A stretch of 35,522 bases of DNA, from positions 1-35,522 of the IMG/VR virus record IMGVR_UViG_3300025853_000293. One strand, given 5' to 3'. Below, in pieces: positions 1 to 35,522 of the stretch (position 1 is its first letter; each line of letters opens with the position of its first letter). The DNA comes from a virus. A model generated the notes under the pieces. The model was not told where the DNA came from, ran no database searches, and saw only the letters and a list, made by a program, of their open reading frames with translations. Both the position numbers and the translations under genes were made by a program.

Positions 1-125
1 CTCCAACTCCCAGCCGGGTGAGAGTCTCCAACTCCCAGCCGGGTGAGAGTCTCCAACTCCCAGCCGGGTGAGAGTCTCCAACTCCCAGCCGGGTGAGAGT
101 CTCCAACTCCCAGCCGGGTGAGAGT
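1..125. repeat. Tandem array, five 25-bp units (left array)
   Basis: Five perfect copies of a 25-bp unit start at 1, 26, 51, 76 and 101. The unit begins CTCCAACTCCCAGCC and ends GGGTGAGAGT. The array runs into the window edge, so the true copy number may be higher. There are no unique spacers. It lies just beyond the leftward terminator at 139-163, so it is outside the transcribed region. A second array with the same 25-bp period and five perfect copies lies at 2323. Both units contain AACTCC followed closely by CCGGG, so they may be diverged relatives. Protein-binding iterons or a partition site is an inference. Confidence 0.95.
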
Positions 126-138
126 CTGCAGAGCGCAC

Positions 139-163
139 AAAAAAAGGCTCCCAGTTGGGAGCC
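139..163 (-). terminator. Rho-independent terminator, leftward
   Basis: Read on the minus strand, a perfect 8-bp stem GGCTCCCA/TGGGAGCC (146-153 with 156-163) with a two-base loop is followed by seven T residues (plus-strand A run at 139-145). This is a textbook intrinsic terminator for transcripts coming from the right. It supports leftward transcription of the two GAGAG-rich genes at 355-2118. The 190 bases between 164 and 354 carry the same GAGAG/CTCTC composition and no convincing gene. Confidence 0.85.
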
Positions 164-354
164 GATGAGGAGAGAGAAAGGAGGCTAGCTAGCTAAAGAC
201 GCTCTCCAGTCCCTGGCCGTTCTATGTGGAGCATATGGGCAGTCTCTGGAGAGTTTGGAGAGCATGCCAGAGAGGAGACTCTCCTCTCTCTCGCTCTCTG
301 GCTCTGCCGTCTCCAGGAGCCAGCAGAGGAGAGCCGCTTCAGCTTGGGAGAGTC

Positions 355-1200
355 TCATACTGCCTCCAGAGGAGCGAGGAGCCGCGAGAGCTCCTCAGAG
401 GCAGAGGAGGAGAGGAGCGAGAGGAGGAGAGAGGAGGACGCTCTCTCGACAATCCTCTCCACATCAATCCACTGATCCGGAGAGCTCTGGCTCTGCCAGT
501 ACTCGTTAGCCTCCTCTCTGAGGCTCTCAAAAAGAGAGTAAAGCTGATCAGACTCCAAACTCTCCGTAATCTCCTCCGCAGTCTCATCGCCACAGAGAGA
601 GGAGAGGCGGCTCTCTAGAGCACGTTGGAAGTCTCGCTCTGCCCAGCTCTCCCAGGCTTCAGCCTGAAGCTCTAGCTCTAGAGCTCCGCAGTCATCCTCA
701 TCGAGGACAGGATAATTCTCCAAACTCTGGAGACTCTCTAGGAGCTCATCCGAGAGATAGCGAGGATCGATCGCAATGGAGCGAGAGCCATAGGAGCCGT
801 AAGTCTCTCGACACTGAGGAGAGCCTCCAAACTCCTCTAGCAATACTCTGCAGTTGGAGGCAGTGTGAGGAGCTCCGCAGTAATCGCCAGAAAGAGCGTG
901 ATCTGAAAGCCAGAGGAGAGAGACGCTCTGCCAGAGCCTGCGTTCTGAGATGAGGAGAGCTGCCTCCTCTGGCGAGAGCTTCGTCACAGAGGAGCCGAGA
1001 GACGCGCAGAGAGCTAACGAGTAGCGGTCAAGCTCTCCCATAGAGAGAGAGTCTGCCTCGTTAGGTGAGACGCTCTGCCACTCCAGAGGAGAGCCAGAGC
1101 CAGAGTTAAGGAGTCGCTCTCGTGGCTCATAGAAGTAGAACTCTCCAGAGAGCTCAGAGAGAGACTTGATGCGATCGAGGAGGAGAGAGGAGGAGAGCAT
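355..1200 (-). CDS. Hypothetical protein in GAGAG-saturated DNA
   Basis: This encodes a 281-residue protein of unknown function if the ATG at 1200 is used; a GTG at 1326 would add 42 residues of Leu/Cys/Arg-rich sequence that looks like a composition artefact. The C-terminal part reads like a natural folded protein, with ALESRLSSL, then YSLFESLREEANEYWQ, then QWIDVERIVERA. I recall similar patterns (an AN-YW motif followed by IDVERIV) in phage and plasmid hypothetical proteins, without a known function. Elsewhere the protein is dominated by Ser, Leu, Glu and Arg, because the DNA is packed with GAGAG and CTCTC. It lies 156 bases downstream of the gene at 1357-2118, and both should end at the terminator at 139-163. 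No signal peptide or membrane segment is credible. Confidence 0.6.
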   Translation of the reverse strand: MLSSSLLLDRIKSLSELSGEFYFYEPRERLLNSGSGSPLEWQSVSPNEADSLSMGELDRYSLALCASLGSSVTKLSPEEAALLISERRLWQSVSLLWLSDHALSGDYCGAPHTASNCRVLLEEFGGSPQCRETYGSYGSRSIAIDPRYLSDELLESLQSLENYPVLDEDDCGALELELQAEAWESWAERDFQRALESRLSSLCGDETAEEITESLESDQLYSLFESLREEANEYWQSQSSPDQWIDVERIVERASSSLLLSLLSSSASEELSRLLAPLEAV

Positions 1201-1356
1201 GGTGGAGAGACGGGATGCGGAATAAAGAGAACGGATTGCGTCAGACACGAGACGAGGAGCGAGAGAACGGAGGCAGAACAGGAGGAGGAGATGGCCAGCT
1301 AGGAGGCAGAGGAGGCAGAGCCTCACCCGGCAGAACTGGCCGCAATGGAGAGAGGA

Positions 1357-2118
1357 TCAGCACGAGAGCCACTCCTCGGGAATCTCGACATCGAGCTTCA
1401 CTGCCCATAGGTCTCCGTTCTGGTAGAGAGTCCACTCGTCTCCGTCTCTCTCGCTCCATTGGGCATCCCGGAGGATCGAGTCCCAAGCCTCCCAGTAGCC
1501 TTCAGAGTCCGGCCCGGCTTGGCAGATCAGCACGTCCTCCCAGGAGACGGAGAAATCCTCTGCCTCCTCCTCATCTCCGATCTCATCCGCCCAAAGCTTC
1601 GGGATATAAATCCCGTGAGAGTCTCCTAAGAGGAGCTGAGAGTCGGTATCGGGATTAAAGACCGAGAGGCGCTCCTCCTCCAGAGAGGAGATGAGAGAGG
1701 AGAGCATCTCCTCGGCTCCGACTCTGAAGCCTTCAGAGAGGAGCTCATAGGTAGAGAGCTCAGAGATGCGGCCAGACTCCAGAGCCTCATCACAAGAGGA
1801 GAGACGGTCGGCACGATCTGCAAACCACTGGAGGAGCTCGCAAGTGGCATGCGGCACGAGGTCAAGCGAGAGCTCATCGATCGAGTCCTTAGCCTCCTCC
1901 TCATCGGAGAAGGAGTTAGCGGAGAGATTCGAGAGAGCGTCTCGGATGAGCTCATACCGGGAGTCATTAGGAAGCTCTCCTAGGTGAGCCTCTCTAATTA
2001 CAGAGGACGCCCAACTAGGAGCCGAGGAGGAGAGACGGAGAAAAGGAGAACCATCAGGACGCTCTGCCGTCTCCAGAGAGGAGAGGAGGAGTCCAGCCGT
2101 ATGAGAGAGAGTCGCCAT
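1357..2118 (-). CDS. Conserved hypothetical protein in GAGAG-saturated DNA
   Basis: A 253-residue protein starting with ATG at 2118. The C-terminal hundred residues look like a conserved domain: FNPDTDSQLLLGDSHGIYIP, then KLWADEI, WEDVLICQAGPDSEGYWEAW, and WTLYQNGDLWAVK. I recognise this as a recurrent phage/plasmid family of unknown role (an acidic protein whose DSHGIYIP and AGPD-YWEAW motifs recur). Conserved Trp, Tyr, Asp and Gly are kept, while variable positions are mostly Ser, Leu, Glu and Arg from GAGAG/CTCTC-rich codons. The strong acidity could suit a DNA mimic or antirestriction role, but that is speculation. A 17-base TTTACC-type motif and a hairpin lie directly upstream (2125-2156). 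Confidence 0.7.
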   Translation of the reverse strand: MATLSHTAGLLLSSLETAERPDGSPFLRLSSSAPSWASSVIREAHLGELPNDSRYELIRDALSNLSANSFSDEEEAKDSIDELSLDLVPHATCELLQWFADRADRLSSCDEALESGRISELSTYELLSEGFRVGAEEMLSSLISSLEEERLSVFNPDTDSQLLLGDSHGIYIPKLWADEIGDEEEAEDFSVSWEDVLICQAGPDSEGYWEAWDSILRDAQWSERDGDEWTLYQNGDLWAVKLDVEIPEEWLSC

Positions 2119-2124
2119 CGTTAA

Positions 2125-2156
2125 TAGGTAAAAGGTAAAGCTCTCGCCAGAGAGCT
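2125..2156 (-). promoter_or_regulatory. TTTACC direct-repeat motif and hairpin upstream of the 2118 gene
   Basis: On the minus strand, GCTTTACCTTTTACCTA (2141-2125) lies six bases before the start codon at 2118. The same 17-mer with one mismatch lies at 9490-9506 upstream of the helicase gene. It contains two TTTACC half-sites seven bases apart. Overlapping its upstream end is a perfect 7-bp hairpin, AGCTCTC/GAGAGCT with loop GCCA (2139-2156). A shared operator or leader element is an inference. Confidence 0.45.
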
Positions 2157-2241
2157 CCCAGACAATACAAGAGATAAGGAGGAGAGCCAGGCCAGAGCCG
2201 GCAGAGATAAGGAGAGCCGATAGAGAGACGGCTCCTGGAGC

Positions 2242-2306
2242 ACCGATAAGGCGGCAGACTTATCAGTGGAGCCAGAGCGGCTCTGCCATCAGGCTGACTT
2301 ATCGGT
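2242..2306. repeat. Inverted repeat ACCGATAAG / CTTATCGGT
   Basis: ACCGATAAG at 2242-2250 and its exact complement CTTATCGGT at 2298-2306 form 9-bp arms 47 bases apart, with a further GACTTATC copy near 2258. The same 9-mer occurs a third time at 4063-4071, immediately before the ligase start codon. It is a possible regulator or replication-protein site. Confidence 0.45.
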
Positions 2307-2322
2307 TCCAGCGCGCGCGCCA

Positions 2323-2525
2323 GTGGGCACACCTAACTCCTCCGGGAGTGGGCACACCTAACTCCTCCGGGAGTGGGCACACCTAACTCCTCCGGGAGTG
2401 GGCACACCTAACTCCTCCGGGAGTGGGCACACCTAACTCCTCCGGGAGTGGGCACACCTAACCGTATGGGCCGGTGAGCACACCTAACCGTATGGGCCGG
2501 TGGACACACCTAACCGTGCGGGGAA
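2323..2525. repeat. Tandem array of 25/26-bp iteron-like units (right array)
   Basis: Five perfect 25-bp copies start at 2323, 2348, 2373, 2398 and 2423. They are followed by three diverged copies of about 26 bp, starting at 2448, 2474 and 2500, in which the second half changes from CTCCTCCGGGA to a CGTATGGGCCG form. All share the core GTGGGCACACCTAAC, with point changes in the last two. Tandem direct repeats next to palindromes in a gene-free region are typical of iteron origins or partition sites; this use is inferred. There are no spacers, so it is not a CRISPR array. Confidence 0.9.
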
Positions 2526-2884
2526 ATAGAAATACAAACGCGCTAACGGTTTTGTTCACGAACCCTCCCTAGGTTTGTGATTGTAACTCTCTGCGGCCGT
2601 CTACACCTCGACGCGCAATCGCGATTGCGATGTAGCTAACTGCTCGAACGGTTTGCTATACCTCACCTGCAATCCTGATTTCTCGCTGTCGCAAACCGTT
2701 TGGCACTATTTGCAAAGAATAGCCCTGCGCCGTTCGCGCGCGCACACTTCGGGGAGCAACACAGAGCAGGCAGGGGGCAATAAAAACCCCAATCAAGTTG
2801 TGTGAGAAAAACACTGAAAATACCCCTTAAGAACCGACCCCTTGCAGGTCCCAACCCCCCTTAAAAACCGACCCCCAGCAGGTC
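2526..2884. other. Gene-free region with palindromes; origin candidate
   Basis: No convincing gene is present. The region holds a perfect 16-bp palindrome CGCAATCGCGATTGCG (2614-2629), bracketed by CTACA (2601-2605) and TGTAG (2631-2635). It also holds an inverted repeat AACGGTTTGC (2647-2656) / GCAAACCGTT (2691-2700). An imperfect 32-bp direct repeat is present at 2823-2854 and 2857-2888 with four mismatches, each copy containing GACC and GGTC seven bases apart. With the adjacent iteron-like array this is the best candidate in the window for a replication origin or a centromere-like site. No rep gene sits beside it. Confidence 0.4.
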
Positions 2885-3301
2885 TCAAACGCAGCCCCTG
2901 CCTCTGATGTCAAGCTTCCATCCATACTCAAGATGAGTTTTAACCTGCCTTAACGCAATTTCCATTGAGATCTCTATACGGTCCTCAATCCTGTTCCTGA
3001 TATAGGTTTTCTTCCCTCCAGTTCCATACATCGAAATCACATATCCATCGCAAGGAAACCAGCTGCACCACTCCTCCGCATCTCGCAGAGTTATCGGTGA
3101 GCCAAGCCGCAAAATATCAAGAGGACTCACCTCAGATCGCTCGCAATAGGTCCAGCGATCTTTTGGGACAGCCTCCCCGCAGCCTTCGCAATCCAGCGAA
3201 GACCAGCGGAAGTGGCGGACCAGCGAGATGCCTTCGCAGCTGCCGCAACGCAAAAGCGCTCCAGTTCGCGGCGCTCGGGTGTGGTGTGTAATGCGTTTCA
3301 T
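2885..3301 (-). CDS. Zinc-ribbon hypothetical protein
   Basis: A 138-residue protein of unknown function. Near the N terminus it has two Cys pairs (RCGSC and CEGCG) about 19 residues apart around HFRWSSLDC, a zinc-ribbon arrangement. The remainder (AEEWCSWFPCDGYVISMYG and a C-terminal RNRIEDRIEIS segment) matches no family I know. It starts 37 bases after the ligase stop codon and is the last gene of the leftward operon. The zinc ribbon is not the four-Cys finger of NAD-dependent ligases, so this does not look like the missing part of the neighbouring ligase. The stop codon abuts the imperfect direct repeat at 2857-2888. Confidence 0.65.
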   Translation of the reverse strand: MKRITHHTRAPRTGALLRCGSCEGISLVRHFRWSSLDCEGCGEAVPKDRWTYCERSEVSPLDILRLGSPITLRDAEEWCSWFPCDGYVISMYGTGGKKTYIRNRIEDRIEISMEIALRQVKTHLEYGWKLDIRGRGCV

Positions 3302-3338
3302 GATGAGACGAATGAGATCGTTTGCAGGGCAATGAGTC

Positions 3339-4061
3339 TCACTTCACTGCCAGCGCCCAGCGAGGCGCACGCGATGACTCGCCCATTTCAGCCTGCAGCT
3401 CACGGCACGCGACCTTCGCCACAACGCCATCGGTGCCCCAGGGGCGATTCCACAGCGTTCCAGCCTTCCAGCGCGAATGCAGCAGCTCAACCTCCTCGAT
3501 CCGCGTCGTAAACAGCGAATCCACGCAGTCAAAGCCCAGCTCCTCGAGCCGCGCCATCGCATTGACCTCTGTGAGCTCCTGGAAGGCTCCTCCGTAGGCA
3601 ATGAAGCCCAAACCACCTGAAACAGGTTTCATGCACCTTAGAGCCGCTGCTGGCGTGCTCTGACGGCCATCGTGCCCCCACAGCTCACCCCGCACCTGCA
3701 GCTCACCTGCGTGATTCACACGCTCAGGCACCAGATCACGCAGCACCGCCGTGCAATCGCGGCCACTGCGAGTCCAAGCAGCGTCAAGCGCACCGTCGAC
3801 GTAGCGCAGCGCCACAGCAGCGCCGTCAATCTTCGGCTGCACAAGCACTGGCGCACCAGGCCACCAGTCCTCCAGAGGTTGGGTATCGAGCGACAAAAGC
3901 TCCACACCGCCACCTGGACTGTGCAGCTCCGGCGCAAACGGTGCCAACACCTTCAGCTCGCGGCACAGCGCATCGAACTCGGCATCGGTCATCAGCGCAT
4001 TACCTGCGCGGTAAGCAGCGTCTGCCCGACGCACTTGCTTTCGCAACGAATCAACCGACAT
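3339..4061 (-). CDS. NAD-dependent DNA ligase adenylation domain, minimal form
   Basis: A 240-residue protein matching only the N-terminal part of LigA. Residues 10-37 resemble domain Ia, which binds the NMN part of NAD (Y17, then TDAEFD at 25-30; the usual His after the Tyr is Arg here). The nucleotidyltransferase motifs follow: KIDG at 77-80 with K77 as the adenylated lysine, R98 of the TRSG segment, RGEL at 124-127, GFIAYG at 152-157, DGVVAKV at 211-217 and WALAVK at 235-240. The protein ends exactly at the motif V lysine. The OB fold, zinc finger, HhH and BRCT domains of a full LigA (about 670 residues) are absent, and no continuation follows in any frame. Self-adenylation looks possible; nick sealing alone is doubtful. 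Whether it works with a partner is unknown. Confidence 0.85.
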   Translation of the reverse strand: MSVDSLRKQVRRADAAYRAGNALMTDAEFDALCRELKVLAPFAPELHSPGGGVELLSLDTQPLEDWWPGAPVLVQPKIDGAAVALRYVDGALDAAWTRSGRDCTAVLRDLVPERVNHAGELQVRGELWGHDGRQSTPAAALRCMKPVSGGLGFIAYGGAFQELTEVNAMARLEELGFDCVDSLFTTRIEEVELLHSRWKAGTLWNRPWGTDGVVAKVACRELQAEMGESSRAPRWALAVK

Positions 4062-4062
4062 A

Positions 4063-4086
4063 ACCGATAAGCGATAACGCAGATAA
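4063..4086 (-). promoter_or_regulatory. TTATC repeat cluster upstream of the ligase gene
   Basis: In the 33-base gap before the ligase start, the minus strand reads three TTATC steps in a row (TTATCTGCG, TTATCGC, TTATCGGT). The last contains the 9-mer CTTATCGGT also found at 2242-2250 and 2298-2306. Spacing and position suit an operator overlapping the translation start. No clear sigma70 promoter or Shine-Dalgarno is visible. Confidence 0.3.
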
Positions 4087-4094
4087 TGTAGCGC

Positions 4095-4808
4095 CTATTT
4101 CAGGGCATCGTCAAGCGCCTTGCTCAGCAGCGAGGGCAGGATCTCGGCTGATTTGCGCTCCACAACCCCCGAGAAGTCAAACAGCGCAGGCACATTTGGC
4201 TGCTTCCGCGCATACGTGAACAGCAACTGCACGTCGTTCGATTTCGCCCGATAGATGCCTGGCTTCAAGCGACCGCGATTGGGTTTTGCTGAACGCTGGT
4301 CTGGCACCGAGAAATATCTCCACTTCGAGCCCTGCTTACCACTGCCGCGACTGGTGTCTGACTTCAACGCTGAGAGCACCTGCTGGTACTGGCCAGGGCT
4401 CATGTTCCCGTAGGTGTTCAGCCGCACGCCGCGGCCTTGCAGGAACGGGATTGCGTAATAGCTCGCATCCACCACACCAAGAGCCCTGATCGCCCGAGTG
4501 AACCGGGTTGTGTACGCAGGACCGCCTTCGGTCACCGGGTACAGGTAACGCGCCGGATCCTGACCCTTCGCCCCATCTTTCGAGATCGAAACCGTCAGCT
4601 CCAGACCATCCACCGAGTAGCGGGGTGAGTTGATCGTGAACGGCACCGGGTTCTGGAACTTATCGCGCATCTCGCGCTGCAGCTCACCACGGAGCTGGAA
4701 GCCGAGCTGCCTGAGCGCGCGATTACCAGCAAAGGGCAGCTGCGCACCACGAAGCGCATCAAGGCTCTTGATGAGCTGATCGGCTTGGAACTCGATAGTG
4801 CGTGCCAT
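4095..4808 (-). CDS. Putative phage tail-associated protein
   Basis: A 237-residue protein starting with ATG at 4808, ten bases after the small RHH gene. It has an N-terminal helical segment (FAGNRALRQLGFQLRGELQ, then REMRDKF), a central beta-rich part with ARYLYPVTEGGPAYTT, and a basic segment around residues 150-185. The layout (an N-terminal 'A-N-x-A' helix followed by a Pro- and Gly-containing beta region) is reminiscent of minor tail / tail-completion proteins such as the lambda gpZ-like family, but the match is weak and made from memory. It is oddly placed in an operon of replication-type genes, far from the tail block at 23975-35522. No membrane segment or catalytic motif is visible. 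Confidence 0.45.
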   Translation of the reverse strand: MARTIEFQADQLIKSLDALRGAQLPFAGNRALRQLGFQLRGELQREMRDKFQNPVPFTINSPRYSVDGLELTVSISKDGAKGQDPARYLYPVTEGGPAYTTRFTRAIRALGVVDASYYAIPFLQGRGVRLNTYGNMSPGQYQQVLSALKSDTSRGSGKQGSKWRYFSVPDQRSAKPNRGRLKPGIYRAKSNDVQLLFTYARKQPNVPALFDFSGVVERKSAEILPSLLSKALDDALK

Positions 4809-4817
4809 GGGTGGAGG

Positions 4818-4958
4818 CTAGCGCTGCTTTTGCATGGCCTGATAAAGCACTCGCCTAACAACTTGCGCAGCCGACTCGCAGGGCTGCCGCTGCTTATCAA
4901 TCCAATCGCGCATATCCTTCGTCATCACAAAATTCAAACGAGGCAGCTCAGAAGGCAT
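4818..4958 (-). CDS. Small ribbon-helix-helix DNA-binding protein
   Basis: A 46-residue protein, MPSELPRLNFVMTKDMRDWI to QAMQKQR. Residues 6-12 fit the short beta strand of an RHH fold, and the helices fit DMRDWIDKQR and SAAQVVRRVLYQAMQ. It is the same length as, and clearly similar to, the protein at 9279-9419 (shared pattern W-[IL]-D, a Ser turn, R-x-L-x-QAMQ). The start overlaps the stop of the upstream gene by 11 bases, and its stop lies ten bases from the next start, so translation is probably coupled. RHH proteins of this size normally act as dimeric repressors; its operator is unknown, and the dyad at 6547-6582 is one candidate. Confidence 0.7.
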   Translation of the reverse strand: MPSELPRLNFVMTKDMRDWIDKQRQPCESAAQVVRRVLYQAMQKQR

Positions 4959-5661
4959 TGATCAAAGAAAGTTGTTGGTTAAACGCAGCAATCTTTGCTG
5001 ATGGTGGAGCAGACAAAAGCCCAATAGCCATAAAGGCATTACGAACCCAAGGCGTGTTGCCCATAACGATGTACGGGTCTCGATAAGACGCCAAAGCAGA
5101 AAACGGATCCACGCCCTTGCGAATTGCTTCGATCACATCCCACTGAAGAAGCTGCTTGCGAAAGCGATTTCCGTCCTTTGTTCGCTTGCCGCATACATAA
5201 ACCTTGAACGAAGGAAAGAAAATCCCTTTCTCCAGCATGAGCTGCCGATAACCCTCCTCTCGTCCGTCTAGCTCGCCAAGGTCAAAAGTGAGGCTGCCGG
5301 GCTCCGGGATAAGAACGCCAACGGATCGGCGTTCCTGGTTCAACTCATCCTCATAGCGATAGCTGGAGAGGATTTGGCTATGCAGCGCGTTGCGCTCAGA
5401 CCCTGTAACACGAGAGCCACGTTCGAGCAGCGCGCCAAATTCGTAGCTTTCAGCGCGGGTGTCGGTGGGAGACTTTTCCGCTTCAAACGAAAAGCGCGTC
5501 CAGCGACGAACACCAGTTTCCTTTCCAGGGGCAAAAGGCAAGCAAGTGCGGATGAACTGAGCCGATTCAGGGTGATAGGCGATTGTGCAGATATGAGCAC
5601 GCTTACGCCTGCCCTCGATGACGCGCGCCTGGGCTATGCAAACGCAATCTCGAAAGATCAT
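4948..5661 (-). CDS. Hypothetical protein
   Basis: A 237-residue protein I cannot place with confidence. The N terminus (VCIAQARVIEGRRKRAHICT followed by an IRTCLPF-type strand) is beta-rich and reminiscent of OB-type nucleic-acid-binding domains that start with a 'C-I-A-x-(S/A)-R' strand. The middle contains LHSQILSSYRYEDELNQERR, and the C-terminal half carries FFPSFKVYVCGKRTKDGNRF and a helical WDVIEAIRKG. No catalytic motif is evident. Its start overlaps the stop of the DUF4326 gene by four bases, and its stop overlaps the RHH gene, so the three are one translational unit. A nucleic-acid-binding role is speculation. Confidence 0.65.
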   Translation of the reverse strand: MIFRDCVCIAQARVIEGRRKRAHICTIAYHPESAQFIRTCLPFAPGKETGVRRWTRFSFEAEKSPTDTRAESYEFGALLERGSRVTGSERNALHSQILSSYRYEDELNQERRSVGVLIPEPGSLTFDLGELDGREEGYRQLMLEKGIFFPSFKVYVCGKRTKDGNRFRKQLLQWDVIEAIRKGVDPFSALASYRDPYIVMGNTPWVRNAFMAIGLLSAPPSAKIAAFNQQLSLINAF

Positions 5662-6479
5662 GCGTCAGGCCCTTCAAGCTTGCTGACGAGGTAGTCGCCA
5701 TGGCAACGCTGCGGATAACACCAGCAGCCAAGGACCTTGCCTTCGAGTTCGGCAATGCGGGAATGAAGGCTAAATTTCCGAGCAAAGAAAATTTCGTAGG
5801 AATCGCAAACGGTGTCGCGGTCTCCATCTGCAGGCATCTCAAATGGATTACCCCAGTCGCTCTGGCGATCAATGCGAAGGAATCGACCGGTTTGGCGGGC
5901 CCAGGCAAGCAAGGACTGATCCCCATCGGCGTGCATGTTGGCGACGACAGTGCCGCCAGCCTCAACGATTGCCTTGCGCTCCAGCTCTGATTCAGACCAC
6001 TTGGGCTCGACCGATGCGACCGGAGAAGAAGCGGCAGGTTGTGGCTTCGTCTCTTGAACAGCGCGAGTGACGATGGCCTCAGTGAGCTTGCCGCCGTTTT
6101 CCTCCTCGGCAATGTCCTGAGCCTTGGCGTAGGCAGCAACGAGGGTTTCGTCGTCGTTCTTGACAGAGACCAGCGGGCGAAGGTGCGCCTCTGGCATGTC
6201 GCCAATTTTGAAGTTCCGCCCAGATGGGCGGAGGTCTTGCAACTTCGCTTCAACACGGGCGGCCCCGAGCTGCTTTTCAATCGTTCTGGCGTGCAGCTCT
6301 GGAAACTCCTCCATGCAGCAAGCGGCGAAGCTTCGATAGCCGAGAGCCTTCCAGCCTTTGCGGCGATCTAGGTCGTAGACGCGAGCGCGAACGGTGTTGA
6401 TCCCGCGCTTGATGTCGCTGACGGCTTGACGAGCTTCAAGCTCGGTCATGTCGGGAGCGACTGCGATTTCTTCAGCCAT
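5658..6479 (-). CDS. DUF4326 domain protein with N-terminal helical domain
   Basis: A 273-residue protein using the ATG at 6479; upstream in-frame starts would add ten residues without a better ribosome site. Residues 15-80 form a helical region with KGWKALGYRSFAACC, the 'W-x-x-L-G-Y-x-S' pattern seen in phage and plasmid regulators and DUF3102-like proteins. A Lys/Pro/Ala-rich linker covers about 145-165. Residues 200-267 match DUF4326: RIDRQSDWGNPFEMP, DGDRDTV, and GKVLGCWCYPQRCHGDYL, with conserved W-G-N-P-F and C-W-C / C-H-G-D. DUF4326 has no firm biochemical role; nucleic-acid or nucleotide binding is usually suggested. It is preceded by the dyad-rich region 6480-6786, which probably carries its promoter. 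Confidence 0.75.
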   Translation of the reverse strand: MAEEIAVAPDMTELEARQAVSDIKRGINTVRARVYDLDRRKGWKALGYRSFAACCMEEFPELHARTIEKQLGAARVEAKLQDLRPSGRNFKIGDMPEAHLRPLVSVKNDDETLVAAYAKAQDIAEEENGGKLTEAIVTRAVQETKPQPAASSPVASVEPKWSESELERKAIVEAGGTVVANMHADGDQSLLAWARQTGRFLRIDRQSDWGNPFEMPADGDRDTVCDSYEIFFARKFSLHSRIAELEGKVLGCWCYPQRCHGDYLVSKLEGPDA

Positions 6480-6786
6480 AAAAACCATAATGCCAGTCAA
6501 CGGTAGCACACTTATGCGCCGAATTTCGCGTTTCGATGCGTTATTACGGCCTTACACCGCCGTTACGGTGACCGTAAGGCCGAAATCGACTGCAGCACCT
6601 GGGATCTCCCCTAATACCTTACAATACTTACACTTAAATAGATATATATATATAGAGAGAGCCCCCTCTCCCTTTTTTACTTTTTGTCTATTGATCTAGG
6701 GGGGTATATCCCCCCTCCGAAAGCGTAAGATCGTAATTTTCGCCCAAACCCATTGCAGCGCAACGGATCTGGTGGGTGTAATTTCC
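6480..6786. other. Intergenic regulatory region with strong hairpin
   Basis: About 307 bases lie between the DUF4326 start and the primase stop, with no credible gene. They contain the nested dyad at 6547-6582, an AT tract TATATATATATA near 6643-6655, a GAGAG/CTCTC hairpin followed by T-rich sequence at about 6656-6685 (a possible weak plus-strand terminator without an obvious transcript), and a G6/C6 hairpin AGGGGGG-TATAT-CCCCCCT at 6698-6716. The last is not followed by a T run on either strand, so it is not a canonical terminator, but it may act as a transcript end or processing signal after the primase gene. Confidence 0.45.
6547..6582. promoter_or_regulatory. Nested dyad, operator candidate
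   Basis: A 9-bp inverted repeat CGGCCTTAC / GTAAGGCCG (6547-6555, 6574-6582) encloses a tighter perfect dyad TTACGGTGACCGTAA (6563-6577, seven-base arms around one base). TTACG-type half-sites also recur nearby (ATTACGG at 6544, CCTTACAATACTTACA at 6619-6634, CTTACGCC near 6783). It lies 68-104 bases upstream of the DUF4326 start at 6479. This looks like a repressor operator; the RHH proteins at 4818 and 9279 are the obvious candidates to bind it. Confidence 0.5.
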
Positions 6787-9282
6787 TTACGCCAAGCTCG
6801 ACGCTGGGATTTTCACCGCTCTGGACGAATTTCCCGCTCCACTGAAGTGTGTGACGCCTGCGCGACTGGCTCCGGGCAATCTGAGCAGCACCGTAGGCCA
6901 ACAATTCGCCCAAGCAGTGTCTTTAAGGATGCCTGCAATGCCTTGCGCAGAATTTGAAACGAATATTTCTGGCGGAACAATCTTGATTCCATTGCGTCCA
7001 AGAATTGCTTTTGCCTGGTTGTAATCCACGTCCGGGTCATGCGATCGGGCCATGCTGATGTCGACCAATTCGCCGATTGAACGCGAAACGGTTCGATCAC
7101 CCTCCACTCGAAGCTGGGCTTGCATAATTCGTTCAATGCAGGCTTGCTCGTCGGTTTTTTCGCTTGCTTGGCTGTAGGGCTCCCAGTCGTTTTGGTTGAT
7201 GAGCTGAAGCGCTTGATCGTCTGTTGGCGCATCGTCATACATGAGACACCACGCACCAGCGAGGAGCGTGCCGTATTGATCGCCCATCCGTTGGCTTTCA
7301 AATTGCTCTGCAGCAACGCGACGGAAGGTGTCAATGGACTCCCGCACGACTGGAATCATCGCCACCATGCGGGCCTGAAGCCTGCGCCCGATGTCTTCAT
7401 TGATATGCGTGGTGAGATCGCGCTCCAGGGCCTTCCAACGCTCGCTGCGTTCCTTGGCTGATGCGATGGCTTCTTTGGGATTTAGGAGCGTGAGCTGAAC
7501 GAAACGTGTCTTGTCAGCGCCTTGCTTGAGTGCGGTTGCGATCGATGACATAAAGAACATCGATCTGATGGTGAAGGATTGAATGTTGCCGTCTGGGCTG
7601 CCCTTTAGGAGGTTGGCGCGTGATTCAAAGGATGCGATGCGCGCGAGTGATAGCACCTGCTGAACGCGCTGCTGATCGTGGCGTTCATTGGATTCAAATT
7701 CATCGAACACCACTGGTCGAGCGTCCGACCGAAGTGCCTGACGGATGCCGGCTTCGGTGGTGTTACCGACGACTGTGAGGCCAATATCGCCGAGTAGAGG
7801 GGAGAGAAAGCCTTCTAGAACCGTGGACTTACCAGAACCGGCACCAGCTGTAAGCCAGGCATGGGGGCGCCATTGGAGGACACCGCAGATTGGTGCGAGA
7901 GCGGCCCAGCCAGCGAGGAGCATGCCTGATGCTGGGACTTCCCAAAGAAAGCGCTCAGCGATTTCAACTATGTGGAAGGACTCATCGCAGGTGAGTGGAT
8001 TTGAGATGTCTGGGCCTTCGAGTTCGGAAAGGCGCTGATAGATGAAGCGACTGCCTTTGAGGCGCTGAGAGCTTGGCTGAGCGCGACCATTAACGAGTAG
8101 GCGATCACCGAGGTGCAGGACGGAGCGACCGTCATCCCACCAGGCACCACGACCGCGAATGAAGGAAGGGTTGTATGTGCCGACCTTGTAAGAGCGCTGG
8201 AAGAGTGCGGATGCTGCTGCAGTCCAGTTGACGCCAGTGCGTGACGGGTAAATGGTTTCCCAGTAAGGAAGAGTTGCTAGGGCGCAGAGGTTGACACCTG
8301 AGTGTGAACCACGGGAGATGGAGATGACCTGGCCACTGCTCCAGGGTTGGTAATAGAAGTTGTTGCCATCAAAACCGAGGCATGTGAAGTGAGCTTCTGC
8401 TTCTGCGATGGGCTCTGGATCTAGCTGCGGTTCGGGATCTGGTTCGGGTTCAGGTTCAGGTTCGGGCGCTGATATTGGATCGCTGAGATTTGAGGAGATG
8501 TATGCGAGTGCTTCTTCTGATGTCCAGGTTGCGTCGGCGAGATCCCAGCCTTCTGGAGCATCTGATGGTGGGCTGACGATACGAACACGCTCGGCACCTT
8601 CTCTGATGAGCTTGGCGGCGAGTTTTGCCATGGCTTCACGGCCTGGCTGATCGGCATCGGGCCAGAGGATGACGCGACGGCCGACGAGGGGCGACCAATC
8701 TGCTTTATTGATTGCTTTGCAACCTGATGGCCAGGTTGTGATGAGCTGGCCAGGGAATAGGAGTGCTGCTGCGTCGGCGGTCTTTTCGCCTTCAACGACG
8801 ATTACGGGATCTGCAGGACGAGATAAGAGGTCTTCGAGATTCAGCAGTGGTCTTGGCGCTGGTGGTGCTTTGAAGCGCCATTGACTGCCATCCCATGAGA
8901 TGGGGCGAATGTTTTTACCTGGGAAGCGAGCAACGATGAAGGTGCTGGAGTAGTGCCAGACGTTTTCAGCGCCCGAGGTAGGTGGTGTGGTCGGCACGTT
9001 GAGGTAGGAGCGGATACGTGATACGGATTCAGTGAATGACCAGCCGGTGGAGCGCATGAGGAGATCCATGCCGGAGCCGGCGCCACCGTTTTGATTGCGA
9101 CCACCGCATTGGTTGCAGAACCAGGAGCCAGTGCCATCGCGATCGTCGAAGCGGTAGCGATCTTTGCCGCCACAGAGGGGGCAGGGCTGATGCTTATCGG
9201 AGAGCTGCTCTGGGGTGAGGGCGCAGAAGTGTGACAGCAAGTCTGGCCACCTGCCGCTGGCGAGATCTTGGATATCGGTCAT
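6787..9282 (-). CDS. Primase-helicase (zinc ribbon, Toprim, AAA+ ATPase)
   Basis: An 831-residue multidomain replication protein. Residues 34-59 form a zinc ribbon (CPLCGGKDRYRF ... WFCNQCG; C34, C37, C56, C59) as in P4-type and DnaG-type primases. A Toprim region follows, with VVEGEKTADA at 162-171 (E164) and LWPDADQPG at 206-214 (D209, D211). A Pro/Glu/Asp linker spans 273-291. The C-terminal half has a DUF927-like helicase region: GMLLAGWAALAPICGVLQWR at 453-472, Walker A GAGSGKST at 480-487 and Walker B RPVVFDEFE at 522-530. It probably primes and unwinds phage DNA. Its start overlaps the stop of the small RHH gene by four bases (ATGA). The leftward promoter at 9461-9488 should drive it. 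Confidence 0.88.
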   Translation of the reverse strand: MTDIQDLASGRWPDLLSHFCALTPEQLSDKHQPCPLCGGKDRYRFDDRDGTGSWFCNQCGGRNQNGGAGSGMDLLMRSTGWSFTESVSRIRSYLNVPTTPPTSGAENVWHYSSTFIVARFPGKNIRPISWDGSQWRFKAPPAPRPLLNLEDLLSRPADPVIVVEGEKTADAAALLFPGQLITTWPSGCKAINKADWSPLVGRRVILWPDADQPGREAMAKLAAKLIREGAERVRIVSPPSDAPEGWDLADATWTSEEALAYISSNLSDPISAPEPEPEPEPDPEPQLDPEPIAEAEAHFTCLGFDGNNFYYQPWSSGQVISISRGSHSGVNLCALATLPYWETIYPSRTGVNWTAAASALFQRSYKVGTYNPSFIRGRGAWWDDGRSVLHLGDRLLVNGRAQPSSQRLKGSRFIYQRLSELEGPDISNPLTCDESFHIVEIAERFLWEVPASGMLLAGWAALAPICGVLQWRPHAWLTAGAGSGKSTVLEGFLSPLLGDIGLTVVGNTTEAGIRQALRSDARPVVFDEFESNERHDQQRVQQVLSLARIASFESRANLLKGSPDGNIQSFTIRSMFFMSSIATALKQGADKTRFVQLTLLNPKEAIASAKERSERWKALERDLTTHINEDIGRRLQARMVAMIPVVRESIDTFRRVAAEQFESQRMGDQYGTLLAGAWCLMYDDAPTDDQALQLINQNDWEPYSQASEKTDEQACIERIMQAQLRVEGDRTVSRSIGELVDISMARSHDPDVDYNQAKAILGRNGIKIVPPEIFVSNSAQGIAGILKDTAWANCWPTVLLRLPGASRAGVTHFSGAGNSSRAVKIPASSLA
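8410..8466 (-). repeat. Pro-Glu hexanucleotide repeat in the primase linker
   Basis: The linker between Toprim and ATPase domains is encoded by near-perfect six-base repeats (GAACCT/GAACCA type on the coding strand), giving PEPEPEPEPDPEPQLDPEP. Such tracts form extended, length-variable spacers. Slippage between related genomes would change linker length without a frameshift. Confidence 0.8.
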
Positions 9283-9419
9283 GCGTCCCCGCGCTGCATG
9301 GCCTGTTGAATAAGGAGTCTTATATAAGAAGTACGAGACATAGAGTCGCCTCGCTTCAGGTCAAGCCAGGATATCTGGAGAGCCGAGAGCCTGATGGAGA
9401 GAGGTTTTTCGAGCTTCAA
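9279..9419 (-). CDS. Small ribbon-helix-helix protein, paralogue of the 4818 gene
   Basis: With a TTG start at 9419 this is a 46-residue protein: KPLSIRL strand, then SALQISWLDLKRGD and SRTSYIRLLIQQAMQ helices, an RHH layout. A longer reading from a TTG at 9488 (69 residues) would begin exactly on the -35 element and adds non-conserved residues, so I prefer the short form. Length and sequence parallel the 46-residue protein at 4818-4958, and both end in QAMQ plus a few residues. It overlaps the primase start by four bases. As first gene of the operon, next to a promoter, it could be an autoregulator of the replication operon. The start codon remains uncertain. Confidence 0.62.
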   Translation of the reverse strand: MKLEKPLSIRLSALQISWLDLKRGDSMSRTSYIRLLIQQAMQRGDA

Positions 9420-9460
9420 CGGTTGTGGTAATGCGCATTTGTGCGCTTGCGGGCTTGCGC

Positions 9461-9488
9461 AATGTAGTCGTTTGGGATACGGTGTCAA
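9461..9488 (-). promoter_or_regulatory. Sigma70-like promoter, leftward
   Basis: On the minus strand, a consensus -35 TTGACA (9488-9483) is followed after 16 bases by TACATT (9466-9461), matching four of six -10 positions. It faces the RHH-primase operon and leaves about 40 bases of leader before the TTG at 9419. The plus-strand helicase gene starts 26 bases on the other side, so this is a divergent control region. Confidence 0.55.
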
Positions 9489-9489
9489 G

Positions 9490-9506
9490 GCTTTACCCTT
9501 TACCTA
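9490..9506 (+). promoter_or_regulatory. TTTACC direct-repeat motif upstream of the helicase gene
   Basis: GCTTTACCCTTTACCTA lies eight bases before the ATG at 9514 and matches the element upstream of the 2118 gene at 16 of 17 positions. A weaker relative, GGCTTACCTTTTATGG, overlaps the start at 11906. It could be an operator or a translational leader element. No strong Shine-Dalgarno is visible at 9514. Confidence 0.45.
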
Positions 9507-9513
9507 ATGGAAA

Positions 9514-10878
9514 ATGATGAACCTCCGCCCCTACCAGCACCAGTTAATCACCGAAATACGAGGCCGCTATCAACTCGGCGACCGCTCAGTTCTTGCCGTC
9601 TTGCCCACTGGTGGCGGCAAAACTGTGTGCTTTAGTTACATCGCTGAACAAGCTGCAATTAAGGGTAATCGCGTGTGTGTGATGGTTCATCGGGCGGAGT
9701 TGCTTGATCAAGCGAGCAAGTCAATGCCGATGCATCACGGTCTGATTGCAGCAAATCGCAGCATGGATTTGAGCCATGCGGTGCAGGTTGCATCAGTGCA
9801 AACGCTTGCAAGGCGGCTTGCTCGGTTTCCTCGTGATTTCTTTCAACTTCTGATTGTCGATGAGGCTCATCACACTACAGCTGGAACCTGGAAACAGGTT
9901 ATTGAGCATTTTTCTAGTGCGCGATTGCTTGGTGTAACTGCTACTCCAATCAGATGTGATGGCCGCGGCCTTGGTGAGAATTATCAATCAATGGTGATTG
10001 GTCCTACTGCTAAGTGGCTTACAGATAACGGCTTTTTAGCTAATGCGCGAGTTCTTGCCCCACCAGGAATTGATACAAAAGGGCTGCGGAAGAAAATGGG
10101 CGATTTTGATATGAAGCAGGCTGAAGGACTACTGCAGGAAGGGCAGGTTATGGGCGACTGCTTGACGCATTACAAGCAGCATCTATTGGGGCAGACTGCG
10201 ATTGCATTTTGCTGCTCTGTTGCGCATGCAGAAGCGGTTGCTGGATTGTTCCAGGCGAATGGTGTTGCCGCTGCAAGTATTGATGGAAAGATGGATGCAA
10301 TGCAGCGCAAACAGCTGCTGGCTTCTCTTGGTCGCGGTGAGATTAAGGTGCTCACATCGTGCTCGTTGATTGGCGAAGGCGTTGATGTGCCATCTGTTGG
10401 TGGATGCATTCTTTTGCGGCCTACCCAAAGTGTTGCGCTTCACCTTCAGATGATTGGCCGATGCCTTAGGCCATCACCGGGAAAAGCAAAAGCAGTTGTA
10501 CTTGATCACGTTGGAAACACGCTCAGGCTTGGGCATCACCTTGAGGATCGTGAATGGAGTTTAGATGGCAAGAAAAAGCGCGATTCAGAGCGCGTTCCAT
10601 CGGTCAAGGTATGCCCGGAATGCTTTGCTGCTATGGCCAGTCAGGTCAGCAGCTGTGAGCAGTGTGGCTATGAATTCAAGCCAGAGCGAAGAGAACTTGA
10701 AGTTGTGCCTGGTCAACTGCAGGAGCTAACAGCAGAAGCAGCTGCGAGGTCAAGAAAGAGAGAGCAAGCAATGGCTAGAAGCTTTGCTGAGCTGCAAGAG
10801 ATCGAGAAAAAGCGCGGTTACAAACCAGGGTGGGCTCGGATGGTTATGAAATCGCGATCCAAGAGCAGCCGGGTATAG
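9514..10878 (+). CDS. Superfamily 2 DNA helicase, RadD/UvsW-like
   Basis: A 454-residue DEAH-type helicase. RPYQHQL at 5-11 is the Q-motif region; Walker A PTGGGKT is at 31-37, DEAH at 116-119 and TATP (motif III) at 142-145. The second RecA-like domain includes CCSVAHAEAVA, IGEGVDVPSV and motif VI QMIGRCLRP at 312-320. A C-terminal zinc knuckle uses C367, C370, C381 and C384, followed by a basic helical tail. This combination resembles RadD (YejH), which acts in recombination intermediates and fork repair. It is the first gene of the rightward early operon. Two ATGs are adjacent; the first (9514) is taken. Confidence 0.9.
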   Translation: MMNLRPYQHQLITEIRGRYQLGDRSVLAVLPTGGGKTVCFSYIAEQAAIKGNRVCVMVHRAELLDQASKSMPMHHGLIAANRSMDLSHAVQVASVQTLARRLARFPRDFFQLLIVDEAHHTTAGTWKQVIEHFSSARLLGVTATPIRCDGRGLGENYQSMVIGPTAKWLTDNGFLANARVLAPPGIDTKGLRKKMGDFDMKQAEGLLQEGQVMGDCLTHYKQHLLGQTAIAFCCSVAHAEAVAGLFQANGVAAASIDGKMDAMQRKQLLASLGRGEIKVLTSCSLIGEGVDVPSVGGCILLRPTQSVALHLQMIGRCLRPSPGKAKAVVLDHVGNTLRLGHHLEDREWSLDGKKKRDSERVPSVKVCPECFAAMASQVSSCEQCGYEFKPERRELEVVPGQLQELTAEAAARSRKREQAMARSFAELQEIEKKRGYKPGWARMVMKSRSKSSRV

Positions 10879-10999
10879 CTAAGCACTTGTACCTACTGCC
10901 TGCGCTCAGTAATTTAAAACTGTCACCGCAGCTTCTGCTTTGGACTGGAAGACCGGCATTGAGATTTGCGCCGCTTACATCGGGGTGTGCTCAGCAATT

Positions 11000-11287
11000 T
11001 TATGGGTCACTTGGCTGATGATTCCCTAGCCATTGAACGATGGCCCATTCCCTTGAGTCCGACCAGAAGTGCTGAGCGCGATACCAGGTGATCCAGTCTC
11101 TATGGCCTTTTGACGAATTGCAGGCTAAGCAGCAAGATATTACGTTATGCGATTCAGCTGTGCCACCAAGCGCCTTTGGGATTATGTGGTCAAGTGTGCC
11201 AGATCTACCGAGAGGTTCACCGCAGTAAGCGCATTCAAAATTCCAAGCCAGGTGAATTTGATCTCTTTTATTGCGAGGTAGACGCAT
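11000..11287 (-). CDS. HNH endonuclease (homing-type), first copy
   Basis: A 95-residue HNH nuclease from the ATG at 11287 (an upstream start at 11314 is possible). It shows ECAYCGEPLG, then LDHIIPKALGG, an Asn-containing turn, and CCLACNSSKGH: the zinc Cys pairs around a DH...N core. The C terminus is Trp-rich (WITWYRAQHFW, WAIVQWL). It is leftward inside a rightward operon, between the helicase and VRR-NUC genes, which is typical of free-standing homing endonucleases. It is a paralogue of the gene at 21057-21422, with the same W-x-x-A-Q-x-x-W tail. Confidence 0.85.
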   Translation of the reverse strand: MRLPRNKRDQIHLAWNFECAYCGEPLGRSGTLDHIIPKALGGTAESHNVISCCLACNSSKGHRDWITWYRAQHFWSDSREWAIVQWLGNHQPSDP

Positions 11288-11453
11288 TATCCCACCTCGG
11301 CAAAACGTAAACACCTACATCTAAATCAATAATGTCATCATCGTCATGGATAAATTCTGACAGCTGTGAATATATGTTGGCCGGCAGTTCGTCTGCTGGT
11401 GTGTCGCTGCGAAAGATTACCTTGGCTCTTATTTCAACAAGGTGAGCCTGCAT
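11268..11453 (-). CDS. Small acidic hypothetical protein
   Basis: A 61-residue protein from the ATG at 11453, with a beta-rich start (VEIRAKVIFRSDTPADEL) and an acidic stretch IHDDDDIIDLDVGVYVLP. Function unknown. Its 3' end overlaps the HNH start by about 20 bases, so the two would be cotranscribed leftward. It lies divergent from the VRR-NUC gene at 11502. It reads like a natural small beta/alpha protein rather than a shadow, as no rightward gene overlaps it. Confidence 0.5.
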   Translation of the reverse strand: MQAHLVEIRAKVIFRSDTPADELPANIYSQLSEFIHDDDDIIDLDVGVYVLPRWDNASTSQ

Positions 11454-11501
11454 GATCGCAGTGCAGCTTGCAATACGGTAGCGAGTGGTACATTGAATCC
11501 C

Positions 11502-11876
11502 ATGAGCGAAACGCTAATTCAGCAGCAAATACGACTTGCATTGGGCAAGTTTGGCTGGGTTCGTATGTTTCGGAATAATTCAGGCAAGCTTCCTGATCCG
11601 AGGACCGGCAGGTGGGTTGAATTTGGCGTTGGTAGTCCTGGTGGTGGTGATTTGATTGGATGGCGGACCGTGAAGATTACGCCAGACATGGTCGGGCAGG
11701 AGATTGCTCAGTTTGTAAGCCTTGAGGTGAAGACAGCTACGGGGCGAGTCAGGCCAGAGCAGGAAAACTGGAAGCGCGTGGTTTTGAGCAGTGGTGGCGT
11801 TGCTGCGATCGTGCGCAGCGCCGAAGATGCTGTGAGAATTATGAAAGACATTGCGCTTAAGCCGGATGCGCGCTAG
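11502..11876 (+). CDS. VRR-NUC (PD-(D/E)XK) nuclease
   Basis: A 124-residue stand-alone VRR-NUC nuclease. The core is VEFGVGSPGGGDLIGW (D50), then SLEVKTATGR (E75, K77), PEQENW (Q87) and GGVAAIVRSAEDA. These are the signature positions of the family, found in FAN1 and many phages, where it acts on branched or nicked DNA. The length fits the single-domain phage form. I choose the ATG at 11502; the upstream in-frame sequence lacks family similarity. It sits between an HNH insert and small hypothetical genes in the rightward operon. Confidence 0.88.
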   Translation: MSETLIQQQIRLALGKFGWVRMFRNNSGKLPDPRTGRWVEFGVGSPGGGDLIGWRTVKITPDMVGQEIAQFVSLEVKTATGRVRPEQENWKRVVLSSGGVAAIVRSAEDAVRIMKDIALKPDAR

Positions 11877-11905
11877 GCTTTGTCGGCCACGAAGGCTTAC
11901 CTTTT

Positions 11906-12133
11906 ATGGATTGGACCAAGATTCTTCAAGATGCTGGGGTGCCAGAGTCTCCCGGTCGTCTTGATGCTTTGCGAAGAATGAACCAGACCCGACGCTTCAA
12001 AGCGACGGTGAGGAGCACTTCGACAAAGCTTCTCAGAAACATTGAAGTCAATGCCAGAGATTATTCTGATGCATTGATTCAGGTTCGCGGAATGCTTCGC
12101 GGCCACACACTTGTTCGCCTTGCTGAGGATTGA
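11906..12133 (+). CDS. Hypothetical protein
   Basis: A 75-residue basic protein (MDWTKILQDAGVPESPGRLD, then ARDYSDALIQVRGMLRGH). It is predicted helical with no recognisable motif; a small DNA-associated role is possible but unsupported. The start is preceded by GAAGG and by GGCTTACCTTTT, which resembles the TTTACC motif at 9490. It ends two bases before the GTG of the next gene. Confidence 0.6.
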   Translation: MDWTKILQDAGVPESPGRLDALRRMNQTRRFKATVRSTSTKLLRNIEVNARDYSDALIQVRGMLRGHTLVRLAED

Positions 12134-12135
12134 CT

Positions 12136-12264
12136 GTGTCCAACAAAGTTTCGGATTTTATCGCTTTTGTGCTTGCGGTTATTACTCTTGGCGCCATCGG
12201 TGCTGAGGTGATGGCACATCATTCCTCGCTTCACGATCCTTACCACGAAGAAATTAACGAATGA
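12136..12264 (+). CDS. Small single-span membrane protein
   Basis: A 42-residue protein with a GTG start, preceded by GAGG nine bases upstream. Residues 5-26 (VSDFIAFVLAVITLGAIGAE) form one hydrophobic span, followed by a short His/Asp/Glu-rich tail. Its last four bases (ATGA) overlap the next start. Function unknown; small membrane proteins in early phage operons sometimes act on the host envelope or in superinfection exclusion. It sits away from the lysis cassette, so a holin role is unlikely. Confidence 0.6.
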   Translation: MSNKVSDFIAFVLAVITLGAIGAEVMAHHSSLHDPYHEEINE

Positions 12265-12446
12265 CTCACTTGTTCCCTGAGCAGCAAGATTGCTCAAATT
12301 GCCGTTATTGGCGCGAAAATGTATCTGAGATTGATAGTGGCAACTGCTGCCGTCACCCACCTATTCCTTGCCCTGGGCTTGGTGCTACTGCCTATGCCTG
12401 GCCGATAACCGAAAGCGGCGACTGGTGTGGAGAGTGGTGTCTATGA
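12261..12446 (+). CDS. Small Cys-rich (zinc-binding) protein
   Basis: A 61-residue protein with CSNCRYWRENV, GNCCRHPP, a Trp-Pro step and a final CGEWC. This pattern (C-x2-C-[RK]-[FY]-W ... C-R-x-P-P ... W-P-x-T ... C-G-E) is widespread in phages as a small putative zinc-binding protein without assigned function. It overlaps both neighbours by four bases (ATGA), so translation is coupled. Confidence 0.75.
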   Translation: MTHLFPEQQDCSNCRYWRENVSEIDSGNCCRHPPIPCPGLGATAYAWPITESGDWCGEWCL

Positions 12447-12637
12447 ACAATTCCAGGTACATTTTTCACTTTAAATCCCTGAATATTTATGAAATTGTTG
12501 AAGCCTCTTCCGCGCTGGAGGCAAGGCACAAGCTTTTCAATTCTGACCTTGCACCTTATTACCACGACGCTGTTCTTTTAAGCAATGAGAAACCGAATCT
12601 CTCTAGCGAAAGAAGATCGAATTTGGGATTTACGTAA
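12443..12637 (+). CDS. Hypothetical protein
   Basis: A 64-residue protein from the ATG at 12443, with GGAGAG about ten bases upstream. It starts MNNSRYIFHFKSLNIYEIVE, then has a helix ASSALEARHKLFN. The aromatic strand followed by a helix containing 'A-x-x-A' resembles small phage proteins that carry a modified amphipathic alpha/beta unit. No function is known. Its end overlaps the following HTH gene by 53 bases. Confidence 0.55.
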   Translation: MNNSRYIFHFKSLNIYEIVEASSALEARHKLFNSDLAPYYHDAVLLSNEKPNLSSERRSNLGFT

Positions 12638-12956
12638 ACAGGGTTACGACTATGACTCAATCGCAAGGATTGCAAATGTATCGCCAAGCCTGACAAGGGT
12701 TATTAGGAGGGTCAGGCGCAGACCAGCGGCTGACATGGATCCAATTAGAAGGGGTCGAAGGTCAGGATGGATGTCTGATGCTCAGATCGATGAGATCAGG
12801 CGCAGACGCTCACAGGGCGAAACCTATCTTGCGATTGCAAAATCGTTTGATGTTACTGATGGCTGCATATGGCAAATATGCAATGGCAGGACTTATGTGA
12901 CTGCAGAGTCCGACCAAGGTTATCAATTTAATTTTTCAAATCGTCTTACCGCATGA
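12585..12956 (+). CDS. Helix-turn-helix DNA-binding protein
   Basis: A 123-residue basic protein with two resolvase/Hin-like HTH units. The first is RIWDLRKQGYDYDSIARIAN (about 12-31) followed by VSPSLTRVIRR. The second is QIDEIRRRRSQGETYLAIAK (about 67-86) followed by VTDGCIWQICNGRTY. A basic linker RRRPAADMDPIRRGRRSGW joins them. Tandem HTHs suit a sequence-specific regulator or terminase-small-subunit-like binder; regulation of the early operon is the simpler guess. It overlaps the exonuclease gene by four bases. Confidence 0.7.
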   Translation: MRNRISLAKEDRIWDLRKQGYDYDSIARIANVSPSLTRVIRRVRRRPAADMDPIRRGRRSGWMSDAQIDEIRRRRSQGETYLAIAKSFDVTDGCIWQICNGRTYVTAESDQGYQFNFSNRLTA

Positions 12957-13621
12957 ACGTTTTTATTGTTGACACCGAGACCACGGGTCTCAGTCCAGCT
13001 GACTCAAGATGCATTGAAGTTGGCGGAATTTTATTTAGCGTTGATGACCGTGCCGTGCTGGGACAGTGTTCATTCTTGCTGCCTGCTGAGGAAAACCCGG
13101 TTGCACACATTAATGGCATCAGGGCTGAGCTAACGCGCAGACCGCAAGCTGCTCGCAGTGGCATGGAGTATTTCTATGCGATGGAAAAACAGGCTGATTA
13201 TGTGCTTGCGCATAATGCCGATTTCGATAAGCAGTGGTTTGGCCATGGCGCACTGCCGGCTTTAACTAAGCAATGGATTTGCACGATGGAGGACGTTGAC
13301 TGGCCTCGTGTCAGTCGAAGCAGGCCTGCGGTTACCCATCTTGCATTGGCCTATGGCGTGCCTGTTTGGGCAGCGCACCGTGCATTGACAGATTGCATTT
13401 ATTTAGCGCAGGTGATGGAGCGAGAGCCTGAACTGGAGCTGCTGATTGCGAATGCGCTGGAGCCTAAAAAAACCTATATGGCTCTTCTTAGTTACGAAGA
13501 CCGGCAAAAGGCAAAGGATGCTGGGTTTAGGTGGGATGGCGAGCAGCGGCGATGGCTGCGAAAGCTTAGGGATTATCAGGTAAGCGAGCTTGGGTTTGAC
13601 GTGAGGGAGGTGGCGGCATGA
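12953..13621 (+). CDS. DnaQ-like 3'-5' exonuclease with DUF5710-like tail
   Basis: A 222-residue DEDDh exonuclease. Exo I is VDTETTG with D7 and E9; Exo II is LAHNADFDKQW (around N88-D92); Exo III is HRALTDC with H142 and D147. The C-terminal fifty residues (SYEDRQKAKDAGFRWDGEQR, then RWLRK) match the short 'A-K-x-A-G-x-x-W-D ... W' unit called DUF5710, a probable nucleic-acid-binding add-on. It resembles the epsilon subunit fold; here it probably trims DNA ends or proofreads with a host or phage polymerase not seen in the window. Confidence 0.87.
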   Translation: MNVFIVDTETTGLSPADSRCIEVGGILFSVDDRAVLGQCSFLLPAEENPVAHINGIRAELTRRPQAARSGMEYFYAMEKQADYVLAHNADFDKQWFGHGALPALTKQWICTMEDVDWPRVSRSRPAVTHLALAYGVPVWAAHRALTDCIYLAQVMEREPELELLIANALEPKKTYMALLSYEDRQKAKDAGFRWDGEQRRWLRKLRDYQVSELGFDVREVAA

Positions 13622-13752
13622 CACCGTATGGGAAGCAGCGCATGGTCAAGAAGCTGCGCGATGCCTACCAATGCTGTAAGGATTGCGGGCAGGAAGTGTT
13701 GCCTGAGTTGATCGAAGCTTGGCAACCCGAACAGATTGACGAACCCTCGTAG
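13618..13752 (+). CDS. Small zinc-knuckle protein
   Basis: A 44-residue protein overlapping the exonuclease stop by four bases (ATGA). It contains one Cys cluster, YQCCKDCGQE, following a basic helix GKQRMVKKLRDA. With one cluster it could bind zinc as a dimer. Function unknown. The stop codon lies within the hairpin at 13750-13764. Confidence 0.55.
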   Translation: MTPYGKQRMVKKLRDAYQCCKDCGQEVLPELIEAWQPEQIDEPS

Positions 13753-13764
13753 TGGAACCCACTA
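13750..13764 (+). promoter_or_regulatory. Hairpin overlapping a stop codon
   Basis: TAGTGG-AAC-CCACTA is a perfect 6-bp stem with a three-base loop. It begins at the stop codon of the 44-residue gene and lies seven bases before the next ATG (13772). No T run follows, so a translational or RNA-processing role is more likely than termination. Confidence 0.35.
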
Positions 13765-13771
13765 ATCACCC

Positions 13772-14491
13772 ATGACCAACGAAGATTACTCGAAGGTGCC
13801 ACCGCCGCACCTGCTCAAAAAGTTCTCCGAACAAGCACGAGAGGACAGTCAAAAGCGCGGACGCCCTGGTTACTGCAAGACGTTTGCCAAGCTCTGCATC
13901 GACTGGGCGCTGAACTCCAAATCATCTCCTAATAATCTCCAAATTGGGAGTTCCGACATCACGCCACCTCCAGAGTTGGAAAAGCAGTGGTTTGCCGCTT
14001 GGGAGCGCGGTGATAATGAAGAACTTTCTTTCGCAGATTTTGTTATTCCCCGTGCCGCAGCTTGGGGCGCAGACCAAGAGCTAGAGGCGTGCTGTGCGTT
14101 GCTGGATAAGTTCAACGACGGTTTTTGGTGCGAGGAACTCCGCGCCGCCCGCCGCCCCAAGCCGCCGAGCTTGAAAGAGCAGGCACTTGATGCCCTTAAA
14201 GATCTTTCAAATGGAATTGAGACTCCTGATTCGTGGCACGTGATTCAATCTGCGTTGGAGCAGCTCGATGACCAATGGGCATATCAAGAGCACTGGGCGC
14301 AAGAAGATAAGGCAGTGCTTCATCAGGATCCATCGCTGGCAGATCGGGTTGTTATGGCGATCACCCGCGATGGCGAGAAAGCCAGGTGGGATGAAGCTCG
14401 AGCAGCAATGCTTGAAATCGCAAAATGGCTTGAGTGTCGATCTGGTGGCACACGAGCATGCTGGTTACTTGAGCGGGAGGCACAGCGGTGA
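13772..14491 (+). CDS. Conserved phage hypothetical protein
   Basis: A 239-residue acidic, helix-rich protein. The mid-part KQWFAAWERGDNEELSFADF and the segment PPSLKEQALDALKDLSNGIE recall uncharacterised cyanophage/cyanobacterial proteins in which a 'P-S-L-K-x-Q-A-L' helix is followed by an acidic C terminus of W/L/E repeats. No catalytic motif is seen. It ends 15 bases from the convergent HTH gene at 14506. Confidence 0.7.
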   Translation: MTNEDYSKVPPPHLLKKFSEQAREDSQKRGRPGYCKTFAKLCIDWALNSKSSPNNLQIGSSDITPPPELEKQWFAAWERGDNEELSFADFVIPRAAAWGADQELEACCALLDKFNDGFWCEELRAARRPKPPSLKEQALDALKDLSNGIETPDSWHVIQSALEQLDDQWAYQEHWAQEDKAVLHQDPSLADRVVMAITRDGEKARWDEARAAMLEIAKWLECRSGGTRACWLLEREAQR

Positions 14492-14505
14492 TTTGGCGCC
14501 ACGAG

Positions 14506-14709
14506 TCAGATCGCGTCGCTGTGATCCGACTCGTTGCGGGCGTCATTCGACATTGGAGGATTGAGGACCCTGCGCACCCTGCTGTACGGGACTCCCAATG
14601 CTCTAGCAATAGCGGCACCGCTCATGCCACCACGTCGCATGAAATAGATCAGATCGCGATCGAAGGGATCCTGATCAGCCATGTGGCTAGACAATTCGGT
14701 TAAGGGCAT
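14506..14709 (-). CDS. Small HTH regulator, antisense to the operon
   Basis: A 67-residue protein from the ATG at 14709, preceded by AAGG six bases upstream. Residues around RDLIYFMRRGGMSGAAIARA and LGVPYSRVRRVLN form a helix-turn-helix. It is leftward within a rightward operon, and its start diverges from the gene at 14740 across about 30 bases (GGTGATAATGGTACG on the minus strand, containing a GATAAT -10-like box). It is a candidate repressor or antisense regulator of the operon. Longer starts exist at 14736. Confidence 0.6.
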   Translation of the reverse strand: MPLTELSSHMADQDPFDRDLIYFMRRGGMSGAAIARALGVPYSRVRRVLNPPMSNDARNESDHSDAI

Positions 14710-14739
14710 GGTAGCCTTTATTCGTACCATTATCACCTT

Positions 14740-14904
14740 ATGGAACCCAAAGAGCTAAGAGCCCGTCTTTCTCCGATCCGCGATGAGCTGGACGAGATAT
14801 TAGGCGAAATCTACTGGCAAGACGGCATGGCCCAGTGCTTTGCGTGCATACGCACTGCCGTCGAAAACATCAAACTCGCTCGTGACTTTTCGCACCGTGC
14901 TTGA
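14740..14904 (+). CDS. Small helical hypothetical protein
   Basis: A 54-residue protein, MEPKELRARLSPIRDELDEI followed by LGEIYWQDGMAQCFACIRTA. Two amphipathic helices, no recognised motif. It diverges from the HTH gene at 14709. Its 3' end overlaps the RecE-like gene by a few to 65 bases, depending on that gene's start. Confidence 0.5.
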   Translation: MEPKELRARLSPIRDELDEILGEIYWQDGMAQCFACIRTAVENIKLARDFSHRA

Positions 14905-15733
14905 TTACCATTCGCATCCGGCCGTTTCGGCCTCAAAGCTTAAATCAATTATTACCGGAACTCCAAAGGATTACTGGGCAAAGCATGTTGATCCAAATCG
15001 CATGCCGTTTGCTCCAACTGACGCTATGCGTCAGGGAAGCCTTGTTGACTGCCTGATCACTGAGCGCGAAGAGTATTCCAAGCGCTACTTGGTCGCTCCT
15101 CAATGCGATCGTCGCACCAAGGAAGGCAAAGCGATCTGGGCTGATTTCCAGGCTGAGGCTGCCGGTCGTGAGGTGATTACACGCGACTGGGAAGACAACG
15201 CTCTAAGGATCGTTGAAGCGCTTATGCGTGATGCGCATGCTGCGCCATTAATCAGGAATGGCCAGGGTCAAGAGCCGCACTTTTGGTACGACTCCGACAT
15301 GGGCATCGATTGTCGGTATAAGCCAGACATTGAGCACCCTGATCGCGGCATTCTTGTTGACCTTAAAAAGTCAAGGTCCGCAAATCCAAGAATGTTTGCT
15401 GCTCAGTCGTATTCAATGGCTTACGACCTGCAGATGGCGCATTACAGCGCTGGGTTCAAGGATCGCTACGGCAAGCTTCCCGAGCAGGTGATTCTTATTG
15501 CATACGAGTGGCAATGGCCGCATAACATCAGCGTCAACATCCTTAGCCCTGACTTGATCGAGGAGGGCCATAGGCGCCGTGAAGAAGCGATAGTTCAACT
15601 CAAGCAATGCATTGAGAGTGAGCTTTGGCCTTCATGGGGTTCTGTTGAGATGGACCTGCCTCGCTGGGCAAATGCCGACGATCCAGCTAATGCAACCGGT
15701 GCTGATGATCTTGAACTGGAGGGCCTGGAATGA
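14882..15733 (+). CDS. RecE/DUF3799-like PD-(D/E)XK exonuclease
   Basis: A protein of about 283 residues in the DUF3799/RecE-type exonuclease family. Signatures are the start YHSHPAVSASKLKSIITGTP with HYW-like DYWAKH, AMRQGSLVDCLITE, PHFWYDSDMGIDCRYKPDIE, VDLKKSRSAN (the D...[DE]xK core) and YDLQMAHYSAGF (the Q-x-x-x-Y motif). Such enzymes degrade DNA 5' to 3' for single-strand annealing recombination. The start is uncertain: GTG at 14882 or 14897, or a TTG at 14840; none has a clear ribosome site. The stop overlaps the next ATG (15730). Confidence 0.85.
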   Translation: MTFRTVLDYHSHPAVSASKLKSIITGTPKDYWAKHVDPNRMPFAPTDAMRQGSLVDCLITEREEYSKRYLVAPQCDRRTKEGKAIWADFQAEAAGREVITRDWEDNALRIVEALMRDAHAAPLIRNGQGQEPHFWYDSDMGIDCRYKPDIEHPDRGILVDLKKSRSANPRMFAAQSYSMAYDLQMAHYSAGFKDRYGKLPEQVILIAYEWQWPHNISVNILSPDLIEEGHRRREEAIVQLKQCIESELWPSWGSVEMDLPRWANADDPANATGADDLELEGLE

Positions 15734-16494
15734 ATACGCCAGCCCCTCAAGACTTGATTGTCGTTTGGTTTTCATGCGGCGCCGCAAGTGCTGTTGCTGC
15801 GAAAAAAACAATTGAGAAATTTGGCGGTAGCAACGAAATCAAAATAGTTAACAATCCGGTCGCAGAAGAAGATGCAGACAACCGTCGCTTCCTTAAAGAT
15901 GTAGAAATTTGGCTTGGCCGCAAAATTGAAATTGCGACAAATTCCAAGTATCCATCTTGTTCTGCAGTTGAAGTTTGGAAAGACCGAAAGTTTATGTCTA
16001 GCCCGCAAGGGGCGCCTTGCACTATGGAATTAAAAAAACATGCAAGACAGCAGTGGGAGGCTAATAATAAGCCTGACTGGCATGTTCTTGGTTTTACCTA
16101 TGACGAAATCAATCGCTATGAGCGCTTTGTTTTGACAGAGCGACCCAACACACTGCCAGTACTTATTGATCAAAAAATAAGCAAGCAAAGATGCTTTGAA
16201 ATTCTTGCTGCAGCGGACATAGAGCTGCCTCGCGTTTATCGACTTGGCTATCCAAATGCGAACTGCATTGGCTGCGTAAAAGCTAATTCGCCAACGTACT
16301 GGAATCATGTGCGTAAGCATCATCCTGATGTTTTTGAGGCGAGAGCAGCGCAGTCACGAGAAATTGGCGCAAAACTTGCTCGTGTTAACAACAAGCGTAT
16401 TTTTTTAGACGAACTTCACCCGCGCCAGAAAGGCAGACCCATGAAGCAATTTAGCCTTGACTGCGGAATCTTTTGCGAGGAGAATTTTTCATGA
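15730..16494 (+). CDS. PP-loop ATPase, PAPS-reductase-like
   Basis: A 254-residue adenine-nucleotide alpha-hydrolase-type protein. The PP-loop is WFSCGAASAVAAKK (SCGAAS at 15-20). Other marks are DADNRRFLKDVEIWLGRKIE, GAPCTMELKK, LGFTYDEINRYERF, and Cys clusters NCIGCVKAN and DCGIFCEE that could hold a metal or iron-sulfur cluster. Phage members are usually labelled PAPS-reductase family, but sulfate reduction is unlikely; nucleotide or DNA modification is conceivable. GGAGGG six bases before the ATG supports this start, which overlaps the previous stop. No partner modification genes (dnd-like or preQ0) are visible. Confidence 0.8.
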   Translation: MNTPAPQDLIVVWFSCGAASAVAAKKTIEKFGGSNEIKIVNNPVAEEDADNRRFLKDVEIWLGRKIEIATNSKYPSCSAVEVWKDRKFMSSPQGAPCTMELKKHARQQWEANNKPDWHVLGFTYDEINRYERFVLTERPNTLPVLIDQKISKQRCFEILAAADIELPRVYRLGYPNANCIGCVKANSPTYWNHVRKHHPDVFEARAAQSREIGAKLARVNNKRIFLDELHPRQKGRPMKQFSLDCGIFCEENFS

Positions 16495-17039
16495 ATTTCG
16501 ATGAGCTGTATCCCGGCCGTTTCTTGAAGGCTGGCTTGATCCCAAACGGTAAAGCGAATTACACGATCACTTCTGTCGCGAAAGAGCAGATCGAAGGTGA
16601 GCGTGGACTCGAAGATAAGGTTGTCGTGACTTTTTCCGAGACCGCTTTACAGCTCGTTTTGCCGAAAGTGAATGCAGTCGCAATTCGGGCAATGTTCGGT
16701 AGCGACGTGCAAGCCTGGATCGGCAAGCGGGTGACGCTGTATGCGACGACTGACATCATGCCGTTTCCAAAACGGCGTAATGAACCGTGTATTCGCGTGT
16801 TCGGCAGCCCTGATATCAGGGAAGAGGTGATCTGCGAGTGGCAGCCACCGAAGCGCCGAAAGTTGATTCAAAAGCTTCAGCCAACTGGTTACTTCACTGC
16901 TGCTTTGAATTCAATCAAGCAGGGCACTGCCGAGCAAATGCCGGCCATGCGGAACCGAGTTGAGCAGCTGCTTTCGCAAGGTGAATTAAAGCCCGAAGAA
17001 GCAGCCCAATTGGTTGCAGCAATTGAAGCGAAAGTGTAA
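16491..17039 (+). CDS. Conserved phage protein of recombination block
   Basis: A 182-residue protein starting with ATG at 16491, eight bases after GAGGAGA. The pattern ELYPGRFLKAGLIPNGKANY, KVVVTFSETALQLVLPKVNA, MFGSDVQAWIGKRVTLYAT and CIRVFGSP is a recurring family in siphoviruses next to RecE/Erf-type recombination genes ('LFPS-x-LKA-x-DL ... T-N-A-x-x-I ... W-x-G-K-x-I-T-L'). The beta-rich layout suggests an OB-like or DNA-binding protein; the role is not established. A C-terminal helical region (EQLLSQGELKPEEAAQLVAA) follows. Confidence 0.78.
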   Translation: MNFDELYPGRFLKAGLIPNGKANYTITSVAKEQIEGERGLEDKVVVTFSETALQLVLPKVNAVAIRAMFGSDVQAWIGKRVTLYATTDIMPFPKRRNEPCIRVFGSPDIREEVICEWQPPKRRKLIQKLQPTGYFTAALNSIKQGTAEQMPAMRNRVEQLLSQGELKPEEAAQLVAAIEAKV

Positions 17040-17070
17040 CCTCTTTATCGAGATCACTTCGCGATCACTT

Positions 17071-17412
17071 ATGGCCGAGTTTGAAAAAATCACTGTTGAT
17101 GAAGCGCGTCAGCGTATCAGTCGTCGCAGTAAGACCAGCCCATTGCGAGATGAAATCCTCAAGATGCATGCTGGTGATGCAATCTCGGTTTCGTTTTACA
17201 ATGCAGAAACGGGCGACGGGTATAAGCCGACTACGGTCGCCCAGGTAGTCAGCCAAATGTCTAAGGGCAATGCTGACGTTCGTTATTCAATGCGCAAAAA
17301 CGCAGACGGCAATGGCTGCTACGTGATGTGCATTGAAAAAACCCCTGAGGATGCATTGCGTCCGAAGCGTGGTCGGAAACCTAAAACACAAGAACAGGAG
17401 GCAATCTCTTGA
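17071..17412 (+). CDS. Hypothetical protein with basic tail
   Basis: A 113-residue protein from the ATG at 17071. A helical start (DEARQRISRRSKTSPLRDEI) leads to a beta-rich region (SVSFYNAETGDGYKPTTVAQ; RYSMRKNADGNGCYVMCIE), then a Lys/Arg tail LRPKRGRKPKTQEQEAIS that could contact DNA. The upstream region is weak in ribosome-site signal. The stop overlaps the TTG start of the next gene. Function unknown. Confidence 0.65.
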   Translation: MAEFEKITVDEARQRISRRSKTSPLRDEILKMHAGDAISVSFYNAETGDGYKPTTVAQVVSQMSKGNADVRYSMRKNADGNGCYVMCIEKTPEDALRPKRGRKPKTQEQEAIS

Positions 17413-17813
17413 CTTTTAACGCCAGTGGCGCGCTGTTTCAACAAACCGCAGAGCAACTTCAACAGCGACTTGGCGAGCGTTACGACGCTTCCAAGAATTA
17501 CCCAAACTATGACGGCATTTTGAACGTGCCAGCTGATCAGGCATATGCGCTTGCGCAGTACCTGATGAATGCGCAGCCGATTGGCGAGCGAAATGAGATT
17601 CCCATTCGCATCTCTGGCTGGCGCAAGCAGTCAAATGCTGGCAAACCTTATCTGAGCCTTAGCTTCAAGCCGGATAATCGCGTTCAACAGGCTGCACCTG
17701 CGCCTTCTCCGGCGCCAGCTGCTGCTCCTCCTGTGGTTCAGCAAGCTGCCCAGCAAGTTGCAAACGCCTTTGGTGGAACCGTACTTCCCGGTAACATCGA
17801 AATCCCGTTTTGA
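17409..17813 (+). CDS. SSB-like protein with IPF C-terminal tip
   Basis: A 134-residue protein with a TTG start that is well supported by AGGAGG (17396-17401) seven bases upstream. Residues 60-88 (RNEIPIRISGWRKQSNAGKP followed by YLSLSFKPD) look like the central strands of an OB fold ('G-W-K-x-x-x-x-G-K-P-Y-L-S'). A disordered Pro/Ala linker spans 95-112, and the protein ends NIEIPF. The ordering OB-like core, disordered linker and C-terminal I-P-F is that of bacterial SSB, whose DDDIPF tip recruits partners. The acidic part of the tip is weak (only one Glu). It probably binds single-stranded DNA; identity is inferred from layout. Confidence 0.6.
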   Translation: MTFNASGALFQQTAEQLQQRLGERYDASKNYPNYDGILNVPADQAYALAQYLMNAQPIGERNEIPIRISGWRKQSNAGKPYLSLSFKPDNRVQQAAPAPSPAPAAAPPVVQQAAQQVANAFGGTVLPGNIEIPF

Positions 17814-17820
17814 TGTCAAT

Positions 17821-17847
17821 GGGCGATTAATTTCGCCCTTCTTTTTT
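17821..17847 (+). terminator. Rho-independent terminator inside the early operon
   Basis: GGGCGA-TTAATT-TCGCCC (17821-17838) is a perfect 6-bp stem followed by TTCTTTTTT. It lies seven bases after the SSB-like gene stop and ends eight bases before the next ATG (17855). It probably attenuates transcription between the recombination block and the downstream ThyX/kinase block. Confidence 0.8.
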
Positions 17848-17854
17848 GGAAATC

Positions 17855-18274
17855 ATGGAATTTACCTTCAATAGCAAATCACTTGATCGCCAGGTGTCAT
17901 TGCATGAAATTAATTTACTCAGCTCAGTTGACGCACGAAAGCTTCATGCGGAGCTTGTCATTGCCGTCCAGTCCATGGATGACAAGGTAAGCGAAGCATC
18001 CCTGGCTGCCGCTCAATCAGGCATTCCCGCAGACAAAGACTGGATTCATCGCGTAAAGAAAAAGCGTCGTATTTGCGTTGCATTTGCCACTCAGGTAAAG
18101 CAAGCGATTGATTCCGCCCAGCCAGCCACGCAAGGCGGCTATGCGTCTATTTATCACTCACATTTTGACGCCCTCGTTCGCGAGGAGCTGGGCGCTACCG
18201 TTTACGAGGAAATCAAGAATGAAGCTCGAAATCTGGCCCTTGCAGATCTTCAAGTGCCAGCTCAAGACGCATGA
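17855..18274 (+). CDS. Hypothetical protein
   Basis: A 139-residue largely helical protein starting with ATG at 17855, directly after the terminator. It begins MEFTFNSKSLDRQVSLHEIN, has a basic segment HRVKKKRRICVAFATQVKQA around 67-86, and ends acidic. No catalytic motif is seen. Its 3' end overlaps the antisense small gene at 18213 by 62 bases. Confidence 0.6.
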   Translation: MEFTFNSKSLDRQVSLHEINLLSSVDARKLHAELVIAVQSMDDKVSEASLAAAQSGIPADKDWIHRVKKKRRICVAFATQVKQAIDSAQPATQGGYASIYHSHFDALVREELGATVYEEIKNEARNLALADLQVPAQDA

Positions 18275-18416
18275 TCTCCCATATCGCCTGTTGAAGCATG
18301 TCTTGATACATGACGCATGAGCGATAAAGGCTGGCCTCTCGTTCTGTCATTGAACGTATAGCCAGCTCATGTCTTAGCTCCTGCTCAGGCGAAATGTTGC
18401 TTTTAATCCACTCCAT
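18213..18416 (-). CDS. Small helical protein, antisense
   Basis: A 67-residue protein (MEWIKSNISPEQELRHELAI, then MLQQAIWEIMRLELALED) that is highly helical. It resembles small cyanophage proteins with 'E-L-R-x-E-L ... LQQ-x-[IV]-x-x-A-x-x-[RE]-I-x-x-LE', which supports a real gene over a chance frame. It is leftward, converges on the 17855 gene, and its start is eight bases from the divergent start at 18425. Function unknown. Confidence 0.5.
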   Translation of the reverse strand: MEWIKSNISPEQELRHELAIRSMTEREASLYRSCVMYQDMLQQAIWEIMRLELALEDLQGPDFELHS

Positions 18417-18424
18417 TTTTTGTC

Positions 18425-18637
18425 ATGCATTGGGTCGACGACGAAATCGGCAAGACGCAGCACGGTGAAGGAATTAGCAGAGCGCCTGCCGGTGCGAAAA
18501 CAAAAATGTTCCTTCTAATTATACGTCAACCAAACAATGCACCAATGAAGTTCAGCATTAAAGCAGAATCAAAAACAAAGGCTAAAAAATACGCCGCTGC
18601 GCGTTGGCCTCTCGCAGAAGTTGAGGTGATGAATTGA
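18425..18637 (+). CDS. Small hypothetical protein
   Basis: A 70-residue protein. The C-terminal forty-odd residues (MFLLIIRQPNNAPMKFSIKA, then KTKAKKYAAARWPLAEVEV) form a compact beta-alpha unit, so the true start may be the ATG at 18506, with the first 27 residues not conserved. No ribosome site marks either start. The stop overlaps the TTG of thyX. Confidence 0.5.
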   Translation: MHWVDDEIGKTQHGEGISRAPAGAKTKMFLLIIRQPNNAPMKFSIKAESKTKAKKYAAARWPLAEVEVMN

Positions 18638-19260
18638 CTGCAGTCAGCCTGATCCATTGCACACCTGATGCGGAAAGTCTGATTGTCCGCATGGCTCGGG
18701 TTTCAAATCCAAGCAATCAAGACAATCAAAAAACAGCGCCGAAGCTACTTGCTTACCTGATCAAGCACGCCCATTGGTCGCCATTTGAAATGGCGAGCAT
18801 GTGCGTCCAGATTAAAACGGAACGGGACATTGCTGCTCAAATCCTGAGACATCGCTCATTCAGCTTTCAGGAATTCAGCACTCGTTACGCCAAAACTGAC
18901 ATTGCCGATGCCCCTCATCAGCGATTGCAAGATCAGAAAAATCGGCAAAACAGCATTGATGACCTCGAGCCAGAAATGCAGGGTTACTGGGCAGAGCGCA
19001 CCAGCGATTTGATTGCCCGATCATTCACGATCTATGAGCAAATGCTGGAGGAAGGCATTGCAAAAGAAACTGCAAGGCGAATTCTGCCTCTTTGCACGCC
19101 AACCACTATTTACATGCACGGCACTCTTCGCTCCTGGATCCATTACATCCAGTTGAGGTCAGCAAATGGCACTCAGCTGGAGCACCAAGAAATCGCGCTT
19201 GGATGCCGCCAGATCTTTACTGAACAATTCCCTTCTATTGCCAAAGCATGCTTTGATTAG
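18634..19260 (+). CDS. thyX: FAD-dependent thymidylate synthase ThyX
   Basis: A 208-residue ThyX, which makes dTMP from dUMP using FAD and methylene-tetrahydrofolate. The signature RHRSFSFQEFSTR is at 72-84; family blocks PDAESLIVRMARVSNPSNQ, HWSPFEMASMCVQI, LPLCTPTTIYMHGTLRSWIH and the R-x-x-x-x-A-Q-x-E-type region (LRSANGTQLEHQEIA) are present. Length is usual for the family. The TTG start is supported by GAGG seven bases upstream and by the N-terminal family block, which starts before the first internal ATG. It works with the dNMP kinase (20129) and Dcd (21451) in pyrimidine supply. Confidence 0.95.
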   Translation: MTAVSLIHCTPDAESLIVRMARVSNPSNQDNQKTAPKLLAYLIKHAHWSPFEMASMCVQIKTERDIAAQILRHRSFSFQEFSTRYAKTDIADAPHQRLQDQKNRQNSIDDLEPEMQGYWAERTSDLIARSFTIYEQMLEEGIAKETARRILPLCTPTTIYMHGTLRSWIHYIQLRSANGTQLEHQEIALGCRQIFTEQFPSIAKACFD

Positions 19261-19263
19261 GTT

Positions 19264-19288
19264 GCGCATTCAGATTCACTGAATACGC
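19264..19288 (+). promoter_or_regulatory. Hairpin after thyX
   Basis: GCG-c-ATTCAG-ATTCA-CTGAAT-a-CGC forms a 6-bp stem (19268-19273 with 19279-19284) extended by three more pairs after one mismatch. No T run follows, so it is not an intrinsic terminator. It lies four bases after the thyX stop codon and 15 bases before the next start; RNA processing or protein binding is possible. Confidence 0.35.
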
Positions 19289-19302
19289 TACAAAGGAATC
19301 TT

Positions 19303-19596
19303 TTGAATCCAATTTATTTTATGGGACTTTCCAAGGCTAGTAGGCCCTGTTTTACCTGTAAGCGCCTAACCACTAATCCTATGTACTGCACCAAGTGCTA
19401 CGACCAGACGAGCGCAGGCAAGGCTGAAAAGGCCATGAAGAAATACAAACCAATCCACGGCGGCGGACCCTGTGCGTCATGCTTGCACTGGGTTGGCCAT
19501 TGCGACCTCGGCATACCCGAAGGTGGATCAAACTACGCTCGGGACTGCTCCTTGCTTTTACTTCAAAACGAATTATGCGCTCCCATCCATTCCTGA
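19303..19596 (+). CDS. Cys-rich zinc-binding protein, CDLG-PEG family member
   Basis: A 97-residue protein with a TTG start preceded by AAAGGA at a good spacing (an ATG at 19321 is the alternative). The N-terminal half has two Cys pairs, PCFTCKRL and YCTKCYD, as a zinc ribbon. The C-terminal half has CASCLHWVGHCDLGIPEGGS and ARDCS. That motif (C-x2-C-x-H-W ... C-D-L-G-x-P-E-G ... A-R-D-C-S) recurs in the 101-residue protein at 20668, so they share a domain. Function unknown. Confidence 0.65.
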   Translation: MNPIYFMGLSKASRPCFTCKRLTTNPMYCTKCYDQTSAGKAEKAMKKYKPIHGGGPCASCLHWVGHCDLGIPEGGSNYARDCSLLLLQNELCAPIHS

Positions 19597-19796
19597 ATCC
19601 AATCGAAGCATTTTTGGTTCGCTGGCTCAGCAGGTCACCACGCATTGGAATGGTTGTAATTAAAGAGCACGGCAGCCTTGTTAGCTGGGTAATTCACGAC
19701 CAAACTGACCCGATGATTGAGGATCCTGAAGACTTCCCGGAGCCGCCTTCAATGCAGCTTGAACGGCTTTACCATGCACCTGACGCTCAGCGTTAA
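19575..19796 (+). CDS. Small hypothetical protein
   Basis: A 73-residue protein from the ATG at 19575, overlapping the previous gene by 22 bases. It starts MRSHPFLNPIEAFLVRWLSR, continues IGMVVIKEHGSLVSWVIHD, and ends in an acidic Pro-rich tail. No motif is recognised. The beta-strand with aromatic ends suggests a small folded domain. Confidence 0.5.
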   Translation: MRSHPFLNPIEAFLVRWLSRSPRIGMVVIKEHGSLVSWVIHDQTDPMIEDPEDFPEPPSMQLERLYHAPDAQR

Positions 19797-19801
19797 GTTC
19801 C

Positions 19802-19969
19802 ATGTACCTGCCAAGCGCAGGGGTGAAATCTTTTGGCGTTCATCCAGTCTTTTGGGGAATTGACACTTACTTCAAACCTTGGTTCTTTGATGGAAAAATT
19901 GTCTACTGGGGCATCCCGACCTCTGACCGCAGAGATGCTTTGCGAAGAGCTGAAACCATGGCAAATTGA
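19802..19969 (+). CDS. Small aromatic-rich hypothetical protein
   Basis: A 55-residue protein (MYLPSAGVKSFGVHPVFWGI, then WFFDGKIVYWGIPTSDRRDA). High aromatic content and a natural beta-hairpin pattern argue that it is real. It starts five bases after the previous stop, and its end overlaps the next gene by 35 bases in another frame. Function unknown. Confidence 0.55.
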   Translation: MYLPSAGVKSFGVHPVFWGIDTYFKPWFFDGKIVYWGIPTSDRRDALRRAETMAN

Positions 19970-20129
19970 AACACAAAAAGCTGCCTTTCTGGATTACCTT
20001 TACGATCTTTATGATCGTAATTCTGAGGCTCCTGGGCTAAAGGGAACATACAGCGGCCTCTGGGAACGTTTTCAAAATGACACCGCTCAAATCATGCGAG
20101 CGGGCTTTATTTCAACAGGCAATCTTTAA
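19935..20129 (+). CDS. Small cyanophage-type hypothetical protein
   Basis: A 64-residue protein from the ATG at 19935; in-frame alternatives at 19890 or a TTG at 19833 would overlap the previous gene heavily. KPWQIETQKAAFLDYLYDLY followed by PGLKGTYSGLWERF resembles small conserved cyanophage proteins with 'YLYxLxxR ... LxGTYTGLW'. Function unknown. The stop TAA overlaps the ATG of the kinase gene (TAATG). Confidence 0.55.
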   Translation: MLCEELKPWQIETQKAAFLDYLYDLYDRNSEAPGLKGTYSGLWERFQNDTAQIMRAGFISTGNL

Positions 20130-20665
20130 TGCAAAAAATTATTGGTATCTACAGCCCCGCTCCTCAGTCCGGCAAATCAACCGTTGCCGAATTTCTGGAA
20201 CAAAAGGGCTATGTAATTGTTCCCTTTGCCGAAACCTTGAAAGAAATGCTCGTCCCAATGCTTGAAGCATTAGGATACGACAAATTCGGCGCTAATTATC
20301 TAACTCATGAAGCCAAGGAGATTATTGTTGGCGATGCCGGAGTAAGTGTTCGGCATATGCTGCAAACGCTTGGCACCGAATGGGGGCGCTCATGCATCCA
20401 TCCAGAAATCTGGCTGAGATGCTGGCGCAAAAAGATGGCAAAATACGATGCCGTTGTAGCAGACGACGTTCGTTTTTTAAATGAAGCGAAACTCGTCAAG
20501 CTACTTGGCGGAGAGGTGTGGCGAATTGATCGCTTCGATAGCGCTAATCCATCGTCTCATTCAAGCGAAGGTTCGCTTGATGACTACAAGCAATTCGATC
20601 GTTTAATTAAAAACGACGGGACTGTTGACGACTTGATCTGTAAACTCCGGGAAATACCGGTGTAA
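20129..20665 (+). CDS. Deoxynucleoside monophosphate kinase
   Basis: A 178-residue P-loop kinase. Walker A APQSGKST is at 11-18, followed by VAEFLEQKGYVIVPFAETLK, the substrate-side region HMLQTLGTEWGRSCIHPEIW, and VVADDVRFLNEA with the Asp-Arg pair of phage dNMP kinases. It converts dNMPs to dNDPs for phage DNA synthesis and would act on the dTMP made by ThyX. Length fits the phage T5-like family. It overlaps the upstream stop by one base, and the next gene starts three bases after its stop. Confidence 0.87.
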   Translation: MQKIIGIYSPAPQSGKSTVAEFLEQKGYVIVPFAETLKEMLVPMLEALGYDKFGANYLTHEAKEIIVGDAGVSVRHMLQTLGTEWGRSCIHPEIWLRCWRKKMAKYDAVVADDVRFLNEAKLVKLLGGEVWRIDRFDSANPSSHSSEGSLDDYKQFDRLIKNDGTVDDLICKLREIPV

Positions 20666-20667
20666 AG

Positions 20668-20973
20668 ATGGCAAGTTTGCGTTACCACGCTGGCCGGATG
20701 GTGCTTTATGAAGCCTCCTCCGGCTGGCGGGTGCGCATCAAGGCCAAAACAGGGAAGATCGACCTACCACTGGAGAATTGCGATCTTGAGCTTGCGATCG
20801 TTGAAGCAGAGCAGCTTTACGCAGATGCGAGAGCAATAGACAACAGCCATCCATACTGCTATCAATGTATCCACTGGAGGCCTTCTGCGGCAAAATGTGA
20901 TTTAGGTTTTCCTGAGGGGAGAGCATCAGGTGGAAGATTCGCAAGAGACTGCAGTGCCTACAGGGGCCATTGA
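20668..20973 (+). CDS. Cys-rich protein sharing the CDLG-PEG domain
   Basis: A 101-residue protein. The N-terminal half is a beta-rich unit (MVLYEASSGWRVRIKAKTGK, with a helix LAIVEAEQLYADARA). The C-terminal part CYQCIHWRPSAAKCDLGFPE followed by ARDCSAY repeats the Cys motif of the 19303 protein. It probably binds zinc. The next gene begins within its last 44 bases. No function is known. Confidence 0.65.
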   Translation: MASLRYHAGRMVLYEASSGWRVRIKAKTGKIDLPLENCDLELAIVEAEQLYADARAIDNSHPYCYQCIHWRPSAAKCDLGFPEGRASGGRFARDCSAYRGH

Positions 20974-21133
20974 TTGCGGCGAAGGGTTTTACATTGAAAT
21001 GGGAACAGAGCCAGGTATTGGCGAAGTCCGATATAGGTCATGCTCGCCAGGCGGTGCTATCTGCCGGTATTCCAATGATCTATGGCAAGCGCAAATTTAT
21101 ATTGAGCATCTGAAGGGCAACCAACCCCAGTAA
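20930..21133 (+). CDS. Small hypothetical protein
   Basis: A 67-residue protein with a GTG start (GAGGGG about 12 bases upstream), ending at the convergence point with the late operon. It contains GFYIEMGTEPGIGEVRYRSC and a C-terminal helix LWQAQIYIEHLKG. No family is recognised. The last 77 bases overlap the antisense HNH gene; the two transcripts would collide here and no terminator is obvious. Confidence 0.5.
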   Translation: MEDSQETAVPTGAIDCGEGFYIEMGTEPGIGEVRYRSCSPGGAICRYSNDLWQAQIYIEHLKGNQPQ

Positions 21134-21422
21134 TCCACTCATAAACCTGCTGCGCTCGATGCCAGCACCAAGAGTCCTGAGCAATCCACCAGGCCCACAG
21201 GGAAGAATGACCTTTCGAGGCATTGCACAGCAAGCATGCTGGAACGCAATTCTGGGGGACGGTGAGCCCGCCTCTTGCCTTTGGTTTTACGTGATCAATT
21301 GTTGTGGCATGACGGCCGCAATAAGCGCAGCGGTCATGCCATGCGTTAAAAATTGACGCCCTAAAGCGTCTTTTTGCAACTTTTTTGGTTACCAGATCGA
21401 CTCCATCAATCTGGTGCCTCAT
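21057..21422 (-). CDS. HNH endonuclease (homing-type), second copy
   Basis: A 121-residue HNH nuclease: DRCAYCGRHATTIDHVKPKA with RGG, then CLLCNASKGH, matching the Cys-DH-N-Cys core. A Trp-rich C terminus (WAWWIAQDSWCWHRAQQVYE) parallels the 11000 gene, so the two are paralogues. It lies 28 bases after the Dcd gene at the end of the leftward late operon and overlaps the last rightward gene by 77 bases. Position at an operon boundary suits a mobile homing endonuclease. The longer N terminus (MRHQIDGVDLVTKKVAKRRF) is extra relative to the first copy. Confidence 0.85.
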   Translation of the reverse strand: MRHQIDGVDLVTKKVAKRRFRASIFNAWHDRCAYCGRHATTIDHVKPKARGGLTVPQNCVPACLLCNASKGHSSLWAWWIAQDSWCWHRAQQVYEWITGVGCPSDAQYKFALAIDHWNTGR

Positions 21423-21450
21423 GTTCGCAACCCAGTTTCTACAAGGGTAG

Positions 21451-21975
21451 CTAAAGCGACCCTTCCCAGCTTGGCATCACCCTTGGTTGATTGTTGTAGT
21501 GACCCACTTCTGCGTAGCTAATACTGGGGATCCCAGCGGTTATTACGAAAACCATCTGACCAATTTTGAGACCTGGATATAAAGGCAAAGAATGAAATCG
21601 CCTTGCATTTACTAACTCCAAAGTCAGTTTACTTCCGCTCCAGAGAGGATCAGCGAAGCCAGCATGACTGTGCTCGTAACCTTCCCTTGCCCGGCTTGAC
21701 TTAAGGCAAAAAACTCCGCACACGTCATTGGGCATGTTGAATATTTCTTGAGTCTCTGCAAGCAAAAACTCTCCGGGCGCAAGCCAGTAGGGATTTTCGG
21801 GGGTGCAGTGCTCGATCGACTGTTCTTGAAGTTCCGAGGTGTGCTCCACTTCAACCATCAGGGTTCCGCCAAGCCTGAGATCCAAAGAAGCTGGATTCAA
21901 AAGCTCTGGATCCCAGTTTTCGACCATGCGATCTTCGCTGATCAACCTGCGGATCTCTTTATCGTGAAGAATCAT
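21451..21975 (-). CDS. dcd: dCTP deaminase (Dcd-like)
   Basis: A 174-residue dCTP deaminase/dUTPase-superfamily protein. Conserved blocks are LNPASLDLRLGG at 26-37, LAPGEFLLAETQE at 65-77, KSSRAREG at 92-99 (Ser and Arg of the active site), FADPLWSGSKLTLELVN at 107-123 with E120 as the likely catalytic Glu, and YPGLKIGQMVF at 133-143. It would deaminate dCTP to dUTP, feeding dUMP to ThyX. It is the penultimate gene of the late operon, six bases after the endolysin stop, a curious place for a nucleotide enzyme. A dUTPase activity cannot be excluded. Confidence 0.9.
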   Translation of the reverse strand: MILHDKEIRRLISEDRMVENWDPELLNPASLDLRLGGTLMVEVEHTSELQEQSIEHCTPENPYWLAPGEFLLAETQEIFNMPNDVCGVFCLKSSRAREGYEHSHAGFADPLWSGSKLTLELVNARRFHSLPLYPGLKIGQMVFVITAGIPSISYAEVGHYNNQPRVMPSWEGSL

Positions 21976-21981
21976 CCAGAA

Positions 21982-23067
21982 TTAGTAATCCCATTGGATC
22001 CTAGGACGACCTTCTCTGATTCCGGTATGAATGAAACCTTTTGGTGCGCCCTTGCCGGTGCTGTAAGGCCATTCCTTTAGGCACCAGTCTTGCAGCCTGT
22101 AAATATCAACGCCTTCAATGAACCAGTCGACAGCGCCGATACCAGGTCCACTAAAAAGGTGTTCTGAAGAGCTTGCGCCATTCACCATTTGGTTGATATG
22201 AGGGTTCCTGTAACCGCTGGTAATAATTACAGGCTTGCCGCCAAAAACATTTCTTGCCCTTTCAAGAAAGGCCGCCAGCTCACCAGCCGTGTCGATTTGA
22301 TACTGGTGATCGAATCTGCGTTCTTCCCTGTCAAGGGCAAACTCACCCAGTCTGATATGAGGAGTAAGGCGAACCGCAAAGGGAGATCTTGGAGTCACCT
22401 TTGATGGTTGCTGTTCAGATTCAAAGGTTTCATTGACACCACTGAGCCATAAAGCGCCTTCTGCCTTTCTTCTGCGAAGCAAACCAGCCTCAACATGAGT
22501 TCCTGGATTTCTATAAAGCTCAAATGCAGCTGGCACTTCTAGCCATTTTTTATTTTTTAAACAACTTGTAATTGTTTCAAAGTTGTTTGCGCCGTAAAAG
22601 CCAGAGCCAAGATTGTATGCAAATGAAATAAGGGCAGACATTTGCTCATCGCTCATCTGCTGCCAATACGGAACCTCTTTGCTTAATTTTGCAACGATTC
22701 TGTCTACCTCAAGCCTGAGAAGCATGTCTGCTTCAATTACGTTTACCTTGTCACCTCTTTTTACGGGGCTGCCTGGCGCGTATCTTGTGGTGCCATATCC
22801 AATTGTCCATGGCTCTGCCTTGGTCAAGGGATCTGGATACGCAGAAAGATGGCAGCCTTCAAATTCTTTTATTAGCTGTATTCCTGAAGAGTAATCGCAT
22901 TGCTTGCCGGACTGGCTCCAGGTGTTAAACCAATCAGCGGTCCGAACAAGAATATCTGGCGAAGCCTTTTCGATCAGCTCTTCAAGCTCCGAAACTGCGG
23001 CAGACTGATGAGGTAGCGCTTTGTAATACTTAAAAAGATCAATTAGGCGGATCCTGTTTGGTTTCAT
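21982..23067 (-). CDS. Two-domain endolysin: GH24 lysozyme plus M15-type peptidase
   Basis: A 361-residue lysis enzyme from the ATG at 23067 (one at 23082 adds five residues). Residues 61-206 are a T4/RrrD-type lysozyme: LIKEFEGCHLSAYPDPLTKA and WTIGYGTT hold the E70, D79 and T88 triad. Residues 237-361 resemble Peptidase_M15_3: LGEFALDREERRF, IITSGYRNP, SSEHLFSGPGIGAVDWF (H303, D314) and GFIHTG (H347), the zinc ligands of a D,D-carboxypeptidase-like fold. The first sixty residues are helical and unassigned. It would cut both glycan and peptide bonds of peptidoglycan. No signal peptide, so it needs a holin. Confidence 0.9.
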   Translation of the reverse strand: MKPNRIRLIDLFKYYKALPHQSAAVSELEELIEKASPDILVRTADWFNTWSQSGKQCDYSSGIQLIKEFEGCHLSAYPDPLTKAEPWTIGYGTTRYAPGSPVKRGDKVNVIEADMLLRLEVDRIVAKLSKEVPYWQQMSDEQMSALISFAYNLGSGFYGANNFETITSCLKNKKWLEVPAAFELYRNPGTHVEAGLLRRRKAEGALWLSGVNETFESEQQPSKVTPRSPFAVRLTPHIRLGEFALDREERRFDHQYQIDTAGELAAFLERARNVFGGKPVIITSGYRNPHINQMVNGASSSEHLFSGPGIGAVDWFIEGVDIYRLQDWCLKEWPYSTGKGAPKGFIHTGIREGRPRIQWDY

Positions 23068-23155
23068 TTTTCCAGGGTGCATGAATACTCATCGCGCCAC
23101 CAAGCAGCCGACTTTTACCTGTTTGTAGATCATCGTTCACTGGTTCGTGATCCAC
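23039..23155 (-). CDS. Possible micro-gene upstream of the endolysin
   Basis: An open frame continues leftward from before 23227 into the endolysin start and ends at 23039. From a GTG at 23155 it gives 38 residues (MDHEPVNDDLQTGKSRLLGG and on). The reading upstream (AIDAWLADQPLAPKPF) looks protein-like but has no standard start codon. It may be a genuine small gene with an unusual start or an inert spacer. Confidence 0.2.
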   Translation of the reverse strand: MDHEPVNDDLQTGKSRLLGGAMSIHAPWKNETKQDPPN

Positions 23156-23226
23156 AAAGGGTTTTGGTGCTAACGGCTGATCCGCTAGCCACGCATCTAT
23201 GGCACTGTCTATGCGTGGCCTTATCG

Positions 23227-23364
23227 TCAGCGCTTTGGGAAGACGACCTTCAGTGCTTTAAGGATGAGTTGGACCCAGCTGTTTTCTTTGATGGGAAGCA
23301 GGGTGATGATTTCGCTGCCTGCAGCCACCAGAATTGCCAGAACAGTTGCTGTGGTGGGGTCCAT
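23227..23364 (-). CDS. Small hydrophobic protein in the lysis cassette
   Basis: A 45-residue protein, MDPTTATVLAILVAAGSEII followed by TLLPIKENSWVQLILKALKV. Two hydrophobic stretches separated by a Lys/Glu/Asn turn suit a small membrane or membrane-associated protein; similar proteins starting with 'MDPTTA' occur near cyanophage lysins as I recall. It starts two bases after the stop of the 83-residue gene. It could be a holin or antiholin partner. Confidence 0.6.
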   Translation of the reverse strand: MDPTTATVLAILVAAGSEIITLLPIKENSWVQLILKALKVVFPKR

Positions 23365-23366
23365 TG

Positions 23367-23618
23367 CTAGAAGGAGTTTGGGCGTGCCTCCAGCTTAGAT
23401 ACTCTTTGCTCTACGGTCGAGAGCCTTGTAAATGTTTCTTTTCTGTCTTCTTTTATATCAGAATGCAACACTTCAAGTTGGCTTGCAATATGTTCAACGG
23501 CGCTAGTGAGCCTTATGACTGCATCCCTGGCTTCTTCGTTTCGTCTGCCAGATGTTGCAGCAGTCATTGCTGCAACTGAGATTGATGCTCCGGCCACTGC
23601 CGCAATGATTTCAATCAT
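23367..23618 (-). CDS. Holin candidate: one membrane span plus coiled coil
   Basis: An 83-residue protein. Residues 2-23 (IEIIAAVAGASISVAAMTAA) form one membrane span; residues 25-80 are a charged coiled coil (AVIRLTSAVEHIASQLEVLH; TRLSTVEQRVSKLEA). This single-span plus soluble coiled-coil layout is common in cyanophage holin-like or lysis-accessory proteins. It sits 300 bases upstream of the endolysin in the same direction. The alternative is a spanin-like or tail-lysis linker. Confidence 0.6.
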   Translation of the reverse strand: MIEIIAAVAGASISVAAMTAATSGRRNEEARDAVIRLTSAVEHIASQLEVLHSDIKEDRKETFTRLSTVEQRVSKLEARPNSF

Positions 23619-23642
23619 GGCCGCAATGGCTTCAACTACATC

Positions 23643-23777
23643 TTAACGACCCTGCCCGCGACGCAATTTACGTGTTCCTCTTCGGCGACTGCGTTTGCTG
23701 TTGCCTTGGCGGGTGCGCTTGGGTTTTCCTGATTGGTGTTCGACTCGACCCAGGGCGGTTTTTGATTTAACGGCCAC
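23643..23777 (-). CDS. Small highly basic protein, cyanophage-conserved
   Basis: A 44-residue protein with a GTG start overlapping the previous stop by one base (TAGTG). MAVKSKTALGRVEHQSGKPK followed by an Arg/Lys/Gly tail is, as I recall, one of the most recurrent small proteins in marine cyanophages ('MAVKSKTxLGRVEHRPGKPK'). It may bind nucleic acid; function is not established. It supports the cyanophage assignment of the window. Confidence 0.75.
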   Translation of the reverse strand: MAVKSKTALGRVEHQSGKPKRTRQGNSKRSRRRGTRKLRRGQGR

Positions 23778-23866
23778 TACAGATCATCGGGGGGATTGAC
23801 TGCGACTAGAGCATAGGCCAGGAATAAGCCGGCTAGCCATGCAGAGAGTAGAAGTAGCCAAGACAT
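23777..23866 (-). CDS. Micro-protein with one membrane span
   Basis: A 29-residue protein, MSWLLLLSAWLAGLFLAYAL then VAVNPPDDL. Residues 2-23 are one hydrophobic helix, with a short polar C terminus. Its stop codon shares one base with the next start. It could be an additional holin-type or pinholin-like peptide. About 108 bases lie between it and the tail-fibre stop, containing an imperfect inverted repeat GTCCgGTAGC (23876-23885) / GCTACGGAC (23923-23931). Confidence 0.5.
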   Translation of the reverse strand: MSWLLLLSAWLAGLFLAYALVAVNPPDDL

Positions 23867-23974
23867 AAAAGGGGTGTCCGGTAGCTGGTCCTCACGCGGT
23901 GCCAGCCTTGCCGCAGCCGGACGCTACGGACGCTTGCGATCTCTCGGGAAAGATTGCTCGCGCATACTAGCGGA

Positions 23975-25924
23975 TTATGTGGCGGTGATGACTTGAAGAG
24001 TTGCGTCAGGGAGGCGGTCCGGGAAGTAGGTGAGGCGGGCGATGTGGCCTCCCATTCTGGTTAAAAATCCGCCGCTATTAACATTGCCGATAAGTAGCTG
24101 GTTTACAGTTGAGAGTGGATTTACAGTGCTTGTATCAATCCCTATTAAAGTTCCAGAATCGACCAAAGCGCAATCATTGGCGACCCAAGTTAAAGAAAAC
24201 TCCTTAATTTCACCATTCCACGCCGAAGGGCTGGTTATATCTATACCGTCAGTAGCTGTAGTGATTCTTACTCCTGAATTAACGCGACGGGATGCTGCGC
24301 GAAAATTAGCACCTGAGTTGTCAACAGAAAATATCGGAGCCTGACCGCCAGAGGCGGGCGATTGTAAATCAGCTTTACAATAAAAGCTGCCATTATTCTG
24401 TACAAACCAACTACTAAAATTAGTCCCAGTAATACTCGCCGTATCCGCCGACCGTGTTAGTGCTGTGCCGCTGGTTGGGATATAGGAGGTTGGGAAGGAG
24501 CCTTCTTCTAGTTGGGCTCCCCAAATGGTGAGCACATCGCCAACGCCGCTTGCATCAGGCAACCCATAAGTAGTTACTTTATTTTTGTTTAAAGCAACTG
24601 TTGCTTCAGTAACTAGAGAACCAGAGTTAACAATAATTGTTGCAGATAATCTGTACCATCCATTTGGGTACTCCTCCACCGTTCCGACAAAACTTGAAGC
24701 TCCCTGCTGTATTGTTGCCGTGCTCGGTTGTTTTGTGGCTGCATCAAACAGCAGTAGTGCCCCAAGGTTGGACCCATAAATTAAAACAGAGGAAGATATT
24801 TCAAATTTAGTCCAAACTGAAAATGTGTAGGTTCCAGCCGGTAATTGGGTTCCAGGTTTTCCGTTATATGGATAGTTTGCACTATTGCCAGTCGTTTCAA
24901 ATTCTGCGGCGTTAAAAGATCCATCAGGACTTAGCTGAGTACTTACGTTATTAGTGATATTGGAAAGAAGCCATCCCGAAAAATCATTACTAGTTTTTAG
25001 ATTATTAGTCCTACTCTCCTCCACCAACAACCCAAGGCTCTCACCCGTCGTTGGGTTGTGATCGAAGCGTGGTGCTGCGGATGGGACGGTGGTGGTTGGG
25101 ATGTAGGTTGTGGCGGTGGTGCCGATTTCTACCTGAAAACCAGAAGCATAAAATCCTTTAGTTGTATCGCCTGCATAATTAAATTGATTTAGGTTATTTA
25201 CCGTTTGAAATACAGGCCTAAGATTTGAAGAAGTAGTAGCAGTGTCAGTAAAAGAAAATCTGTACCAGTTATTGCCTAGGCTTTGAGAGTTTATTGTAGG
25301 GCTAGTCCCGCCAGAAATTGTCCCAATTTGCGCGTTGTTAACTAAATCCCAAATAAAGGTTAGGTTGTTTTGTCCAAAACTATATACGCGAACTTTTGAT
25401 CTACCAAGAGATGTATTAAGATAAATTGAGATCGTTACAACAGTGCCGTTCGGAACGCCAGCGGTAACCGCTAGGTTTACTTGAGATCCTCTAAAAAAAT
25501 GTTCGCCCGTATCAGCTGTTTCTGTAACTTTGTAGATATTTTGGATACCTGTAGGCGGATTTACATCTGTTGTATCGCTAATGCTTATAAATTGTCCGCC
25601 GCTCCACCATGAAGCTGTGAGGGTTTCGCTGTACAGAGCATAGTTTGCTTTAGCCGTCTCAATCAACCCATTACTATTGACAAATGTACCAGGGCTGAAA
25701 GTAGAGCTATTCATACTCCGCTGGTGGTCAACCAACGGTGTGCCCGTCATATAATCATTCAGATTCTTCTGTGATGCAAAGCGTAGGTCCAGGCTCGGCA
25801 CCACGCCCCTAGCATCTGAATACAGCTTGTTGTCGCCTTTGGCGGTGTTCGTGCAAACCATGGGGTTTGCAAGAACCACCTTGCCGGGGAGACCGGCAAA
25901 GTCACCTTTCCAGATAAGGCTCAT
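23975..25924 (-). CDS. Tail fibre/receptor-binding protein with repeated beta-sandwich modules
   Basis: A 649-residue structural protein. It carries two copies of a carbohydrate-binding-like module. The first ends FQVEIGTTATTYIPTTT (about 270-286) followed by FDHNPTTGESLGLLVEESRT. The second has WTKFE, NGWYRLSATI and WGAQLEEGSFPTSYIPTSGT (about 481-500) with TRSADTASITG. The C-terminal part is LamG-like (FSLTWVANDCALVDSG). The same module occurs in the gene at 34532. It probably sits at the tail tip or fibre and binds host surface glycans. Its start overlaps the upstream stop by one base. Confidence 0.8.
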   Translation of the reverse strand: MSLIWKGDFAGLPGKVVLANPMVCTNTAKGDNKLYSDARGVVPSLDLRFASQKNLNDYMTGTPLVDHQRSMNSSTFSPGTFVNSNGLIETAKANYALYSETLTASWWSGGQFISISDTTDVNPPTGIQNIYKVTETADTGEHFFRGSQVNLAVTAGVPNGTVVTISIYLNTSLGRSKVRVYSFGQNNLTFIWDLVNNAQIGTISGGTSPTINSQSLGNNWYRFSFTDTATTSSNLRPVFQTVNNLNQFNYAGDTTKGFYASGFQVEIGTTATTYIPTTTVPSAAPRFDHNPTTGESLGLLVEESRTNNLKTSNDFSGWLLSNITNNVSTQLSPDGSFNAAEFETTGNSANYPYNGKPGTQLPAGTYTFSVWTKFEISSSVLIYGSNLGALLLFDAATKQPSTATIQQGASSFVGTVEEYPNGWYRLSATIIVNSGSLVTEATVALNKNKVTTYGLPDASGVGDVLTIWGAQLEEGSFPTSYIPTSGTALTRSADTASITGTNFSSWFVQNNGSFYCKADLQSPASGGQAPIFSVDNSGANFRAASRRVNSGVRITTATDGIDITSPSAWNGEIKEFSLTWVANDCALVDSGTLIGIDTSTVNPLSTVNQLLIGNVNSGGFLTRMGGHIARLTYFPDRLPDATLQVITAT

Positions 25925-26535
25925 TACGCATCTCCATTTACGTCGGGGAAGGGGCGGTCATACTGCACGATCTCTGCAGGACGGTTGGGTTCCAGCAGGT
26001 TGCGTTGTACCAGCAGAGCTAGGGCGTCGGTGACGCGCTGGTCGTCGAGGGCGACGCGCTCGGCTGCAGTAAGCTCGTCGATCAGAGCTTTGATTTCGGC
26101 AGCATCAGCGTTTTGCTTTTCAGCTGCTTCAATTTCGGCTTCGTTATCAGGCGTGCAAGCTGCCTTGTAAGCGGCAACTGCTGCTTCGTACTCGGCAATA
26201 TCGTCCGGGGTGGGATCCGGGATTGCCATGAACTTGGCAACCGCGTCGTCGTATGCCTGCTGTTCTGCTGCAGTAGGTACGCCACCAATCGGATCAGGCA
26301 CCACGGTGGTGTCTTCTGATGCGGCCAAAATGTTGGCGTACTCGGTAGGAGTGAAGCGGGCGAAGAAACCAGCGCTGGTCACAATGCCGTAGCTGTTGGC
26401 GTCGGCGTAGCGTTTGCCGTCTTGGGTGAGGAGCCAGGTGGCGTAATCCTCGGGCGAAAGCTTGGCGCTATTGGCGGCAAAGATCAGGCCGTCGATAGTG
26501 CGGGGGTTAGTGATCGTAACGGTGAGGGTGTCCAT
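25924..26535 (-). CDS. Tail-fibre-associated hypothetical protein
   Basis: A 203-residue acidic protein. The N terminus (VTITNPRTIDGLIFAANSAK, then YATWLLTQDGKRYADANSYG) resembles tail-block cyanophage proteins; the middle is a long Ala/Glu-rich helix (AVAKFMAIPDPTPDDIAEYE; AAVAAYKAACTPDNEAEIEA), likely coiled coil. The C terminus contains LNE/PNRPAEIVQYDRPF. It may act as a fibre chaperone or connector. It lies between two large fibre genes. Confidence 0.65.
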   Translation of the reverse strand: MDTLTVTITNPRTIDGLIFAANSAKLSPEDYATWLLTQDGKRYADANSYGIVTSAGFFARFTPTEYANILAASEDTTVVPDPIGGVPTAAEQQAYDDAVAKFMAIPDPTPDDIAEYEAAVAAYKAACTPDNEAEIEAAEKQNADAAEIKALIDELTAAERVALDDQRVTDALALLVQRNLLEPNRPAEIVQYDRPFPDVNGDA

Positions 26536-26561
26536 GGTTTAGAGCTTCAGAAATGAAAAGA

Positions 26562-28799
26562 TCAAATGCCAGCGGCATCCAGGCGTGCTTTCAGTGCAGC
26601 GTTCTCGGCTGCAAGCTCCTTGATGGCATTGACAAGAACAGGCACCAGTGCTTCGCCGTTATAGCGCAGTTTATCTGGATTTTCATTGTCAATAATGACA
26701 GCGTTGTCGTCACCCTCCAGTGCCAGGATGTCCTGCGCTTTGAAGCCATAGCGTACAGGGCCGTGAGGAATATCAGTATCTCGATCTTCCTTGAACTGGA
26801 ACGCGACAGGGTTGAGCTGCTTGACGAAATCAAGCCCGTGAGGAACAAGATCAAAGTTGGTTTTATCTCGTTCGTCTGAAACAACCGTCCACGCAACTTG
26901 GATGTAAGCATTGGTGACAGCAGTGCTGCCAACTACCACGCGGTTGTTCTCGGTAGTGCAGTCGAAGACTGGGGCGTAGGCGCCAGCGCTGTTCAGACTG
27001 CCGAGACAAATGTTGCCTGCGCCAGTGGTGTTGTTGAAGAGGGCGCTGACTCCGTTGGCAGTGTTGCCTGCGCCAGTGGTGTTGGAGTAGAGGGCTTGGA
27101 GTCCGTTAGCAGTGTTTCTGTTGCCAGTGGTGTTGTTGAAGAGGGCTTCGAGTCCGTTAGCAGTGTTGTTTACGCCAGTGGTGTTGGAGTAGAGGGCGTT
27201 GACTCCGTTAGCAGTGTTGTTTATGCCAGCGGTGTTGGAGTAGAGGGCTTGGAGTCCGTTAGCAGTGTTGCTGTTGCCAGTGGTGTTGGAGTAGAGGGCG
27301 GTGAATCCGTTAGCAGTGTTGCTGTTGCCAGTGGTATTTGCCCGAAGCGCATAGCTGCCGACTGCTGTATTGGTGCTAATCGCGCCTGCGCCACGACCAA
27401 CGGTGATGCTGTTTACCAGTTCGGAAGCTACTTCTAGAGAACCAGAGGAATCAACCGATACTTGGCTGGTGCCATTGCTTTGAAGATCAAAAAGCTTACT
27501 ACCAGCAGCACTAGCAGTATCAGTTACATTAACTTTTAAGCCGGTGTATGCAATAGCAGCATTTGTCCAGTCGAGACTGACATTTAGATCTGCAGTGCCA
27601 GCCAACGCGCCGGAGCTGTTGTACTGGATGTTGCCGGTTGCTCCAGAGACAAGGCCGACGGTGCCGGTTTGGTCTGGGAAGCTGATCGTGCGGTTGGCGG
27701 TTGGGGTGACCGATTGAATTGTGGTCGAGAAATTGCCGCCACTGTCAAGGTTCAGATCACCCTTGACCGTTGCAGTGCCAGGGTCGGCATTGCTGACGCC
27801 AACGGTGAGTTCGTTGGTGGTCTTGTTGAAGGTCAGGCCGGTGTCACCGCCAGCGCCACCGTTGTCGTTGAATTGGACCTGAGTGTCTGCGCCAGCCATG
27901 ACGCCTGGCGGTGCATGCCAAGTGCCGTCTGCGCGAAGGAAATTTGTAGTGCCGCCACCACTGCCGCCAACCAGGCCGGCATTCGTTGAATCAAATACCG
28001 GCACTGTTGCGTCAGTGCCAGTGTCAGAATTGACCGTGCCGTCAGTTGCGCTAGCCGTATAAGAAAGGTTTGTGGAGCCCGGTGGAATGTTCCATGTGCC
28101 ATCAGCACGCAGGAAGTTTGCAGTTCCACCGCCACTGCCGTGGACAAGGCCGGCATCAGTAGAGGTGAATTTGGGGATTGTTGCATCAGTTCCAGTGCTG
28201 GAATTGATGGTGCCGGTCGTTGCGGCAGTTGCGTAGGTGAGGTCGGTGGTTCCTGGAGGATTAGTCCAAGTGCCATCTGCGCGGAGGAAATTATCAGTAC
28301 CGCCGCCACTTGCTCCAGCCAGGCCGGCATTAGTGCTTGTGAAACCGGGGATTGTGGCGTTGGTGCCGGTGGAAGAGGTAACTTCGCCGCTGCTTGCACC
28401 AGAGATATAGCCGAGGTTGGCCGTACCGGCCATGTCCATCGGGATCCACTCGCTGTTTGCGTTGTCCCACGCAAGCGCTTGACCGTTGGTTGGCGGAGTT
28501 GTGGTTGTATCTACATCCGTCAGCGCGTCGATGCTGGCGTTGAGATTGAGAGTTACGTTTCCGCTGGTGCCGCCTCCGCTAAGTCCTGTACCAGCAGTTA
28601 CGCCCGTAATGTTGCCAATAGGTGCGTCAGCCCACTGGGTGTCGTAATCGGTATTGCTTACTTTTTCGAGGATTTGACCAGTCGTGCCACCGGTGGGTAC
28701 GCCGACACCGGCTGCGCCACCAGCGCCTTGGTGGCCGGGTACTGCCAACGTCAGCTCTGTATTCTTTGCGCTGATTACGGCAATTTGTACTTCCGACAT
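26562..28799 (-). CDS. Tail fibre with YadA-like repeats and S74 intramolecular chaperone
   Basis: A 745-residue fibre. Residues 126-300 contain three 58-residue repeats with NFLRADGTW and PPG; residues 488-589 hold six 17-residue repeats of the type NTTGNSNTANGLQALYS, resembling YadA-head/LbR left-handed beta rolls. The C-terminal 105 residues are an S74 peptidase domain: SDERDKTNFDLVPHGLDFVK (S641, with the conserved S-D-x-R-x-K), LNPVAFQFK, YGFKAQDILAL, and a final coiled coil AENAALKARLD. Such a domain trimerises the fibre and cleaves itself off. Probable receptor-binding long or side tail fibre. Confidence 0.88.
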   Translation of the reverse strand: MSEVQIAVISAKNTELTLAVPGHQGAGGAAGVGVPTGGTTGQILEKVSNTDYDTQWADAPIGNITGVTAGTGLSGGGTSGNVTLNLNASIDALTDVDTTTTPPTNGQALAWDNANSEWIPMDMAGTANLGYISGASSGEVTSSTGTNATIPGFTSTNAGLAGASGGGTDNFLRADGTWTNPPGTTDLTYATAATTGTINSSTGTDATIPKFTSTDAGLVHGSGGGTANFLRADGTWNIPPGSTNLSYTASATDGTVNSDTGTDATVPVFDSTNAGLVGGSGGGTTNFLRADGTWHAPPGVMAGADTQVQFNDNGGAGGDTGLTFNKTTNELTVGVSNADPGTATVKGDLNLDSGGNFSTTIQSVTPTANRTISFPDQTGTVGLVSGATGNIQYNSSGALAGTADLNVSLDWTNAAIAYTGLKVNVTDTASAAGSKLFDLQSNGTSQVSVDSSGSLEVASELVNSITVGRGAGAISTNTAVGSYALRANTTGNSNTANGFTALYSNTTGNSNTANGLQALYSNTAGINNTANGVNALYSNTTGVNNTANGLEALFNNTTGNRNTANGLQALYSNTTGAGNTANGVSALFNNTTGAGNICLGSLNSAGAYAPVFDCTTENNRVVVGSTAVTNAYIQVAWTVVSDERDKTNFDLVPHGLDFVKQLNPVAFQFKEDRDTDIPHGPVRYGFKAQDILALEGDDNAVIIDNENPDKLRYNGEALVPVLVNAIKELAAENAALKARLDAAGI
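27033..27338 (-). repeat. Six 51-bp (17-residue) repeats in the fibre gene
   Basis: Six in-frame units of 17 residues (residues 488-589), with a partial seventh, share NTTG-x-x-NTANG-x-x-AL-[YF]-[SN]. The two residues after NANG and the pair after NTTG vary between units. The DNA period is 51 bp. The repeat number sets the length of a beta-roll segment and could change by recombination. Confidence 0.9.
27900..28424 (-). repeat. Three 174-bp (58-residue) repeats in the fibre gene
   Basis: Three units each carry an STGT(N/D)AT(I/V)P segment, GLxxxSGGGT, NFLRADGTW and a terminal PPG (NFLR at residues 170, 228 and 286). The spacing is exactly 58 residues between NFLR positions. They resemble tail-fibre knob modules described in other phages. 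Confidence 0.85.
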
Positions 28800-28802
28800 G
28801 GA

Positions 28803-29387
28803 TCAGTTCCGTGAATAGGTCAGCTGAACGGTTGCCACGCCTGTAAGCCAATAATAGCGTGTGCCGCCAGAGCTAGTAAGACTTACGTCATACCCGTAAC
28901 GCCCCACTGCAAGTCCCACAGTGGTGGCCGGTTGCAACAAAAGATTAAACTCGCCGTTTGTTGCATCTGTGATTGTGCAAGTAAAAGTTGCGACCTGAGT
29001 CAGGTTTTCCAGTTCTTTAATGTCGGCATCAATTGTGTAATTTGTAAGGTCGAGAGGGCGAGCAACGTAAAAAGTGCCAGTTGCCGTGCCTGTTACAGAA
29101 ATACTGGCTCCGCCACTTGTTGCGCTTACTTGGAACTCATCGGTAGTTAGTCCTGCGCTAATGACGTAATAAATTGTGTTGACTGTGAAGCCGCAGGGTA
29201 CGGTTGTACCTCCGGTAAAGACAACTTTGTCGCCTGCGGTTAGACCGTGGCAATTTTTTGTGAAGGTTGGTGTGCCAGCGTTGATTGTGAAGCTATCAAG
29301 AGTTTGGCCGCTATCGGTCGCTCGCAGAATCCCGCTCCAGGTGGAGTTCTGCAGGATTGTGATGTCGTATGTGGCAGGCGTAATCAT
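28803..29387 (-). CDS. Tail/fibre-proximal protein, beta-rich
   Basis: A 194-residue protein from the ATG at 29387, overlapping the upstream stop by four bases (ATGA). It has YDITILQNSTWSGILRATDS, a beta-rich Gly/Thr middle (VTGTATGTFYVA), DLTNYTIDADIKELENLTQV and LLLQPATTVGLAVGRYGYDV. The pattern (TYDI-x-I-x-QG-x-T ... LTxYT-x-x-A-x-I ... LPxGxYxYD) matches baseplate-upper or fibre-associated proteins (BppU-like N-terminal domain). It probably connects fibre and tail. An ATG at 29402 is an alternative start. Confidence 0.65.
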   Translation of the reverse strand: MITPATYDITILQNSTWSGILRATDSGQTLDSFTINAGTPTFTKNCHGLTAGDKVVFTGGTTVPCGFTVNTIYYVISAGLTTDEFQVSATSGGASISVTGTATGTFYVARPLDLTNYTIDADIKELENLTQVATFTCTITDATNGEFNLLLQPATTVGLAVGRYGYDVSLTSSGGTRYYWLTGVATVQLTYSRN

Positions 29388-29749
29388 GACAGCGCAACCC
29401 AACGCAGCAAACTCTCATCCCAAGTGTAGGGCCTATTGCCAGCAGGCATCTGCTTTGGTGCCTCCCACTGGCAGGTCTCAGTATTTAGGCTCCAGCTGGG
29501 GAATGGTTGGGGTGCGATAAAGGCATCAAGGTCAGCGTCATAGCGGTAACCTTCGCCTGCGTAATTCTTGCGAAAATTGTTGTTGTAACTTGTCTGGCGC
29601 CAAATCGTATCTGCACCAAGCAGTGCTTGGCAGTAGGCAATGCCAACGGCTTCGGATTCGTTGCCGTCGGTATCAAGGATGTTGTCGTTATCAACGACGA
29701 TGACGCGCTGCACAATGTTGTTGGCGTCAAGTTGCGCGAAGTGTGCCAT
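29384..29749 (-). CDS. Conserved cyanophage tail-block protein
   Basis: A 121-residue protein, MAHFAQLDANNIVQRVIVVD with WRQTSYNNNFRKNYAGEGYR and Trp-rich end (FPSWSLNTETCQWEAP; YTWDESLLRWVAL). This 'MAxFAQLDxxNxVxxVIVV ... TSYNxxFRxxYA' family is common in cyanophage tail regions as a small structural protein of unknown role. It overlaps the Gly-rich gene by one base and the next gene by four. Confidence 0.8.
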   Translation of the reverse strand: MAHFAQLDANNIVQRVIVVDNDNILDTDGNESEAVGIAYCQALLGADTIWRQTSYNNNFRKNYAGEGYRYDADLDAFIAPQPFPSWSLNTETCQWEAPKQMPAGNRPYTWDESLLRWVALS

Positions 29750-30669
29750 CAGGGTGTTGGAGTGGTATAGCGGATAATCACGATGCCGGAACCGCCTGAA
29801 GTTGGAGTGCCGTTGAAAGTTGAGCCCCCACCGCCTCCGCCTTGGTTTGCTGCTGCGGCAGTCGCCGCCACAGAAGATATAGTGCTGCCTCCTAAATCTG
29901 CAGTCCGCGCTTCCCCATTACCCGCTCCATTTCCTGTAGTACCACCACCGCCAAAACTTGCCGACGCAGTTATTCCCTCGGTTCTGGCGCATCCTCCACC
30001 GCCGGCGCCGTAAATCACAGATGCCCCTGTAATACTTAGTGGATTACCTATGCCACCATTTCCGCCTCGGTTAGATAATGGACTGGTTCCGGCCCCTAAA
30101 GCCCCTCCTCCCCCTCCGCCTCGCCAGTAAGCATTGTTTCCATTGTTAAATGGTGTATAGATCCCGGCGCTTCCCGAATTGCCTTGCCCAGCAGTACCGA
30201 CAGAGCCGAAACGGGCTTGACTGACTGTCGTTCCACCACCTCCGCCTGAACCTCCGCTTAAAGAATCTGGGTTACCTCCTTTGCCTCCGCCATTAGAACT
30301 AAGAATTGAACCGTCGGGTTTTGTAAAAGAAGAGTTTCCCCCGTTGGAAGCAAACGATCCTCTTGCGCCTCCTGCGCCGACAACAACAGCATATGATCCG
30401 CCTAAAAACTCACTAGTGCCCTGACGAACGCCACCACCACCACCTCCACCTCCTGCAAAGGTTGACGCTTGACCACCACCGCCGCCCCCACCAGCGACAA
30501 CTAGATATTGAACAGTAAAACCAGGGGGTGGATTTTCGAGTACAAAAGTGCCGCTGCCGGTAAACGTGTGTACCGTGTCGGCGCCGACGGTTGTGATTGT
30601 GCCGCCGGTTGCAGAGAATGGGGGGACATCACTGAAGCCGCCCCCCAGCAGCATTTCCTGGTTAGACAT
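29749..30669 (-). CDS. Glycine-rich fibre-tip adhesin
   Basis: A 306-residue protein of extreme Gly content: runs such as AGGGGGGGQ, GGGGGGGGVRQG and YGAGGGGC, a first Ala/Thr-rich strand (TFTGSGTFVLENPPPG) and the C-terminal SGGSGIVIIRYTT. This is the 'poly-glycine sandwich' adhesin layout (T4 gp38-like / cyanophage fibre tips), with the terminal IVIIRY strand conserved. It probably sits at the fibre tip and makes receptor contact. Its start overlaps the 30669 gene's stop. Confidence 0.82.
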   Translation of the reverse strand: MSNQEMLLGGGFSDVPPFSATGGTITTVGADTVHTFTGSGTFVLENPPPGFTVQYLVVAGGGGGGGQASTFAGGGGGGGGVRQGTSEFLGGSYAVVVGAGGARGSFASNGGNSSFTKPDGSILSSNGGGKGGNPDSLSGGSGGGGGTTVSQARFGSVGTAGQGNSGSAGIYTPFNNGNNAYWRGGGGGGALGAGTSPLSNRGGNGGIGNPLSITGASVIYGAGGGGCARTEGITASASFGGGGTTGNGAGNGEARTADLGGSTISSVAATAAAANQGGGGGGSTFNGTPTSGGSGIVIIRYTTPTP

Positions 30670-33143
30670 CAGGTGATACCAGTGCCGGTAATGACGAATG
30701 TATTAGCAGCCACGCAGAGGATAGTGGCAACGCCGTAATTGGCGAGTGTGCGAGTGCCCGTTGTTGTTTGGCCGCCGGTACGAAGAGTTACACCAGCGCC
30801 TTGAACAATTTGCTGTGAATTTGTCGAGTTATTGAAAATAGTTACGTTGTCGCCAATAGAGAAAACCGATGCAGGCACCGTCACACCACCAGAGCTGATG
30901 CTGATGTGCTTTCCTGAATCACTTGCGATAAGCGTATAAGCCGCACTTTTAGGATTTTGCGGAATCCTTCGTATAGATCCGATGCCATCGCTAATCGCTC
31001 CTGTTGTTGAAATGCCGCCAGTTGTGCTAATAACTGTTGAACCACCAATGGTTCCGCTGGTGATTGCGCTTCCGCTTACTTTGCCGGCAGTTGTAATTGT
31101 GTTTAACTTTGTGTCCGCAATCGCGGCATTAGCGTTAATGTCTGCGTTTGTAATGGTGTTGGTCAGATTTAGCTTTGACTTGGCGATGGCTGCGCCTGCG
31201 TTGATGTCGTTATTTACAATTCCGCCGGCCAGATTTAATTTAGTGTAAACAATTCCTGCGGATGCGTTAATATCGGCATTCAAAATTGAGTTTGTAAGGT
31301 TTAATTTACTGTAGGCAATTTCTGCGTTTGTTGCTACGTCTGCGTTAGCAATAGATCCTGTAGTTGTAACTTGGTCAAAGCTGATGTCTCCCGCAAGCAT
31401 CTGTGCGGTAACTGTCCCAGTGTCACCAGTAGTAACTACAGTGCCGCTTACGTTTGGCAGCGTAATTGTGCGGTTTGCCGTTGGATCAGCAACCGTAAGC
31501 GTTGTCTTGTTTGAGTTGGCAGTTGTCCCATCGAACTTGAAACTGCCTGTTGCACCAATCTCAAGCGTGCCGGTAATTGTTGCGCCAGTTGTTCTTACGC
31601 TTTCGTTGTAAACCTCTTCAACCGCCGCTTGGACATCGGTGGCCTGGATAAGGCTAAACGGAGTAAACGAGATGTTTGCCGCTGTGTTGCCTGTGATGGT
31701 TCCAGAAATATCAATAAGCTGCCAAGTTGCGCTTTGACCGTCAGAAAGCAGTTGGTCGGGCGCGTTTAGGGAAACAGTCGGTACATAAGTACCTGCTCCT
31801 GTGCCTGAGTTTGCGACGACAAAATAATACTGATTGTTTTGCGTGCTTGGTTGCGGGAGTGTACCCCCTACGCTTAGTCCCAAGCCGGCGCCGGCTGCGC
31901 TAAGTGATTCAATGTTGTTTGCTGCTGCGTCGTAGATGCCAGCGAAAATAAGCTCGCCGCTGGTTACTGTTACCGGGATCCAAGCGGAGCCGTCCCAGAT
32001 GTAAAGGTCGCCTCTGCCAACGTCGTAGAAAAACTGACCCTTAAAGTCTGCGCTTGGGAAGATTGTGACTTGAGCGGTTGTTCCAGGTCCGCCGAACTGA
32101 GTTACGGCGTCGTCCGCAATGGCAGAACCAGGCACTGTGTTGGTGCCGAAGACTGCTGAAGCCAGTACGCCCGAGGTCAGCTTTTCTGCTGGAATATCTG
32201 GAATGTCATCTTCTGTGAGTGTGGCGCCGTTGGTTACATGACCTTGAGCATCAAACGTAATCTTGGTTGCAGTACCTGCGGTGACTGCATTTGTGTGATT
32301 TAGAACGCCGGCATTGGTGACGCTGAGGCCAGTGCCGGGTTGGACTGCACCAGTTGCGCTGGCGGTTGCATTGGGTAGATCTTCAGATTCAATTGCCCGG
32401 CTGCCGTTTACCAAGCCTTTTGAGTCATGCGTAACGACCGAAAAAGTGCTGGTTGCGGTGACATCGTTGTCAAGCTCCAGCGTTTCGCCGTCTACTCGCA
32501 GACCTTCAGCATTGACAATGATCGCGCCCTTTGCGGTGTTGGTTGCAGTGGGTAGGTCAGAACCAACAATTTGACGGCCGCTTACTTCACCGCCGCTTCC
32601 AGCAGGTCCAGCAAGAAAGATGCCGCCGCTTGGCGTGACCTGCGGATTAACGGAAAGAGTTGCTGTGTCGCCAACCGTCGAAACAGAAATACGGATGGGG
32701 CCAGCAGTTGTAGCGACTAGCTGGTTGATCGATCCAGCGGCCTTGAAGCTGACCCAGCTGCTGCCGTCCCAGACATAGGCTTTGTTAGTTTCGGTTTCAA
32801 CTGCAAGCTGACCAGCAAAGACGCCAGTAGCGGGCAGGGATGTTACAAGCCGTGCGCTGGAATTGTCTGCAAGTTTGGTGGAATCAACTGCACCGGAGGC
32901 AATTTGATCGCTACCTACTGCACCGTTTACAAATGCACCACCAGGGATTGTCTGTGAGTCAAATAAAATTTTTGCGCTTGGGATTACGTCGTCAGAAAGC
33001 TGGGTTACTGCTTTATTAAGGAAGTCAACAACGGTTACCTTTTTGGTCTCGCTTGCAGACCGATCAGCAATCGGCAGAAAATCGTTGGAAGCTACATCCG
33101 CAGAGGCCAGGCTGTTTAGCTCACTAATCCGAAGATCTGCCAC
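30669..33143 (-). CDS. Large tail fibre protein with heptad-like repeats
   Basis: An 824-residue fibre. The N terminus (MADLRISELNSLASADVASN, then FLPIADRSASETKKVTVVDF) is the typical cyanophage fibre attachment segment. The middle has Gly/Val/Thr-rich strands and small domains (VWDGSSWVSFKA at about 123-134; YIWDGSAWIPV at about 372-382), both with aromatic-Asp-Gly-Ser motifs. Residues about 600-687 contain four 22-residue repeats NADINAxAxIxxSKLNLTNTI. The C-terminal strand region (ITLPNVSGTVV earlier, VFVIxGTG-type end) is beta-helical. It is the main long fibre. Confidence 0.85.
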   Translation of the reverse strand: MADLRISELNSLASADVASNDFLPIADRSASETKKVTVVDFLNKAVTQLSDDVIPSAKILFDSQTIPGGAFVNGAVGSDQIASGAVDSTKLADNSSARLVTSLPATGVFAGQLAVETETNKAYVWDGSSWVSFKAAGSINQLVATTAGPIRISVSTVGDTATLSVNPQVTPSGGIFLAGPAGSGGEVSGRQIVGSDLPTATNTAKGAIIVNAEGLRVDGETLELDNDVTATSTFSVVTHDSKGLVNGSRAIESEDLPNATASATGAVQPGTGLSVTNAGVLNHTNAVTAGTATKITFDAQGHVTNGATLTEDDIPDIPAEKLTSGVLASAVFGTNTVPGSAIADDAVTQFGGPGTTAQVTIFPSADFKGQFFYDVGRGDLYIWDGSAWIPVTVTSGELIFAGIYDAAANNIESLSAAGAGLGLSVGGTLPQPSTQNNQYYFVVANSGTGAGTYVPTVSLNAPDQLLSDGQSATWQLIDISGTITGNTAANISFTPFSLIQATDVQAAVEEVYNESVRTTGATITGTLEIGATGSFKFDGTTANSNKTTLTVADPTANRTITLPNVSGTVVTTGDTGTVTAQMLAGDISFDQVTTTGSIANADVATNAEIAYSKLNLTNSILNADINASAGIVYTKLNLAGGIVNNDINAGAAIAKSKLNLTNTITNADINANAAIADTKLNTITTAGKVSGSAITSGTIGGSTVISTTGGISTTGAISDGIGSIRRIPQNPKSAAYTLIASDSGKHISISSGGVTVPASVFSIGDNVTIFNNSTNSQQIVQGAGVTLRTGGQTTTGTRTLANYGVATILCVAANTFVITGTGIT
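31083..31346 (-). repeat. Four 66-bp (22-residue) repeats in the fibre gene
   Basis: Four in-frame units with the pattern N-x-D-[IV]-x-A-x-A-x-I-x-x-[ST]-K-L-N-[LT]; the last is partly diverged (DTKLNTITTAG). The coiled or beta-helical spacer length depends on copy number. The same repeat type is known in long tail fibres of T5-like and cyanophage origin. Confidence 0.85.
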
Positions 33144-33188
33144 GGCCTACCTCTTGCGAACCAGCTGATAGATGCCAGCAGTCTAGCT

Positions 33189-34079
33189 CTAATCCTCGTC
33201 AGCAATAGCCAGGAGTCCGCCTTGCTCCAGCACGATGAAACCGGCGTCCTCCTGCAGAAGCTTGCTGGATACTGTGGTTTGCGCTCTGAGCTTGACCGGC
33301 CCGGTTGTCACAAAATTAACCGTAGAAACAATAATTTGTCCTGGCGCAAAATTTGTTGCGCTATTCGTAATCAATGCGTCAAATTCCCACCAAATGGAAT
33401 CGTTCAACTGGCTGTCGGCAAAATCTCCAGCCGAGGCAGCAGTCCCCTCGCTTTTTAAGTAAAATTTAGCGCCAAAAATTCCGCCAATCTCCGTGCGCAA
33501 GGCAAGCTGCATAAGGTAATTGACAGTTTCTTCGTTGCTTTTGTTCTTGTAATCCCATTGAGCCGTCAGCTGACCGCTTCCGGTTATGAGTGAGCTGTAT
33601 TGCTCGCGATAGGTATCAGACAAAGTGGTTACGTCAATTGCTTCTCTGTTTGTGTTTAATTCATACTGAATTACGCAACCCAGTATTCGTCCGGCGCTGT
33701 CTTTTACGGTGACAGAAATGGGGATGTCTGTGGTGATGTCCACCAAGCTGATGGCGGCAGTCCTATCTCCTTCAAGGCTGTCGTTGAAATTGTTGTACAG
33801 GCGGATGCCGCCAATCTCATCGACAAAGATGTACCAGTTGCCGCTGGAGTGAACGTTGCCGTCACGCCAGCCGTCAATGCCAATAAAAGAGAGCGGTACT
33901 TCGTTTGTCGAAGTGATTGTTATGAAGTCGCCAGTAAGGAAAGCGCCTTCCTCAAAGTCAAAGCTGAATCTTTTGCGAGCAACGTTTACGTCATCTGGAT
34001 TGACGACTGAGAGTTTTTCTTCTTGAAGGGATTTTCGAGTTAGCTCGATGCTTCCTACATTTCCGAGATAAACCGCCAT
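33189..34079 (-). CDS. Tail structural protein
   Basis: A 296-residue beta-rich protein. N terminus MAVYLGNVGSIELTRKSLQE; middle ITSTNEVPLSFIGIDGWRDG and SSGNWYIFVDEIGGIRLYNN; C-terminal TLSDTYREQYSSLITGSGQL followed by WDYKN, and the end LLQEDAGFIVLEQGG. The last motif ('LLQEDGxxLLLEQ') is frequent in cyanophage tail proteins. It is cotranscribed with the tail tube gene, whose stop it overlaps by one base. It could be a second tail-tube-like or tail-tip protein. Confidence 0.7.
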   Translation of the reverse strand: MAVYLGNVGSIELTRKSLQEEKLSVVNPDDVNVARKRFSFDFEEGAFLTGDFITITSTNEVPLSFIGIDGWRDGNVHSSGNWYIFVDEIGGIRLYNNFNDSLEGDRTAAISLVDITTDIPISVTVKDSAGRILGCVIQYELNTNREAIDVTTLSDTYREQYSSLITGSGQLTAQWDYKNKSNEETVNYLMQLALRTEIGGIFGAKFYLKSEGTAASAGDFADSQLNDSIWWEFDALITNSATNFAPGQIIVSTVNFVTTGPVKLRAQTTVSSKLLQEDAGFIVLEQGGLLAIADED

Positions 34080-34510
34080 TACAAGCTCGCCTCAGATAGC
34101 ACGCCTGTTACCTGGAAATTGATCTGAGCAGATGCAACCTCGCCTACGTTTGAGCCAAGACTTGCCCCAGTGATGTAGGCGTTGAATTTGATGTCGTTAA
34201 AGTTGTCGCCGTTTGCATAACGCAAGGTAAAAAGCACCGTATCGGCGTCGGTGATGCCGGCTGTATTTGTGTTAATTAGTTTTTTGAGGAGGACTCCGGC
34301 GTCGTTGGTGCCGTCGTCTGCCTTGTAATACAGAAGTGTTGCGCTTCCGCTGGCGCCTTGGACGCCGGGGGTGTACGAGCGGTGGGATTCGCCCAGCGTT
34401 GTGGTTTCTAGTGTTTCCAGGTCAGACGAAAATGACCACGAGGTCACCTTGGCCTGGGTCACGCCGTCCAGCAGCAAGCTGCCATCACGACCGGTATAAA
34501 ACTTAGCCAT
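34079..34510 (-). CDS. Major tail (tail tube) protein
   Basis: A 143-residue protein with the tail-tube pattern: FYTGRDGSLLLDGVTQAKVT, WSFSSDLETLETTTLGESHR, YTPGVQGASGSATLLYY, and a final INFQVTGVLSEA strand. Gp-V-like siphovirus tail tube proteins share the 'W-x-[FL]-x-x-x-x-E-x-L-E-x-T' and 'G-S-[AG]-T-L' segments. A strong Shine-Dalgarno AAGGAGG lies five bases upstream, in line with high expression. Confidence 0.82.
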   Translation of the reverse strand: MAKFYTGRDGSLLLDGVTQAKVTSWSFSSDLETLETTTLGESHRSYTPGVQGASGSATLLYYKADDGTNDAGVLLKKLINTNTAGITDADTVLFTLRYANGDNFNDIKFNAYITGASLGSNVGEVASAQINFQVTGVLSEASL

Positions 34511-34515
34511 GGCGA

Positions 34516-34538
34516 CCTCCTTGGGGCTATTCTATACA
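34516..34538 (-). promoter_or_regulatory. Strong ribosome site and -10-like box before the tail tube gene
   Basis: On the minus strand TGTATAGAAT (34538-34529, with TAGAAT matching five of six -10 positions) precedes AAGGAGG (34522-34516), five bases from the ATG at 34510. It overlaps the end of the upstream gene. No clear -35 is visible. It may be a late promoter or only a strong ribosome site. Confidence 0.4.
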
Positions 34539-35522
34539 ACACTGATTAGCCGCACACGGGCGTTGCTAACGCCAGGGCGCACGTTGGTAATTTCTGGCGG
34601 CTCGGCGTAACGCCATGATCCAATCGGTTGCAGCTTATCGGCCTGTCTGGTTACAGGGTCGCTTCCCGTAGGAATGTAAGAACTTACCGAAACACCTCTT
34701 TCAACTTGAGGACCCCATGCATAAAATTCATCGCCAGCCCTCGTCGGCCTTCCAGAAACTATAAAATCAAAATCTACAAAAGATCTTGTGGCTACTACTT
34801 CTACTGGCACGACAGCCCTGACCCACTTATTAAAAACTGAATAATCGATGCTAGAGCCTCTGTCAACATTAAAAAAATCGCTTTTTATGAGCCAGCTTGA
34901 AATAGAGGACTGGCTCGGGACGTAAATGTAAATACTTACAAAATACTGCCCTGGCTCAAATGATCCGTTAATTCTTGTAAATCCACTGCCTGCTACTGGG
35001 TTTTTATTAATAAACCTAGAAACTTCAGTCAGCTTATTGTCAGGACCGAGGAGATCTGAAGCGCTTATATCCCAGTTAAAGCTAAAAATTCCCGCAGTCA
35101 AACTTGTGCTGTTTGTAAATAAATTTGTAGCTTCATCCTCTATAAGCAGACCAATGGGGTGCCCAGTTTCAGTTTCATAGCTAAATCTAGTTTCAAATGG
35201 CTGTGCGGTAACGATAAAGCCGTCTTGGTCTATGTAAGTAGCAATGCTGTTTCGTTGATTTCTATAACCAGTACCAATCAGCTGAGCGTTTCCGCTCCAG
35301 CCCTCAATTAAACGAAGAGGAAGCTCAAAAGTACCGAAGGTCCCTTTTACGTTTTCGTAGTGCCCAACAAACGTCTGCGCGTTTTTATCTGTAAGGTTTT
35401 GGTATTGCAGCTCTAGCGTGGCACCGAACCTTGTGTCTCCGTACAGAATTCGACTTTCTGCGCCGGATTGCGATCTAAATGTTCGGACTGCGTAATCGCC
35501 AGACGTGTAGCTGCGAGAAGAC
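34532..35522 (-). CDS. Tail protein with carbohydrate-binding-like module, cut by the window edge
   Basis: The frame is open from the window edge through 35101 to the stop at 34532, giving 329 visible residues; the N terminus lies outside. The visible start reads SYTSGDYAVRTFRSQSGAES, then RILYGDTRFGATLELQYQNL and HYENVKGTFGTFELP, a minor-tail pattern. Then FSYETETGHPIGLLIEDEAT introduces the module FYAWGPQVERGVSVSSYIPT with RQAD, the same as in the 23975 gene. It is probably a tail protein adjoining the tube; the carbohydrate module is appended. A TTG at 35101 would be an internal artefact, not the start. Confidence 0.75.
   Translation of the reverse strand, partial: SSRSYTSGDYAVRTFRSQSGAESRILYGDTRFGATLELQYQNLTDKNAQTFVGHYENVKGTFGTFELPLRLIEGWSGNAQLIGTGYRNQRNSIATYIDQDGFIVTAQPFETRFSYETETGHPIGLLIEDEATNLFTNSTSLTAGIFSFNWDISASDLLGPDNKLTEVSRFINKNPVAGSGFTRINGSFEPGQYFVSIYIYVPSQSSISSWLIKSDFFNVDRGSSIDYSVFNKWVRAVVPVEVVATRSFVDFDFIVSGRPTRAGDEFYAWGPQVERGVSVSSYIPTGSDPVTRQADKLQPIGSWRYAEPPEITNVRPGVSNARVRLISVV

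What the first reader, a model, noticed from the sequence alone, without database searches (positions are those of the whole stretch)
200..2240. Two real-looking genes written in GAGAG/CTCTC-saturated DNA
The pentamer GAGAG or its complement occurs many times per 100 bases on both strands over about 2 kb, with eight overlapping hits in the 60 bases from 241. The two encoded proteins keep conserved-looking motifs (DSHGIYIP, YWEAW, IDVERIV), while variable positions become Ser/Leu/Glu/Arg. A DNA-level pressure therefore seems to shape the codons: a binding motif, a packaging or partition signal, a protection signal, or a mutational/copying process. The domain ends sharply near 2240, and nothing like it occurs elsewhere in the window.
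Basis: partly seen in the sequence, partly recalled or inferred. Interest (0 to 1): 0.85.

Follow-up and report, generated by a model that had tools for sequence, protein, structure and literature searches.

The report
Mobile phage operon saturated with GAG
A small set of genes that moves between otherwise unrelated viruses of picocyanobacteria is written so that the three-letter DNA word GAG (or its complement CTC) appears nearly as often as the protein code allows, which points to a second, unknown message in the same DNA.

Summary
In window 160-2240, GAG/CTC covers 43% of bases against 8% elsewhere, and GAGAG/CTCTC occurs 90 times where about 3 are expected. Two points need correcting. The over-used unit is the trinucleotide GAG·CTC; GAGAG then occurs as often as trinucleotides predict. 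The domain holds three genes (P2, P1, and a 57-aa P3 at 185-358) and ends at an intrinsic terminator.

Homologous islands lie in about 11 further viral lineages of three otherwise unrelated cyanosiphophage types (relatives of S-CBS4, S-LBS1 and S-H1). The window shares only this cassette with its closest relative (80.7% nucleotide identity). Island genes reach 51-75% of the synonymous GAG gain possible (one gene, in G011, 28%). About 380 control genes average 0, maximum 0.18. Remote homologues without the island reach -0.16 to 0.12. Words fall in all frames and on both strands, and GAG-covered codons change less than other island codons. One unrelated primase-helicase gene in a picocyanobacterial integrative element has the same signature (0.43-0.46).

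Best reading: a horizontally mobile operon doubling as a dense cis-acting DNA element read by an unidentified factor. A cassette-specific copying bias and an RNA-level role are not excluded. Protein functions are unknown.

The parts
160..2240 (.). GAG.CTC-saturated domain (the island)
   Evidence: 43% of bases in GAG/CTC against 8% outside
1357..2118 (-). P2, 253 aa; C-terminal ~90 aa belongs to phrog_21544 (unknown function, DSHGIYIP...YWEAW...GDLW)
   Evidence: AlphaFold2 model pLDDT 90, no PDB match at E<=0.001; best viral matches are uncharacterised proteins
355..1200 (-). P1, conserved core ~281 aa (open frame runs 355-1326); part matches phrog_3906 (unknown function)
   Evidence: AlphaFold2 model pLDDT 82.5, no PDB match at E<=0.001
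185..358 (-). P3, 57 aa, start codon overlaps the P1 stop (ATGA); by eye a relative of the small ORF that lies between P2 and P1 in type A phages and in G006
   Evidence: no Pfam match
139..163 (-). Intrinsic terminator GGCTCCCAACTGGGAGCC + TTTTTTT closing the operon
   Evidence: hairpin-plus-T stretches follow the last island gene in several relatives
2245..2303 (.). Conserved upstream element: GATAAG and CTTATC 53 bp apart (gene orientation)
   Evidence: 53-bp spacing kept in window, G001, G002, G003, G005, G008, G009; degenerate copy in G006
2322..2517 (.). Tandem arrays upstream of the operon (25 bp x5.6, then 26 bp x2.7)
   Evidence: arrays of mostly different sequence flank most relatives
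1..127 (.). Tandem array downstream of the terminator (25 bp x5.1), running to the contig end

Best explanation
The feature is a horizontally mobile operon (P2, P1, P3) of picocyanobacterial siphophages whose DNA is under long-standing pressure to be packed with the trinucleotide GAG.CTC. Shown: the saturation, its independence of codon usage, its presence on both strands and in all reading frames, its persistence after synonymous sites have largely turned over, and the sharing of the cassette by unrelated phages. Inferred: the words are a cis-acting code read on double-stranded DNA by a protein that recognises a very short site, so that 2 kb of coding DNA also acts as a high-density docking or initiation platform. 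Many weak sites in one place would load that factor on the cassette and nowhere else. Enzymes known to read bare trinucleotides (DnaG-type primases, some methyltransferases, CRISPR PAM readers) are the natural candidates; this is from general knowledge, not tested. The flanking arrays and the GATAAG-53-CTTATC element would be its control or boundary region.
For: GAG/CTC is the most maximised of all di-, tri- and tetranucleotide words tested (0.65 of the attainable synonymous gain, next trinucleotide AGA/TCT 0.38). Island genes reach 0.51-0.75 (G011 P1 0.28), against mean ~0 and maximum 0.18 in 257 host genes and 123 other phage genes. CTC falls in all three codon frames (31/24/35 in P1). The coding-strand GAG:CTC ratio varies from about 0.5 to 1.4 between types (L010 set aside, its orientation being reversed) while both stay enriched, as expected if strand does not matter. 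GAG-covered codons differ synonymously 9.8% against 30.1% for other island codons (G008/G009), 22.1 against 39.4 and 19.4 against 50.9, while flanking genes show 15.2/14.8, 45.4/44.1 and 41.5/38.8. At codons that differ between the window and G006 (51-58% protein identity), coverage is still 0.19-0.45 against a genome-wide 0.08. Window and G002 align only over 5% of the window, at 80.7% identity, and that is the island. A second case without shared genes: a PriCT-2/AAA_25 gene in an integrative element of Cyanobiaceae genome G182 scores 0.43-0.46 with the same top words.
Against: No reader protein has been identified and neither protein model resembles a solved fold. The domain coincides closely with a transcription unit, which fits an RNA-level role as well. 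Polarised substitutions show net loss of GAG words (e.g. 16 gained, 36 lost) and one pair (G001/G002 P2) shows no constraint at all (18 lost, 17.3 expected); parsimony overcounts losses of a common state, but present-day selection may be weak or uneven. G011 P1 is only at 0.28. Word spacing shows only the 2- and 3-base contacts of GAGAG and GAGGAG beyond codon periodicity, no longer-range site architecture. In the host family the signature was found in only one genome.
Confidence: 0.4

Rival explanations
1. A cassette-specific mutational or copying process (error-prone repair, slippage or template-directed conversion) writes GAG.CTC into this DNA; no function of the words is needed.
For: A biased process at equilibrium also gives low synonymous change inside GAG words. 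Non-GAG island codons change faster than flanking genes in two pairs (30.1% against 14.8%, 50.9% against 38.8%). Word correlation is strongest at 2 and 3 bases, as in slippage-made cryptic simplicity. Tandem arrays flank most islands, and gene-level mosaicism shows recombination in the cassette: G001 P2 is 94% identical to G002 but its P1 is 57% to G002 and 86% to G008.
Against: The process would have to act on one ~2-kb stretch, with sharp edges, in three unrelated phage backgrounds, while long pure repeats are absent. No reverse transcriptase or mutator gene is evident in the cassette. CTCGAG is absent inside islands (0 against 28 expected from trinucleotides), so selection against particular words does operate there.
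Confidence: 0.25
2. The pressure acts on the messenger RNA: GAG and CUC words pair with each other or bind an RNA-binding protein, giving a structured or protected transcript.
For: The domain runs from near a conserved upstream element to a terminator and in G002 and G008 stops at the P1 stop codon. Island transcripts fold more stably than synonymous permutations (z -1.1 to -4.0 in six genes, mean about -2.6).
Against: Control genes of the window average z -1.3, one reaching -4.7, so the excess is modest. GAG:CTC is not near 1:1 in type A. No Rfam family matches.
Confidence: 0.22
3. The saturation is an old event (origin from a simple-sequence region, or one burst of conversion) that has spread by transfer and is now slowly decaying.
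For: Polarised changes show more losses than gains, and G011 P1 is much less saturated (0.28).
Against: Lineages at 48-58% protein identity still sit at 0.51-0.75 of the maximum, and codons changed between window and G006 remain GAG-rich in both. Losses are below random placement in three of four comparisons.
Confidence: 0.1
4. Ordinary codon usage or protein composition (Ser/Leu/Glu-rich proteins) produces the words.
For: The proteins are rich in Ser, Leu and Glu (16, 16 and 13%).
Against: Genome codon usage gives about one seventh of the pentamers seen, and permuting the genes' own codons about one half; remote homologues lack the composition.
Confidence: 0.02

Closest known systems
phrog_21544 and phrog_3906 (phage proteins of unknown function)
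   Same: P2 residues 162-250 and P1 residues 155-241 match these families (E 2e-9 and 5e-8), and relatives of both sit near each other in remote locus L009/L031
   Different: The remote relatives are written in ordinary DNA (fraction -0.16 to 0.12); P2 and P1 carry extra domains
Cyanosiphophages S-CBS4, S-LBS1 and S-H1
   Same: Nearest isolated relatives found for the three carrier types (primase 58% to S-H1, TerL 45% to S-LBS1, RNR 77% to S-CBS4)
   Different: None carries the island or a P1/P2 homologue
Word-dense genomic signals (Chi, DNA uptake sequences, HIP1 of cyanobacteria, KOPS, parS clusters)
   Same: Short words over-used, tolerated inside genes and favoured by synonymous choice
   Different: Recalled from general knowledge: those words are 5-16 bp and spread over a genome or in small clusters; here a 3-bp word fills one mobile 2-kb operon and no other part of the phage genome
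Diversity-generating retroelements and other targeted mutagenesis
   Same: Sequence change confined to one short coding region
   Different: No reverse transcriptase or template repeat was found in the window; the bias is not adenine-specific and reading frames stay conserved

Membership tests
phrog_21544 (P2 C-terminal domain) | Profile match over most of the domain with conserved DSHGIYIP, GPD..YWEAW and GDLW motifs | tested here: met
   E 2.2e-9 over profile positions 8-93 of 110; 40-sequence alignment keeps G169, P173, Y208, W209, W212 invariant
phrog_3906 (part of P1) | Profile match over most of the profile | tested here: inconclusive
   E 5.1e-8 but only positions 100-186 of 270
DNA-binding site array (parS/Chi-like signal) | Over-represented word independent of codon usage, frame and strand | tested here: met
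DNA-binding site array (parS/Chi-like signal) | A protein that binds or acts at the word | not testable with these tools
   needs binding or chromatin experiments
Simple-sequence (microsatellite) DNA | Long pure tandem runs of the unit | tested here: not met
   Tandem Repeats Finder reports no array inside 166-2240 of the window; only short, imperfect arrays in relatives
Diversity-generating retroelement | Reverse transcriptase plus template and variable repeats | tested here: inconclusive
   None among the ~29 window proteins scanned with PHROGs; relatives not scanned exhaustively
Packaging (pac/cos) site | Fixed position next to terminase genes | tested here: inconclusive
   Next to terS/terL in type B phages; in type A G008 terL lies about 8 kb away; no terminase match in the partial window record

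The most novel reading that the evidence does not exclude
A mobile phage operon carries a second code in a single trinucleotide: its coding sequence doubles as a platform of hundreds of GAG.CTC sites for an enzyme that reads three bases (for example a primase, a methyltransferase or a defence component), and the same code has been imposed on an unrelated replication gene of a picocyanobacterial integrative element.
Probability: 0.3. Interest if true: 0.9.

Novelty: categorically new. Interest (0 to 1): 0.78.

Why it matters
Genes are not expected to sit at two thirds of the maximum possible density of one three-base word unless that word does something or something keeps writing it. A module like this, passed between unrelated viruses of abundant picocyanobacteria and echoed in a host mobile element, points to an unknown DNA- or RNA-level process in these hosts. 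It is directly testable by recoding. The measure used here (fraction of attainable synonymous gain) separates such regions cleanly from ordinary genes and could be run over all sequenced genomes.

Tried and rejected
Codon usage and protein composition as the cause: rejected. The pentamer as the unit: rejected in favour of GAG.CTC. Assembly artefact: rejected, because intact frames recur in about a dozen separate metagenomic contigs. Origin from host genome style: rejected, because GAGAG is at expectation in samples of two Cyanobiaceae genomes and no P2 relative was found in 300 Cyanobiaceae genomes or the GTDB contig scan. A general feature of viral DNA: a homology-independent pattern (found in 10 of the 14 GAG-rich domains, 13 phage islands plus L246) hit 27 IMG/VR loci, and all with a real island carried P1/P2. 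Structural look-up of P1 and P2 gave no solved relative. tRNA and Rfam scans gave nothing usable. Literature searches found no description. Packaging signal: weakened, because island position relative to terminase differs between types. A second pattern over 400 Cyanobiaceae genomes recovered only the G182 element again among the 30 loci inspected.

Full report
WHAT IS THERE. The window is a 35,522-bp virus record, apparently partial. Over 160-2240 the words GAG and CTC cover 43% of bases against 8% in the rest; GAGAG plus CTCTC number 90 against 2.8 expected at the rate of the rest. It closes at an intrinsic terminator (163-146, minus). Upstream lie a GATAAG-53 bp-CTTATC element (2245-2303) and 25/26-bp tandem arrays; a second 25-bp array follows the terminator.

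IT IS NOT CODON USAGE. The same two proteins in the window's own codon usage give 5.7 and 3.2 pentamers, against 42 and 26 observed; permuting the genes' own codons gives 20 and 14. So the choice of codon depends on its neighbours. CTC falls almost evenly in all three frames. Amino acids have yielded too: in variable columns of the P2 C-terminal domain Ser+Leu+Glu+Arg make 40% in island proteins against 26% in remote homologues, while conserved motifs are kept.

THE UNIT IS GAG.CTC. For each gene I computed the largest number of a given word that synonymous codons could produce, and asked what fraction of the possible gain over random codons is realised. Averaged over eight island genes, GAG/CTC reaches 0.65; the next trinucleotide is AGA/TCT at 0.38 and the best tetranucleotide 0.53. 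GAGAG itself is at its trinucleotide expectation inside islands. Gene by gene, island genes reach 0.51-0.75, except G011 P1 at 0.28; remote homologues -0.16 to 0.12. Controls: 257 genes of two Cyanobiaceae genomes, mean about 0, maximum 0.18; 123 non-island genes of five carrier phages, maximum 0.17.

IT IS A MOBILE CASSETTE. Homology searches of IMG/VR found the island in 13 further contigs (two pairs nearly identical over the shared stretch, so about 11 lineages), always once per record where the whole record was scanned. Carriers fall into three types that share little else: A, relatives of Synechococcus phage S-CBS4 (75 kb); B, relatives of S-LBS1 (55-58 kb); C, the window, whose primase is 58% identical to that of S-H1. 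Window and G002 align over 5% of the window only, at 80.7% identity, and that part is the island. The isolates S-CBS4, S-LBS1 and S-H1 lack it. Genes within the cassette have recombined: G001 P2 is 94% identical to G002 P2, but G001 P1 is 57% to G002 and 86% to G008; the position of P3 also differs between lineages (by reading). Hosts are inferred to be Synechococcus/Cyanobium from phage relatives; no host was shown directly.

IT HAS BEEN MAINTAINED. In flanking genes, codons touching GAG/CTC differ synonymously as often as others (15.2/14.8%, 45.4/44.1%, 41.5/38.8%, 36.8/37.1%). In islands they differ much less (9.8/30.1%, 22.1/39.4%, 19.4/50.9%; 49.5/61.2% in G006/G011). Codons that changed between the window and G006 are still GAG-rich in both. 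Caution: polarised changes show net loss of words; losses are below random placement in three comparisons of four and equal to it in the fourth. Outgroup parsimony overcounts loss of a common state, but the present strength of the pressure is uncertain. Low synonymous change inside GAG words is also what a strongly biased copying process would give at equilibrium, so this test does not by itself separate selection from copying bias.

A SECOND CASE. Pattern searches over up to 400 Cyanobiaceae genomes per search found one GAG-rich region among the loci inspected: G182 contig 29, an integrative element with a phage-integrase gene and an 884-aa PriCT-2/AAA_25 primase-helicase gene near a glutamine synthetase gene (named by reading). 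That gene scores 0.43-0.46, its relatives in other genomes at most 0.19, and its coverage exceeds every permutation of its own codons (0.289 against a maximum of 0.245). The most enriched tetranucleotides are the same as in the phage islands. It shares no gene with the cassette. This suggests the pressure is not tied to P1-P3, but it is a single case.

A PUZZLE WITH GAGCTC. Outside the islands the phages avoid many palindromes, GAGCTC among them (9 seen, 101-118 expected in 388 kb), as do S-CBS4 and S-H1. Inside islands GAGCTC is abundant (140 in 25.7 kb, as composition predicts), whereas CTCGAG is absent (0 against 28). I do not have an explanation.

MECHANISM. I favour a cis-acting role on double-stranded DNA for a reader of a very short word, because both strands and all frames are used, the strand ratio drifts while the enrichment stays, and the cassette keeps its style in unrelated genomes. 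RNA-level action is a serious rival because the domain matches a transcription unit; island transcripts are somewhat more stably folded than synonymous controls (z -1.1 to -4.0; control genes mean -1.3). A cassette-specific copying bias is the other. Known trinucleotide readers such as primases are mentioned as candidates from general knowledge only. The structures predicted for P2 and P1 match no solved fold, so the protein functions stay unknown.

COMPARISON WITH THE KNOWN. P2 belongs in its C-terminal part to phrog_21544, and P1 partly matches phrog_3906, both of unknown function. I know of no described mobile operon saturated with one trinucleotide, and the literature searches run here found none; the library holds only open-licence papers.

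Noticed in passing
window 2885-35101 and G001-G011 outside islands: Strong avoidance of six-base palindromes (TTCGAA, ACGCGT, GTGCAC, CCCGGG, CTCGAG, GAGCTC), as expected from restriction pressure; GAGCTC alone is freely used inside the islands.
   Followed up: partly
L246 5250-10500 (G182 contig 29): Moderate GAG-rich domain in a picocyanobacterial integrative element; it ends inside the primase-helicase gene, before its C-terminal tail.
   Followed up: partly
G001 48203-48871, G002 5347-5764, G003 6147-6463, G006 32706-33047 and 35168-35418, G011 55964-56115: Tandem arrays, several of 24-26 bp, flank the cassette in most lineages but differ in sequence; some contigs break in them.
   Followed up: partly
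L002 7146-7736, L005 6209-6703: HNH-like proteins (by motif, not by profile search) are encoded on the opposite strand just downstream of the island in type A phages.
   Followed up: no
window 27011-27335: 51-bp repeats (6.4 copies) inside a virion structural/tail gene.
   Followed up: no
G009 upstream of P2; also G010: A possible small membrane-protein gene precedes P2 and is also GAG-rich; the corresponding leader in G008 is not (by reading).
   Followed up: no
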